DNA of 58,519 nt, from NCBI GenBank assembly GCA_020849655.1, contig JADLFU010000191.1, positions 1-58,519 on the forward strand. The letters are read 5' to 3'. Below the pieces are notes generated by a model. That model did not search any database. It had not been told where the DNA came from and saw nothing but the letters and a program-made list of their open reading frames with translations. Positions 1 to 58,519 of this stretch are shown here, piece by piece; the first letter of the stretch is position 1, and the number at the start of each line of letters is the position of its first letter. The translations under genes and the position numbers were made by a program. The DNA is from Polyangiaceae bacterium (GTDB lineage: Bacteria > Myxococcota_A > Polyangia > Polyangiales > Polyangiaceae).

Positions 1-78
1 GCGGTGCGCATCGTCGGGATGGACCAGGACGACAACCGCGAGCTCGCGCGGTACCTCGCCGAGCGCCGCGCGGCGTGA
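1..78 (+). CDS. C-terminal end of an unidentified protein (partial)
   Basis: Reading frame 1 is open from the window edge to TGA at 76-78 and encodes only the last 25 residues, ending in RYLAERRAA. The start lies outside the window. Too little is visible to name a family. The stop overlaps the GTG start of the next gene, so the two are probably translationally coupled. Confidence 0.5.
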   Translation, partial: AVRIVGMDQDDNRELARYLAERRAA

Positions 79-506
79 GGCGCGCCGTCGCGGTCGCGGT
101 CGCGGCGATCGCGCTCGGGTGCGACGGCGCGACCGAGCGTGATCGCCTGACGCTGCTGCGCGTCGTCGCGCTCGATCAGGAGGCGAGCCGCGCGCTCCAC
201 GGCGCCGACGAGCTGGTCGCGAAGGGTCGCGCCAAGGAGGCGTCGGAGGTCCTCGCGCGGGACGCCCGTCCCAAGGTCGAGCGCGCCGCCGCCGAGCTCA
301 CGGCCCACGAGCCCACCTCGAGCTGGGGCAAGCAGCGCGCCGGCGACGTCCGCGCCGTGCTCAGGGCTCGCCGCGAGAGCCTCGACGCCTACGCGGCGGC
401 GCTCGCGAGCGATGACGTCCAGCGGGTCATCGACGCGCTCGAGGCGCAGAAGCCCGTCGAGGCGCGCGCGATGGCGGTCGCGGCCGCCGTGCGCGCCGGA
501 CCCTAG
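75..506 (+). CDS. small predicted lipoprotein, function unknown
   Basis: 143 residues. The GTG start overlaps the preceding stop codon. The N-terminus has two arginines, a short Ala/Val-rich hydrophobic stretch and a lipobox IALGC (Cys16), so export and lipidation are likely. The rest is Ala/Arg/Glu-rich and probably helical, with no recognised domain. The gene ends tail-to-tail with the phosphogluconolactonase gene, the two 3' ends overlapping by a few bases. Not recognised beyond the lipoprotein signal. Confidence 0.6.
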   Translation: MRRAVAVAVAAIALGCDGATERDRLTLLRVVALDQEASRALHGADELVAKGRAKEASEVLARDARPKVERAAAELTAHEPTSSWGKQRAGDVRAVLRARRESLDAYAAALASDDVQRVIDALEAQKPVEARAMAVAAAVRAGP

Positions 507-1239
507 ACGAGCGCCTCGTCGAGCGGGCGGGCGGCCTCGTCGACGAGCCAGATCACCTGGCCGGTCGCGGCGCCGATCACGCGCGCCGGCGTCTCGCCCT
601 CGTCTCCTCGCGTACGCGCGCGCGCGATGGGGCCGCGCTTCGACGCGCCCTGCGCCAGCACGACCACGCGACGGGCCGCCGCGATCACCGCGCGGGACAG
701 CGTGAGGCGCGCCTCGCGGCCCTCATGGGCCGGGACGTCGAGCACCCACCGATCGGTCGCGGTGACCGCCCCGTCGCCGGGGAACAACGACGCGGTGTGG
801 CCGTCGTCGCCGATGCCGAGCCACACGACGTCGAGCGCGGGCGCCGCGCCCTCGGGCGAGACGCCGAAGCTCGCGGCGAGCGTCGCCGCGTAGCGCGCGG
901 CAGCGTCAGACAGGCTCGGCGCATCGCCCGGCATCGGGTGGAGGCCGCGCGGCGGCGACGACAGCTTCGAGAACAGCGCGGCCGACGCGGCGCCGTAGTT
1001 GCTCCTGTCGCTCGACGCGGGGACAGCGCGCTCGTCGACCCAGAACACCTCGGTGTCGGTCCAGGGCACCTGCATCGTCGCCAGCACCTCGAACATGGCC
1101 CTCGGCGTCGAGCCGCCCGACAACGCGACGCGCGCCACGCCGCGCTCGGCGATGGCCTCGTGCAGGAAGCTCACGAACATCGCGGCCGCCGTCGCGGCGA
1201 GCGCGCGGGGATCGGCGCACACGAGCAGCTCGCCGCGGT

Positions 1240-1243
<4 letters not shown>
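503..1243 (-). CDS. pgl: 6-phosphogluconolactonase
   Basis: 246 residues, the usual length for the family. It hydrolyses 6-phosphogluconolactone to 6-phosphogluconate in the oxidative pentose-phosphate pathway (cytoplasm). Visible family motifs are ALSGGSTPR near the N-terminus, FWVDERAVP, and the active-site loop GIGDDGHTASLFPG in the second half. The frame stays open upstream, but the GTG at 1243 overlaps the zwf stop by 4 nt (GTGA), the usual coupling for this pair and the reason for this start. Identity is firm. Confidence 0.92.
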
Positions 1244-2760
<1,517 letters not shown>

Positions 2761-2830
2761 CGGCGGATGCTAGTGCCGCGCACCCGAAGTCGCGAGGGGA
2801 TCGGCGCGCGGCGCGCTCAGAAATCCACGC

Positions 2831-4129
2831 TCACAGCCCGACGATGTTGTGGCCGGCGCCGCCGTGCTTGCGCATCACGTCGCGGCTGTCGACGATGAGC
2901 CGGGCCTCGCGGCGCATCCGCGCGTAGTCGACGTCGTCGTGGTCGGTGACGATGACCACGACGTCGTACGGCGCGAACGACGCCGCAGGATCGACGCTCT
3001 TCATCCTCACGCCGTGCTCGTCGACCTCGGGCACCCACGGATCCATGTACTCCACCTTCGCGCCGCGCCGCTCGAGCTCCGCGATGACGTCGAACGCGGG
3101 CGACTCGCGCATGTCGGTGATGTTCTTCTTGTACGCGACGCCGGAGATCAGCACGCGCGAGCCCTTCACGCTCCTCTCGCGGTCGTTCAGCGCGTCGGTC
3201 ACGATGCCGACGACGTAGCTCGGCATCGTGCTGTTGACCTGGTCGGCGAGCTCGATGAACTTCGCCTGGAACTTCAGCTCGCGGAGCTTCCACGAGAGGT
3301 ACAAGGGATCGATCGGGATGCAGTGCCCGCCGAGCCCCGGCCCCGGGTAGAACGGCATGAACCCGAACGGCTTCGTCGACGCGGCGCGCACGACCTCGAA
3401 CACGTCGATGCCGAGCCGCCGCGCGATCTGCGCCGTCTCGTTGACGAGGCCGATGTTCACCGCGCGGAAGGTGTTCTCGAGCAGCTTGACCATCTCGGCC
3501 GTGTCGGTGCTGGAGACGGGGACGACCGTGTCGATGATCTGCGAGTAGAGCGCCTGCCCGACCACGATACACGCGGGCGTCGAGCCGCCGAGCACCTTCG
3601 GCGTGTTGCGCGTGCCGTAGCGCTTGTTGCCCGGATCGACGCGCTCGGGGCTGAAGCACACGAACACCTGCTCGCCGAGCGCGAAGCCCTGCGTGAGCTT
3701 CGGCACCATCACCTCGCGGGTCGTGCCCGGGTACGTCGTCGACTCGAGCACGATGAGCATGCCCGGGTGCTGGTGCGCGACGATCTCCTCGGTCGCGGAG
3801 ACGATGTAGCTGATGTCAGGTTCTTTGGTCTTGTTGAGCGGCGTCGGGACGCAGACGATCACGCAGTCCGCCCGCCCGAGCACGGCGGGATCCGTCGAGG
3901 CCGAGATCTTCCCGCCGGCGACGAGCGGCTGGACGACGTCGGTCGGGATGTCCTCGATGTACGACGTGCCCCCGGAGAGCGCCGCGACCTTGCGGGGATC
4001 CTTGTCGTACCCCGTGACGTGAAACCCGGCCTTCGCGAGCTCGACGACCAGCGGCAGGCCGACGTAGCCGATGCCGATGACGACGATCTCCGCGCTGCGA
4101 TCCGCGATCTTCTCCTCGAGTGCCTTCAC
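2831..4129 (-). CDS. UDP-N-acetylhexosamine-type nucleotide-sugar 6-dehydrogenase
   Basis: 432 residues from the GTG at 4129. The frame is open further upstream, but that part is low-complexity Arg/Ala and is the antisense of the oxidase gene. It resembles the WecC/WbpA/TviB group, which oxidises C6 of UDP-sugars to uronic acids for surface polysaccharide. Seen: Rossmann motif GIGYVGLPL near residue 20, and catalytic-cysteine motif GPGLGGHCIPIDPLYLSW near residue 260. The family is secure but the exact sugar is not. It follows the multicopper oxidase with a 41-bp gap and precedes zwf. Confidence 0.88.
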   Translation of the reverse strand: MKALEEKIADRSAEIVVIGIGYVGLPLVVELAKAGFHVTGYDKDPRKVAALSGGTSYIEDIPTDVVQPLVAGGKISASTDPAVLGRADCVIVCVPTPLNKTKEPDISYIVSATEEIVAHQHPGMLIVLESTTYPGTTREVMVPKLTQGFALGEQVFVCFSPERVDPGNKRYGTRNTPKVLGGSTPACIVVGQALYSQIIDTVVPVSSTDTAEMVKLLENTFRAVNIGLVNETAQIARRLGIDVFEVVRAASTKPFGFMPFYPGPGLGGHCIPIDPLYLSWKLRELKFQAKFIELADQVNSTMPSYVVGIVTDALNDRERSVKGSRVLISGVAYKKNITDMRESPAFDVIAELERRGAKVEYMDPWVPEVDEHGVRMKSVDPAASFAPYDVVVIVTDHDDVDYARMRREARLIVDSRDVMRKHGGAGHNIVGL

Positions 4130-4170
4130 GCGCGCCCGACTACCGCAGGGTCGCGCGGGTGTCGATCGCG

Positions 4171-5520
4171 TCAGGGCTGGCGCACCGACAGGATGGTCGC
4201 CATGCCGCCGGCCGCGTGCGTCAAGAGGTGACAGTGCGCCATCCACTCGCCGGGCAGCGCGGGGCGCACGAGCACCCGCCGCGTCGAGAACGGCTCGAGC
4301 GCCGTCGTGTCCTCCCACGACTCGAACCCGGGCGGCGCGCCGTCGACCGAGAAGACGCGGAACGGGTGCCCGTGCAGGTGAAACGGGTGGCGCGTGCTCG
4401 AGAGGTTCCGCAGCTCGATGACGAGCTCCTGGCCGAGCGGCGCCGGGGTGGGCGTGACGTCGGGGAACCGCTCGCCGTTGATGCGCAGATCGCTGCCCTC
4501 GCCGCCTCCGGTGAACACCCACGTCGCGTCGACCGGTCGCGCGAGGTCGACGGCGGGCAGCGCGGGCGCCCCCCACGCTCGCGAGGCAGGCGCGTCGAGC
4601 TCGCCGGTCGGCGCGACCGAGAGCAGGGTCACCGCGTCGCCGCCGACCGGGCCGACGACCGAGTCGGGCAGCGCGACGACGTCGAACGGCGAGGCGCCGA
4701 CGCGCCACTCGACCTCGGCGCGATCCCCTGGCATCAGCGGGACCTCGTCGGCGTCGTGGGGCGCGGGGAGCAGCCCCTGATCGGTGCCGATCACGCGCAC
4801 CCCGGGCCACGACAGGCGCAGCGGCGCGTCCGCGGACGCGTTGACCAGCCGCGCGCGCACCACCGTGCCCGACGCGAGCGACAGCGACGGGGACCGCGCG
4901 CCGTTGACGAGCCACGACTGGCCGCGGCGGTAGTCCACCGACAGCGGCGTGGCGTGCGCGTGCGACGGCGGATCGAACGCCTCGCCCGGCACCTCGGAGA
5001 ACACGAGCACCACCTCCTCGGCGGCTGGATCGCGCGGATCCTCGATGATGAGCGCGCCGTAGAGGCCCGCCCTCACCTGTGTCACCGCGCCGACGTGCGG
5101 GTGGTACCAGAACGTCCCCGCGCGCTCCGCGACGAAGCGATACGTGAACCGCTCGCCGGGCGCGACCGGCGGCGCGCCATGGCCGTCACCGTCCATCTCG
5201 TACGGCAGGTGCACCCCGTGCAGATGGATCGTGGTCGGCTCCGCGAGCTGGTTGTCGAGGGTGACCTCGACGGTGTCTCCCACCCGCGCGCGCACCGTCG
5301 GCCCTGGGCTCGCGCCGCTGTAGCCGAGCCTCGTCGTCGACCCGCCGAGCGGCGCCGCGCGCAGCGACACCGCGACGTGGTCCGCGCGCGGATCGAGATC
5401 GGCCGCGAGCGGCGGCGATCCGAAAGGGGTCGTCACGACCGCATCGCGCGGCCGGTCGAGCTCTCCGCCCGCGCACGCGACGGCGGCGACGACGACGCCG
5501 AGCGCCCACGCGCGCCTCAT
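4171..5520 (-). CDS. exported multicopper oxidase
   Basis: 449 residues. The ATG at 5520 overlaps the cytochrome stop (ATGA) and directly precedes a signal sequence with a possible lipobox ending at Cys16. All four copper motifs are present: HLH at 99-101, WYHPH ending at 142, HPFHLHGHPF about 60 residues before the end, and HCHLLTHAAGGM (His429, Cys430, His431, His435, Met440). Type 1 and trinuclear copper ligands therefore look complete. The family oxidises phenols, Cu(I), Fe(II) or Mn(II) with O2, and the substrate cannot be read from sequence. Linkage to a pentaheme cytochrome suggests electron exchange with it (inference). Confidence 0.9.
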   Translation of the reverse strand: MRRAWALGVVVAAVACAGGELDRPRDAVVTTPFGSPPLAADLDPRADHVAVSLRAAPLGGSTTRLGYSGASPGPTVRARVGDTVEVTLDNQLAEPTTIHLHGVHLPYEMDGDGHGAPPVAPGERFTYRFVAERAGTFWYHPHVGAVTQVRAGLYGALIIEDPRDPAAEEVVLVFSEVPGEAFDPPSHAHATPLSVDYRRGQSWLVNGARSPSLSLASGTVVRARLVNASADAPLRLSWPGVRVIGTDQGLLPAPHDADEVPLMPGDRAEVEWRVGASPFDVVALPDSVVGPVGGDAVTLLSVAPTGELDAPASRAWGAPALPAVDLARPVDATWVFTGGGEGSDLRINGERFPDVTPTPAPLGQELVIELRNLSSTRHPFHLHGHPFRVFSVDGAPPGFESWEDTTALEPFSTRRVLVRPALPGEWMAHCHLLTHAAGGMATILSVRQP

Positions 5521-7553
5521 CGCGTCACCTCGACCTCGACGCGGTCCCGCGGGGCCCACCCGCGCTCGTCGGAGAGCCACGGAGGGAAGGCCCGGTGGAC
5601 GATCCGCGCCGTCACCTTCGGCTTCTCGCACGTGGAGGCGAACGCGTGGTGCGTGACGGCCGCGCGCCCGGGCATCAGGCGATCGTCGAAGAGCACGTCG
5701 GTCGCCATGAAGTGAGGCGCCTGCACCCGCCCCGAGGCGTCGACGAGCGCGCGCGCGAACGCGAAGCCGGGCGTGAAGGCGAGGCGCGCCGCCCGCCCGT
5801 CCGGCGTCGAGCCCGGCGCGTCCGCGAGCACGATCACGTCGCCCTTCGGCAGCGGGGCGTCGAGCGTCACCAGCCCGTCCGGCGTGACGGCCGTGATGGT
5901 GCGGACGCCGGCGAGCGCCTCCTCGGGGAGTCCCTTCTCGGACGCGGGCAGCGCGCCCTTCGCGAAGCGCCCCGGGCCGTCGTAGTCTCGCGGCGCGCCC
6001 GAGCGCGTGACGACGCGCAGCTGCTGGCCGATCCGCGCGCCGGGCCAGCGCGACCAGTCCTCGCCGGCCACCTTGCGCGCGTACGCCCCGCCGAGCTCGG
6101 GCACGACGTCGCCGCCTGTCGGCGCGAGCGCGACGCCGTCGCAGGTGGCCTCGACGAGCAGCAAGAGCGCGCGCATCGACTCACCGCTCGGCAGCGCGTG
6201 GCCGGCGCCGCGGTTGGTGAGCGTCGCGTCGACCTCGAGCGTGGCGCCCACGACGCGGGTCGAGAGGTCGAGCGTCAGCGCGAGCGCCGCGAGATCGCGC
6301 TCGCCGCGCGGCCCGCAGAACTTGTGGTCGTGCACGGCGCCCGGCGGGCGAGGCCAGCCCGACGCGAGGTCCGCGTTGGGATCGTGATGCTCTCCGCCCG
6401 CGGCGTTCGCGACGTCGAGCCGGCCGCCGTGGCAGCTCTGGCAAGGCACGCCGGCCATCGGCCCCTCCGCCCACTCGGTCGAGGTCGAGTCGACCGCGAG
6501 CACGCCGTCGGGCGCGCGCACGGACGGGGCGACCGTCACCGATAGCTCGTGGCAGCCGGTGCACAGCTGGCCGTCCTTGAAGATCGTGCGGCCGACCGAG
6601 CCCATGCGCGGCAGGCCGACGTCGCCGTAGGGGCCGAAGGTGATCGGGAGGCGGCCGCTCGGGCCGGGGCCGGGCTCGCTGGGCCGAAGGACGCGGAGCT
6701 TGCCGGCGACGCCGGGCGCGCCGAGATCGCGGATGGACTCGACCTTGTGGCAGAGATCGCAGTGGACGCCCCCGTCGAACGCCGCGTCGCGCGCCTCGAG
6801 CAGGTCCCTGCCGCCGAGCGCGCCGTCGATCGCGGGCGCGTGGCAGTCCGCGCACCCGGCGAACTTCGTCGCGGTCACGTCGCAGGGCGGGGCCGCGCAC
6901 GATGGGTTCGCGCGCGCGAGCGCCGAGTCGCCGACGTAGCAGCGCGGCGTGAGGCCGTCGGCGCCGGGGGTGCGCCCGGGGACGCGCGTGCCGCCGACGT
7001 CGGCGCACGCGTCGTCGGTGTCGCGCGCCGCCGCGGTGCCGGCGTAGAGATCATGGACGCGGGGGTTCGACGCGGACGTCGAGTGCGCGGACTCCTCGAA
7101 GCCCGCGGAGATCGCCCCGTGGCAGTGCGCGCACTCGGCCGCGGTGCCCGCGACGCCCGCGCGACCGGGGGGGCCGAAGCGGTACGCGGGATCGTCGACG
7201 TCGGCGTACGCGTGCAGCTCGAGCTCGAGGCGCGTCGACGGATCGACCCGCACGCCGCGCGCGCGCGCCGTCGGGAAGCTCGCGACGATCCAGCGCTCGC
7301 CGGGCACGCTGGGGTCGAGCGGGACCTCCGCGTCTCCCTGCCCGTTGGTGGTCACCTTGCGCTCTGCGCCGCCCTGCGACACCGACGCGCCGAAGGCGGG
7401 CACGCCGTCGATCGTGACCCGCACCCGCTGCACGGTCGCGGACGGTGCGGCGACGGGCGCCGCGCCCTCGGCGCTCTCGGACGTCTGACACGCGCCCACC
7501 GCGCCCGCGGACGCGAGGCTCACGGCGAGCGCGAGGTGCCGCGCGGTCTTCAT
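5517..7553 (-). CDS. pentaheme c-type cytochrome lipoprotein
   Basis: 678 residues from the ATG at 7553. An upstream open extension is ignored because the signal peptide starts here. Lipobox VGAC (Cys22). Residues about 40-120 resemble a small beta-sandwich of the carboxypeptidase-regulatory type. Five heme-binding CXXCH sites follow: CAHCH 141, CADCH 234, CDLCH 265, CTGCH 331 and CQSCH 371. After them comes RGAGHALPSG near 448-457, resembling a motif seen in other multiheme cytochromes. Extra His residues (HSTS, VHDL, HDHKF) could be distal ligands. It probably sits in the envelope as an electron carrier. It overlaps the multicopper oxidase by 4 nt and follows the barrel-like gene after 77 bp. 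Confidence 0.85.
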   Translation of the reverse strand: MKTARHLALAVSLASAGAVGACQTSESAEGAAPVAAPSATVQRVRVTIDGVPAFGASVSQGGAERKVTTNGQGDAEVPLDPSVPGERWIVASFPTARARGVRVDPSTRLELELHAYADVDDPAYRFGPPGRAGVAGTAAECAHCHGAISAGFEESAHSTSASNPRVHDLYAGTAAARDTDDACADVGGTRVPGRTPGADGLTPRCYVGDSALARANPSCAAPPCDVTATKFAGCADCHAPAIDGALGGRDLLEARDAAFDGGVHCDLCHKVESIRDLGAPGVAGKLRVLRPSEPGPGPSGRLPITFGPYGDVGLPRMGSVGRTIFKDGQLCTGCHELSVTVAPSVRAPDGVLAVDSTSTEWAEGPMAGVPCQSCHGGRLDVANAAGGEHHDPNADLASGWPRPPGAVHDHKFCGPRGERDLAALALTLDLSTRVVGATLEVDATLTNRGAGHALPSGESMRALLLLVEATCDGVALAPTGGDVVPELGGAYARKVAGEDWSRWPGARIGQQLRVVTRSGAPRDYDGPGRFAKGALPASEKGLPEEALAGVRTITAVTPDGLVTLDAPLPKGDVIVLADAPGSTPDGRAARLAFTPGFAFARALVDASGRVQAPHFMATDVLFDDRLMPGRAAVTHHAFASTCEKPKVTARIVHRAFPPWLSDERGWAPRDRVEVEVTR

Positions 7554-7630
7554 GGGGTGCGCGTACCACTCCTCTGCGCGTGCCGGGCGCCCAAGGCTTC
7601 GCGCATGACGGAGGTCACGCGGCGGGCGCG

Positions 7631-8554
7631 TCACGGCGAGAGCACCTGACCGCGGTGCTCGAGCGGCGCGTCCGCGGGCCCCGTCATGTCGAACGACCAG
7701 ACCCCGAGCACGTAGACGAACTGCTGCACCAGCCCCGGCCGGTCGAGCGGAAGGTCGCGCTCGTACGCAACATGCACCTCGAAGGGCGCCCTGTGGAGGA
7801 TCAGCTCGGGCGTCACGTCGAGCTCGGTCGGCCGGAGCGCGTGGCGCTCCCGGTCGGTGAAGAACGTGGTGTCCACGCCGACCGACACGAGATCGTCGAG
7901 CACCGAGAGCTCGACGTGCGCCGCGTAGCGGAGGAGCGCGAGGCCGGTGTTGTCCGGGCGCGCGGCGTACGTCGGGTTGTAGGTAAACCAACCTAGCGTC
8001 AGCCACCCCGAGACGTCTCCGCCGTGGAGGGCGGGGCCGAGCTTCCGCGCGAGGGCCGCGAGGGAGTAGAGGTACCGCGCGCGCACGTCGGCGTACGACT
8101 GCGAGAAGCCGCTCCTGTCGGCGGGGGCGTCGCGCTCGCCGCGCGCGCCGAGCTCGAGCGCGCCGGGGCCGAGCGGCCACGTCGTCGTGACGCCGGAGAT
8201 GACGTCCACCTCGCTCGGTCGAAGGACCCGCGCGCCCTTCACCTTGCGATCGGTGAAGAGGTTCACGTCGAGCGGGACGGAGAGGCGGCGCCCGATGAGA
8301 TCGAGATCGGCGTGCACCGCGTAGCGGAGGAGCGCGAGACCGGTGTTGTCAGGCCGCGCGCCGTAGCTCGGGTTGTGCAGGGAGACGCCGAGCGTGGCCG
8401 CGCCGGAGAGGTTGATCCCCTCGTCGGCGCCCTGCACGTCCCCTCCGTGCGCGCTGCCTTGCTTGTCGAGCGCGCGCGCGACGCCTGACGTGAGCAGCCC
8501 GGCGAGCGGCAGCGAGAGCGCGAAGAGGAGGGGCGGAGGGTGACGGCGCTGCAC
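7631..8554 (-). CDS. putative outer-membrane beta-barrel protein with internal duplication
   Basis: 307 residues with a cleavable-type signal peptide ending near VARA. Alternating hydrophobic/polar stretches rich in Tyr, Leu and Thr suggest a beta-barrel (inference). Two halves repeat: NPSYGARPDNTGLALLRYA then LFTDR in the first, and NPTYAARPDNTGLALLRYA then FFTDR in the second, each followed by LRP(S/T)E(V/L)DV. No heme or metal motif. It is the first gene of the minus-strand run with the pentaheme cytochrome and multicopper oxidase, so it may be the outer-membrane partner. The family is not recognised. Confidence 0.7.
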   Translation of the reverse strand: MQRRHPPPLLFALSLPLAGLLTSGVARALDKQGSAHGGDVQGADEGINLSGAATLGVSLHNPSYGARPDNTGLALLRYAVHADLDLIGRRLSVPLDVNLFTDRKVKGARVLRPSEVDVISGVTTTWPLGPGALELGARGERDAPADRSGFSQSYADVRARYLYSLAALARKLGPALHGGDVSGWLTLGWFTYNPTYAARPDNTGLALLRYAAHVELSVLDDLVSVGVDTTFFTDRERHALRPTELDVTPELILHRAPFEVHVAYERDLPLDRPGLVQQFVYVLGVWSFDMTGPADAPLEHRGQVLSP

Positions 8555-8661
8555 GCGGGCGCCCGGTTAGCACGCGCGCCGAGGCGTCGGTGAGCGCGTC
8601 GATCCTGAGGGCGCGAGGAAGCCCTCGGAGATCCCGTGCTAGCGTCCGCAGGCGCGCGGTC

Positions 8662-10131
8662 ATGAGCAGGAAGAAATTTCTCGAGGCGCTGCAGCGGGTG
8701 AGGCTGGGCGACCACGAGGGCGCGCGGCGCTCGCTCGACGATGTCGATCTGGGGTTCATCCATCGTCGCCTGCAGCACTACCTTGGCCAACCCGACCACC
8801 GCGAGGCGGCGGTCGCGCTAGAGGACGCGCTCCGCGCGAGGCTCAGCCCGAGGGAGGTGCCTGCCGACCTGGTGCCTCCGGCCTTCGAGGGGCCGCTGGC
8901 GCCCGCCGGCCCGGTCGTGCGCCAGCTCGGGTACATCGACTTCGACCACCCGGAAGCATTTCTCCGCTGGGCGTCAGCCGACTGGGACTCCCTCCCGCCG
9001 CTCGATCTCGGCGCGTTGACGTACACGGACGTGTGGGCGCTCGTCGGGCTGGCGTCGTTGCGGCTGCCCGAGCGGGGGAGGCGCCCGCCCGTCGCGGCGC
9101 TCGACCAGCGCGGGGTGGGGCGGTTCGCTCACGCCCTTGGGCTGGAGGGGGTGATGGGAGGCGCAGCGCCGACGCTGCTCGAGGCGCAGCGGACCGTGCG
9201 GCTGACGCGAGTCTCGAGCAGGGAAGCCATCGAGCCGGTCGCCGAGCGGATCGCGAGCCTGTTGCTCACGGGCGCTCGTACCCAGGACGCGCAGCTCACC
9301 GCGCGGTACGTGCTGATCGAGCTGCTCCGGAACGCGATCCAGCACAGCGGCGATCCGCTGGGAGCCGTGGTCGCGGCGCAGCGGATGGACGAGCGCCAGC
9401 ACCGGGCGCGCCCCATGATCCAGGTCGCAGTGGCAGACGCGGGCGTCGGGATCCCCCGCAGCCTGAAGCGTCAGCACCCTCACCTCGTCGACTACCGGCA
9501 GGCGCTCGAGCGCGCGCTCTTGCCCCACATCTCTGGCACCTTTCGCGAGGGGCTCACGGGCAGCTTCGAGAACGCCGGCCTCGGGCTCTACGTGATCAGC
9601 GAGATGGCGCGCAAGACGGGGGGTCGCATGCTGCTCGCGACCCCTGGCGCCGCGCTGGTGCTCCGCGCGGGGGCCGAAGGGCCCAGGTTCCTGCAGCCGC
9701 CGGGCGTGGGGTTCCCCGGGACGCTCGCCGCGTTCGAGCTCCCGATCGACGCGGAGCGCACGTACACCGAGCTCATCTCGTCGATCCTTCGCACCGCGGA
9801 GCTGCGCACCCCGAAGCGGCAGACCCACCGCTGGCTGGTGTACCGGCCGGAGCAGGCGGCGACTGTCGTTCACCTGCGCGAGGCACGCGAGGACACACTG
9901 GCGGCGGCGCGCGTCGCGGAGACGAGCCTGCGTCCCGCCATCCTCGAGCGACGCGCGGTCGTCCTCGACTTCGACGGCCTCGATCTCTGCACCCAGAGCT
10001 GGCTCCACGCGTTGCTGTACGAGGCGGTGCGGCTCGCCTGGGCGCTGCAGACCCCGGTGCACGTGGTGAACGCCGAGCCCGCGGTGGTCGAGGGGCTGCG
10101 GTTCCTCGAGGCGTACGCGCTCGGCGGGTGA
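8662..10131 (+). CDS. GHKL-type ATPase fused to C-terminal STAS-like (DUF4325-type) domain
   Basis: 489 residues, ATG at 8662. It has no transmembrane segment and no histidine-phosphotransfer helix. A Bergerat ATP site is visible: N-box ELLRNAIQHS near 220, G1 DAGVGIP near 258, and G2 GLGLYVISEM near 307. The C-terminal part, VVLDFDGLDLCTQSWLHAL near 432, resembles the STAS-like DUF4325 fold often found with such ATPases. This joins an anti-sigma-kinase-like module and an anti-anti-sigma-like module in one chain. A regulatory switch role is plausible but unproven. Divergent from the redox operon (107-bp gap). Confidence 0.7.
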   Translation: MSRKKFLEALQRVRLGDHEGARRSLDDVDLGFIHRRLQHYLGQPDHREAAVALEDALRARLSPREVPADLVPPAFEGPLAPAGPVVRQLGYIDFDHPEAFLRWASADWDSLPPLDLGALTYTDVWALVGLASLRLPERGRRPPVAALDQRGVGRFAHALGLEGVMGGAAPTLLEAQRTVRLTRVSSREAIEPVAERIASLLLTGARTQDAQLTARYVLIELLRNAIQHSGDPLGAVVAAQRMDERQHRARPMIQVAVADAGVGIPRSLKRQHPHLVDYRQALERALLPHISGTFREGLTGSFENAGLGLYVISEMARKTGGRMLLATPGAALVLRAGAEGPRFLQPPGVGFPGTLAAFELPIDAERTYTELISSILRTAELRTPKRQTHRWLVYRPEQAATVVHLREAREDTLAAARVAETSLRPAILERRAVVLDFDGLDLCTQSWLHALLYEAVRLAWALQTPVHVVNAEPAVVEGLRFLEAYALGG

Positions 10132-10147
10132 CCGCTCGTCCATACTG

Positions 10148-10187
10148 ACCCCGCGCTCACCTCTCACGCCAGCTCCCCGACGTGATG
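10148..10187. repeat. 40-bp perfect direct repeat, left copy
   Basis: Identical over 40 bases to 14579-14618; identity ends sharply at both edges. It begins 16 bp after the stop of the ATPase gene and carries a second copy of the last codons and stop of the cyclotransferase gene (stop complement at 10157-10159). Candidate attachment-site half or target duplication. Confidence 0.9.
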
Positions 10188-10334
10188 CGCCGTCGGGACC
10201 GAGCGTGCGCGCGGCCTCATCCCGAGTTGCACGAAAGTTTGCTTCGCGCTGTCCACCCCCCTCCGGGCGTCGGGTGTGCCTCGTGGATTGACAGGAGCCA
10301 CGTCGAGTGGTCCATTCTCGACCCGAGGTTTCTC

Positions 10335-13025
10335 ATGCACAGTCGTGACGGGAGCAAGTTCACTCGGGCGGCAACCTCCGCAACGCGCTTGCTGTTGCCC
10401 TTGCTCGTGGGAGCGTGTGCGTCCGGCGCAGGTTCAGAAGGGGCCGTGGATCGGGTAGCAGCCGCGGTCGATCGGGGCTCGCCTGACATCGACGGTCCTG
10501 ACCGCGACTTCGTCCTGACCGTCGATGGCGGCAGTCCTGAGGATCCGTACACCCACCTCGGGGGCAAGTGCACCGGAACCCTCATCACTCCGAACCACGT
10601 GCTGACCGCTGCACATTGCTTCCCACCTGGCAGCGTCACGGGAGTGGCCGTCAGCCTCGGTCGGGTACGGCCCGACGGTGCGCTCCCGGTCTCCGCGAAG
10701 ATTGTCTCGGGTGTCGTGTTTCCAGGATGGAAGGCGGGGTCGAACGACCTCGCGGTGGTGCGATTGGATCGGCGCATCCTTGGCGTTGCGGTCGCTCGCC
10801 GCCCCTACATGGGCGTGCTCCCCCAGGCCCCGATCTTCACGTCTGGAGGGAGGAGGTGGTTCGAGGCCGAGTGGCGCGGCTACGGGGAAGATCGCAGCAG
10901 CCTATGCGTTCCAGCCGGACAGAGCGGCCCGGCCGGCGTGCGGCAGATTGGCAAGGGCATCATCGGCGAGGCCGTCACTCCGAGCGCTGGCGAAGACCTG
11001 CTGCAGCTTCCACTCCCGTTCACCGACCCCCCTCAGGTCCCGAGCCCGGGCGACTCCGGCGGCCCCGTCTTTCTGACGTTCGACTCCGGCTGGTTGCAGG
11101 TCGGGGTTACGTCGGCGACCGCGAAGGACACCTGCGACTTCGGGTTGTTCAGCCCCGTCTACCGGGGTGCAAATGCCTTCTGGCTGACCGGCGCGATGGA
11201 GACGTTCCTCGGGTCAGAGCAATGGCACGGCGAGGACAGCCCGGACGCCGGGCCCGACGCCGACTTTGTCGATGACGTCGACGACAACTGCCCGTTCGAC
11301 TACAACCCCGACCAGCTCGACAGCGACGGCGACGGCCTCGGCGATGTGTGCGACAACTGCCCGAAGGTCGAGAACGTGGACCAGCTGAACTCGAACGTCG
11401 AGACAGAGCTCGTCAACTTCGACTCGGTCGTGCACGACTACGGGGTGCACGTGACGCAAGAGAACGCGTCGTCGGATCTCGTCAAGTTTCGGACGAACCA
11501 CTACCTGGGCGACGCATGCGAGCCAGTGAACCTGGTGCGCGCCAGCTTGGTCGACCACTACGAGCCGGAGACGCTCGCGATCGCCCGCACGGTGCTCGAG
11601 GGCAGCTTGCACGCACAAGCGCCCGTCTCTCCCGCCAGCTACGGATTTCGGTACTGCGAGTGCCCAGGAGGTGGCGCGACGCTGGAGGCTCGTGTCGACT
11701 GCGCTCGCGCCACTTGCAGGTCCAAGCTCGGCCAGGGGACCCAGGACCTCTTCAGTTCGGCGGCCACGGGCACGGAGTGGGCGCGCATCACCGTCGACGG
11801 GGTGAAGTCGGAGCAGGTGCCGGGGCTGTTCCTCCAGGACGCCGGGACGGCCTTCTCGCACCGGTGGAACTTCGGACTGGATGTCGACATCTTGGAGCTG
11901 ACGGGGGTCGAGACGCGCCCGGGGCTGCTGCTCGCGCATGCACGCAAGGGGGTGTCCTATACGGACGCCGGCCCCGCGGCCGACATCCCCACCCGGTACA
12001 TCGATAGGTCCAACGTTCTGCTGGACGGCCGCGCATCGATTCGCCACCCCGACCCCGACGTGCCCGGGGCGCCGTCGTCGCCCATCCCAACTCCTGCACC
12101 GCCGTCGCTGGGCATCCACATCCCCCAGAACTGGTGCCTCGACTGCGGCATCGGAACGCGCCCGCCCTTCTTTCACTTCGTCGGCGATCGCGTCGACGTG
12201 TTGACATCGTCGCAGCGGTTGCACGTGACGCCACGGGTGGCTCCCGCGGTGAGGAGCCTGTTCGGCACCGGTTTGTTGCTCGGGGCCGATGAGCCGACTG
12301 CGGTCGTCTCGTCGCGCGGGAGCTGGTCGGCGGTGCACCTGAGCGACACCGGGCAGCTGACCACGGTGCTGACCACCGGCGCTGACGGCATTCGGTCGCG
12401 GTACGTGGATGGCGGCGGGGACGGGCCGCGAGCCGCGAGGGCAACGACATGGTCGCCACCCGCGCCGTCGGGGGGCGTGGCGTGGGCCGCATCGAGCTCG
12501 CGTGATCTGGTTTTCCGGGTCGCCGAACGCGCGCTGTGGACGCTGAGTGTCGGCGAGAACGTGTGGCGGAACGTTCCGCTGCTCGGCGACGTGTTGCCAG
12601 GCAACGTTGTGAGCGCCGCGTATCACTACCCGACGCGGTCGCTGTACGTGCTCGACGAGATCAAGCTTGGAGGATTCACGACGGCACGCCTGCTGCGATG
12701 GGGAGAGGGTCACCAGTTCGAGATGGTGGCTAGTTGGCCGCGACTGACGCGAACCGACGCGCACCTGTCAGCGACAGATGACGGCGATCTCCTGATCGCG
12801 TTCAGTCGCGGCGGGAGCACCCACATGGTGCAGTTGCACCGCGGCGAGACGGGCTGGCGAACGAGGCGTTTGCACACGCTGGCTGGCCGGCTGTTGGCGA
12901 GACCGCAGGCGAACGGGCAGTGGGTGTCGGTGGCCGTCTCGCAGGGAAAGAAGTGGATGATCCGCGACATCGCGCGTGCGAACATGACGACGGTCGACAA
13001 GCCATGCGGACACGACTTCTGGTAG
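10335..13025 (+). CDS. secreted trypsin-like serine protease lipoprotein with calcium-binding repeats
   Basis: 896 residues. The ATG at 10335, preceded by GAGG, was chosen because it starts a signal sequence with lipobox LVGAC (Cys28); the frame is open further upstream. The S1 catalytic triad is complete: LTAAHC (His near 94), NDLAVV (Asp near 137) and GDSGGP (Ser near 240). Asp-rich thrombospondin type-3-like calcium repeats follow near 312-352 (DSDGDGLGDVCDNCP). About 500 further residues look beta-rich (propeller-like Trp/Leu-Val repeats, inference). The 3' end overlaps the next gene by 22 bp. Base composition is lower in GC than the flanks. Probably acts at the cell surface or outside the cell. 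Confidence 0.85.
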   Translation: MHSRDGSKFTRAATSATRLLLPLLVGACASGAGSEGAVDRVAAAVDRGSPDIDGPDRDFVLTVDGGSPEDPYTHLGGKCTGTLITPNHVLTAAHCFPPGSVTGVAVSLGRVRPDGALPVSAKIVSGVVFPGWKAGSNDLAVVRLDRRILGVAVARRPYMGVLPQAPIFTSGGRRWFEAEWRGYGEDRSSLCVPAGQSGPAGVRQIGKGIIGEAVTPSAGEDLLQLPLPFTDPPQVPSPGDSGGPVFLTFDSGWLQVGVTSATAKDTCDFGLFSPVYRGANAFWLTGAMETFLGSEQWHGEDSPDAGPDADFVDDVDDNCPFDYNPDQLDSDGDGLGDVCDNCPKVENVDQLNSNVETELVNFDSVVHDYGVHVTQENASSDLVKFRTNHYLGDACEPVNLVRASLVDHYEPETLAIARTVLEGSLHAQAPVSPASYGFRYCECPGGGATLEARVDCARATCRSKLGQGTQDLFSSAATGTEWARITVDGVKSEQVPGLFLQDAGTAFSHRWNFGLDVDILELTGVETRPGLLLAHARKGVSYTDAGPAADIPTRYIDRSNVLLDGRASIRHPDPDVPGAPSSPIPTPAPPSLGIHIPQNWCLDCGIGTRPPFFHFVGDRVDVLTSSQRLHVTPRVAPAVRSLFGTGLLLGADEPTAVVSSRGSWSAVHLSDTGQLTTVLTTGADGIRSRYVDGGGDGPRAARATTWSPPAPSGGVAWAASSSRDLVFRVAERALWTLSVGENVWRNVPLLGDVLPGNVVSAAYHYPTRSLYVLDEIKLGGFTTARLLRWGEGHQFEMVASWPRLTRTDAHLSATDDGDLLIAFSRGGSTHMVQLHRGETGWRTRRLHTLAGRLLARPQANGQWVSVAVSQGKKWMIRDIARANMTTVDKPCGHDFW

Positions 13026-14428
13026 CCACGCTCGCGGTGGCCTCGACAGCGGGCGCAGGCAAGCTCGCCGGATGCGGCGGTGTGGAGCGCAACACGCCGG
13101 CCGCCAAGGGAGGCGGTGCAGGCGTCGTCGTCGCGGGTGGAGCAGGGTCGGGTGGAATTGCGCCGGTGGCGGGCAGGTCCGGCGGCGGGGGCGGAGGGGG
13201 ATCGTCAGGCGCCGGAGGGGTGCCCGTGGCGGGCGCCGGGGGGACGGCGGGTGCGGGTGGGTCTGGCGCCGCTGGCGTGGCCGGGGGGAAACCAGCCGAC
13301 GACCTCCCTGGGTGGGAGTCGTATCTTCAGGTGCGCGCCGACTGCGTTCTGCGACGGCCCAAGGGGGCCCTCGAAGACCTCGTTCAGCCGCTGGCATGGG
13401 CGGCGTGCGACGGTGCGCCCTGCAAACGACTGGTGACGAACTGGTCGGCGGCCGCGAAGGGGAGCATCTTCGCACGGGCCGTGGCCGTGCAAGGCTCAGG
13501 TGTTGGGCCGGAATGGATCTCAGTGCTCCAACTGTACGAGGCTCACCCCAAGATACCGGTCACGGCCGTGTTTGACTTGTCGACCGGTGGGGTGCTGTTT
13601 GCTCGGGCCTCTGAGTGCCTCACTAGGCATCAATCGGCGACCAATGAGTTGTTTCTCGCGTACGGCGGCTTCGCGATAGGCCTTCAGTTGTTGTGGGGGC
13701 CACCCGCGGCGCTGAGCGACGAGCCCAGTGGGCAGCTGCCGTTCGCCATCTTGAACAATCTGACGCTCGGCGCAAAGTACGTGGCCTGGGACACGTCGAC
13801 CGTGGCGATGATGCCTCGCAACACGGGAGTCTCCTTTTCTGTCAGCTACGACGTGCCCGGGACTTCTTCGTTTCTGGAGTTTGTGGGAGATGACGCCTAC
13901 TTCATCACGGCCGATCCGAACTTTACGCGCATCTGGGTGCGAAGGGGTGACGGCGGGACGGAGGAGTTGGTGGCAGCGCCTGGCTCGCACGTGGAGGCGC
14001 TGTCGAGCGACGGCACGACCATGAGCTGGTTCGTGACGACCGGGCAGTTCGTCAACGCGGAGGGGGCGACGGTGTCGAAGAAGGTCGAGCTGTTCGCGTC
14101 GCCGCACGCGAACTCGAAAGCCGGCGTGGTCCCGACCAGGCTTGGCCGGCTCACCTACCTGGAGAACAAGCCGCTCGGGTTCGGCTGGAAGGCGCGTCGG
14201 GGCGTCGTGTCCTACGCGGGAGCTCGTCCGTTGACCCTCTTCCGCATGAGTGACGGAGCATTCAAGACGCTTCCGGACTCCCCTCCCATCGCAGGCACGA
14301 CGTGGGGCGATCTGGTGTGGGCGGACGACCAAGAGGTCATCGTCGTGGTGTTGCAGGGCATCCAGGGCAAGACGATCTTGCGCTACAGGGTCGACGATCT
14401 CGGCCCCTGGCAGCCGCTGCCGCAGTAG
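13004..14428 (+). CDS. lipoprotein with Gly-rich linker and beta-rich domain
   Basis: 474 residues. The ATG at 13004 lies inside the end of the protease gene and starts a signal peptide with lipobox LAGC (Cys24). Residues about 30-95 are almost pure Gly/Ala/Ser (SGGGGGGGSSGAGG), a flexible tether. The remaining 380 residues have regularly spaced aromatic and hydrophobic strands like a beta-propeller, with several Cys that may form disulfides. No catalytic motif. Translational overlap with the protease suggests they work together, for example as an accessory or inhibitor (inference). AT-richer codon use is shared with the protease gene. Confidence 0.65.
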   Translation: MRTRLLVATLAVASTAGAGKLAGCGGVERNTPAAKGGGAGVVVAGGAGSGGIAPVAGRSGGGGGGGSSGAGGVPVAGAGGTAGAGGSGAAGVAGGKPADDLPGWESYLQVRADCVLRRPKGALEDLVQPLAWAACDGAPCKRLVTNWSAAAKGSIFARAVAVQGSGVGPEWISVLQLYEAHPKIPVTAVFDLSTGGVLFARASECLTRHQSATNELFLAYGGFAIGLQLLWGPPAALSDEPSGQLPFAILNNLTLGAKYVAWDTSTVAMMPRNTGVSFSVSYDVPGTSSFLEFVGDDAYFITADPNFTRIWVRRGDGGTEELVAAPGSHVEALSSDGTTMSWFVTTGQFVNAEGATVSKKVELFASPHANSKAGVVPTRLGRLTYLENKPLGFGWKARRGVVSYAGARPLTLFRMSDGAFKTLPDSPPIAGTTWGDLVWADDQEVIVVVLQGIQGKTILRYRVDDLGPWQPLPQ

Positions 14429-14484
14429 CTCGGCGGCGTCGACGTCGTCGAACGCGACGCGCGCGGCCGGCGCGGCCGAGCTAC
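14425..14484. repeat. 10-bp perfect inverted repeat after the cassette lipoprotein gene
   Basis: GTAGCTCGGC at 14425-14434 is matched by its reverse complement at 14475-14484, with 40 bases between. The left arm spans the stop codon of the lipoprotein gene. It could be a weak terminator-like structure or a recombination remnant. There is no T-tract. Confidence 0.35.
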
Positions 14485-14578
14485 CTGGTGTCGCCGGTCG
14501 GCGGCGCGGCGGGCTCGGGAGGCTTGGGTGCGGCGACGTCGGGACGTCGTCGTCGGCCTTCGCCGCGTGGGCGTCCCC

Positions 14579-14618
14579 ACCCCGCGCTCACCTCTCACGC
14601 CAGCTCCCCGACGTGATG
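14579..14618. repeat. 40-bp perfect direct repeat, right copy
   Basis: Identical to 10148-10187. It contains the stop and last ten sense codons of the tandem cyclotransferase gene (minus strand), so the sequence is native to that gene and the left copy is the duplicate. This fits integration into a gene 3' end that restores the gene. Confidence 0.9.
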
Positions 14619-15382
14619 ACGGGGCACCCCTCTACCTGCGCGCGCAGGAGCATGTACGCGTCCACGCTCTCGCCGCCGACCGCGATCGACGTGCGCCGGT
14701 AGAACGTCGGGTGCCCCTCGAGCCGATCGAGCGCGGCGAGCGTCGCGTCGTCGACCTCGTACACCTCGCCCACGACGGCCTGCGCGCCGCCGCGCACGAG
14801 CCCGGGGAACCCGCCGAGGTGACGGAGCTCGAACCCAGGCTGCGTCTCCGTGGGGCAGAGGAGCCGCGCGCGCGCGAGCAGGTGGTGGTTCGGCTCGCCG
14901 GCGAGCAGCGGCCCGGACACGAACACGCGGGTCGCCGCGTCGCAGCGCGCGCCCGCGGCCCTCGCGAGCGGCTCGACGTCGAGGCCGAGCCGGCGGTAGG
15001 CGCGCCAGATGAGCGCGAGGTAGCCCTCGCTCGGCGCGCCGCGCTCGGAGCTCGTGTGCACGTAGACCTGCGCGTCGCGCGCCCCGCCGCGCGCGTCGGT
15101 CACGTGCCGGCGTACGCGGTCGTAGACGCGCGGATGGCCCTCGCACCGGTCGAGCGCGCCGAGGTCCTCCTCGTCGAGCTCGATCAGCGTCCCTTGCACG
15201 GCGGCGCCCGGCGCGCGCTCGACGGACGCGACGGCGGCGCCCCAGCGCGCGCTGCGCCCGGCGAAGACGAGCCTGTGGTTCGGCAGCGTGGCGAGTGTGA
15301 GGACGCGCGCGCGCGGGCACCGACCGAGCAGCTGCGCCTCGTCGAGGTTCGAGCCGTACGCGAAGACCAGCGAGCGCCGCAC
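14588..15382 (-). CDS. tandem gamma-glutamylcyclotransferase (AIG2-like) protein
   Basis: 264 residues from the GTG at 15382. Two GGCT-fold units are seen: the first begins FAYGSNLDEAQL and has LDRCEGHPRVYDR, the second begins VFVSGPLLAGEPNHHLL and has LDRLEGHPTFYRR. Members of the family cleave gamma-glutamyl groups to 5-oxoproline or act on gamma-glutamylamines; the exact substrate is unknown. The gene lies 5 bp downstream of a Ser/Thr kinase gene and is probably co-transcribed. Its last 31 bases lie in the 40-bp repeat bounding the cassette. Confidence 0.75.
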   Translation of the reverse strand: MRRSLVFAYGSNLDEAQLLGRCPRARVLTLATLPNHRLVFAGRSARWGAAVASVERAPGAAVQGTLIELDEEDLGALDRCEGHPRVYDRVRRHVTDARGGARDAQVYVHTSSERGAPSEGYLALIWRAYRRLGLDVEPLARAAGARCDAATRVFVSGPLLAGEPNHHLLARARLLCPTETQPGFELRHLGGFPGLVRGGAQAVVGEVYEVDDATLAALDRLEGHPTFYRRTSIAVGGESVDAYMLLRAQVEGCPVITSGSWRER

Positions 15383-15387
15383 GCTCG

Positions 15388-16317
15388 CTACCGCCTCGTC
15401 GCGGTCGACGCGCCTGGGCCGACGCCGCTGACGATGCCCATCGCGTCGAGCGCGCGCACGACGTCGCCGGCGGACGCCGGGCGATCGTCGGGGGACTTCG
15501 CGAGCAGCGACGAGACGAGCGCGGCGAGATCGTCGGGGACCGGCTCGCGCCTGCCGACCAGCGGCGGCGCCGGATCGCGCAGGATGTGGACGAACACCTC
15601 GACCTTGCCGCCGCCGCCGAACGGAGGCCGCCCCGTCAGCGCCTCGAACGTCACGACCCCCGCCGCGAACAAATCTGACGCTGGGGTGACCGCGACGCCC
15701 TTCACCTGCTCCGGCGACATGTAGAGCTGCGTGCCCATCACGGCCTCGGGCGCCCTGTCGCGCTGCTGGCTCGCGATCCGCGCCACGCCGAAATCGAGGA
15801 TCTTCACCGTGCCCACGTCGATGTTGCGCCCCACGAGCAGCACGTTCGCGGGCTTCAGATCGCAGTGGATGATGCCCTTCGCGTGGGCGGCGCCGAGGCC
15901 TCGCATCAGCTCGCGCAGCACCATCGCCGCCTGCGGCACGCGCAGGCCGTTGCGGCGGACGATCCGGTCGGCGAGCGTCTCGCCCTCCAGCTTCTCCATC
16001 ACGATGTACGGCGTCGTCCCGTCGACGAAGCCCGCGTCCATCACCTGCACGATGGCCCGGTGCCCGATGGTGCCCGCGGCGCGCGCCTCGTGGAGGAACC
16101 TCGTCACCGCGTCGTGCGTGTCGGCGTAGCGCGGGTGGATGATCTTCAGGGCGACCGAGCGGCCGAGGAAGAGGTGCTCGGCCTCGTACACGATGCCCAT
16201 CCCGCCGACGCCGAGCAGCGAGCGCAGCCGGTACTTGCCGTCGACGGTGGCGCCGATGCGCGACACGGCCGCGACCATCGTCGCCGACGAGCGGGTGCCA
16301 TCCATCGTGGCGCACAT
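15388..16317 (-). CDS. Hanks-type serine/threonine protein kinase, soluble
   Basis: 309 residues, essentially one kinase domain without a transmembrane or sensor part. Seen: P-loop GVGGMG 36-41, Lys58 in VALKII, catalytic loop HCDLKPAN (His151-Cys152-Asp153), DFG 175-177, and MSPEQ in the activation segment. The usual Arg of HRD is Cys, which is also normal in some eukaryotic kinases (DYRK type), so activity is expected. Met5 at 16305 is an alternative start. It probably phosphorylates cytoplasmic proteins and may be linked to the cyclotransferase gene 5 bp downstream. Confidence 0.88.
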   Translation of the reverse strand: MCATMDGTRSSATMVAAVSRIGATVDGKYRLRSLLGVGGMGIVYEAEHLFLGRSVALKIIHPRYADTHDAVTRFLHEARAAGTIGHRAIVQVMDAGFVDGTTPYIVMEKLEGETLADRIVRRNGLRVPQAAMVLRELMRGLGAAHAKGIIHCDLKPANVLLVGRNIDVGTVKILDFGVARIASQQRDRAPEAVMGTQLYMSPEQVKGVAVTPASDLFAAGVVTFEALTGRPPFGGGGKVEVFVHILRDPAPPLVGRREPVPDDLAALVSSLLAKSPDDRPASAGDVVRALDAMGIVSGVGPGASTATRR

Positions 16318-16483
16318 TCTCCACGGGAGGCACGGCGCGACAACCGCGATCCTCGCGATCTAGCGGAATTCATTGACTACTTTCTCCCACCCGATCGGCG
16401 GCCCGCGCGGTCGACGCGCGCGGAGGTGAGGCGACGGGGCGTTGCCACGGCCCGCGCGTTGGTGGCAGATAGCGACCACGCCG

Positions 16484-18214
<1,731 letters not shown>

Positions 18215-18255
18215 CCAAGGGCCTGCGCAGAAATACCCGAAGCTGCGCGGCGGCC

Positions 18256-18981
18256 CTACTCCTTGCAGAACTTGTTGAAGCCATCGATGAGCGCCTGCTC
18301 CTTGTCGTCGAGCGATTTCATGGCCTTCTCCGCGGCCTCGGCCTTCGCGCCGAGCGCGTGCATCGCGCCGATCTGCTTCGTCGAGCTGGCGTAGGCGTCG
18401 CGCACCCTCTTCGCGGTGGCGCGCAGCTCGTCGCCCTTCCACGGGGCCTTGTCCATCAGCGCGAGCGCCTTGTCGACGTTCGCCTGGTCGGTCGGATCGT
18501 TCGGGAGCGACTGCATCGCCTCCGCGAAGGCCTTGCAGCCCGGTGCCTCGGCCTTGCCCTGCTCGGAGGAGCACGCCGCGCCCCACGCGTCGATCGCGCC
18601 CTTCAGCGCGGCGCCGACCTTCTGCATCTCCGCGTCCGCCGTGGCGATGGCGTCGATCGCGTCGGCGAGCGAGCCGGCGTCCGCGGAGGCCTTCGAGTAG
18701 AGGGCGCCGTACTCGGTCTGCACCTTCTTCAGCTCGGGCACCGTGATCGTGAGCTTGCCCATCGCGTCGGCCGCGTTCTTCGTGACCGTCGCCACCTTGC
18801 GCATCTCGGCCGCGTGCTCGGCCGCGTCGCCGGGCTTCTTCGCGCCGGCGCGCATCATCGCGTCGGACGTGGGGTTGATGACGCCGACCATCGCCTGGCA
18901 CTCGGGGGCCTTCTTGCTGCAGCCCGCGGCGAGCGCGGCGAGGACGAGGACGAGCGCGGCGGGGCGAGGGGAGGAGCTCAC
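18256..18981 (-). CDS. lipoprotein, helical, function unknown (internal start in the Rieske ORF)
   Basis: 241 residues if translated from the GTG at 18981, where a perfect lipoprotein signal begins (SSSPRP, hydrophobic stretch, LAAGC). The mature part is Ala/Lys-rich and helical, with a few Cys and no known domain. The same frame runs upstream with no stop into the Rieske ORF, which is odd for an exported lipoprotein. I think this is a separate gene and the upstream gene lost its stop or carries an indel. A TAA in the next frame sits about 10 bases before this GTG. Confidence 0.55.
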   Translation of the reverse strand: MSSSPRPAALVLVLAALAAGCSKKAPECQAMVGVINPTSDAMMRAGAKKPGDAAEHAAEMRKVATVTKNAADAMGKLTITVPELKKVQTEYGALYSKASADAGSLADAIDAIATADAEMQKVGAALKGAIDAWGAACSSEQGKAEAPGCKAFAEAMQSLPNDPTDQANVDKALALMDKAPWKGDELRATAKRVRDAYASSTKQIGAMHALGAKAEAAEKAMKSLDDKEQALIDGFNKFCKE

Positions 18982-20283
18982 GCGAGGGGTTAGAGCGGAC
19001 CGCGCGCGCTCGGTCAACGGGCGCATGCGCTCGCGCCGGCGTAACAGGACGACGTCGTCCTCGGTGAAGACCTCGCGCGTGTCCCGCTTCACGCGCCGCA
19101 GCTCCGCGAGCTCGAGCCACACGAGGCCCCCCTCCACGCGCGCGCGGAAGCGGTGCACCCCCTCGCCGGGGACGCCGTCGCTCCGCCCGTCGGCCAGCCG
19201 AAAATCCCAGCCGTGGTACGGGCACACCATGTGCTCGGCCTCGACGATCGCGGCGTCGAGCGGCGCGGCGCGGTGGGGGCAGCGCCCGTAGAACACGTGC
19301 ACCTCCTCCTTCGTGCGGATGGCCACGAGCTCCACGCCCTCCGCGAGGAACCTCGTCGGCGATCGCAGCGGCAGCTCCCGCAGCGGCGCGAGCGCGACCG
19401 CGTCGCCCTCCACACGGAGCGGCGGGAGCGCCGAGCGGTGGAGGAACCTCCGCGCCGGTGCGGCCGCCTCGCTCGCCTGCGGGCCCTCCGCGACCGGCGC
19501 CTCTCCGAGCAGCGCGCGCTGGTAGGCGGCGCGGGCCTCCGCGGCGATCGAGCGCAGGGTCTGCTCGACGCTGGCCACGCCGAGCCGCCTCGCCATCTTC
19601 AGGTTGCTCTCGGCGATCTTGTCGAAGAGCGGCTGCTGCTTCGGCCGGGAGAGGTACTCCCAGATCTCGCTCGGCGGCACGTAGATGTCCTTGCTGCTCC
19701 GGCCGGCGTAGATGGCCTCGATGGCGTCGAGGCGCACCCACTGGATGGTCGGATCGGGCGCGCGGCGAAACAGCGGGATGATCGTGTACGCGTCGCGCTC
19801 GGTGTACGGGAGCCCAGGGTGCAGCGGCGCGACCGCGTACGTCTCTCCGCCCGGCAGCCGCGCGTTGCCGGCCGAGGTGACGTCATGACAGAAGTCTCGA
19901 AACTCCGCGTGGTGCACCTCCAGCATCGGGAAGATCACCTGGATGACGGCCTTCTGCGGCTGCGTCGCGGCCTCCGCCATCAGCTCGAGGACGGGCCCGG
20001 CGTCGGGTGAGTGTGCAAAGTGAACGTGCCGCGCCGTCACCCCCTGCAGCCGTCCGCCGCGCGAGAACGGGCAGATGGAGTGCTCCTCGAGGAACGACTG
20101 TACATAGCGATCGTTCGCCGTCAGCGCGACCGCCCGCGCCCTCCGCTTCGCGTCGTCGTCGAGCGCTGGCAACAGCTCGCCAGGCACCGCTGGCACCCGC
20201 GGGGGCTGCTTGGTGAGCACGCCGTCGCGCCGCGCGCCGAGGTAGGTCTCGAGGAGGATGGCGTCTTCGTGGGGTGAGGGCAT
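18256..20283 (-). CDS. DUF1415-like plus Rieske [2Fe-2S] protein, reading on into a lipoprotein
   Basis: ATG at 20283. Residues about 1-220 resemble the DUF1415 family (SICPFSR motif, VIQVIFPM, PTIQWVRLDAIEAIY). Near residue 340 comes a Rieske cluster, CPHRAAPLD then CPYHGWDF, giving two Cys and two His ligands for a [2Fe-2S] centre. This part is probably cytoplasmic electron transfer or a dioxygenase-like accessory. The frame then continues without a stop through GTG 18981 into a typical lipoprotein signal and its mature part, 675 residues in total. Whether this is a real fusion, a lost stop or a sequence error is open. The natural Rieske end is probably near 18990. Confidence 0.6.
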   Translation of the reverse strand: MPSPHEDAILLETYLGARRDGVLTKQPPRVPAVPGELLPALDDDAKRRARAVALTANDRYVQSFLEEHSICPFSRGGRLQGVTARHVHFAHSPDAGPVLELMAEAATQPQKAVIQVIFPMLEVHHAEFRDFCHDVTSAGNARLPGGETYAVAPLHPGLPYTERDAYTIIPLFRRAPDPTIQWVRLDAIEAIYAGRSSKDIYVPPSEIWEYLSRPKQQPLFDKIAESNLKMARRLGVASVEQTLRSIAAEARAAYQRALLGEAPVAEGPQASEAAAPARRFLHRSALPPLRVEGDAVALAPLRELPLRSPTRFLAEGVELVAIRTKEEVHVFYGRCPHRAAPLDAAIVEAEHMVCPYHGWDFRLADGRSDGVPGEGVHRFRARVEGGLVWLELAELRRVKRDTREVFTEDDVVLLRRRERMRPLTERARSALTPRVSSSPRPAALVLVLAALAAGCSKKAPECQAMVGVINPTSDAMMRAGAKKPGDAAEHAAEMRKVATVTKNAADAMGKLTITVPELKKVQTEYGALYSKASADAGSLADAIDAIATADAEMQKVGAALKGAIDAWGAACSSEQGKAEAPGCKAFAEAMQSLPNDPTDQANVDKALALMDKAPWKGDELRATAKRVRDAYASSTKQIGAMHALGAKAEAAEKAMKSLDDKEQALIDGFNKFCKE

Positions 20284-20455
20284 CCGCGGTGGTTCTCCCG
20301 CTCGCAGCCTCGTCGGTCGGAGTGTGCCGAGCAAGCCTCACGTTGGGCATCACTTGGCAAGCGCAAGACTTGCAGCGGGGCGCTCGGGGACAGCGCCAGG
20401 CCTGCGCGTCGCGGGGGGCGCTGTCACCGCGCCGTGCTACCAGGGGCGCTCGTCG

Positions 20456-22690
20456 ATGCTCGAGGCGTCCTCGATCACGGCCCTGCTCGGGCCCACCAAC
20501 ACCGGCAAGACCCACCGCGCGGTCGAGCGGATGCTCCAGCACGCGACGGGGATGATCGGCCTGCCGCTGCGGCTGCTCGCGCGCGAGGTGTACGACAAGG
20601 TCGCCGCGCGGGTGGGCGCGGCGCGCGTGGCGCTCGTCACCGGCGAGGAGAAGCGCGTGCCACGCCGCCCCGATTACTGGGTGGCGACGGTCGAGGCCAT
20701 GCCGGTCACGCGCGATCTCGACTTCGTCGCGATCGACGAGGTGCAGCTCGCCGAGCACGACGCGCGCGGCCACACGTTCACCGCGCGGCTGCTCGACGCG
20801 CGCGGCAGGAGGGAGACGTATTTCCTGGGGTCGTCGTCGATGGCCGGGCTGCTCGAGCGGCTGGTCCCCACCGCGCGGCGCGAGCCCACGTCGAGGCTCT
20901 CCCGCCTCCGCTACGTCGGGGCGACCGAGCTGCGTGATCTCCCGCCGCGGTCCGCGGTCGTCGCGTTCAGCGCGTCGCGCGTCTACGAGCTCGCGGAGCG
21001 GCTGCGCGCGCGGAGGGGCGGCGCCGCGGTGGTGATGGGCGCGCTCTCGCCGCGCACGCGCAACGCGCAGGTCGAGATGTTCCAGTCGGGCGAGGTCGAC
21101 TACCTGGTCGCGACCGACGCGATCGGGATGGGCCTGAACCTCGACCTCTCGCACGTGTCGCTCGCCGCGCGGCAGAAGTTCGACGGGGGCAAGCTGCGCG
21201 AGCTGACGGACGCCGAGCTCGCGCAGATCGCCGGGCGCGCCGGGCGTCACGTCTCCCACGGCACCTTCGGCGTCCTGCCGCCGACGTTCCTCTCGCCCGG
21301 GGCCGCGCTCGCGATCGAGGAGGGGCTCGTCCGGCCGGTCCGCGCGGCGTGGTACCGCAGCTCGACGCCGGACCTCGCGTCGGTGGCGTCGCTGCAGGCG
21401 TCGCTGCGCGAGCCGCCCCGCCGCGCCGGGCTCCGGCTCATCCCGCCGCCGGTCGACGAGCAGGCGCTGCTCCTGCTCTCGCGGCGCGCCGACGTCGCGC
21501 GCCTCGCCGCCGGCCCGGGCGCGATCGCGCGGCTGTGGGAGGCCTGCAAGATCCCTGATTTTCGCGCGGCGGGGGCCGCGTCTCACGCGGCGCTCGTCGC
21601 CGAGGTGTTCCTCGAGGCGGAGGCGCGCGGGGGCCTCTCCGACGCGTGGCTCGACGCGAGGATCGCGCGGCTCGAGGACGACGGCGGATCGATCGACGAT
21701 CTGCTCGACCGCCTCGCCGCGGTGCGCACCTTCACGGTCCTCTCGAACAAGGAGGGGTGGACGGCCTCCGCCGACGCGTGGCGCGAGCGGACCACGGCCC
21801 TCGAGGACAGGCTGTCGGACGCGCTGCACGCCCGCCTCGTCGAGCGCTTCGTCGAGCGCCAGAGCAAGCGCCGCGGCGGTCGTCGAGCGCGCGTCGATCC
21901 GTCCCACCCGTTCGCCCGCCTCGCCGCCCGCGAGCAGCGCGACGAGCCCGCGCCGGCGGCGCCGCTGCACGAGCGCGCGCTCCTGGCAGAGTGGGACGAC
22001 CTCGAGCTCGGCGCGAGCGGCCTCTTGTCGCTGGACGGCGAGCACGTAGGTAGGTTGACCAAGGGTGCGCGCCCGTCACGGCCGGAGCTGTCGCCGCTCG
22101 GTGTCGAGGGGGGCGGCGCCGACGTCGTCGCGCGCCTCTCGCGGAGGCTCTCCTCCCACGCGCGGGAGCTCGCGAGAGCGCTGCTGGGGCCGCTCGCCGA
22201 GCTCGATGGCGGCGCCTCTCCCGGCCTGCGCGCGCTCGCGCACGCGCTCGAGTCTTCGCTCGGCTCGGCGCCGCTCGACGAGGTCGCGGCCATGGTCGCC
22301 GCCCTCCGCGCGGACGAGCGCGCGCGGCTCGCCTCGTCTGGCGTCGTGTTCGGCAGGGCGTGCGTCTACGTCGCGGCGGCGATGGCGCCGCGCGCGCTCG
22401 GCGTCCGCGCGGTGCTGGCGACGGTCTGGCTGGGCCTCCCGCGCCCGCTCATCGTCGACCTCGACGCCCCCGTCGTGCGGTCGTCACTGGATGAGCCCGT
22501 CGCGGCGTGGCGCCTCGCCGGCCACGTGGCGCTCGGTGACCGCATGGTGCGGGGCGACGCGCTGGAGCTCGCGCTCGGGCTGCCGCCCCGCGGGGCCGCC
22601 GAGCGCCTCCGCGTCTCGCGCCACGAGCTTCGATCGTTGTGGCGCGCGCTCTCGATGGAGCACGAGCTGGACGGGCCAGCGGGCCCCTGA
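20456..22690 (+). CDS. SUV3-like DEAD/DExH RNA helicase
   Basis: 744 residues. The ATG at 20456 lies just before the ATP site; the frame is open upstream but unlike protein. Walker A GPTNTGKT at 12-19, motif II DEVQ near 95, and motif VI QIAGRAGR near 258 match the SUV3/SUPV3L1 type, known from mitochondria and some bacteria as a degradosome-associated RNA helicase. The C-terminal 350 residues are Ala/Arg/Leu-rich and variable. It is followed by a 76-residue ORF and Sir2 on the same strand, and is divergent from the Rieske gene (172-bp gap). Confidence 0.8.
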   Translation: MLEASSITALLGPTNTGKTHRAVERMLQHATGMIGLPLRLLAREVYDKVAARVGAARVALVTGEEKRVPRRPDYWVATVEAMPVTRDLDFVAIDEVQLAEHDARGHTFTARLLDARGRRETYFLGSSSMAGLLERLVPTARREPTSRLSRLRYVGATELRDLPPRSAVVAFSASRVYELAERLRARRGGAAVVMGALSPRTRNAQVEMFQSGEVDYLVATDAIGMGLNLDLSHVSLAARQKFDGGKLRELTDAELAQIAGRAGRHVSHGTFGVLPPTFLSPGAALAIEEGLVRPVRAAWYRSSTPDLASVASLQASLREPPRRAGLRLIPPPVDEQALLLLSRRADVARLAAGPGAIARLWEACKIPDFRAAGAASHAALVAEVFLEAEARGGLSDAWLDARIARLEDDGGSIDDLLDRLAAVRTFTVLSNKEGWTASADAWRERTTALEDRLSDALHARLVERFVERQSKRRGGRRARVDPSHPFARLAAREQRDEPAPAAPLHERALLAEWDDLELGASGLLSLDGEHVGRLTKGARPSRPELSPLGVEGGGADVVARLSRRLSSHARELARALLGPLAELDGGASPGLRALAHALESSLGSAPLDEVAAMVAALRADERARLASSGVVFGRACVYVAAAMAPRALGVRAVLATVWLGLPRPLIVDLDAPVVRSSLDEPVAAWRLAGHVALGDRMVRGDALELALGLPPRGAAERLRVSRHELRSLWRALSMEHELDGPAGP

Positions 22691-22713
22691 TCGGTGCTAG
22701 CGTCCCCGCGCGA

Positions 22714-22944
22714 ATGTCGCGCTCGGTCCCGCCCGCCTCCCGTGACGTGCTCGTCCCGCTCATCGCCGCGCTGCTCGCCGCCGAGCGCCGCATCGCGATG
22801 CTCGAGCGTCGCCTCTCGGACGCGCGCTGGCTCGGGCCCGGCGAGGAGCCGAGCGACCGCGACAAGGCCGTCGCGCAGGCGCGCGTGCGCGAGTCGCTCG
22901 GTGGGTTCGCGCTCCCCGCCGGCGAGGACTGGGATGATCTCTGA
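22714..22944 (+). CDS. small conserved-looking protein, function unknown
   Basis: 76 residues, ATG at 22714, 23 bp after the helicase stop. A Leu/Ala/Arg-rich helix (LIAALLAAERRIAMLERRL) is probably a coiled coil, and the tail is acidic (GEDWDDL). No signal peptide. Its last 11 bases overlap the Sir2 start, indicating coupling. Not recognised. Confidence 0.6.
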   Translation: MSRSVPPASRDVLVPLIAALLAAERRIAMLERRLSDARWLGPGEEPSDRDKAVAQARVRESLGGFALPAGEDWDDL

Positions 22945-23746
22945 CGACGCCGTCGCCCGGGCCGCGGCGCTCGTGGCCCGCGCCGACGCGCTCGTGTTCG
23001 CGGCGGGGGCGGGGATGGGGGTCGACTCGGGCCTGCCGGATTTTCGCGGCAACGAGGGGTTCTGGCGGGCGTATCCGCCGTACGCCGCGCTCGGGCTCGA
23101 CTTCGCCGATCTCGCGAACCCCGCGTGGTTCCGCCGCGATCCGGGCTTCGCGTGGGGCTTCTACGGCCACCGGCAGGCGCTCTCCCGCCGCACCGTCCCG
23201 CACGAGGGCTTCGCGAGGCTGCTCGACGCCGCGGCGCGCGCGCACGCGTTCGTGTTCACGTCGAACGTCGACGGGCAGTTCCAGCGCGCGGGCTTCTCCG
23301 AGGACGCGATCGTCGAGTGCCACGGCTCGCTGCACCACCTGCAGTGCCTCGACGGCTGCGGCCAGCCCATCTTCCCTGCGACGCACGCGGACGTCGACGT
23401 CGACCCGGAGTCGTTCCGCGCGCGCGGCCCCTTGCCGTCGTGCCCGAGCTGCGGCGGCCTCGCGCGCCCGAACGTGCTGATGTTCGGCGACCGCGGCTGG
23501 GACGACGCGCGCACCGACGCGCAGCGCGATCGGCTCGCCCGCTTCCTCGCCGGGCGTCGCGGCGCGCTCGTCGTCGTCGAGTGCGGCGCCGGCGTGTCGA
23601 TCCCGACGGTGCGCGCGTTCTCGGAGCGGCTCGCCTCGGCCGGCGCGGCGCTCGTCCGGATCGATCCGCGCGCCTGCGAAGCGCCCGTCGGCCACGTCGG
23701 GCTACCGCTGGGCGCGCGCGCGGCGCTGTGCCAGATCTTCCCGTGA
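22934..23746 (+). CDS. Sir2-family NAD-dependent protein deacylase
   Basis: 270 residues from the ATG at 22934, overlapping the previous gene by 11 bp. NAD-binding signature GAGMGVDSGLPDFRG near residue 20, SNVDGQFQRAGF, catalytic His in ECHGSLHHLQC, and four zinc Cys (LQC, LDGC, CPSC). The second residue pair of the signature (MGVDSG instead of the usual ISAESG) marks a sub-branch of the family. It removes acyl groups from lysines using NAD. The stop overlaps the next ATG by 1 nt. Confidence 0.88.
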   Translation: MISDDAVARAAALVARADALVFAAGAGMGVDSGLPDFRGNEGFWRAYPPYAALGLDFADLANPAWFRRDPGFAWGFYGHRQALSRRTVPHEGFARLLDAAARAHAFVFTSNVDGQFQRAGFSEDAIVECHGSLHHLQCLDGCGQPIFPATHADVDVDPESFRARGPLPSCPSCGGLARPNVLMFGDRGWDDARTDAQRDRLARFLAGRRGALVVVECGAGVSIPTVRAFSERLASAGAALVRIDPRACEAPVGHVGLPLGARAALCQIFP

Positions 23747-23931
23747 TGAAGCCCCTCGTCGCCACCCTCCTCTGCGTCGTCGCGGTCGCCGCGGTCGCGG
23801 CCTGCTCCGAGAAGGAGCCCGAGCAGCTCCCGGCGGCCGACGCGGGCGCCCACGTCGGCTGCCTCGACGGGCGCACCGGCGCAGAGGGCGCGTGCAAGGA
23901 CGCCGGCGCCGACGCGGCCGACGGGGGCTGA
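23746..23931 (+). CDS. small lipoprotein
   Basis: 61 residues. The ATG overlaps the Sir2 stop (TGATG). Hydrophobic stretch and lipobox VAAC (Cys20), then a short Ala/Asp/Gly-rich tail with two further Cys. Too short for a domain call. Co-transcribed with Sir2 by position. Confidence 0.55.
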   Translation: MKPLVATLLCVVAVAAVAACSEKEPEQLPAADAGAHVGCLDGRTGAEGACKDAGADAADGG

Positions 23932-23938
23932 ACACCCG

Positions 23939-23954
23939 GAATTCGCCCGAATTC
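23939..23954. promoter_or_regulatory. 16-bp palindrome upstream of sucA
   Basis: GAATTCG-CC-CGAATTC is a perfect inverted repeat (7-bp arms, 2-bp centre), AT-richer than its surroundings, between the small lipoprotein stop and the sucA start at 24001. It has the form of a dimeric regulator operator. No bound factor can be named. Confidence 0.35.
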
Positions 23955-24000
23955 TCGTGGCGCTGGGCCCGCGCTCGCGTTATGGGCGAGCTGCAAAGCC

Positions 24001-26732
24001 ATGGCGCTCAGTTTCGACGAGTACGGCATCAACGCCGGTTTCATCGAGGAGCAGTACCTTCGTTACCTGGAGAACCCGCAGCACGTCGACGAGTCGTGGC
24101 GGGTGTTCTTCCGCGCGCGCGGCGCGAACGGCGCGCTGCCGAACGGCGCGTCGAGCGGCGCGGAGGCCGGCCTGCACGCGCCCGCCTACGCCCAGGCGCA
24201 GGTGACGAACCTCGTCAACGCGTACCGCCGCCGCGCGCACCTGTACGCGGACATCAACCCGCTCACCGACGCGCCGACGGAGCGCGCGCACCTCGCGCTC
24301 TCCCAGTTCGGGCTCTCGGACGCCGACCTCGACCGCACCTTCTCGACCGGCGATCTCCCCGCGCCGAGGACCGCGAAGCTCCGCGACATCATCGCGCTGC
24401 TCGAGGAGACCTACTGCCGCTCGATCGGCGTCGAGTTCCTCTCCAGCGACGATCCGGAGATGCGCTGGCTCCAGACGCGGATGGAGAGCTCGAAGAACCG
24501 CATCGAGCTCGGCAAGGAGCGCCAGCTCCACATCCTCACGTGCCTCACGGACGCCGAGACGATGGAGCAGTTCCTCCACAAGAACTTCGTCGGCGCGAAG
24601 CGGTTCTCCCTCGAGGGCGCCGAGTCGCTGATCCCGCTGCTCGATCTGCTGATCGACGAGGCGGGCAAGCACGGCGTCGAGGAGCTCGTCCTCGGCATGG
24701 CCCACCGCGGCCGCCTGAACGTGCTCGTCAACATCATGGGCAAGGATCCGCGCGAGCTGTTCGCCGCGTTCCAGGACCAGAAGCCCGAGCAGCACCTCGG
24801 CTCCGGCGACGTCAAGTACCACCTCGGCTACTCCAACGATCGCACCACCAGCTCGGGGCACAAGGTGCACCTGACGATGGCTGTCAACCCGAGCCACCTC
24901 GAGTTCGTCAACCCCGTCGTCGAGGGGCGCGCCCGCGCGAAGCAGGACCGCCGCGACGATCCGACCCGGAAGCGCGTGGTGCCGCTGCTGATCCACGGCG
25001 ACGCGGCGTTCATCGGGCAGGGCGTCGTCGCCGAGACGCTGAACATGGCGGGGCTCGACGGCTACGCGACCGGCGGCACGATCCACATCATCGTCAACAA
25101 CCAGATCGGCTTCACCACCGAGCCCACCGACTCCCGGTCGACGAGCTACGCGACCGACATCGCGCGCATGCTCAAGGTGCCGGTGTTCCACGTCAACGGC
25201 GAGGATCCGGAGGCCGTCGTGCAGGTGACGCTGCTCGCGATGGAGTACCGCCAGACGTTCGGCAAGGACGTCATCATCGACATGTACTGTTACCGAAAGT
25301 ACGGGCACAACGAGGCCGACGAGCCCCGCTTCACCCAGCCGGTGATGTACCAGCGCATCGACGCGCTCCCCACCGTGCGCGAGGTGTACGTGCGCCGCCT
25401 GACCGAGCTCGGCAAGCTCACGGTCGAGGAGGCCAACGAGATCGCCGAGACGAGCCGGCGCGAGCTGTACGCCGGCCTCGAGGAGTCGAAGAAGGGCGAC
25501 TGGGCGAAGCTCCCGGACACCGGCGGCGGCGTGTGGAAGGGCTACAAGGGCGGGCCCGACGCCGCCGCGCCGGAGGTCGACACCCGCGTCGACCGCGACC
25601 ACCTGCTGTCGCTGCTCGCGCGGATGGCGGAGGTGCCGAGCGGCTTCACCCCGAACCCGAAGGTCGCGCACGTCTACCACGAGCGTCACAAGCGCGGCGT
25701 CGAGGGGCGCGGGCTCGACTGGGGCGGGGGAGAGGCCCTCGCGTTCGCGTCGCTCCTGTCGGAGGGCGTCTCCGTCCGGCTCTCCGGGCAGGACGCCCGC
25801 CGCGGCACGTTCACGCACAGGCACGCCGTGCTGACCGACGCGAAGACCGGCGCGCGCCACACCCCGCTCGACGGTCTGCGCGCCGGGGGCGCGAGGTTCG
25901 AGGTGTGGGACAGCCCCCTCTCGGAGGCCGGCGTGCTCGGGTTCGACTACGGGTACAGCCTCGACTCCCCCGCGTCGCTCGTGATCTGGGAGGCGCAGTT
26001 CGGAGACTTCGCCAACGGCGCGCAGGTGATCATCGATCAGTTCGTCGTCGCCGCCGAGGACAAGTGGCGGCGGCTGTCGGGCATCACGCTGCTGTTGCCG
26101 CACGGTTACGAGGGGCAGGGGCCCGAGCACTCCTCGGCGCGGCTCGAGCGGTTCCTCCAGCTCGCGGCGGAGGACAACATCCAGGTGTGCAACCTGACCA
26201 CGCCGGCGCAGGTGTTCCACGCGCTCCGGCGGCAGGTGAAGCGCCCGTGGCGCAAGCCGCTCGTCATCATGTCCCCGAAGAGCATGCTGCGGCTCCCCGA
26301 GGCCACCTCGACCCTCGAGGAGCTGGCGACGGGGCGGTTCCAGCGGGTCATCGGCGATCCGTCCGTCGAGCCCAAGGATGTAAAGAAAGTGCTTTTGTGC
26401 TCGGGGCGCGTCTACTACGACCTCGCGGCGCGGCGCGCGGCCGACGGGCGCAAGGACGTCGCCATCCTCCGCCTCGAGCAGCTCTACCCGCTCAACGGTG
26501 AGCTCGACGACGCGCTCGCGCCGTTCGCGGCGGGCACGCCGCTCGTCTGGGTGCAGGACGAGCCCGCCAACATGGGCGGCCTGCAGTACGTCGCGCTCGC
26601 GCTGCCGAGGCGCCTCGGCGCGCGCCTGCCGCTGTCGACGGTGTCACGCGCGGAGAGCGCGAGCCCCGCCACCGGCTCGCCCGGCGCGCACAAGCTCGAG
26701 CAGAAGCGCCTGCTCGACGAGGCGTTTGGCTG

Positions 26733-26733
<1 letters not shown>
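24001..26733 (+). CDS. sucA: 2-oxoglutarate dehydrogenase E1 component
   Basis: 910 residues, full length, ATG at 24001. Thiamine-diphosphate enzyme decarboxylating 2-oxoglutarate in the TCA cycle. N-terminal E2-binding segment (FIEEQYLRYLENPQHVDESW), GMAHRGRLNVL near 236, HGDAAFIGQG near 335 with the diphosphate-binding IIVNNQIGFTT, and C-terminal NMGGLQYV. sucB does not follow; apaG does, overlapping by 1 nt. A palindrome 50 bp upstream may be a control site. Confidence 0.97.
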
Positions 26734-27131
<398 letters not shown>

Positions 27132-27173
27132 CCCTCGACCCTGGAGTCGTGCGACGATGCGCTGATTTCCTGG

Positions 27174-27180
27174 AAGGAGG
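27174..27180 (+). promoter_or_regulatory. strong Shine-Dalgarno for the Cys-rich peptide
   Basis: AAGGAGG, five bases before ATG 27186. Most genes in this window lack a clear SD, so this supports the reality and high translation of the small ORF. Confidence 0.7.
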
Positions 27181-27185
27181 GAACC

Positions 27186-27413
27186 ATGCGCCACCGCCAC
27201 GCTCCGCGGGCCTTGCCCGCCACCGTCGTGATGTTCGTGCTCGCCGCCATGGCCACCGGCGTCTCCGCCTGCTGCCTGATGGAGGAGAACGCCTCGGCCA
27301 CCGCCGCGTGCCGCTCCCAGCGCTCGCAGAAGGGGTGCGCCATCTGCTGCCCGAACAACGGCGCCGTGGCCAGCACGTACTGGTCGGGGTGCAGCTGCCA
27401 GGGCAAGCGCTGA
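27186..27413 (+). CDS. small exported cysteine-rich peptide
   Basis: 75 residues, ATG at 27186 behind an unusually strong ribosome site (AAGGAGG at 27174-27180, spacing 5). An N-terminal hydrophobic segment ends with lipobox-like VSAC (Cys29). The mature part of under 50 residues has eight Cys (CC, C, C, CC, C, C), suggesting disulfide or metal-cluster structure. No family recognised. Separated from apaG by 54 bp and from the thioesterase by 41 bp. Confidence 0.6.
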   Translation: MRHRHAPRALPATVVMFVLAAMATGVSACCLMEENASATAACRSQRSQKGCAICCPNNGAVASTYWSGCSCQGKR

Positions 27414-27454
27414 CAGCGGTTCCTCTCGCGGGGCGGCGACGGTAGGGGGCGCGG

Positions 27455-27943
27455 ATGAACCACGCTGCGAAGCCGCCGTCGGCGTCCGCGACGTCGATGA
27501 CCGAGTACGTGCTGCCCACCCACGCGAACGCGATGGGCAACGTGTTCGGCGGGCAGATCCTCGCGTGGATGGATCTCTGCGCGGCGATGTGCGCGCAGCG
27601 CCACTGCGGCACCATCGCTGTGACGGCGGGGATCGACGATCTCTCCTTCGAGCACCCGGTGAAGGTGGGCCAGTTCGTCAGGCTCGAGGGGCGCGTCACC
27701 GCCGCCTTCCGCTCGAGCGTCGAGGTCGAGGTGCGCGTCTCCGGCGAGGACGGCTCGACAGGCACGATCTGGCCGTGCGTGAGGGCGTACCTGACGTTCG
27801 TCGCGATCGGCCCTGTGGGCGCGCCGGCCGTCGTCCCGCCGCTGCTCGCCGAGGGGCCCGAGGACGAGGCGCGGCGGGCGGACGCGGAGGCGCGCCGGCG
27901 GCATCGGCTCGAGAGCCGCGCGCGGAGCGCCGCGCCGGGCTGA
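27455..27943 (+). CDS. acyl-CoA thioesterase, hotdog fold (YciA/BFIT type)
   Basis: 162 residues. Characteristic GNVFGGQILAWMDLCAAM near 28-45 and the conserved AGIDDLSFEHPVKVGQ, giving a cytoplasmic hotdog acyl-CoA hydrolase. The C-terminal Ala/Arg-rich tail is variable. Its stop is 3 bp from the surE stop (convergent). Substrate chain length unknown. Confidence 0.87.
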   Translation: MNHAAKPPSASATSMTEYVLPTHANAMGNVFGGQILAWMDLCAAMCAQRHCGTIAVTAGIDDLSFEHPVKVGQFVRLEGRVTAAFRSSVEVEVRVSGEDGSTGTIWPCVRAYLTFVAIGPVGAPAVVPPLLAEGPEDEARRADAEARRRHRLESRARSAAPG

Positions 27944-27946
27944 TGG

Positions 27947-28738
27947 TCAACCGGGCGGGCGCGCCGCCGAGAACTCCGCCACGAAGGAGCTCGCGACGCG
28001 CGCGTCCATGCCCGCGGTCAGATCGAGCAGGAGCGGCGTCAGGCTCGCGTCGCCGGCGTCGAACGCCTCCGTGTCCGAGCCCGACACGAGCGCGTGCTCC
28101 GGGGTCGCGCCGCCGATCCAGAGGTGCTCGCGGCCCCGCGGATCGACCTGAAACGTGACCTTCTCCTCGTACAACCGCGCGCCGAGCACCGTCGAGCGTA
28201 GGCGCCACGGCCCCGCCCCGCCCGGGATGTTCAGGTTCATCAGCCGAGGCACCCCGCGCGCGCGGTGCTCGAGCAGCTGGCCGACGATCTCGGCCGCGAA
28301 GCCCGCCGCCGCGCCGTGGTCCGCCTCTGCGGCCGCCGACGCCGCGAGCGCCAGGATCCCCCGCAGCGCGCCCTCACGCGCGCCGCCGACGGTGCCGGAG
28401 TAGAAGACGTCTGCGCCCAGGTTCGGCCCGTGGTTGAGCCCGCTGACGACGACGTCCGGCGCGCGCGGCAGCACACGCCCCTCGGCGTGCAGCGCGACGT
28501 ACACGCAGTCCGCCGGCGTCCCGTCGACCGCGAACACGCCGTCGGACGTCCGGCGAAGGTGCAGGGGCCGATGAATCGACAGCGTGTGGCTCGTCGCGCT
28601 CTGCTCCGACTCGGGCGCGCAGATGACGACGTCGGCGAAGCGCGCGAGCTCGTCGCGGAGCGCGCGCAGGCCGAGCGCGAGGTAGCCGTCGTCGTTCGTG
28701 AGGAGGATCAGGGGTCGGGTCACGGAGGAGGGGAGCAT
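27947..28738 (-). CDS. surE: 5'/3'-nucleotidase SurE
   Basis: 263 residues. Metal-binding ILLTNDDGY near 11-19, ESEQSATSHTLSIHRPL, and VVSGLNHGPNLGADVFYSGTV (Asn ligand) are all family signatures. It dephosphorylates nucleoside monophosphates in stationary phase. The ATG at 28738 is used; GTG at 28720 is a possible alternative start. Convergent with the thioesterase gene; 151 bp upstream separate it from the kinase fusion. Confidence 0.94.
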   Translation of the reverse strand: MLPSSVTRPLILLTNDDGYLALGLRALRDELARFADVVICAPESEQSATSHTLSIHRPLHLRRTSDGVFAVDGTPADCVYVALHAEGRVLPRAPDVVVSGLNHGPNLGADVFYSGTVGGAREGALRGILALAASAAAEADHGAAAGFAAEIVGQLLEHRARGVPRLMNLNIPGGAGPWRLRSTVLGARLYEEKVTFQVDPRGREHLWIGGATPEHALVSGSDTEAFDAGDASLTPLLLDLTAGMDARVASSFVAEFSAARPPG

Positions 28739-28889
28739 ATACGCGCCCCGCGAGGGCCGAGTCGCCGGGTTGCGCGCGGGTGCCGCCGCTCGGCGCGCTT
28801 GACTCCTCGGGTGTCACCCCCCAACTGGGACGACGGTCCCGGATGTCCCCCGCCACGTCCCTCCAGGTCGAGCTTCCCCGGGTACGCAC

Positions 28890-31016
28890 GTGATCATCGA
28901 CGCCGACGCGGTGCAGGGCAGCCCGCTCGTCTCGGGCCTCGACGCGCAGGCGCAGGCCACGTTCGCGCGGCACCTCGATCCCCTCGACGTCGCCGACGGC
29001 GCGTCCATCGTCCGACAAGGGGAGCCGGGTCGTGAGCTGTTCCTCGTCCTCCGCGGCGCAGTCGTCGTCGAGCGCGACGGCGTCCGCCTCGCCGAGCTCG
29101 GCCCCGGCGCGCACTTCGGAGAGATCTCCCTGCTCACCGATCGCCCCCGCGCCGCCTCCGCGACGGCCGTCGGCGACGTGTCGCTCGGGCGACTGACCCG
29201 CGAGGGCTATGAGGCGCTGGCCGCGCGGGCGCCGGCGGTCGCGGCGCGGATCATCCGCGAGATCGTCGCGGGCCTGGGCAGGGACCTCGTGAGGATCGAC
29301 GACGGCCTCGGGCTGCTGCTGCGAGAGCGATCGCTGCCTCGCCGCGCCGAGATCGACGTCACCGTGCGCGGGGAGCGGCGCAGGGTGGCGATGGGCACGC
29401 CGGTGGGGCAGGTGCTGTCGCCTCCCGGCAGCGGCGCGTTGCTCGTCGCCGCGCTCGTGGATCGCAAGCCGGTCTCCCTCCGCGCGCCGCTCACCGCCGA
29501 CGCCGAGGTCGAGCCGCTGACCACCGACGAGTGGGAGGGGCGTGAGGTCTTCCGCCGCTCCGCGGGGTTGCTCGTGCTCGAGGCCGCGCGGCGGGTCGCG
29601 CCGGAGGTCGCGGTGAGGATCGGCCCCTCGCTCAGCTCGTCCCAGCTCGTCGAGGTCGACGGCTGCGCAGAGCTCGAGGACCTCGCGGCGAGGCTCACGA
29701 CGGAGGTGCGCGCGATCGCGGCGCGGCGCGCGGCGTTCGTCGAGGAGATGTGGACCGTGGAGGAGGCGATGTCGCACTTCACGGCGCGCGGGTGGACGAG
29801 CGCGGCGAAGGTGCTCTCGGCGTCGCGCGACGCCGCGGTGCCGCTCGTCACGGCGGGCGAGGTCTACGCGCTCTGCCTCGCGCCGCTGCTCCCCGACGCC
29901 TCGTCGCTGGTCGAGCTCTCGCTGCGCCCGTACCACGGCATGCTGCTCCTCGAGTTCGGCGCGACGCTCGGCGCCGCGGTGCCGCCCGGCGCGCGGGAGC
30001 AGGACGCGGACGGCGGCGCGCCCGCGCGCTCGGCCGAGATGCTCGTCGCGCACAAGGCCTGGCTCGCGACGCTGGGCGTGGGCAGCGTGGGCGACTTCAA
30101 CCAGCGCGCGGTCGACGGCGGCGTCTCGGAGCTCATCCGCGCCGCGGAGGGGTTTCACGAGAAGCGCATCGGGCGCATCGCCGATCTCGTGGAGGCGCGC
30201 GGGCCGGGCCTGCGCATCATCTCGATCGCGGGGCCGTCCTCCTCGGGCAAGACGACGTTCATCAAGCGCCTGAAGGTGCAGCTGCAGATCAACGGGGTGC
30301 GCCCGCGCGCGGTGTCGCTCGACGACTACTATCTCAGCCGCGACAGGACGCCGCGCGGGCCGGACGGCGAGCGTGATTTCGAGGCGCTCGGGGCGCTCGA
30401 TCTCCCGCTCCTGCAGGCCCACCTGGGCGCGCTCCTGCGGGGGGAGGGGGTGCGGACCGCGCGCTACGACTTCCTCTCCGGGACCAGCCTGCCGTCCGGC
30501 GGCGAACAGCTCCAGCTCGGCCCGCGGGACGTCCTGATGATCGAGGGCATCCACGGCCTCAACCCTGCGCTGGTCGGCGCCGCCGCGCGCGCGGAACAGG
30601 TATTCCGCGTCTTCATCCACCCGATGATCGATCTGCCGTTCGACCACCTGTCGTCGGTCAACCCGGCCGACGTGCGGCTGCTCCGGCGCATCGTGCGCGA
30701 CCGGCACGGGCGGGGCCACGCGGCGGCGGACACCATCGCGCGCTGGCCGAGCGTGCGGGACGGCGAGCGGCGCCACATCTTCCCGTTCCTGCCGGGGGCC
30801 GACGCGGTGTTCGACTCGTCGCTCGCGTACGAGTGCAGCGTGCTGAAGGTGTACGCCGACCGCTACCTGCTCGAGGTGCCGCGCGCGCACCCGTCGTACA
30901 CGACGGCCCACAGGCTCCGGCGCCTCATCGACCGCTTCGTCACGATCTACCCCGACCACGTGCCGCCGACGTCCATCTTGCGGGAGTTCATCGGCGGCAG
31001 CGGGTTCGAGTACTAG
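28890..31016 (+). CDS. cyclic-nucleotide-binding domain fused to uridine-kinase-like protein
   Basis: 708 residues, GTG at 28890. Residues about 1-125 form a cNMP-binding domain with phosphate-binding cassette FGEISLLTDRPRAASA near 75-90. The middle (about 150-440) resembles the TGS/threonyl-tRNA-synthetase-like part seen in some uridine kinases. The C-terminal kinase has Walker A GPSSSGKT near 448, SLDDYYLSRDRTP, and MIEGIHGLNP as in uridine/phosphoribulokinase proteins. Kinase control by cAMP, cGMP or another cyclic nucleotide is likely (inference). The phosphorylated substrate is unconfirmed. Confidence 0.82.
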   Translation: MIIDADAVQGSPLVSGLDAQAQATFARHLDPLDVADGASIVRQGEPGRELFLVLRGAVVVERDGVRLAELGPGAHFGEISLLTDRPRAASATAVGDVSLGRLTREGYEALAARAPAVAARIIREIVAGLGRDLVRIDDGLGLLLRERSLPRRAEIDVTVRGERRRVAMGTPVGQVLSPPGSGALLVAALVDRKPVSLRAPLTADAEVEPLTTDEWEGREVFRRSAGLLVLEAARRVAPEVAVRIGPSLSSSQLVEVDGCAELEDLAARLTTEVRAIAARRAAFVEEMWTVEEAMSHFTARGWTSAAKVLSASRDAAVPLVTAGEVYALCLAPLLPDASSLVELSLRPYHGMLLLEFGATLGAAVPPGAREQDADGGAPARSAEMLVAHKAWLATLGVGSVGDFNQRAVDGGVSELIRAAEGFHEKRIGRIADLVEARGPGLRIISIAGPSSSGKTTFIKRLKVQLQINGVRPRAVSLDDYYLSRDRTPRGPDGERDFEALGALDLPLLQAHLGALLRGEGVRTARYDFLSGTSLPSGGEQLQLGPRDVLMIEGIHGLNPALVGAAARAEQVFRVFIHPMIDLPFDHLSSVNPADVRLLRRIVRDRHGRGHAAADTIARWPSVRDGERRHIFPFLPGADAVFDSSLAYECSVLKVYADRYLLEVPRAHPSYTTAHRLRRLIDRFVTIYPDHVPPTSILREFIGGSGFEY

Positions 31017-31086
31017 CGGGAGCGCGCCGCCGCACACGACCCTGGGGCGCGCCGCGCGGATCCGTGCTCCACTCTCCCGACGCACG

Positions 31087-31509
31087 ATGAGCTTCCGGTG
31101 GATCCGCGAGGGCACGACGCGCTGGGACGAGGCGAAGCGACGGATCGTCGGCGGCGCGCCGCCTGGCGTCTTCGACGATCGATACCGGGCGCTCGCGGAC
31201 GGCGCGCTCGTGCCCTGCGAGTGGTGGCGGGTCGAGGACGCAGACGCGCGGGTCGTGGGCTTCGGCTGGCTCGACGTCGTGTGGGGAGACGCAGAGATCC
31301 TCCTCGCGGTCGCGCCCGAGGCGGAGCGGCGGGGCGTGGGCGCGTTCATCCTCTCCAGCCTCGAGGCCGAGGCGCGGTCGCGCGGGCTCGGGTACCTCAC
31401 GAACGTCGTCCGCGCGACGCACCCGCGCGCGGAGGTGGTCACGCGGTTCCTGGAAGGTCGGGGGTTCGTGCGGCAGACCGACGGTCGCCTCGTCAAGCGC
31501 GTCGCGTAG
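31087..31509 (+). CDS. GNAT-family N-acetyltransferase
   Basis: 140 residues. A compact GNAT domain: acetyl-CoA-binding loop EAERRGVGAFILSSLEAEA near 80-98, preceded by a beta strand (EILLAVAPEA). The C-terminal FLEGRGFVRQTDGRLVKRVA is typical of the last strand pair. No substrate can be inferred. 70 bp after the kinase fusion. Confidence 0.8.
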   Translation: MSFRWIREGTTRWDEAKRRIVGGAPPGVFDDRYRALADGALVPCEWWRVEDADARVVGFGWLDVVWGDAEILLAVAPEAERRGVGAFILSSLEAEARSRGLGYLTNVVRATHPRAEVVTRFLEGRGFVRQTDGRLVKRVA

Positions 31510-31588
31510 CCGCGCAGTCGCTGCGCGCGGTCCGCTGCGATCCCTCGAAGAAGCCCCCGCGGCACGCCCGGTGCTACGCCCGCCGCCG

Positions 31589-32923
31589 ATGCTCCAGACC
31601 TCTCCGACCCCTGCGCAGCTCCAGGTACGCGACCTCGGCCCGCGCAGGTTCCCGTCTCCGCTGGGCCTCGGCGTCCCGGGCGCGGTCCCCTCCGGCAGGT
31701 ACACGCCCGACGACGCGAGGGTCGTCGCGGACGCGGAGGTCGCGGGAGAGGGCGCGACGGCCGGCGCGGCGTCGTTCGAGAAGGCCGGGCCGCGCGAGCG
31801 GATCTTCTTCGATCCCGCCGCGACCCGCGTGGCGCTCGTCACGTGCGGGGGGCTGTGTCCAGGGTTGAACGACGTCATCCGCTCGGCCGTCCTGCAGCTG
31901 CACCATCGCTACGGCGTCCGCGAGGTGCTCGGGTTCCGGTATGGCTTCGCCGGGCTCGACCCCGCGAGCGGCCACGCGCCCGTGCGGCTCGGCCCCGACG
32001 AGGTGCGGCACCTGCACGAGCGCGGCGGCACGGCCCTCGGCAGCTCGCGCGGCCCGGTCGACGTCCGGGTGATGGCCGACACGCTGGAGCGGCTGGACAT
32101 CCAGGCCCTGCTGACGATCGGCGGAGACGGCACGCAACGAGGCGCACACGCGCTCGTCGAGGAGCTCACGCGGCGGGGACGCCACACGGTCGTCGTCGGC
32201 GTCCCGAAGACCATCGACAACGATCTGCTCTGGACCGACCGCACCTTCGGCTTCGACACCGCGGTGGAGGTCGCCCGCTCGGCGATTGTCGCCGCGCACG
32301 CGGAGGCCACCTCGGCGGAGAACGGCGTCGGCCTCGTGAAGCTGATGGGCCGCGACTCGGGCTTCATCGCCGCCGCCGCCGCGCGCGCGAGCCTCGAGAC
32401 GAACTTCTGCCTCGTCCCCGAGGTGCCGATCGATCTCGAGGGCGAGGGGGGCCTGCTCGACGCGCTCGAGGCGCGCCTCGGCGCCCGCGGCCACGCGCTC
32501 GTCGTCGTCGCCGAGGGGTGCAGCTGGATGTTCGCCGACGCGATGGGGGCGCGCGACGCGTCCGGCAACGTCCGCTACGCGAGCGGCGCGCTCGACGTCG
32601 GCGCTCGGCTGCGGGACGCCATCACCGCGCATTTCAAGGCGCGCGGCGCGCCGCTCACGCTGAAGTACATCGATCCGTCGTACATGATCCGGGGCGTCCC
32701 CGCGAACCCGAGCGACCGGCTGTTCTGCGACGCGCTCGCCCGCGCCGCCGTGCACGCCGCGATGGCGGGCAAGACCGATCTGGTCGTCGGGCGCTGGTGC
32801 GGGATGTTCACCCACGTGCCCATCCCGGTCGCGACGGACGGGCGCAAGCAGATCGACCCCGAGGGGACGCTGTGGCTCTCGGTCGTCGAGGCCACCGGGC
32901 AGCCCGCGCTCCGACGACGCTGA
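31589..32923 (+). CDS. 6-phosphofructokinase, plant/trypanosome-like group
   Basis: 444 residues from ATG 31589; an in-frame GTG 18 bp upstream is possible. GGLCPGLNDVIR, TIGGDGTQRGA, PKTIDND, GRDSGF and VVAEGC place it in the longer PFK group found in plants and trypanosomes. GGDG (not GGDD) points to ATP rather than pyrophosphate, as in that group, although PKTIDND is shared with pyrophosphate enzymes. It commits fructose-6-phosphate to glycolysis. Donor specificity is an inference. Confidence 0.85.
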   Translation: MLQTSPTPAQLQVRDLGPRRFPSPLGLGVPGAVPSGRYTPDDARVVADAEVAGEGATAGAASFEKAGPRERIFFDPAATRVALVTCGGLCPGLNDVIRSAVLQLHHRYGVREVLGFRYGFAGLDPASGHAPVRLGPDEVRHLHERGGTALGSSRGPVDVRVMADTLERLDIQALLTIGGDGTQRGAHALVEELTRRGRHTVVVGVPKTIDNDLLWTDRTFGFDTAVEVARSAIVAAHAEATSAENGVGLVKLMGRDSGFIAAAAARASLETNFCLVPEVPIDLEGEGGLLDALEARLGARGHALVVVAEGCSWMFADAMGARDASGNVRYASGALDVGARLRDAITAHFKARGAPLTLKYIDPSYMIRGVPANPSDRLFCDALARAAVHAAMAGKTDLVVGRWCGMFTHVPIPVATDGRKQIDPEGTLWLSVVEATGQPALRRR

Positions 32924-32984
32924 CCACGCTCTGTAGTACACGCCGGGGAAGCAGCGCGCCGTCGAGGCGGTTGCACGAGCCGCC

Positions 32985-35609
32985 TTGACCCGACCTCCCG
33001 TCGTCCGCGCCGCCTCGCTCTCCGCGCTCCTCCTCGCGGGGTGCAAGCCGTCGGCGCCGCCTCCGCGCGTGGGCCTCGACGCCCCCCGGACGCAAGCGTC
33101 GTCGGCGCCTCGCGCGGCCGCGAGCGGCCCGGGCCTCCGCGCGACGAAGCTCGGCGCGATCTCGGAGGGAGTCTCGGGGCCCTACCTGGCCGCGCGAGGC
33201 GATCACGCGCTCGCGCTCACCGGCCTGCCGCGCGCCGACGGCCTGTCGCTCATCGTGCAGCCGCTCTCGCCCGACGGCTCGAAGGCGGGCGAGCCGCGCG
33301 CGGCGGGCAGCGTCCCGGGCGTCGTGTCGCTGCTGTCGCTGCGCGCCGTCTCGCCCGATCTCTTCGTCGTCGCGATCGGGACGAAGACCGACCGAGGGCA
33401 CGTCGTCCTCGCGGCGTCGCTCGGCCCCGACGGCGCCCCCCGCGGCAAGCTCGTGGAGCTGTACCAGTCGGCCGAGCCGCTGCTCTGGGTCGACGCCGTG
33501 TCGGCGGGGGCGGGGGCCGCCGTGCTGTTCGCGTCGGGCAGCGGGGGCGCCGCGACCGTGCGCGCGGCGGTCGTCGGCGCTTCGGGCGCGGTCGAGCAGC
33601 CCGCCGCGCCCGTCGTCACCGGCGCGCGCGCGTGGGCCGCTACGTCGACGCGAGAGGGCCCGCTCGTCGTCTCGCTCACGCGCGAGGGCGCGAGAGATCG
33701 CGTGCTCGCGCACCGCCTCGATCCGCTCGGCAAGCCGGTCGGCGCGCCCTTGATCGTCACGGAGGCCACCCACGTCACCGACGAGCTCGAGGCCGTCGAC
33801 ACCCCGGACGGCGCGGTGATCGCGTGGACGGAGGGCGAGCCGGGTGAGGGGAGGGTGCAGGTGGCGCGCGTCGCGGCCGGCAAGCTCGCGAGCGCGCCGC
33901 GCGCGGCGGCCGACTCCGCGGGCGACCAGGCGCTGGTCGGCGTCGAGGCATCGGCCGGGAAGGTGCTCGTCGCGTGGGAGGACGGCGGCGTCGCCCACCG
34001 CACGGCGAGGAGGGTCGAGCTGGCGACGCTGTCCAGCGATCTCGCGACGCCCTTCGGCCGCACGCACCTCCTGCTCGGCACCCGCGACGCCGGCCCGCCG
34101 CTCCTCGCGCCGACCACGGACGGCTTCGCGCTGCTCGCGCTGTCGCGCGCGTGCCCGGCGAGCGCGGCGTCGTGCGCCGACGCCCCCGTCGTGCCGGTGT
34201 ACCTGCGGACGTCGAGCGATCTCGGGCGCGTGCGCGCGACGCCGCTCGCGCTCGACCGGCTCTCCGGCGAGGCCCCCGAGGGCGCGTGGGGGCTCGCCTG
34301 CGCGGCGCGGGCGTGCCTCGCAGCGGCGTCCGGCCCGGACGATCTCTTCTCGGTCGCGCTCGACGGCGCCGGCGGCGGCGAGGTCCGATCGCCGATGCCC
34401 GAGTCGCGACGCCTCGGGAGCCCCTCCGTGCTCGGCAGCGACGCGCTCCTGCGCGGGCCCCGGCTCGCGTTCACGGCCCGCGCGCGCCTCACGTCATCGT
34501 GGCTCTTCGCCGCGGTGACGGAGCACGCCGAGGGCACGCCGCCGCCGCCCTTGCCGCCCGACGTCGACGCGCGCGCCGAGGCCGAGAAGGACCGCGCGAT
34601 CCAGAAGAACCCGAAGCGCGGCTCCCTCCGTGGCGCGATGGTGCGGCTGCTCACCGTCGACGACAGCGGACGCGCGAGCGCGCCATCGACGATCTCCGTG
34701 CGCGCGCGCTCGACGGGCGGCGTCGCGGTCGCGCCCTCGAGCGCCGGCGACGAGGCCGTCGTCGCCTGGGTCGCGCGTGACGACGGGGATCCGCAGGTCT
34801 TCCTCACGCGGGTCGGCCCCGACGCGAAGCGCCGCAGCCAGACGATGCTGACCACCGCGAAGGGTGACGTCTCGGAGGTCGCGATCGCGGGCACGCCGGA
34901 CGGCTACCTGGTGGTCTGGGTCGACGAGCGCGACGGCAACGGAGAGGTCTACGCGACGCGGATCGACAAGGCGCTCCGCAAGCTCGGGCCCGACCAGCGC
35001 ATCACCTCGGCGCCGGGCGAGGCGTCGGGCCTCGCGATCCACGTCGTCGGCGCGGAGGCGTGGGTGGCGTTCTCCGACGCGCGCGGGATCGAGAGCGGCG
35101 CCGGCGACGTGTTCTTCGTGAGGCTCGATCTCGCGAAGGCGACGAAGAAGGGAGAGGAGCAGCGCCTCGCGTCGACCGCGCAGCACGCGCGCGCGCTCCG
35201 GTTCGCGGCCACGCCGGGCGGCCCGTCGCTGCTGTACGTCGACGCCCCGCCCGGGGTGACGCGGGGCCCGTCGTTCGTCAGGATGGTTGGTTTCTCCTCG
35301 ACGGGCGAGCCGCGCGTGGCCACCGCGCTCGCGCTGCCGGAGCGCTGGGAGCCGCTCAGCCTCGACGTCGCGTGCGCAGGCCCGGCGTGCGATCTCGCGC
35401 TGCTGCGTCGCGACGACGAGGGCCTGTCGCTGGCCGGCGGCCCGCTGCGTGACGGCGGGGCGGTCGAGCTGCGCGATCTCTTCCAGCTGCTCGCCGCGCC
35501 CGGCGCCGCGCACGATCCCATGATCGCCGGCGGATCGATCGTCCTCGCGGATGACGCGGCGATCCCGGGCGAGGGGAGGCTCCGGCGCGTCGCGGTGAAG
35601 TGGCGGTGA
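32985..35609 (+). CDS. large predicted lipoprotein, beta-propeller-like, function unknown
   Basis: 874 residues. TTG at 32985 is the only start that includes the signal sequence; lipobox LLAGC (Cys20). The mature part has repeated strand motifs (VIAWTEGEPGEG, VVAWVARDDGDPQVF, LVVWVDERDGNGEVYATRI) like seven-bladed or WD-type propellers, separated by about 50 residues. No catalytic residues. It may be an envelope binding protein. 58 bp upstream of the VIT-domain gene, probably the same transcript. Confidence 0.68.
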   Translation: MTRPPVVRAASLSALLLAGCKPSAPPPRVGLDAPRTQASSAPRAAASGPGLRATKLGAISEGVSGPYLAARGDHALALTGLPRADGLSLIVQPLSPDGSKAGEPRAAGSVPGVVSLLSLRAVSPDLFVVAIGTKTDRGHVVLAASLGPDGAPRGKLVELYQSAEPLLWVDAVSAGAGAAVLFASGSGGAATVRAAVVGASGAVEQPAAPVVTGARAWAATSTREGPLVVSLTREGARDRVLAHRLDPLGKPVGAPLIVTEATHVTDELEAVDTPDGAVIAWTEGEPGEGRVQVARVAAGKLASAPRAAADSAGDQALVGVEASAGKVLVAWEDGGVAHRTARRVELATLSSDLATPFGRTHLLLGTRDAGPPLLAPTTDGFALLALSRACPASAASCADAPVVPVYLRTSSDLGRVRATPLALDRLSGEAPEGAWGLACAARACLAAASGPDDLFSVALDGAGGGEVRSPMPESRRLGSPSVLGSDALLRGPRLAFTARARLTSSWLFAAVTEHAEGTPPPPLPPDVDARAEAEKDRAIQKNPKRGSLRGAMVRLLTVDDSGRASAPSTISVRARSTGGVAVAPSSAGDEAVVAWVARDDGDPQVFLTRVGPDAKRRSQTMLTTAKGDVSEVAIAGTPDGYLVVWVDERDGNGEVYATRIDKALRKLGPDQRITSAPGEASGLAIHVVGAEAWVAFSDARGIESGAGDVFFVRLDLAKATKKGEEQRLASTAQHARALRFAATPGGPSLLYVDAPPGVTRGPSFVRMVGFSSTGEPRVATALALPERWEPLSLDVACAGPACDLALLRRDDEGLSLAGGPLRDGGAVELRDLFQLLAAPGAAHDPMIAGGSIVLADDAAIPGEGRLRRVAVKWR

Positions 35610-35667
35610 GCGTCGCCGAGCTTCGCGCCGCGCTTGCCCCTGGGAACCCGCCGCGCAGGGTGGTGTC

Positions 35668-38600
35668 ATGCCCGCCATGCGTCGCGCGTGGGGATCGCTC
35701 TTCGTCGTCGGGTGCGCGTGGTCTCTCGCGCCGGGGTGCAGCCGCGATGTCGCCTCGAAGGCAGGCGGCGCGGCCTCTGCGCAGCCCTCGGCGTCTGCGT
35801 CGGCGGCCGTGGTCGACGAGGTGCCCGCGAGGCCTCGGCCGCCCGCGCGGCGCGGCCTGGGGACGCTCTCCGCGCGCGTGCCCGGCACGGATCAGATCGT
35901 CGGCGGCGTGACGCTCACGTCTCACAAGGTGAAGGCCACCGTCCGCGCCGGGTTCGCCCGCACGGAGGTCGAGGAGGTCTGGCGTAACGACGATCCGCGG
36001 GCGCTCGAGGGGACCTTCCGGTTCGCGCTGCCGGCGTCCGCCGCGATCACGCGGCTCGCGCTCGAGGTCGACGGCAAGCTCGTCGAGGGCGAGCTCGTCG
36101 AGCAGCGCCGCGCAGCGAGCATCTTCCGCGGGATCGTCGACGACACGGTGAGGCCGCGCGACCCCGCGCTGCTCGATCAGCGCGGAGGCAAGGTCGAGCT
36201 CAAGATCTTCCCGCTCCCACCGCGAGGCGGGACGCGCCGCGTGGTGCTCGCCTACGACGAGCTCCTCCCGGAGCGCGACGGGCAGGGCGCCTATGTGCTG
36301 CCGCTGACCTCCGGGCGCGAGCGAGAGACGACCATCGGCGACGTGCGCGCGGAGGTCACCATCGAGCGCGCGGCGAGCGCCACGTCGGACGATCCGGTGT
36401 CGATGCTCTCGGAGGGGCGCTATCAGGTGGTCCGAGAGGCGCGCGAGGTCGCGCCGAAGAGCGATCTCGTCGTGCGCTACACGCGCGCACAAGGCCCGGT
36501 CACGCGCCGCACGCCGCGCGCAGGCGAGGCGGGCGCGGCGAAGGGGGAGACCGCCGCGGGGTTCGTGACGGCGCGCCTCGCGGTGCCCACCGCGAGCGGC
36601 CCCGCGCCCGCGGGGCCTCGTGTCTTCGTCGTCGACGTGGGGCACGGGCAACCCGCCGAGTCGCTCGTCGACGCGTGGGAGGTCATCGACGCCGCGCTCG
36701 CTCGCGCGCCCGAAGGCGCACGCTTCGCGGTCCTCGCGTGCGACGCGTCGTGCGCCGGCTTCCCGGAGGCGGGCCTCGTCTCGAACACACGCGCGACCCG
36801 CGCGGACTTCGTGCGCTGGTCGACGGCGCTCTCGCCGAGGGGCGCGTCCGATCTCGCCGGGATGCTCATCGAGGCTGCGAGGCGCGCGGGCGCGGACGGC
36901 GCGGTCGCGTGGTTCACACGGGGCGGAGCCACCACGGGCGAGCTCACGCCTGACGCGATCGTCGCCCGCGTGAAGGCCGCGACGACGCCGGCGCGCGCGC
37001 TGCACCTCCTCGGCACCGGCCCCTTCGTCGACGAGCCGACGCTGCGCGCGCTCTCGGAGGGCCTCGGCGCGACGCTCACGCGCCTCTCGGGCGACGCGCC
37101 CCGCCGCGACGCCGAGCGGCTCGACCGCGCGGTGCTGCGCGCGCCGAAGCTCACCGTGCCCGCCGGCTTCACGCTGGTCTCGCCGAGTCCGCTGCCGGCG
37201 CTCGCGGCCGGCGACGAGCTGGTCGTCACCGCGCGCGCGACGCCCGACGTCGCAGGCGACGTGGCGCTCGAGGGCGAGCTCGACGGGGCGCCCGTCCGGG
37301 TCACCGTGGCGGTGGCGCCCGGCCCCGGGGACGGCCCCGCGCTGGTCGAGTCGCTGTGGGCGCGACAGCGGATCTCGTCGCTGACTGCGAAGGGGGATCC
37401 AGCGCTCGACAAGGAGCTGGTGAAGCTCTCGCACGACTTCCACGTGCTCTCGCCCAAGACCTCGTTCCTCGTGCTCGAGAACGAGGCGATGTTCGCGGCG
37501 TTCGGCGTCCCGCGCACGAGCCGCCGCGCCGACGATCTGAGCGACGCCGTCGCGCCCGGCGCAGCCCAGGCGAGCCCAGGCTCCGCCAAGTCCTCGGCCG
37601 CGGCGGCGGGCGGCGGCGACACGGCGGGCGGCCAGGAGGGCCTGATGAGCACGGGCCGCGGAGCCGGGACCGATCTGGGCGGCTCGGGCGGCCTCGGGCC
37701 GGGCGGCATCGGCGGGAGCATCTCCGGATTGGTGGTCGCGCCGCGCGCCCAGGTGACGGTAGGGGGCGTCTCGTCCGCGCCGCCGAGCGCGCTCCCAGGT
37801 CCCGTCGCGACGCGCGTCGTTCGCCAGCAGACGGCGCGCTTCCGGCGCTGCGCCGAGCTCGGCCTGCGGGTCGATCCGTCCGCGACCGGGCGCGTGACGG
37901 TCTCCGCGGTGGTCACCGCGAGCGGGAGCGTGGCGAGCGCGAGCGCGTCGGGCGTCTCGCAGCAGACGGCCGCGTGCGTCGCGGCGGCCGCGCGCGGAAT
38001 GAACTTTCCGCAGACCGAGGGCGGGCAGGCCACCCTGCGCTTCATCGTCAACGTCTCAATCTCCAAGGCCGTGCCCTCCAAGCCGACGGGCGGCCTGTTC
38101 GCCGCGCCCCAGCCCTCGTTCACCGTCGCGCCGGCGAGCGACGCGTGGCTGAGCGGAGGCGACGAGGAGCTGCAGAAGCTCGGGGAGGCGCGCGACCGGG
38201 GCGCGGAGAAGCGCCGATCGCACGAGGCCCTCGTGCTGGGGCTGCTGCGCCGCGGCCGGGATGCGACGCCCGCGGCGCGCGAGTGGGTGACGGCAGACCC
38301 CGATGACGCGCGCGCGCACGGGCTCCTCGCGGAGGCGCTCGCGCTGACCGGCGGCGCGGCCGAGGCAGCCGGTGAGCTCGGCGTCGTCGCGGCGCTCGAT
38401 CCCGGCAACGCCGCGGCCCAGCTCGCCGCGGCGCGCGCGTTCCTCGCGGCGGGAGATCCGCGCCGGGCGTGCGCCCACACCCGCGCGGCGGCCGGCGCCG
38501 AGGGCGCGGCCACGACCGTGCGCGCCGAGGCGCTCCGGTGCCGCGCCGACGAGCTCGGCGAGGCATCGGCGCGCGACGAGGCCCGCGCGCTCGCCGAGAA

Positions 38601-38973
38601 GCAGCGTGAGTTCAAGGCCGTCGCCGACGGCGAGCGCGCGCCGATCGAGCTCGGATCGCCTGGCGCGCTGAGGTTCGAGTCGACGTGCGCCGGCTGTCCT
38701 CCGATCGCCGTCGTCACGCCGACCGGCCGCGTGATCGCCGCCGCGACGCCGTCGAAGGCGATCGCGAGCGCGCGCCGCGTGGACGCCGCGCTCTCGATGT
38801 CGGGCATCTACCGGGCCGTGTTCATCGGCGCCGCGCCCGCGACGGACAGCGAGCTGGTGGTCACCACGCCGACCGGACCACGCACGCTGAAGGTCCCAGC
38901 CGGCGCGCGCACGCTCGGGGCGGTCACGGTCGAGCTGCCGTGCTTCGGCTGCGGCTACGGCTCGGCTCGTTGA
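35668..38973 (+). CDS. VIT-domain lipoprotein with AgmX/PglI-like and TPR-like regions
   Basis: 1101 residues, ATG 35668 (alternative Met 9 bases on). Lipobox LAPGC (Cys24). A VIT (vault/inter-alpha-trypsin) domain spans about 70-270 and carries the typical FRGIVDD...RDPALL segment. A vWA-like region at about 310-480 follows, but the metal-site DxSxS is replaced by DVGHG. Then a Gly-rich linker and an AgmX/PglI-like segment (FRRCAELGL... and an expected Cys/Ala-rich repeat) near 710-800, then TPR-like helices and a C-terminal Cys-rich tail (CPPIAVV, CFGCGYG). Likely at the cell surface or periplasm, possibly gliding or adhesion related (inference). Confidence 0.75.
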   Translation: MPAMRRAWGSLFVVGCAWSLAPGCSRDVASKAGGAASAQPSASASAAVVDEVPARPRPPARRGLGTLSARVPGTDQIVGGVTLTSHKVKATVRAGFARTEVEEVWRNDDPRALEGTFRFALPASAAITRLALEVDGKLVEGELVEQRRAASIFRGIVDDTVRPRDPALLDQRGGKVELKIFPLPPRGGTRRVVLAYDELLPERDGQGAYVLPLTSGRERETTIGDVRAEVTIERAASATSDDPVSMLSEGRYQVVREAREVAPKSDLVVRYTRAQGPVTRRTPRAGEAGAAKGETAAGFVTARLAVPTASGPAPAGPRVFVVDVGHGQPAESLVDAWEVIDAALARAPEGARFAVLACDASCAGFPEAGLVSNTRATRADFVRWSTALSPRGASDLAGMLIEAARRAGADGAVAWFTRGGATTGELTPDAIVARVKAATTPARALHLLGTGPFVDEPTLRALSEGLGATLTRLSGDAPRRDAERLDRAVLRAPKLTVPAGFTLVSPSPLPALAAGDELVVTARATPDVAGDVALEGELDGAPVRVTVAVAPGPGDGPALVESLWARQRISSLTAKGDPALDKELVKLSHDFHVLSPKTSFLVLENEAMFAAFGVPRTSRRADDLSDAVAPGAAQASPGSAKSSAAAAGGGDTAGGQEGLMSTGRGAGTDLGGSGGLGPGGIGGSISGLVVAPRAQVTVGGVSSAPPSALPGPVATRVVRQQTARFRRCAELGLRVDPSATGRVTVSAVVTASGSVASASASGVSQQTAACVAAAARGMNFPQTEGGQATLRFIVNVSISKAVPSKPTGGLFAAPQPSFTVAPASDAWLSGGDEELQKLGEARDRGAEKRRSHEALVLGLLRRGRDATPAAREWVTADPDDARAHGLLAEALALTGGAAEAAGELGVVAALDPGNAAAQLAAARAFLAAGDPRRACAHTRAAAGAEGAATTVRAEALRCRADELGEASARDEARALAEKQREFKAVADGERAPIELGSPGALRFESTCAGCPPIAVVTPTGRVIAAATPSKAIASARRVDAALSMSGIYRAVFIGAAPATDSELVVTTPTGPRTLKVPAGARTLGAVTVELPCFGCGYGSAR

Positions 38974-39008
38974 TTCCCACGGTGGTCCCCGCCCCGAGCT
39001 CTCGCTGT

Positions 39009-39036
39009 TTGTCGCATAAGATGCATTATGTAAACT
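39009..39036. promoter_or_regulatory. AT-rich pocket in the VIT gene-tRNA gap
   Basis: Bases around 39009-39040 (TTGTCG, 16 bases, TAAACT) are strikingly AT-rich for this genome and contain a small inverted repeat CATAA/TTATG. It looks like a sigma-70-type promoter on the plus strand, but no plus-strand gene follows for 1.5 kb, so a role is doubtful. The rest of 38974-39202 shows only the terminator-like hairpin listed below. Confidence 0.25.
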
Positions 39037-39160
39037 AATCGGATGGGCCAGGAAGCCCGCTCCCGCCTGGCCCGGCGCGGGCGTGCGCTCCTCCACCGTC
39101 CGGGGTGCGAGCGCTGGCGCCCTCCCAGCGACTCCACGGGCGTGGCTCTGAAAGCACCGA

Positions 39161-39189
39161 AGGCCGCGGCCCTCTGTGGGCTGCGGCCT
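39161..39189 (-). terminator. terminator-like hairpin after tRNA-Leu
   Basis: Arms 39161-39171 and 39179-39189 pair over 11 bp with one G-U-type mismatch, loop 7. Read on the minus strand it lies 13 bases past the tRNA 3' end and is followed by TCGGTGCTTTC, a poor U-tract. Plausible intrinsic terminator for the tRNA. Confidence 0.5.
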
Positions 39190-39202
39190 CCGGTGTGCTG
39201 CG

Positions 39203-39284
39203 TGCGAAGGACGAGACTTGAACTCGTACGGTGTTACCCGCTAGCACCTCAAGCTAGTGCGTCTGCCAATTCCGCCACCTTCGC
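39203..39284 (-). tRNA. tRNA-Leu (anticodon GAG)
   Basis: Cloverleaf visible on the minus strand: acceptor GCGAAGG pairing with CCTTCGC, discriminator A, anticodon stem CTAGC/GCTAG with loop TTGAGGT (anticodon GAG, complement at 39248-39250), a long variable arm typical of class II tRNAs, and T-loop TTCAAGT with stem ACGAG/CTCGT. The 3' CCA is not encoded. Reads CUC/CUU leucine codons. Confidence 0.93.
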
Positions 39285-39346
39285 GGGGTGCCTGCCGGGC
39301 TTATCGCCCGACCGGGCCGCGGAAACTACTCGCCGCGCGCCTGTTG

Positions 39347-40429
39347 TCAAGAAGACTCGCGCGGCGGCGCCAGCACGCTCGTGATCTCGGCGAGGTCGAA
39401 GGGCTTTCGCACCCACCGCTCACACGCGCGGACGACCTCGTCCGGCGGCGCGGCCTGCCCGGAGATGAGCACGACGCGCACCGCTGGGTTCCTCGCGCGG
39501 AGCGCGGCGATGAGCGAGAGCCCGCCATCCGCGAGCGGCGACAGATCCAGCAGCGCCGCGTCGAACACGTCATCCACGGTCGCCCGGGCCAGCTCCTGCG
39601 CATCGCGCGCGCAGCGCACCTCGACCCCGCGGCTCCCGAGGGCCGTCTCGAGCAGCACGAGCACCGCTGGATCGTCCTCGACGACGAGCACGCGCGTCCC
39701 CGCGAGCCCCTCGTGCGCGCCCGTGGCCGGGCCCCTGTGTGACCGCGTCGCCGCGCGCGGCCAGCGGAGCTCGAAGCGCGCGCCGCCCTCGCCGGGCAAG
39801 AGCGACAGATCGCCGCCATGCATCCGCGCGAGCGCGCGAGAGTGCGCGAGGCCCACGCCCGCGCCCCCCGGCCGCGTCGAAGCGCCCGAGGAGAAGAGCC
39901 CCCGCCGCGCCGCCTCGGGCACGCCGGGGCCCGAGTCCGTCACCGTGACCACGACGTCCTCGCCGTCCGTGGTCGCCCGGAGCGCCACGCTCGCGCCCGG
40001 AGGTGAGAACGCGACCGCGTTGAACAGCAGGTTCGTGATGATCTGCAGCGCCTGCCGGGCGTCATCGACCAGCGCGCCACCGACCGCGTCGACCTCGATC
40101 CTCACGTTCTTCGCGTCCGCCTGAGGCACGGCGCCGGTCGCCGCCTCCACGACCAGCGCCGAGAGATCTTCCTCGACGGAGGCGGTGCCGACGTCTGCGC
40201 CGATGGCCCTCCGCGCGACGAGCCGCCCGTCGAGCGCCCGGGCGAGCGCGATCTCCACGGCTCTACGCGCGTCAGCGGGCAGCGCGCAGGTGTCGGCGGT
40301 GCGCTCGAGCCAGCCGACGACCACCGTCAGCGCGTTCGCGACCTCGTGGAGCGCTCCTCGCAGATCACGCTGTGGATCGGTGAGCGACGCAGACGCCGTC
40401 GGGAGCGGCGCGTTCCAGCGAGACGGCAC
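39347..40429 (-). CDS. soluble hybrid histidine kinase with C-terminal receiver
   Basis: 360 residues, no transmembrane segment. A phospho-acceptor-like helix LHEVANALTVVVGWLER near 27-43 has His with Glu-Val-Ala-Asn. The ATPase has N-box NLLFNAVAFSPPG, G1 DSGPGVP and G2 GAGVGLAHS. The receiver has VVEDDP, ALLDLSPL (Asp acceptor), LISGQ and RKPF (Lys). A cytoplasmic phosphorelay; the partner regulator is not in the window. Immediately upstream, on the opposite strand, lie the type II secretion genes (176-bp divergent gap). Confidence 0.85.
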   Translation of the reverse strand: MPSRWNAPLPTASASLTDPQRDLRGALHEVANALTVVVGWLERTADTCALPADARRAVEIALARALDGRLVARRAIGADVGTASVEEDLSALVVEAATGAVPQADAKNVRIEVDAVGGALVDDARQALQIITNLLFNAVAFSPPGASVALRATTDGEDVVVTVTDSGPGVPEAARRGLFSSGASTRPGGAGVGLAHSRALARMHGGDLSLLPGEGGARFELRWPRAATRSHRGPATGAHEGLAGTRVLVVEDDPAVLVLLETALGSRGVEVRCARDAQELARATVDDVFDAALLDLSPLADGGLSLIAALRARNPAVRVVLISGQAAPPDEVVRACERWVRKPFDLAEITSVLAPPRESS

Positions 40430-40485
40430 GCCTGAAGCCTAGTCGAAACTCCGCCGGGGCGCGAGTCCGGCGTTCACTTGACAGA

Positions 40486-40501
40486 TTGGCAGTGTCCTCG
40501 C
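40486..40501 (+). promoter_or_regulatory. candidate sigma-54 (-24/-12) promoter for gspC
   Basis: TTGGCAGTGTCCTCGC has GG and GC with the exact 10-base spacing and matches TTGGCA fully and three of four bases of TTGC, 105 bases before gspC. A TTGACA at 40478-40483 lies beside it but has no -10. Myxobacteria use sigma-54 widely, but this is one site scored by eye. Confidence 0.35.
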
Positions 40502-40605
40502 GCCGGGGCGGACGTGTCCGCCAACGCGTCCATCGCGTCACTCCGCGCTCGCGCGTGCGCCGGCGCTCCTGGCCGTGGCACGTCAGTTGCTGTACGTGCC
40601 CGCGG

Positions 40606-41601
40606 ATGTCGTTCGACTCGCTGCTGAAGCGCTACTTCGCGGTGGTGGTGCTCGCCCTCCTGGCGACCGCCGCGTACTTCCAGGCGTCAGGCATCACGCA
40701 GGTGGTGGGCACCGCGCTCGCCGTCGACGACAAGGCGCTGTTGCACGGCGGGCCGCTCCCCCAGCGGGCGGGCGCGACGGCGACCCAGCCCGACTACCAC
40801 ACGACCTCGGCGAAGCGCATCATCGAGCGCAACCCGTTCGACTCCGCGACGGGGAACCTCAACCCCCTGCCCTCCGCGTCCGCGTGGGACTCCGGTCCGC
40901 CCCTCCCCGCGACCGACGATCCGTACCACGCGCCCGAGTGCGAGGCGTCGCTGAAGATGGTCGCGACGGCCGTCAGCGACGACGCGGCGTGGTCCTTCGC
41001 GCTGCTCACGGGCGGCACCGGCGAGCACCCCGGCTCGGCGCTCCGTCGGCAGGGCGACTCGTACGGCGGCAAGCAGGTGTGGTTCATCACCTGGGACCGC
41101 GTGTGGCTCATCGGCCCGGGCGCGTTCTGCCAGGTGGAGATGTTCCCCTCCGCGGCGGCGCGCGCGGCCGCGTCGGCGAAGGGCACGGCGTCGGCCGCGC
41201 CGTCCGCGGCTGCCGCGCCCGCGAAGGGCGGCGCGCCGCCCGTGCCGGACGACATCAAGTCCAAGATCCAGCGCGTCAGCGCGACCGAGTTCAACGTCGA
41301 CCGCAGCGTCATCGACAAGGTGCTCGAGAACCAGGCCGTGCTGATGCGCTCGGCGCGGATCGTCCCTGAGCAGGAGAACGGAAAGACGGTCGGCATCCGG
41401 CTGTTCGGGATCCGCCCGGACACCCTGCTCGGCGTCATCGGCATGGAGAACGGCGATCGCCTCGAGAAGATCAACGGCTTCGACATGGCGAGCCCCGAGA
41501 AGGCGCTCGAGGCCTACGCGCGGCTGCGCTCGGCCGACCACCTGACCGTCACCGTGAACCGCCGCGGCCAGCCGACCACCCTCGATTTCAACATCAAGTG
41601 A
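40606..41601 (+). CDS. gspC: type II secretion inner-membrane protein GspC
   Basis: 331 residues. ATG 40606 chosen because it precedes the single N-terminal membrane segment (VVVLALLATAAYF); an upstream frame extension is not protein-like. HR region SAKRIIERNPFDS near 66-78, Ala/Pro linker near 190, and a C-terminal PDZ-like domain (GVIGMENGDRLEKINGFDMA). Connects the inner-membrane platform to the secretin. First gene of the block. Confidence 0.88.
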   Translation: MSFDSLLKRYFAVVVLALLATAAYFQASGITQVVGTALAVDDKALLHGGPLPQRAGATATQPDYHTTSAKRIIERNPFDSATGNLNPLPSASAWDSGPPLPATDDPYHAPECEASLKMVATAVSDDAAWSFALLTGGTGEHPGSALRRQGDSYGGKQVWFITWDRVWLIGPGAFCQVEMFPSAAARAAASAKGTASAAPSAAAAPAKGGAPPVPDDIKSKIQRVSATEFNVDRSVIDKVLENQAVLMRSARIVPEQENGKTVGIRLFGIRPDTLLGVIGMENGDRLEKINGFDMASPEKALEAYARLRSADHLTVTVNRRGQPTTLDFNIK

Positions 41602-41608
41602 GGCCCAC

Positions 41609-41845
41609 GTGACCGAAGAAGCCCCCCTGTTGAAGCGCACGCTGATGTTCACCGGCGCGATGCTCGGCGCCACCATCCTCTGGGTCGGGGTGGTGTCGAC
41701 CGCGTCGCTGCTGATCGTGTCTCGCGCGCTCCCGAGCGCCGACGAGACCCCGGCGACATCCCCGGCGACGCCGCCCGCAAAGCCTGCTAGCAGCACGCCC
41801 GCGCGGCCCCCCGAGGACCGCCCCGAGAAGAAGCGCAACGGATGA
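41609..41845 (+). CDS. small single-pass membrane protein between gspC and gspD
   Basis: 78 residues, GTG 41609. One membrane segment (FTGAMLGATILWVGVVSTA), then a Ser/Pro/Ala-rich, basic periplasmic or cytoplasmic tail. It begins 7 bp after gspC and overlaps the gspD ATG (ATGA), so it is part of the operon. No known Gsp subunit matches; possibly a lineage-specific assembly factor. Confidence 0.65.
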   Translation: MTEEAPLLKRTLMFTGAMLGATILWVGVVSTASLLIVSRALPSADETPATSPATPPAKPASSTPARPPEDRPEKKRNG

Positions 41846-44397
41846 ACCGACACCAACGCTCGCTCGTCCTCCTGGGCCTCGTGGCCTCGGGAGGCCTCGC
41901 GGCCCAGGCGCTGGCCCAGCGCCCGCCGGTCATCCGCACCCCGCGGAACCTCCCCGGCCTGCTCACGTCGTCCTCGGGCGGAACCGCCATTCCGGTGCAG
42001 ACGGGCTCGTCGCAGTTCCCCTCGACGATCCCGCCGCCTCCCCCCCCCGCGTCGCCGTTCCAGCCCGGGACGCCCGGCAGCGCGCACCCCGTGACCGGGC
42101 CGATGCCCTCGGAGCTGATGGGCGCGAAGACCCCGGGCGGGGCCGTGCAGGTCAACTTCAGCGACGTCGATCTGCCCGATCTCCTGCAGTGGATCAGCGG
42201 CATCACGGGCCGTCGGTTCATCTACGGCGCGAAGGTCCGCTCGATCAAGGTCACGCTGTACTCGCCGCACCCGGTGTCGGTCGACGAGGCGTACAAGGTG
42301 TTCCTCGTCGCGCTCGACACGAACGGCCTCACCGTCATCCCGCACGGGAGGTTCCTCAAGATCATCGAGACGACCGGCGGCGTGCACGGACACGTCACCC
42401 CGGTGTACGGCGCCGGGCAGCCCGTGCCGGCCGAGGAGCGCTACGTCACGCGCATCTACCGGCTCCACCACATCGGGGCCGACGAGGCGACGGGCATCCT
42501 CAACACCTTCAAGTCGAAGGAGGCCAACGTCACCCCGTACGCGCCGGGTGGCCTCGTCATCATCACCGACACGGGCGCGAACATCCGCAGGCTGCTGCGC
42601 ATCGTCGAGGAGATCGACGTCGGCACGGCCGGGGAGCAGATCTTCGTCGAGCCCGTGCACTACGGGACGGCGACCGAGTTCGTCCAGCGCCTGAACGAGA
42701 TCTTCGACATCAAGCCAGCCGCCGCCGGCGCCGCCAAGGGCCCGACGACCGGCGACATGCGCATCACGAAGATCATCGCCGACGATCGCTCGAACTCGCT
42801 GATCATCGTCGCGACGGAGCGCTCGTACCTGCGCATCCTCGAGGTCATCAAGCGCCTCGACGTGCCCATCACGGGCGAGGGCGAGATCCACGTGCTCCCG
42901 CTGCAGCACGCGATGGCCGAGGAGCTCGCGCCGGTGCTCAACCAGATCATCGGCGGCACGAGCGCGCCGAAGACGGCGAAGCCAGCGCCGGGTGCGAGCG
43001 GGCAGGCCCCGTCGGTGCTCGAGGGCGGCGCGAAGATCACGGCCGACAAGGCGACGAACAGCCTGATCATCACCGCGTCCCTGCGGGACTACGCGCAGAT
43101 CCGCACGGTCATCGATCGCCTCGACCAGCCTCGCAGGCAGGTCTTCATCGAGGCGGTGATCATGGATCTCTCGGTCGACCACTCGAACAAGCTCGGCCTC
43201 GGCTACCACGCGGGCGGCGCGCCGAAGCTCATCGGCAGCGATCCTTCGCTCGTCTACGGCGGCTTCAACCCGCTGCAGAGCATCGGCCTGCCGAACGATC
43301 CTTCGCAGCTCCAGGGCCTGGCGCTCGGCGTGCGCGGCCCGGCCATCGACGGCACGAGCAACCTGCTCGGCACCGGTATCACCATCCCCGCCTTCGGCAT
43401 CGTGTTGAACGCCCTCGCGACGACGGGCGACGCGAACGTCCTCGCGACGCCGCACATCATCGCGACCGACAACGTGCCCGCCGAGATCAACGTCGGCGAG
43501 AACATCCCGCTGCAGACCAACCTCGGCGGGAGCCTGCCCACCGGCATGCTCGGCGCCCAGGGCGCGGCGGCGACCGGCGCGCTCGGCGCGCTCGGCGGGT
43601 TCGGCGGGTTCGGCTTCGGCGCGGCGCCTCGCCAGGACGTCGGCACCAAGATCAAGGTGACGCCGCACATGAACGACTCGAACGAGGTGCGGCTCGAGCT
43701 CCAGGAGGAGATCAGCGAGCGCGGCGCTTCGTCGGGCGCGCTCGGCGTCGTCTCCATCACGAAGCGCACCGCCAACACCAGCGTCGTCGTCCAGGACCAG
43801 CAGACCGTGGTCATCGGCGGGCTGATGCGCGACGCGTACACGTCGTCGAAGCGCAAGATCCCGATCCTCGGCGACATCCCGCTGCTCGGCGCGCTCTTCC
43901 GGTCGACCGAGACGGCGAAGCGCAAGACGAACCTGCTCCTCGTGCTGACGCCGTACGTCATCCGCGATCAGAACGATCTGCGCACGGTCTTCGAGCGGAA
44001 GATGCAGGAGCGGCAGGAGTTCCTCGACCGGTACTTCGTGTTCTCCGACCAGACCACCTACGAGCCGCCGCGCGATTTCTCGCGCCTGAACGGCCTGCTC
44101 GAGGACATCCGCCAGGCGTACCGCGCGCTCGACGAGAAGAAGCGCCTCGTCGAGACCACGCGTCCGAAGGACAAGAAGACCCACGAGCCGCGCGAGCCGC
44201 TGGCGATGCCCGAGATCCACCGCGCGCCCGCCGCGGCGCCTGCGGGGGGCCCCGCGGTGCCGACGTCCCCCGTCGCGCCGACCGGCAGCCGCCCGCCCCG
44301 CATCGGCTCGCCGAGCGTCCTCTCTGCAGGCGCGAAGGCCGTCGGCGCGACCCCTGCCCCGCCCCCGCCTCCGCCCGCACCCGCCAAGAAGGAGTGA
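41842..44397 (+). CDS. gspD: type II secretion secretin GspD
   Basis: 851 residues. Signal peptide ending near QALAQ, then an unusual Pro-rich spacer (residues about 30-85). N-domains follow: FSDVDLPDLLQWISGITGR near 105, then repeats ending IIADDRSNSLIIVATER and ITADKATNSLIITAS. The secretin barrel has VLATPHIIATDNVPAEINVGE near 540 and VVIGGLMRDAYTSS and IPILGDIPLLGALFRS. It ends with an extra 130-residue, Pro/Lys-rich tail rare in secretins. Outer-membrane pore of the type II system. Confidence 0.93.
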   Translation: MNRHQRSLVLLGLVASGGLAAQALAQRPPVIRTPRNLPGLLTSSSGGTAIPVQTGSSQFPSTIPPPPPPASPFQPGTPGSAHPVTGPMPSELMGAKTPGGAVQVNFSDVDLPDLLQWISGITGRRFIYGAKVRSIKVTLYSPHPVSVDEAYKVFLVALDTNGLTVIPHGRFLKIIETTGGVHGHVTPVYGAGQPVPAEERYVTRIYRLHHIGADEATGILNTFKSKEANVTPYAPGGLVIITDTGANIRRLLRIVEEIDVGTAGEQIFVEPVHYGTATEFVQRLNEIFDIKPAAAGAAKGPTTGDMRITKIIADDRSNSLIIVATERSYLRILEVIKRLDVPITGEGEIHVLPLQHAMAEELAPVLNQIIGGTSAPKTAKPAPGASGQAPSVLEGGAKITADKATNSLIITASLRDYAQIRTVIDRLDQPRRQVFIEAVIMDLSVDHSNKLGLGYHAGGAPKLIGSDPSLVYGGFNPLQSIGLPNDPSQLQGLALGVRGPAIDGTSNLLGTGITIPAFGIVLNALATTGDANVLATPHIIATDNVPAEINVGENIPLQTNLGGSLPTGMLGAQGAAATGALGALGGFGGFGFGAAPRQDVGTKIKVTPHMNDSNEVRLELQEEISERGASSGALGVVSITKRTANTSVVVQDQQTVVIGGLMRDAYTSSKRKIPILGDIPLLGALFRSTETAKRKTNLLLVLTPYVIRDQNDLRTVFERKMQERQEFLDRYFVFSDQTTYEPPRDFSRLNGLLEDIRQAYRALDEKKRLVETTRPKDKKTHEPREPLAMPEIHRAPAAAPAGGPAVPTSPVAPTGSRPPRIGSPSVLSAGAKAVGATPAPPPPPPAPAKKE

Positions 44398-44400
44398 CCG

Positions 44401-46173
44401 GTGGCCGCAGCCGACTACATCGGAGAGATCCTCGTCCGGCGCGGCGTGGTGACGGAGGAGCGCATGGAAGCGTTGCTCGCGATCACGCGCGAGCGCGGCG
44501 CGGATCTGCGCGACCTCGTCGTCTCGCAGCAGGTCGCCGGCGAGGCCGACGTGGCGCGGGCGATCGCGGCCGAGACGGGCCTGCCCTTCGTGGAGCGGCT
44601 CGACGTCGCGCAGATCCCCACCGAGCTCGCGCTGCGGCTGCCCATCACCTACTCGAAGCAGCGTCAGGTGCTCGTGCTCGGCGAGACGGAGCGCGCGGTG
44701 CACGTCGCGCTCGCCGATCCGCTCGACCTCTCCGCGGTCGACGACGTCCGGGCCATGTTCAAGAAGCCCGTGGAGCAGGTCGTCGCGACCGGCGAGCAGG
44801 TGCTCGACGCCATCAACCGCGTCTACGAGCGCGCCGATCAAGGCGCGGGAGATCTCAAGACGGAGGGCGCGGAGGGCGCCGACGAGATCGAGGACATCCT
44901 CGACTCCGACGACGAGGCCCCGATCATCCGCTGGGTCAACGGCCTGTTCTTCCAGGCCGTGAAGGACCGCGCGAGCGACATCCACATCGAGCCCGAGGAG
45001 AAGGAGGTCGTCGTCCGCTACCGCATCGACGGCGAGCTCTACGTCGCGAAGAAGGCGAACAAGCAGTTCTCGAGCAGCATCATCGCCCGCATCAAGATCA
45101 TGAGCGGGCTGAACATCGCCGAGAAGCGCCTGCCGCAGGACGGACGCATCGCGCTGAAGATCGCCGGCAACGCGATCGACGTCCGCGTCTCCACCATCCC
45201 GACGAGCCGCGGGCTCGAGCGCATCGTGATGCGCTTGCTGATGAAGACGAACGTCCTGCTCGATCTGACCGATCTCGGGTTCTCCGCGCGCGACTACGCG
45301 CTGATGAGCGAGCTCATCCGGCGCCCCGACGGCATCATCCTCGTCACCGGGCCGACGGGCTCCGGCAAGACGACGACGCTCTACGCGTGCCTCAACAAGA
45401 TCAACCAACCGAATCTCAATATCCTCACAGCCGAGGATCCTGTCGAGTACGAGATCGGCGGCATCCACCAGGTGCACGTGCAGGCGAAGATCGGCCTCAC
45501 GTTCGCGTCGGCGCTGCGCGCGTTCCTGCGGCAAGATCCGGACGTCGTCATGGTCGGCGAGATCCGCGACAAGGAGACGGTCGACATCGCGATCAACGCG
45601 TCGCTGACGGGCCACCTCGTGCTCTCGACGCTGCACACGAACGACGCCCCCGGCGCCATCACGCGCATGGTCGACATGGGGGTCGAGCCGTTCCTGATCC
45701 GCTCGAGCGTCATCGGCATCCTCGCGCAGCGGCTCGTGCGGAGGCTCTGCCCGTCGTGCAAGCGCGCCGATCTCGCGTCGCCGGTCGAGCTCGCGCAGCT
45801 CGGCATCGACCCCGAGCGCTCACGCCAGCGACGAGCCCGCAAGCTCGCGCCGAAGTACCAGCCGCAGTCCGGCGAGTACGTGCCGGTCGCGACGGACGAG
45901 GGGCAAGAGGTGCCGGTGTACCGCGCGGTCGGCTGCGACAAGTGCCTCGGCACGGGCTACGCAGGCCGCCGCGGCATCTACGAGCTGATGATGATGGACG
46001 ACGCCGTCGGCGCGCTCATCCTGCGCAACGCGGACGCGCAGGCCATCAAGCGCGCGGCCATCACGCAGGGGATGGACACCCTGCGCGACGACGGCGCGCG
46101 CAAGGTGCTCGAGGGGATGACGACGGTGGAAGAGGTGCTCGCGGCGACGCAAGAAGACGTGCTGGTGGAGTAG
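44401..46173 (+). CDS. gspE: type II secretion ATPase GspE
   Basis: 590 residues, GTG 44401. N-terminal N1E/MshEN domain, then DIHIEPEEKEVVVRYRIDGE, Walker A GPTGSGKTTTLYA near 318, Asp box VMVGEIRDKETVDIA, and a Cys4 zinc site (CPSCKRAD... CDKCLGTGYAGR). It energises pseudopilus assembly. 3 bp after gspD and 4 bp before gspF. Confidence 0.96.
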   Translation: MAAADYIGEILVRRGVVTEERMEALLAITRERGADLRDLVVSQQVAGEADVARAIAAETGLPFVERLDVAQIPTELALRLPITYSKQRQVLVLGETERAVHVALADPLDLSAVDDVRAMFKKPVEQVVATGEQVLDAINRVYERADQGAGDLKTEGAEGADEIEDILDSDDEAPIIRWVNGLFFQAVKDRASDIHIEPEEKEVVVRYRIDGELYVAKKANKQFSSSIIARIKIMSGLNIAEKRLPQDGRIALKIAGNAIDVRVSTIPTSRGLERIVMRLLMKTNVLLDLTDLGFSARDYALMSELIRRPDGIILVTGPTGSGKTTTLYACLNKINQPNLNILTAEDPVEYEIGGIHQVHVQAKIGLTFASALRAFLRQDPDVVMVGEIRDKETVDIAINASLTGHLVLSTLHTNDAPGAITRMVDMGVEPFLIRSSVIGILAQRLVRRLCPSCKRADLASPVELAQLGIDPERSRQRRARKLAPKYQPQSGEYVPVATDEGQEVPVYRAVGCDKCLGTGYAGRRGIYELMMMDDAVGALILRNADAQAIKRAAITQGMDTLRDDGARKVLEGMTTVEEVLAATQEDVLVE

Positions 46174-46177
46174 GCGC

Positions 46178-47407
46178 GTGGCGGTCTTCGAGTACACGGG
46201 CATCAACATCTCCACCGGCAAGCCGGTGAAGAACGTCCGCGACGCGGACAACCAGAAGGCCCTGCGCGCGGCGCTCCGCAAGGAGGGCGTGCTCCTGTCG
46301 TCGGCGACGGAGGTCTCCGAGCAGGGCCCGAAGAAGCAGGCGCGCGACATCGACGTCCTCGCGTTCATGAAGCGCGCGTCGACGGGCGACGTCGCCAGCA
46401 TGACGCGGCAGCTCGCGACGCTCGTGCGCGCCGGCATCCCGCTCGTCGACGCCATCAACGCGCTCACCGAGCAGCTCGAGAAGCGCGATCTCGTGCGCAT
46501 CATGACGTCGGTGCGCGAGCGGCTGAACGAGGGCTCGAGCTTCGCGAAGGCGCTCGAGCCGCACGCGACGACGTTCCCCTCGCTCTACATCCACATGATC
46601 GCCGCCGGCGAGGCGTCCGGCACGCTCGAGTCGGTGCTCGAGCGCCTCGCCGACTTCATGGAGAAGCAGGCGCGGATGAAGGGCAAGGTGGCCGCCGCGC
46701 TCGCCTACCCGGTGCTGATGACGCTGATCGGCACCCTGCTGATGAGCGTGATGATGATCGCGGTCGTCCCGAAGGTGACGGCGATCTTCCAGAGCCTCGA
46801 CCACCCGCTGCCCTGGTACACGCAGATGCTCATCTTCGTGTCGGGCTTCCTCGCCCGCTACTGGTGGCTGATCGCGCTCGTCGGCGGCGGCGCGTACGCG
46901 CTGTTCGCCCGGTGGCACCGCACGAAGGAGGGCCGCCTGAAGTGGGACACCTGGGTGCTGCGCGCGCCGCTGTTCGGCCCGCTGATGCTGAAGATCGCGG
47001 TCTCGCGGTTCGCCGTCACGCTCTCGACCCTGCTCGCGAGCGGCGTGCCGCTGCTGAAGGCGATGGAGATCGTCCGCAACGTCCTCGAGAACGCGCGCCT
47101 GGAGGACGTCGTCGCCACCGCCACCGGCTCCATCCGCGAGGGCGAGACGATCGCCGATCCGCTGAAGAAGAGCGGGTATTTCCCGCCGATCGTGACGCAC
47201 ATGATCGCGGTCGGCGAGAAGAGCGGGCAGCTCGAGCAGATGCTCGCGTCGGTCAGCAGCTCCTACGAGGCGGAGATCGAGGTGAGGCTGCAGGCGATGA
47301 TGAGCCTGCTCGAGCCGCTCATCATCGTCACGATGGGCGGCGCCGTCGGCTTCATCGCGTTCGCTATCCTGATGCCGCTGATGCAGATGAACGAGTTCGT
47401 GCAGTGA
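46178..47407 (+). CDS. gspF: type II secretion platform protein GspF
   Basis: 409 residues, GTG 46178. Two GspF/PilC repeats, each with MIAAGEASGTLESVLERLADF-like or MIAVGEKSGQLEQMLASVSSS motifs (near 145 and 340), and three hydrophobic membrane helices (LMTLIGTLLMSVMMIAVV; WLIALVGGGAYALF; C-terminal IIVTMGGAVGFIAFAIL). Last T2SS gene of the block; gspG-M pseudopilins are not in the window. Confidence 0.95.
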   Translation: MAVFEYTGINISTGKPVKNVRDADNQKALRAALRKEGVLLSSATEVSEQGPKKQARDIDVLAFMKRASTGDVASMTRQLATLVRAGIPLVDAINALTEQLEKRDLVRIMTSVRERLNEGSSFAKALEPHATTFPSLYIHMIAAGEASGTLESVLERLADFMEKQARMKGKVAAALAYPVLMTLIGTLLMSVMMIAVVPKVTAIFQSLDHPLPWYTQMLIFVSGFLARYWWLIALVGGGAYALFARWHRTKEGRLKWDTWVLRAPLFGPLMLKIAVSRFAVTLSTLLASGVPLLKAMEIVRNVLENARLEDVVATATGSIREGETIADPLKKSGYFPPIVTHMIAVGEKSGQLEQMLASVSSSYEAEIEVRLQAMMSLLEPLIIVTMGGAVGFIAFAILMPLMQMNEFVQ

Positions 47408-47411
47408 GGCG

Positions 47412-48461
47412 CTACGGCGCGAGGGTCACGGGGACGATCGACACCGCCTTCGCCTGCACGCGCACGGGCTGGTCGAGGTCGACGTTCACCGGGCCCTCCG
47501 CGCCGGTGGTCGTCCCGGTGACGTTGAAGATCGCGGCGAGGCTCGGCGGCGCGTTCGGCACGACGGCGAGGCCCTTCGCGCCCGTCCCCTGCGCGGCGCT
47601 CGAGAACCCCGCGCCCGTGTCGTAGAACACCTGGCCCGCGCCGGCCGGCTTGACCTTCGCGCCCTGCACGACAGCGCCCGACGGCGCGCGGATCACGAGG
47701 ACGACGTACCCCATCGACGCGTCGAGCGCGCCGCCCGCGACGGACTCCATCACCGCGGTCTTCACGACCGGGACCACGAGATCGGTGACGCCGTCCGCCG
47801 GGACGGTCTGGGCGGAGAGCGTGGACAGGTACCCCGTCGGAGACTTGGTCGGGGTCGCGGTGAACCACACTCGCTCGCCGATCGCGACGCCGGAGATCGA
47901 GAACTTCCCGGACCCGAGCCACATCGCGGCCGGAGGCTTCGACGGATCGGACGCGTCGGCGGAGATCGTAGCCGTCTCGCCGAACAATGCGCCCGCCTCG
48001 AACGACGCGTCATCGACGGCCGCGACGGTGCCGGTGCCGTCGGGGCCGACGTACGGGGGGCTGCCCGCCCCGCCGCTGGCGCCACCTCCGGTCGCGCCGC
48101 CCTGCCCGGACGTCCCGCCCGCGCTCGCCCCGCCGCTCCCGCCCGGCGCGCCTCCCGCGCCTCCCGCGCTCGCGCCGCCGTTGCCCGCGCCCGCTCCGCC
48201 GCTGCCCGCGCTCGCGCCGCCGCTGCCCGCGCTCGCGCCGCCTGCGCCCGCGGCGGTGCCACCGCTGCCTGCGCTCGCGCCGCCCGCGCCTGCCTTGCTG
48301 GGCTTCCCGCCGCTGCCCGCGACGGACGACGTCCCCGCCGTCCCCGAGCCGGCCTGCCCGAGCGTCGCGGGATCGACGCGCTGCCGCTTCTCCTCGCTGC
48401 CTCCGCAGCCGGCGAGGAGAGCGAGGGAGCCGAGGGCGACGAGCGGAAGTGCGAAGCGCAT
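47412..48461 (-). CDS. lipoprotein with long Gly/Ala/Ser linker
   Basis: 349 residues, ATG 48461. Lipobox LLAGC (Cys19). Residues about 35-140 are GGASAGSGG-type repeats, a flexible tether. The C-terminal 200 residues look beta-rich (MGYVVLVIRAPSGAVVQGAKVKPAG) and may be a carboxypeptidase-regulatory-like fold. No motif for activity. Convergent with gspF (4-bp gap), divergent from hflX (68 bp). Confidence 0.65.
   Translation of the reverse strand: MRFALPLVALGSLALLAGCGGSEEKRQRVDPATLGQAGSGTAGTSSVAGSGGKPSKAGAGGASAGSGGTAAGAGGASAGSGGASAGSGGAGAGNGGASAGGAGGAPGGSGGASAGGTSGQGGATGGGASGGAGSPPYVGPDGTGTVAAVDDASFEAGALFGETATISADASDPSKPPAAMWLGSGKFSISGVAIGERVWFTATPTKSPTGYLSTLSAQTVPADGVTDLVVPVVKTAVMESVAGGALDASMGYVVLVIRAPSGAVVQGAKVKPAGAGQVFYDTGAGFSSAAQGTGAKGLAVVPNAPPSLAAIFNVTGTTTGAEGPVNVDLDQPVRVQAKAVSIVPVTLAP
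48071..48300. repeat. Gly/Ala/Ser-coding imperfect tandem repeats
   Basis: Degenerate 9- to 21-base GCC/CCG-rich units inside the preceding lipoprotein gene encode the GGASAG linker. Phase is kept, so it is coding low complexity rather than a separate element. Confidence 0.6.
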
Positions 48462-48529
48462 GAACCGCGAAGGTAGCACGCGGCGGCGCTCGCGCGCAGT
48501 TCCGGGCTGCGCTACGGGGCTCGCGCGGG

Positions 48530-50323
48530 ATGCCTGAGCTCTACGGAAACACCCAGGGTCTGTCGCCGTCGGCGAAGCGCACGCTCGAGCGGGTGTACCG
48601 GCGCAAGGTGCCCATCGACGTCATCTCGAGCGCCGAGCTGACGCGCTCGCTGCTCGACGCCTCGCGCGAGGTGGGGCGGCAGGTCGGGGCGCTCGTGCAC
48701 CGCTCGGGGCAGGTCGACTACGTCGTCGTCGGGGACGCGACCCGGCTGATGCTCCCGGACGTCGGGCGCCTGCGCGCGGCGGAGGGGCGCCTGCGCGGGC
48801 TCCGGCTCGTGCACACGCACCTGTTCGGCGAGGCGCTGACGAAGGACGATCTCGTCGACCTCGTGCGGCTGCGGCTCGATCTCGTCGCGGCGCTGATGCT
48901 CGCCCCGGACGGCGAGGCGCGCGCCGTCCAGTACGCTCACCTCTTGCCGCGCGGCGCGGGCGCGGCGCCCTACCGTGTGCACGATCCCGTCCCGCCGTCG
49001 CGGCTCGACGTGGACTTCGGCGCGCTGATCGCCGGCCTCGACGCCGAGTTCGCGCGATCGATGCAGCTGCGAGACGTGCGCGCGCGCGACGGCCGCGCGA
49101 TCGTCCTGCACGTCGGAGACAAGAACAAGCGCGGCGCCGAGGACGCGGCCGAGGCGGGGCTGCGCGAGCTCCGTGAGCTGTGCGAGAGCGCCGGGCTCGA
49201 GGTCGTCGACGCCGTCACCCAGCTGCGCGACGGCGTCGATCCGCGCCTGGTCGTCGGGCGCGGCAAGCTCGACGATCTGCTGATCCGCGCGGCCGAGCTG
49301 GACGCGGAGACGCTCGTGTTCGACCGCAACCTCACGCCGTCGCAGTCGAGCGCGCTCTCGAAGCTCACGGAGCTGAAGATCCTCGACCGCACGCAGATCA
49401 TCCTCGACATCTTCGCGCAGCGCGCGGAGAGCCACGACGGCAAGGCGCAGGTGGAGCTCGCGCAGCTGAAGTACGCGCTCCCGCGCCTCGCGATGAAGGA
49501 CGACGCGCTCTCGCGCCTGACGGGCGGCATCGGGGGGCGCGGCCCGGGCGAGACGAAGCTCGAGATCGGCCGTCGGCGCGCGAAGGAGCGCGTGATGCAC
49601 CTCGAGGCGCAGCTGAAGAAGCTCTCCAAGCAGCGCGAGCAGCGGCGCCGTCGTCGCAGCCGCCGCGACGTGCCGACAGCGTCGATCGTCGGCTACACGA
49701 ACGCCGGCAAGAGCACGCTCTTGAACACGCTGACGCGCTCGGACGTGCTCGCCGAGGACAAGCTCTTCGCCACGCTCGACACGCGCTCCCGGCGCCTGCG
49801 GTTCCCCGAGGAGCGCGAGGTCGTGCTGACGGACACGGTGGGCTTCATCCGTGACCTGCCGAAGGATCTGTTCGCCGCGTTCCGCGCGACGTTCGAGGAG
49901 GCCGCCGACGCCGATCTGCTGCTCCACGTCATCGACGCCTCCGACCCTGCGCGCGATCTCCACGTGCGCACGACCGAGGGCGTGCTCTCGGAGCTCGGGC
50001 TCGCCGGGGTGCCCGTGCTCCGCGTCTACAACAAGGCTGATCTGCTCGCGCCGGGCGAGGGCTCACGGCTGGTCGACGGGCGCGACGACGCGCTGCTCGT
50101 CTCCGCGACGCACGAGGAGACGACCCGCGCGCTGCTCGCGCGGATGGCGGAGCTGCTTCGTCCGAGGTTCGACGCGCCGGGCGACGACGCGCCGGGGGAT
50201 GACCCGCCGCAGGCGGATCCCGAGGCGGACGATCCGATCGAGCCCGACGCGGAGGCCGAGGTCACGCTGGACGCGATGCTCGGCGGGCGCCGCCGAAAGC
50301 GCCGCGTCACGGCTGCTTCGTGA
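48530..50323 (+). CDS. hflX: GTPase HflX
   Basis: 597 residues. N-terminal HflX domain (GNTQGLSPS start, PRLVVGRGKLDD, FDRNLTPSQ), GGIGGRGPGETKLE near 333, G1 GYTNAGKST near 388, and DTVGFIRDLPK. A ribosome-associated GTPase that splits stalled or heat-stressed ribosomes. The last ~60 residues are an acidic Asp/Glu/Pro tail followed by a basic end. The 3' end overlaps the next gene (minus strand) by 17 bp. Confidence 0.94.
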   Translation: MPELYGNTQGLSPSAKRTLERVYRRKVPIDVISSAELTRSLLDASREVGRQVGALVHRSGQVDYVVVGDATRLMLPDVGRLRAAEGRLRGLRLVHTHLFGEALTKDDLVDLVRLRLDLVAALMLAPDGEARAVQYAHLLPRGAGAAPYRVHDPVPPSRLDVDFGALIAGLDAEFARSMQLRDVRARDGRAIVLHVGDKNKRGAEDAAEAGLRELRELCESAGLEVVDAVTQLRDGVDPRLVVGRGKLDDLLIRAAELDAETLVFDRNLTPSQSSALSKLTELKILDRTQIILDIFAQRAESHDGKAQVELAQLKYALPRLAMKDDALSRLTGGIGGRGPGETKLEIGRRRAKERVMHLEAQLKKLSKQREQRRRRRSRRDVPTASIVGYTNAGKSTLLNTLTRSDVLAEDKLFATLDTRSRRLRFPEEREVVLTDTVGFIRDLPKDLFAAFRATFEEAADADLLLHVIDASDPARDLHVRTTEGVLSELGLAGVPVLRVYNKADLLAPGEGSRLVDGRDDALLVSATHEETTRALLARMAELLRPRFDAPGDDAPGDDPPQADPEADDPIEPDAEAEVTLDAMLGGRRRKRRVTAAS

Positions 50324-51275
50324 TGCTCAGCTCGTAGTTGCCGCTCGCGCCCTCCGCGCTCGCGTTCTTGTCGTAGGTGCCGTCGACGAAGACGTACACG
50401 GTCACCCCCGTGGTGAGGGACAGCGTGAGCTGCTCGACGCCCCCGGTCGAGGGCAGCGGCACCTCGTCGCTCGCGCCGAGGCAGGTGCCGGGGGTCGGAG
50501 GGCAGGCGCTGGCGACGTACAGCAGCGGATCGTAGAGCGTCGGGATCTTGCTCGGCACGACCCGAACGACGTACGTGCCGGACTCTGTCGGTGTGAACGC
50601 GTACACGGCGTCAGGCGACGCGTGCCCTTGCGAGGTCGAGACCCCGGCGCACGCACCCGGGTCGACGCCGTAGTCCTGCGTGAGCGTGAGGGTGCTGGCG
50701 TCGACCGTGAACGGCACCGACTGGACGATCACGGGATCGGCGCAGGTGTCACCGGTGGCGCTCGCGCCAGCCGAGCCTGCGTGCCCCGCGCTCGCGCCCG
50801 CTTGCCCCGCGCTCGCGCCCGCTTGCCCCGCACCTGCTTGGCCTGCGCTGGCGCCTGCTTGGCCTGCGCTGGCGCCTGCTTGGCCTGCGCTGGCGCCTGC
50901 TTGGCCTGCGCTGGCGCCTGCTTGGCCTGCGCTGGCGCCTGCTTGTCCTGCGCTGGCGCCTGCTTGTCCTGCGCTCGCGCCCGCTTGTCCTGCGCTCGCG
51001 CCCGCTTGTCCTGCGCTCGCGCCCGCTTGCCCCGCGCTGCCTCCGGGCGCGCCGGCAGCGCCCGACGGTCCGCCGCCCGCGCTCCCGCTGGCGCCCGCCG
51101 AGGCCCCGCCCGCCGCAGAAAGACCCGACCCCGCGGAGCCGGCCGACGGTTTCGAGCCAGCCGCGCCTGCCTGCGCCGCTCCCGCGGACCCGTCATCGGT
51201 GCTGTCGTCGGTGGCCGGCGCGGGGACGCTGCACGCCGCGCACAGGGTGAGCAGCGCCAGGGTCGTCCGCGTCAC
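50307..51275 (-). CDS. lipoprotein with AGQAGAS tandem repeats and C-terminal PPC-like domain
   Basis: 322 residues. GTG 51275 overlaps the deacetylase stop by 4 nt. Short signal with lipobox CAAC, then Ser/Gly/Ala-rich linker, then about a dozen near-identical 7-residue units SAGQAGA (residues about 80-170). The C-terminal 150 residues (TPTESGTYVVRVVPSKIPTLYD, YVFVDGTYDKN) match the pre-peptidase C-terminal/beta-sandwich type, which may bind carbohydrate. Probably displays a surface domain on a long tether. Confidence 0.68.
   Translation of the reverse strand: MTRTTLALLTLCAACSVPAPATDDSTDDGSAGAAQAGAAGSKPSAGSAGSGLSAAGGASAGASGSAGGGPSGAAGAPGGSAGQAGASAGQAGASAGQAGASAGQAGASAGQAGASAGQAGASAGQAGASAGQAGASAGQAGASAGQAGAGQAGASAGQAGASAGHAGSAGASATGDTCADPVIVQSVPFTVDASTLTLTQDYGVDPGACAGVSTSQGHASPDAVYAFTPTESGTYVVRVVPSKIPTLYDPLLYVASACPPTPGTCLGASDEVPLPSTGGVEQLTLSLTTGVTVYVFVDGTYDKNASAEGASGNYELSITKQP
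50787..51036. repeat. 21-bp tandem repeat array encoding AGQAGAS
   Basis: Units of 21 bases (core GCTTGGCCTGCGCTGGCGCC) repeat about 12 times. The centre five (50836-50940) are identical and outer ones drift to CTCGCGCCC forms. The frame is kept throughout, so expansion by slippage or unequal recombination within a coding region is likely. Copy number should vary between strains. Confidence 0.85.
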
Positions 51276-52267
51276 AGCGCCCCCTGGGCACGGAGCCCGA
51301 CCGCCTGGAACGTGGCCTCCCGCGCGCTCGCCGCGCTCAGCGTGATCCTCGGCACGACGTCGCCCCTCCCTGTCGCGACCTTCTCGCCGACGATCAGGAT
51401 GTGCGGTACCCCCCGGCTGCGCAGGGTGCTCAGGTGATCGTCGCGGAACGATCCGTTCGGGAAGGCGTAGATGTCCAGCGGCAGCTGCAGCACGTCGCGG
51501 AACACGCGCTCGCACTCCGCCAGGTCTCGCTCGAAGAACGCCAGCGGCTCGTACGCCATCGACTCGTGGCGGTAGGAGTGCGCGCCGATCTCGTGCGTCT
51601 GCGCGGCCTGCTTCACGTCGTCTATCGTCATCATCCGGGTCGACACCGAGAAGCCTCCGCGGTCAATCAGCTCCTCCACGCGGGCCCAGAGCGGCGCGCG
51701 CTCGACCGTGGGGCGGAGCTTCAAGAAGCGACTGAGCGCGACGCCGAAGCGCGCCCGCTCGTCGGGCCGGGAGCCGGACAGCCGCAGCTTGAACCCCGGG
51801 AGTCGCAGCTCGTTGATCAGGTACGACGGCGCGGCGTTGAGGAAGTCGTGGAGGCGCGCGTTCCACGGGGGCTCGCCGGTCTCGACCGAGCGACCGATGA
51901 CGTTCTGGTTCGCCACGAGGCCGCGCCGATGAAGGATCGGCATCGCGTACTCGACGAAGGATTTGTAGCCGTCGTCGAACGACAGCACGAGGCGCGGCCT
52001 CGGATCGGAGGGATCGACCTCGTGCCGCGCGCGCACGGTGGTGACGCGAAACCGCGGCTCGATGAAGTCGAGCAGCTCCTCGAAGTCGCGTGGATCGAGC
52101 GGCGCATAGAAATCGCGGTCCACCGGCGCGACCTCGTGGAGGTTCAGCACGACGAGCCGCTGGCGCGCACGCAGGCCCTCGAGCAGTCGCGCCTCGTGAC
52201 CGGCCGCGTGCAGCAGCTCGAAGTAGCCGCGCTTCAACATCGCGCGTGAGGGCAGCAGCCGCCGCAT
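51272..52267 (-). CDS. polysaccharide deacetylase (NodB/CE4 family)
   Basis: 331 residues. NodB homology domain: LVLSFDDGYKSF near 97-108 (metal Asp) and HSYRHESM near 225 (HxxxH). Uses a divalent metal to remove acetyl groups from GlcNAc-type polymers or peptidoglycan. No clear signal peptide, although the N-terminus is basic, so location is unsure. 18 bp downstream of the next lipoprotein stop, and coupled to the repeat lipoprotein. Confidence 0.85.
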   Translation of the reverse strand: MRRLLPSRAMLKRGYFELLHAAGHEARLLEGLRARQRLVVLNLHEVAPVDRDFYAPLDPRDFEELLDFIEPRFRVTTVRARHEVDPSDPRPRLVLSFDDGYKSFVEYAMPILHRRGLVANQNVIGRSVETGEPPWNARLHDFLNAAPSYLINELRLPGFKLRLSGSRPDERARFGVALSRFLKLRPTVERAPLWARVEELIDRGGFSVSTRMMTIDDVKQAAQTHEIGAHSYRHESMAYEPLAFFERDLAECERVFRDVLQLPLDIYAFPNGSFRDDHLSTLRSRGVPHILIVGEKVATGRGDVVPRITLSAASAREATFQAVGLRAQGAL

Positions 52268-52284
52268 CCCCCCGTCTTACACGC

Positions 52285-52815
52285 TCAGGGCCGGCCTCGC
52301 CAGGCGATGAAGCGCACGGAGCGCTCGCTCGTGGAGGTGAGCGTGACCTCGCCCGCGACGCAGAGCGGACCTCGGCGAGGCAGCAAGACCGCGCCGTCGC
52401 CGGTCGCGCGCTCGACGACTGTCTCTCCGTCGGCGAGCGTCGCCGTGACCCTCCCCTCCCCCACGAGCGCCACGCGGTAGCAGGCGGGCCCCTGTCCTCC
52501 CAGCTTCACCGCGCCCACGAGATCGCGTGGTCCGGCGACCTTCGACATCCCTGGAGCGCAGCGCGCCTCCGCTCGGACGAGGAGGGCATCGGGGGTGTCG
52601 CTCGCCGCGCCCCAGCATCCGCCGGCGTCGATGGTGAGCGCGGACTGCGCGCTCGCCGCCGCGGACGCGGACGGCGTGGACGCCGTCGCAGGGCCCGCGG
52701 GCGCCGGCGCGGGAGCTACCCGGGAGACCGTGTCCCGGCAGCCCACCGTGACCACGGCGCACACGGCCGCGGCTGGGACGAGGATCGAGAGGTGCTCGCG
52801 CGCCGCGCGGTGCAT
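52285..52815 (-). CDS. lipoprotein, function unknown
   Basis: 176 residues, ATG 52815. Hydrophobic signal with lipobox TVGC (Cys26), then an Ala/Pro/Ser-rich linker and a compact beta-type C-terminal part (LTSTSERSVRFIAW). No family recognised. It lies 7 bp after the SRPBCC-like gene on the same strand, likely the same transcript. Confidence 0.6.
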   Translation of the reverse strand: MHRAAREHLSILVPAAAVCAVVTVGCRDTVSRVAPAPAPAGPATASTPSASAAASAQSALTIDAGGCWGAASDTPDALLVRAEARCAPGMSKVAGPRDLVGAVKLGGQGPACYRVALVGEGRVTATLADGETVVERATGDGAVLLPRRGPLCVAGEVTLTSTSERSVRFIAWRGRP

Positions 52816-52822
52816 CCGGCGG

Positions 52823-53452
52823 TCAGTCGGCCTTCGCGGTGCCCTGATCGCCCGCGGCGCGTCGCTCGGCCCGCGCCCGGAGCGCCGTCACCGCCTGGTC
52901 GGCCGCGAACGCCAGCTCTGGCGTCACCATCGAGCCGGGCAGCGGCAGCTTCGGGACGATCAGCAGCTCGCACTTCAGGATCGTGTGGGTGTCGTCGACC
53001 GCGCGCAGGCGGAACGTGGTCCGCATGTCCTCGACGTTGCCCTCGACGAGGCGCCCCTCGATGCGCTCGCCCTTGGCGCCGTCTTTCACGGGGGCATCGA
53101 AGCGGGTCTGCGACCACACGGTCGCGGCGCCGTGGAGGATCGGCACCTCGAGGTACACGTCGGTCTTGCCGTCCTTCTTCGCGATCACGCGGCTCTTCTT
53201 GAACCTCGGGATCATGCTCTGGTAGCGACCGTAGTCCTGCACGGCCTTGCGCACCGTCGCGATGGGCGCGTTCACCAGCACCATCGCCCCGCCGGCCTTG
53301 ATGGAGGCCCCCGGCACGGAGACCTCGTAGCGCGGCACGCTGCGGTCGGAGAGGCGCTTCGCCTCGGCGTCCGAGTCGTCGGCGCTCGCGACGAGCGGCG
53401 CGAAGGCGAGGCAGGCGGCGAGGGCGGTGATGAGGAGGTTACGCGTAGACAT
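52823..53452 (-). CDS. exported SRPBCC/START-like ligand-binding protein
   Basis: 209 residues. ATG 53452 starts a cleavable signal peptide (LITALAACLAFAPLVASA). The mature protein fits the polyketide-cyclase/START fold: VLVNAPIATVRKAVQDYGRYQSMIPRF at the start, VYLEVPILHGAATVWSQ in the middle. Family members bind lipids or other hydrophobic ligands; a ligand cannot be assigned. Followed by a lipoprotein gene. Confidence 0.75.
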   Translation of the reverse strand: MSTRNLLITALAACLAFAPLVASADDSDAEAKRLSDRSVPRYEVSVPGASIKAGGAMVLVNAPIATVRKAVQDYGRYQSMIPRFKKSRVIAKKDGKTDVYLEVPILHGAATVWSQTRFDAPVKDGAKGERIEGRLVEGNVEDMRTTFRLRAVDDTHTILKCELLIVPKLPLPGSMVTPELAFAADQAVTALRARAERRAAGDQGTAKAD

Positions 53453-53578
53453 GGTCGGTCCCCTTGGGGTGAGGCCGGTCGACCCGGCACACCCCACCAA
53501 GCAGCAGTCGTGCCATCCTAGCCACTTCTCGGGCAAACGCGAGGATGAGCCTCGGCTCGAGCGGTCGTGAACGCGCGG

Positions 53579-53959
53579 TCATGGTCCGACCGTGGCCCGC
53601 GCCTCCTCGAGATCGAGATCGTCGAGCGGCGCCATCTTGCAGGTGCCCTCGAACTGCACGCCCTTCTCGAGCAGGATCTCCGGCGCGTGCAGCGAGCCCT
53701 CGACCTTCGCGGGGACGTACAGCTCGATGCTGCGCCGCGCGCGGACGCTCGCCTTCACCCGGCCGCCTCGGACGATGAGCGCGCCGACCTTGATCTCTCC
53801 CTCCACGACCGCGCCGTCACCCACGACCAGCACGTCTTCACTGAGGATCTCGCCGCGAAATTCACCGTCGATGCGGACCGCGCCGACGAAGTGCAGCTTG
53901 CCGTCGAAGCGCGTCCCGCGCCCCAAGAGCGCGGTGAGCTCCTGCACCTCGACGCCCAT
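53579..53959 (-). CDS. bactofilin (polymer-forming cytoskeletal protein)
   Basis: 126 residues, one DUF583 beta-helix: regularly spaced short strands GKLHFVGAVRIDGEFRG, DVLVVGDGAVVEGEIKVGALIVRGGRVKA. Bactofilins form filaments that in myxobacteria organise chromosomes, pili and cell shape. Short N- and C-terminal tails. 7 bp after secG on the same strand, but not usually linked to it in function. Confidence 0.88.
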   Translation of the reverse strand: MGVEVQELTALLGRGTRFDGKLHFVGAVRIDGEFRGEILSEDVLVVGDGAVVEGEIKVGALIVRGGRVKASVRARRSIELYVPAKVEGSLHAPEILLEKGVQFEGTCKMAPLDDLDLEEARATVGP

Positions 53960-53966
53960 GCGCGGC

Positions 53967-54275
53967 TCAGTTCGACGACGCGGGCGGCGGCGGCAGCGGC
54001 GTCACCTTGCCGGTGGTGTCCGAGGACTTGCGCAGCTTGATGTCACCCGCGGACGCCAGGTACGCGAGCGAGATGCTGGTCAGCATGAACATCGTCGCGA
54101 ACACGGCCGTCAGGCGCGTGAGGAGGTTCCCGGCGCCGCGCCCGCCGAAGACCTGCTGCGTCGCCGCGCCGCCCATCGCGCCGAGGCCGCCCATCTTGCC
54201 CTGCTGGAGCAGGACGACGAGGACCAGGAACAGGCACGCGATGATGTGGACGACGGAGAGGATGGTGCTCAGCAT
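53967..54275 (-). CDS. secG: preprotein translocase subunit SecG
   Basis: 102 residues, two membrane segments (VHIIACLFLVLVVLLQQ, LTAVFATMFMLTSISLAYLA) separated by the Gly-rich GGLGAMGGAATQQVFGGRGA loop typical of SecG. Accessory subunit of the SecYEG channel. Follows tpiA by 3 bp, the classic gap-pgk-tpi-secG arrangement. Confidence 0.93.
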   Translation of the reverse strand: MLSTILSVVHIIACLFLVLVVLLQQGKMGGLGAMGGAATQQVFGGRGAGNLLTRLTAVFATMFMLTSISLAYLASAGDIKLRKSSDTTGKVTPLPPPPASSN

Positions 54276-54278
54276 GGG

Positions 54279-55040
54279 TCAAGGTCCGTGGGCGGCCGCA
54301 ACGATGGCCAGGAACTGCCGGGAGTCAAGGCTCGCGCCGCCGACGAGCGCGCCGTCGACGTTGGGGCACGACAGCAGCGCGGCCGCGTTGTCGGGCTTCA
54401 CGCTGCCGCCATACAGGATGGGCGTCGCCTCGGCGAGGGCGACGGACGTCTCGGCGAGCAGCGCCCGGATCCGCGCGTGCACCTCCTCCGCCTGCGCGGC
54501 GGTCGCGTTCCTGCCCGTGCCGATCGCCCAGACGGGCTCGTACGCGATCGCGTGCCCGGCGCTCGGGGCGAGCGTGGCCGTGACGGCGGCGACCTGCGCG
54601 AGCACGACGTCGAACGTGCGCCCGGCGTCCCGCTCGGCGAGCGTCTCGCCGACGCACACGATGGGACGCAGCCCCGCCGCGAGCGCGGCTCCCGTCTTCT
54701 CGGCGACGCCCGCGTCGGTCTCACCGAAGAGCTGGCGGCGCTCGCTGTGACCGAGAATGACCCAGCTCGCGCCAGCCTCCTTCAGCATGGCGGCGCTGAT
54801 CTCGCCGGTGAAGGCGCCGCTCCCTGCCGCGTGCATGTTCTGTCCGGCGACCGAGATCGCGGAGCCGTCGAGCTCCGCCGAGACCGCCGCCAGCGCTGTG
54901 AAGGGCGGCGCGACGACGACCGAGACGCCGCGCGGGTCCGCGAGGTCGCGGCGGATCGCCGCGGCGAGCTCGCAGCCGCTGCGGCCGCCGTGCTGCATCT
55001 TCCAGTTGCCTGCGATGATGGGGGTGCGCGTCGAGGTCAT
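54279..55040 (-). CDS. tpiA: triosephosphate isomerase
   Basis: 253 residues. AGNWKMQ near 10-16 (substrate Lys), GHSERRQLFGET (catalytic His), and YEPVWAIGTGRNAT (catalytic Glu) are all complete. Interconverts dihydroxyacetone phosphate and glyceraldehyde-3-phosphate. 22 bp after pgk on the same strand. Confidence 0.97.
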   Translation of the reverse strand: MTSTRTPIIAGNWKMQHGGRSGCELAAAIRRDLADPRGVSVVVAPPFTALAAVSAELDGSAISVAGQNMHAAGSGAFTGEISAAMLKEAGASWVILGHSERRQLFGETDAGVAEKTGAALAAGLRPIVCVGETLAERDAGRTFDVVLAQVAAVTATLAPSAGHAIAYEPVWAIGTGRNATAAQAEEVHARIRALLAETSVALAEATPILYGGSVKPDNAAALLSCPNVDGALVGGASLDSRQFLAIVAAAHGP

Positions 55041-55062
55041 CGCTCGTCTCCCAGTCAGCCCC

Positions 55063-56265
55063 TCAGCTCCTCAGCGCCTCGATGCCCGGGAGCTTCTTGC
55101 CCTCGAGCAGCTCGAGCGACGCGCCGCCGCCCGTCGAGATGTGCTTGAACCCGGCCGCGATCTCGGGGCCCGCCGCCGCGACCGCCGCCGCGCTGTCGCC
55201 GCCGCCGACGACGGTGAACCCTCCGGCGCGGCTCATGGATGTCGCCACGCCCATCGTCCCCTTCGAGAACGCGGGCGACTCGAAGAGCCCCATCGGGCCG
55301 TTCCAGAAGATCGTCGCCGCGCGCTCGATCTTCGCGGCGAACCGCGCGACCGACTCGGGGCCGATGTCGAGCGCCATGTGGCCGGCCGGCACCGCGTCGG
55401 CCGACACGGTCTCGCCCGTGGCGGCGTCGAGGCCGGTCGCGACCACGACGTCGCTCGGGAGGAGGACCTCGACGCCGCGGTCGCGCGCCTTCTCGAGGAT
55501 GGTGCGCGCGAGCGCGAGCTTGTCGTCCTCGACGCGGGACGCCTGCATCGCGTTGCCCTGCGCCGCGAGGAACGTGTTGGCCATCGCGCCGCCGATGAGC
55601 AGCGCGTCGACCTTGTCGAGCAGGGCGTCGAGCACGGTGATCTTGTCGCTCACCTTCGCGCCGCCGAGCACGGCGACGTAGGGCTTCTCGGGGCGCGCGA
55701 CGAGCCTGCCGAGCGCGCGGATCTCCTTCTCGAGCAGCAGGCCACAGCCGCGCTCCCGCACGAGCCTCGGCAGCGCGTGCACCGACGCGTGCGCGCGGTG
55801 GGCCGCGCCGAACGCGTCGTTCACGTAGACGTCGCACAGCTCGAGCAGCGCTCGCGCGAACGCCTCGTCGTCGGCCTCCTCTCCCTCGTGGAAGCGCAGG
55901 TTCTCGAGCAGGCACACCTGGCCGTCGCGAAGATCGAAGATCACCTTCTTCGGGCCGTCGCCGACGCAGTCGTCGGGCAGGTGGACCTCGCAGTCGAGCA
56001 GCTCGCTCAGGCGGGCGCCGGCGGGCTCCAGGCCGAGGCCCTGCGTCTTGCCGGGCTTCGGGCGGCCGAGGTGCGACGCGAGGACGAGCTTCGCGCCGCG
56101 CGCCTGGAGCGCGCGGATCGTCGGGAGCGCCTCGCGGATGCGCGTGTCGTCGGTGATCTCGGTCGTGCCCTTCTTCAGGGGCACGTTGAAGTCGACCCGG
56201 AGGAAGACGCGCTTGTTCTCGACCTCGAGGTCCGCGATCGTCTTGATCCCGGCGAGCGTCGTCAT
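55063..56265 (-). CDS. pgk: phosphoglycerate kinase
   Basis: 400 residues from ATG 56265, which overlaps the gap stop (TGATG). The frame is also open through the gap gene but that is antisense-type noise. RVFLRVDFNVPL near 18-29, SHLGRPKPGK, ENLRFHEGE, GGAKVSDKI, WNGPMGLFE and VVGGGDSAAAV are complete. Makes ATP from 1,3-bisphosphoglycerate. Confidence 0.97.
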   Translation of the reverse strand: MTTLAGIKTIADLEVENKRVFLRVDFNVPLKKGTTEITDDTRIREALPTIRALQARGAKLVLASHLGRPKPGKTQGLGLEPAGARLSELLDCEVHLPDDCVGDGPKKVIFDLRDGQVCLLENLRFHEGEEADDEAFARALLELCDVYVNDAFGAAHRAHASVHALPRLVRERGCGLLLEKEIRALGRLVARPEKPYVAVLGGAKVSDKITVLDALLDKVDALLIGGAMANTFLAAQGNAMQASRVEDDKLALARTILEKARDRGVEVLLPSDVVVATGLDAATGETVSADAVPAGHMALDIGPESVARFAAKIERAATIFWNGPMGLFESPAFSKGTMGVATSMSRAGGFTVVGGGDSAAAVAAAGPEIAAGFKHISTGGGASLELLEGKKLPGIEALRS

Positions 56266-57284
56266 CAGAGGCTCTTCGCCATCAGCGTGACGAGGTCGAG
56301 CATCCGGTTCGAGAAGCCCCACTCGTTGTCGTACCACGCGCACACCTTCGCGAAGCGGTCTCCGACGATCTGGGTGAGCGTCGAGTCGAAGATCGACGAG
56401 GCCGGGTGCCCGACGTAGTCGAGCGAGACGAGCGGCTCGTCCTGGTACACGAGGTAGCCCTTCATCGGGCCCTCGGCGGCCGCCTTCATCGCGGCGTGGA
56501 TGGCGTCCTTCGTGACGGGCTTGTCGGTGCGCAGCGTGAGATCGACGAGCGACACGTCGACCGTCGGCACCCGCACGGCCTGGCCGTCGAGCTTGCCCTT
56601 CAGCGCCGGGAGCACCTCGCTCAGCGCCTTCGCGGCGCCCGTGCTCGACGGGATCATGTTCACCGCCGCGGCGCGGGCGCGGCGCAGATCGCCCTTCCTG
56701 TGGGGCAGATCGAGGATGTGTTGATCGTTCGTGTACGCGTGGATGGTCGTCATCAGCCCGGACTCGACGCCGAACGTGTCGAGCATCACCTTCGCGACGG
56801 GCGCGAGGCAGTTCGTCGTGCACGAGCCGTTCGACACGACGTGGTGCTTCGCCGGCTCGTACTCGCCCTCGTTCACGCCGAGCACGAGGGTCTTGTCGGG
56901 GTTCTTCGAGGGCGCGCTGATGATGACCTTCTTCGCGCCCGCGTCGAGGTGCGCCTGCGCCTTCTCGCGGTCGGTGAACAGGCCCGTGCACTCGAGCACG
57001 ACGTCCACGCCGAGCGACCGCCACGGCAGCTCCTTCGGGTCCTTCAGCGCGGAGCACGCGATGACCTTGCCGTCGACGTGGATGCCGTCGGTCGACGCCT
57101 TCACGTCGACCAGCGGGAACACCCCGTGGACGCTGTCGTAGCGGAGCAGGTGCGCGAGGGTCTTCGGGTCGGTCAGATCGTTGATCGCGACGACCTCGAG
57201 GCCGTCGAGCTTGCGCTCGTGGAGCGCGCGCAGCACACACCGGCCGATGCGGCCGAACCCGTTGATCGCAATCTTCGTCGCCAT
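56265..57284 (-). CDS. gapA: glyceraldehyde-3-phosphate dehydrogenase
   Basis: 339 residues. NAD fold INGFGRIGRCVLRA near 7-20, catalytic SNGSCTTNCLAP (Cys near 156), and WYDNEWGFSNRMLD. First gene of the gap-pgk-tpi-secG block. A possible ribosome site GGAG lies about 10 bases before the ATG. Divergent from smc with a 216-bp gap. Confidence 0.97.
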   Translation of the reverse strand: MATKIAINGFGRIGRCVLRALHERKLDGLEVVAINDLTDPKTLAHLLRYDSVHGVFPLVDVKASTDGIHVDGKVIACSALKDPKELPWRSLGVDVVLECTGLFTDREKAQAHLDAGAKKVIISAPSKNPDKTLVLGVNEGEYEPAKHHVVSNGSCTTNCLAPVAKVMLDTFGVESGLMTTIHAYTNDQHILDLPHRKGDLRRARAAAVNMIPSSTGAAKALSEVLPALKGKLDGQAVRVPTVDVSLVDLTLRTDKPVTKDAIHAAMKAAAEGPMKGYLVYQDEPLVSLDYVGHPASSIFDSTLTQIVGDRFAKVCAWYDNEWGFSNRMLDLVTLMAKSL

Positions 57285-57431
57285 GTCAGGAGCACTCCGT
57301 GGGTGAGGTGCGGCCTTCTAGGCAACTCCACGCGGATCGGCAAGGGCGATGAATTCCCCGCAAACGGTGCGTCCGGACGAGATCGCGCTTGCAGGTCGGC
57401 GCGACCTCCTGCACCCTCTGACGCTACGTCG

Positions 57432-57451
57432 CGTGACCTTACGTGACCATA
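57432..57451. promoter_or_regulatory. tandem 10-mer in the gapA-smc gap
   Basis: CGTGACCTTA followed directly by CGTGACCATA, one turn apart, 50 bp before smc. Could be two half-sites for a regulator. The rest of 57285-57500 shows no clear -10/-35 pair. Confidence 0.3.
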
Positions 57452-57500
57452 CACACAGGGCAATCGGGGGCTCTCCCCGCTCGCGCGCTCGGTCCTTCCC

Positions 57501-58519
57501 ATGCACATCAAACAGCTCGAGATTTCCGGGTTCAAGTCGTTCGTCGATCGCACGGTCATCCAGTTCGATCACGACATCATCGGCGTCGTCGGCCCGAACG
57601 GCTGCGGCAAGTCGAACATCGTCGACGCCATCCGGTGGTGCATGGGCGAGCAGAGCGCGAAGCACCTCCGCGGCCGCGCGATGGCGGACGTCATCTTCGC
57701 GGGCTCCGAGTCGCGCGCGCCCGTCGGCCTCGCGGAGGTGACGCTGACGTTCGACAACGGCGACCCGGCGCTCGCCGCGCTCCTGCCGCTCGAGTACCGC
57801 GACTACCCCGAGATCGCCGTCACGCGCAGGCTCTACCGCGACGGCGCGAGCGAGTACCTGATCAACAAGACGCAGGTGCGGCTGAAGGACATCACCGATC
57901 TCTTCCTCGGCACCGGCGTCGGCACGAAGGCGTACTCGATCATCGAGCAGGGCAAGATCGGCCTCATCGTCTCCGCGCGCGCCGAGGACCGCCGCCTGAT
58001 CATCGAGGAGGCCGCAGGGATCACGAAGTACAAGTTCCGCCGGAAGCAGGCCGAGCAGAAGATGGAGCTGACGCGCCAGAACCTCGCGCGGGTCGGCGAC
58101 ATCGTCGCGGAGATCGAGCGCAACCTCGCGTCGCTGCGGCGTCAGGCGCAGAAGGCCGAGCGGTACCGGTCGTACCGCGCGGAGCTCGAGGACCTGATGC
58201 TCCACGACGCGAGCCACAGGTACCTCGAGCTGACGGTCGTCGCGGGCGTCGAGCAGTCGGCGCTCGCCGAGGTGACCGAGGGGGAGCAGCAGGCGAAGGC
58301 CGAGCTCGGCGCGCGCGAGGGCGAGCTCGAGGGCCAGCGGATGGCCGCGTTCGAGCTGGAGGCCGTGGCGGAGGCGGCGCAGGCGGCGGCCTTCACGGCG
58401 ACCAACGACGTGCGCGGCCTGGAGGCCGAGCTCGCCCGCGGTGAGGACAGGCTCCGCAGCACGCGCGCGCGCGCCGACCAGGCGTCGCAGGAGGTCGCCG
58501 AGCTCGAGGCCCAGCTCGA
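57501..58519 (+). CDS. smc: chromosome segregation protein SMC (N-terminal part, runs off the edge)
   Basis: ATG 57501; 339 codons are visible. N-terminal SMC ATPase head: LEISGFKSFVDRT, Walker A GPNGCGKSNI near 34-43, WCMGEQSAKHLRGRAM, and the Q-loop-type IEQGKIGLIV near 150. A coiled-coil start (many Glu/Ala/Arg) follows from residue 180. Condensin subunit for chromosome folding. The 3' part, hinge and second ATP-binding half lie beyond the window. Confidence 0.95.
   Translation, partial: MHIKQLEISGFKSFVDRTVIQFDHDIIGVVGPNGCGKSNIVDAIRWCMGEQSAKHLRGRAMADVIFAGSESRAPVGLAEVTLTFDNGDPALAALLPLEYRDYPEIAVTRRLYRDGASEYLINKTQVRLKDITDLFLGTGVGTKAYSIIEQGKIGLIVSARAEDRRLIIEEAAGITKYKFRRKQAEQKMELTRQNLARVGDIVAEIERNLASLRRQAQKAERYRSYRAELEDLMLHDASHRYLELTVVAGVEQSALAEVTEGEQQAKAELGAREGELEGQRMAAFELEAVAEAAQAAAFTATNDVRGLEAELARGEDRLRSTRARADQASQEVAELEAQL

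Follow-up and report, generated by a model that had tools for sequence, protein, structure and literature searches.

Which of three neighbouring envelope genes in a Polyangiaceae genome form a functional unit, and where would electrons entering that unit go? The genes lie on the minus strand of contig JADLFU010000191.1, whose whole stretch of 58,519 nucleotides was analysed and is referred to here as the window, and they encode a 307-aa exported protein, a five-haem cytochrome lipoprotein and a multicopper oxidase (MCO). The original prediction, made from the sequence, had read them as a porin-like protein, a cytochrome and an oxidase encoded in one overlapping run. All three open reading frames are present at the coordinates given for them, as are the five CXXCH sites and the complete copper-ligand motifs:

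4171–5520, minus strand: MCO (P0003), ATG start, 449 aa, three-domain and laccase-like, lipobox Cys16
5517–7553, minus strand: pentahaem cytochrome lipoprotein of the PHC family as modelled (P0002), ATG start, 678 aa, lipobox Cys22
5517–5520, minus strand: ATGA, the 4 nt shared by the cytochrome stop and the MCO start, read from the sequence
7631–8554, minus strand: exported 307-aa protein (P0001), putative barrel, GTG start, outside the unit
7119–7133, minus strand: haem site 1, motif CAHCH, cytochrome residues 141–145
6840–6854, minus strand: haem site 2, motif CADCH, residues 234–238
6747–6761, minus strand: haem site 3, motif CDLCH, residues 265–269
6549–6563, minus strand: haem site 4, motif CTGCH, residues 331–335
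6429–6443, minus strand: haem site 5, motif CQSCH, residues 371–375
5218–5226, minus strand: MCO ligands H99 and H101 (HLH, in motif HLHG), from motif and family invariance
5095–5109, minus strand: MCO ligands H140 and H142 (WYHPH), from motif and family invariance
4366–4389, minus strand: MCO ligands H378, H381 and H383 (HPFHLHGH), from motif and family invariance
4201–4236, minus strand: MCO ligands H429, C430, H431, H435 and M440 (HCHLLTHAAGGM), type-1 site with axial Met
8057–8464 and 7682–8044, minus strand: the two repeats of P0001, about 140 aa each, from internal alignment

The predicted 4-nt overlap of the cytochrome and MCO genes is real, whereas the 307-aa gene, which lies upstream, is separated from the cytochrome gene by 77 nt. 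The overlapping run therefore consists of two genes, not three. Scans for promoters and terminators found nothing.

The haem-binding pattern is unlikely to mislead. Exactly five CXXCH sites occur in 82/82 full-length family members, and no other called protein of the window contains CXXCH, so the pattern is not a matter of chance. Five other residues, H143, H157, M317, H410 and H452, are likewise invariant in 82/82 cytochromes, together with two further cysteines, C183 and C205; these histidines and methionine, which are not the histidines of the CXXCH sites, are candidate distal haem ligands. An AlphaFold2 model built with 68 homologs (pLDDT 91.2, pTM 0.88) predicts a transthyretin/carboxypeptidase-regulatory-like domain at about residues 38–117, a haem domain at about 120–415 and a C-terminal beta domain at about 421–678. 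Its best structural match is 5ze8 (Z 20.3, rmsd 2.8 Å over 337 residues, 23% identity, model range 123–678); the next row of the structure search reaches Z 11.8 with the N-terminal domain only, and the rows besides 5ze8 mostly match the transthyretin-like domain. The family profile also finds 5ze8 (E 7e-15), with the haem sites aligned. On the strength of this fold match and profile hit, the modelled 678-aa cytochrome is a member of the PHC/c552 pentahaem family, which has also been taken to include ExtKL and the cable-bacterium PHCs (PMC11976967).

The MCO is recognised by Cu-oxidase_3 (PF07732; 8e-35, 119.9 bits against a cut-off of 21) and Cu-oxidase_2 (PF07731; 7e-30, 104 bits against 20.4), while its middle Cu-oxidase domain, at 14.6 bits, stays under the cut-off of 21. 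The nearest solved relatives are Thermus-type laccases (E 6e-52), and the laccase-type motif set HxH, HxH, HxxHxH and HCHxxxHxxxxM, with ten histidines, one cysteine and the axial methionine, is complete. Thirteen copper-motif positions were examined: the twelve ligands H99, H101, H140, H142, H378, H381, H383, H429, C430, H431, H435 and M440 are invariant in 42/42 PHC-linked MCOs, and H385 is variable and not a ligand. Since every named copper ligand is kept in all 42 partners, the protein should function as an oxidase. Its score reaches 151.9 bits against the CueO NCBIfam equivalog (cut-off 525) and 138.4 bits against CopA/PcoA TIGR01480 (cut-off 478.95), and it has 5 Met in 449 aa; with so few methionines and scores so far under both cut-offs, the protein shows no sign of a Met-rich Cu(I) site. 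The same genome holds a second lipoprotein MCO (G000:C109; L092:9927-11339, minus strand), unlinked and 36% identical, whose gene shares 4 nt with the gene of an exported 272-aa protein.

The distribution of these genes was surveyed in 237, then 379 Myxococcota genomes and in the GTDB contig collection, which was scanned with two short peptide patterns, so that members outside Myxococcota may have escaped the scan. The loci stem mostly from metagenome assemblies, and a simple gene caller set the gene boundaries in other genomes. PHC relatives occur in about one-fifth of genomes (70/379 at E < 1e-60; 80 loci in another count). The titles of L106, L137 (named Klebsiella pneumoniae) and L144 (Bifidobacterium breve) are evidently wrong, as these loci cluster with Myxococcota. 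A tree of the PHCs (83 rows) splits into clades I and II at 100% SH-aLRT. Among the 59 rows of clade I, the MCO is next door in 40 and fused in 2, the contig end is too near in 7 and an MCO is absent in 10; it is thus directly downstream or fused in 42/52 loci with enough downstream sequence, and a downstream MCO is found in none of the 24 rows of clade II. The exact 4-nt overlap recurs in 26 of the 38 two-gene pairs, and cultured carriers of the pair include Plesiocystis pacifica SIR-1 and Enhygromyxa salina SWB007.

Two lineages carry the pair as a single protein. L064 (1150 aa) and L079/L148 (1139 aa; the same genome region) join five CXXCH sites and every copper ligand in one frame, and as they are placed in different parts of clade I, fusion most likely arose at least twice. 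Two further PHCs (L080:7017-10391 and L082:7034-10330, both minus strand) have a C-terminal extension of about 340 aa that lacks copper ligands. It weakly resembles MCO domain 3, scoring 14.3 bits in L082 (shuffle maximum 1.5) and only 3.5 in L080, which is suggestive of a possible decayed PHC-MCO fusion.

The oxidases tell the same story of association. Linked MCOs group in one clade (support 96), apart from 14 unlinked MCOs that these genomes also encode, and score 247–334 bits where matched in one piece, against 206 or less for the unlinked proteins. PHC and MCO distance matrices correlate at r 0.64 (permutation maximum 0.19), a value to which shared species history contributes. Cytochrome and MCO form a unit that is deeply conserved and co-inherited, and the earlier suggestion that these two proteins belong together is borne out by adjacency, 4-nt overlap and fusions. 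The combination had also been called no standard system, and the literature agrees as far as it was searched: open-access sources yielded no account of a PHC-MCO pair, which is weak evidence of absence.

The 307-aa protein has a different history. A signal-peptidase-I-like site (A-x-A, then L-D/N-K-Q) common to all six homologs indicates that it is probably exported. It is a tandem duplication of a unit of about 140 aa, a feature absent from the original prediction, with halves 41% identical (E 6e-28), and it represents an orphan exported family, 'ALDKQGSAHGG', with this duplicated unit and an RPDN motif, sparse in Myxococcota. The beta-barrel once proposed for it finds no confirmation: Pfam gives no match, NCBIfam no significant match and the PDB profile search came back empty, an AlphaFold model from two sequences has pLDDT 28, and its 11–12 evenly spread amphipathic segments, about six per repeat, are suggestive but amount to a count that 192 of 1000 shuffled sequences reach. 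Relatives exist in five other genomes in total, namely 4 of 237 phylum genomes, none of which has a full-length cytochrome, and the Myxococcota MAG KLAP97 (L098). The last, whose cytochrome is the nearest relative found (71% identical), is the only relative with all three genes, and there two unrelated genes, a small lipoprotein and a DinB-like protein (identified by eye only), separate the 307-aa gene from the cytochrome gene. A lipoprotein of about 160 aa adjoins the 307-aa gene in L094 and L098.

The trio was accordingly rejected as one conserved module: its synteny across Myxococcota, which the original prediction had named as a check, comes down to L098 and is not contiguous. The porin-cytochrome conduit is likewise unsupported at this locus, because outside the window the three genes meet only in that genome, with intervening genes, and the putative barrel gene otherwise occurs without a full-length PHC. 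The 307-aa protein is a passer-by, not part of the cytochrome-MCO unit.

What, then, does the remaining pair do? Many Myxococcota make a five-haem envelope cytochrome alongside a copper oxidase dedicated to it, most likely as a way for haem electrons to reach O2 via copper. In the specific form of this idea, to which we give an even chance, the two proteins are halves of one enzyme, the lipoprotein PHC supplying the MCO's type-1 copper with electrons that go on to O2. Electrons taken up by the five haems from a donor in the periplasm or at the surface would be passed on to the type-1 copper, and the trinuclear copper site would reduce O2 to water; the net result would be a membrane-anchored, non-pumping cytochrome:O2 oxidoreductase, in whose fused versions haem-to-copper transfer would become intramolecular. 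The type-1 copper of laccase-type enzymes is higher in potential, and transfer to it from a low-potential haem is downhill. As the c552 of Thermochromatium tepidum is a low-potential cytochrome (PMC11976967), electrons passing from haem via copper to O2 would run in the favourable direction. The fusions and the family also agree best with the direction from cytochrome to MCO to O2. We infer this direction, O2 as the acceptor, the location and the purpose, which might be electron disposal or protection against O2 or metals. The genome of the window encodes three haem-copper oxidase subunits I, so the pair would be an accessory rather than the sole oxidase. Moreover, the PHC would also work with other partners or alone, since 10 clade-I members and all of clade II have no downstream MCO.

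The genes that surround the pair in its relatives bear on the competing explanations. The best surviving of these, rather unlikely in our judgement, is copper detoxification, in which the MCO would oxidise periplasmic Cu(I) (or Fe(II)), the cytochrome would take or supply electrons and the pair would serve copper homeostasis, in the way that CueO-, PcoA- and CopA-type MCOs function in copper resistance (PMC5566968). Copper-efflux genes do flank the pair or the PHC in several genomes: L113 has a CusA/CzcA RND protein (TIGR00914), a CsoR/RicR-type repressor and a copper P-type ATPase (TIGR01511), then the PHC with a 4-nt overlap; in L120, genes for a CsoR-type repressor and for an SO_0444-like Cu/Zn efflux protein containing a CopZ-like domain come after PHC-MCO; and in L050/L051 (the same loci as L145/L109), DUF3347 precedes PHC-MCO, with OEP, CusB with HMBD and RND genes after it. 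The genome context favours copper in some relatives. However, such genes lie near only about 10/58 clade-I loci against 2/24 clade-II loci (Fisher p 0.49, not significant), none of the copper genes tested for was found in the 58-kb window, and the Met-poor MCO falls far below the CueO and CopA cut-offs.

A second alternative, distinctly unlikely, keeps the outer-membrane setting of the original prediction: the MCO would oxidise Fe(II), Mn(II) or phenols outside the cell, or the PHC would exchange electrons extracellularly via a porin, the barrel being the 307-aa protein or another. Lipoboxes on both cytochrome and MCO agree with this (lipobox counts in the survey come from a simple pattern), and the PHC relatives include ExtKL, while kinship with an archaeal cytochrome nanowire has also been proposed (PMC11976967). 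In L107/L048, which belong to the family of the window's own genome, further genes come after the pair, encoding a 412-aa CXXCH protein that resembles a haem-tethered porin, a cupredoxin-domain protein and an azurin-like protein; this context fits an electron-transport role. Against it, haem-porin-like genes lie near 3/58 clade-I loci and no porin is conserved there, while the 307-aa protein is neither co-conserved nor a proven barrel.

Other redox neighbours are diverse. In L074/L143 a CCP/MauG gene (CCP_MauG), another oxidant-reducing partner, lies directly upstream of the PHC. In seven loci (L132, L134, L137, L138, L139, L142 and L155), repeat proteins of about 870 aa with PF11617 (MopE-type metal-binding motif) are encoded directly upstream of PHC-MCO. 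Clade II PHCs (L157, L162, L165, L168, L087) are often preceded by a two-CXXCH protein of about 315–375 aa, mostly with a short overlap. Thioredoxin/redoxin-like lipoproteins beside PHCs carry an in-frame TGA at the first active-site Cys (W-U-x-x-C) and are probable selenoproteins; a redoxin-like gene at L074:12655-13362 has Cys at that position instead:

L083:9420-10232, minus strand; L086:10504-11280, minus strand; L087:11226-11951, minus strand; L107:5316-5960, plus strand; L157:1608-2378, plus strand; L168:3996-4772, plus strand: TGA-bearing redoxin-like genes
L062:2600-3892, minus strand; L079:628-1860, minus strand; L053:9048-9743, minus strand: TGA-bearing redoxin-like genes of a second type

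These neighbours (CCP_MauG in L074, the two-CXXCH and thioredoxin-like proteins in clade II) and the 10 clade-I copies without an adjacent MCO would suit mere operon partners, co-regulated in one stress response with different substrates and no direct electron transfer, but co-regulation alone would hardly account for two natural fusions, the 4-nt coupling and a single clade of linked MCOs, which make this very unlikely.

Electron transfer from PHC to MCO, if it occurs, would give multihaem electron pools a new path to O2 that lies outside the inner membrane, with consequences for the handling of metals, O2 and surface electrons by aerobic myxobacteria. The PHC family (c552, ExtKL, cable-bacterium PHCs) is without a settled function, and a dedicated, sometimes fused, O2-reactive partner offers a concrete and testable one; the natural fusion lends itself to expression as one polypeptide. 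It is possible, though we put it forward tentatively, that the pair represents a previously undescribed respiratory-type class, a pentahaem-multicopper O2 reductase anchored as lipoproteins in the periplasm or at the surface, which passes the electrons of a multihaem pool straight to O2 in a broad range of Myxococcota and is unrelated to haem-copper, bd and alternative oxidases.

Comparison with known systems places the pair among familiar parts in an unfamiliar arrangement. The cytochrome resembles T. tepidum c552 (5ZE8) and the PHC family (ExtKL, cable-bacterium sPHC and lPHC) in the order of its five haem sites, its C-terminal beta domain and its predicted fold, and differs at 23% identity by its N-terminal domain (38–117), lipobox and dedicated or fused MCO. 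With the three-domain MCOs (Thermus laccase, CueO, CopA-PcoA) the oxidase has complete T1/T2/T3 ligands in common, and its best PDB matches are laccases; unlike CueO and CopA, it is a Met-poor lipoprotein far under those family cut-offs, in a clade of its own and linked to a PHC. The OmpB/MofABC and PcoAB proposals for metal oxidation likewise cluster an MCO gene with a cytochrome c (MofC) or a porin (PcoB), as set out in PMC5566968; their partner is a cytochrome of the MofC type or the PcoB barrel, that of the present MCO a pentahaem protein of the PHC family, a contrast drawn by description only, and the part of that source consulted describes no fusion, whereas PHC and MCO are fused in two lineages here. 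Closest in logic are the cable-bacterium fusions of lPHC with truncated haemoglobin, for which a role as alternative terminal oxidase has been proposed (PMC11976967): both join a PHC to an O2-reactive domain, but in the Myxococcota this domain is a copper MCO rather than a globin, and it is usually encoded by the second of two overlapping genes.
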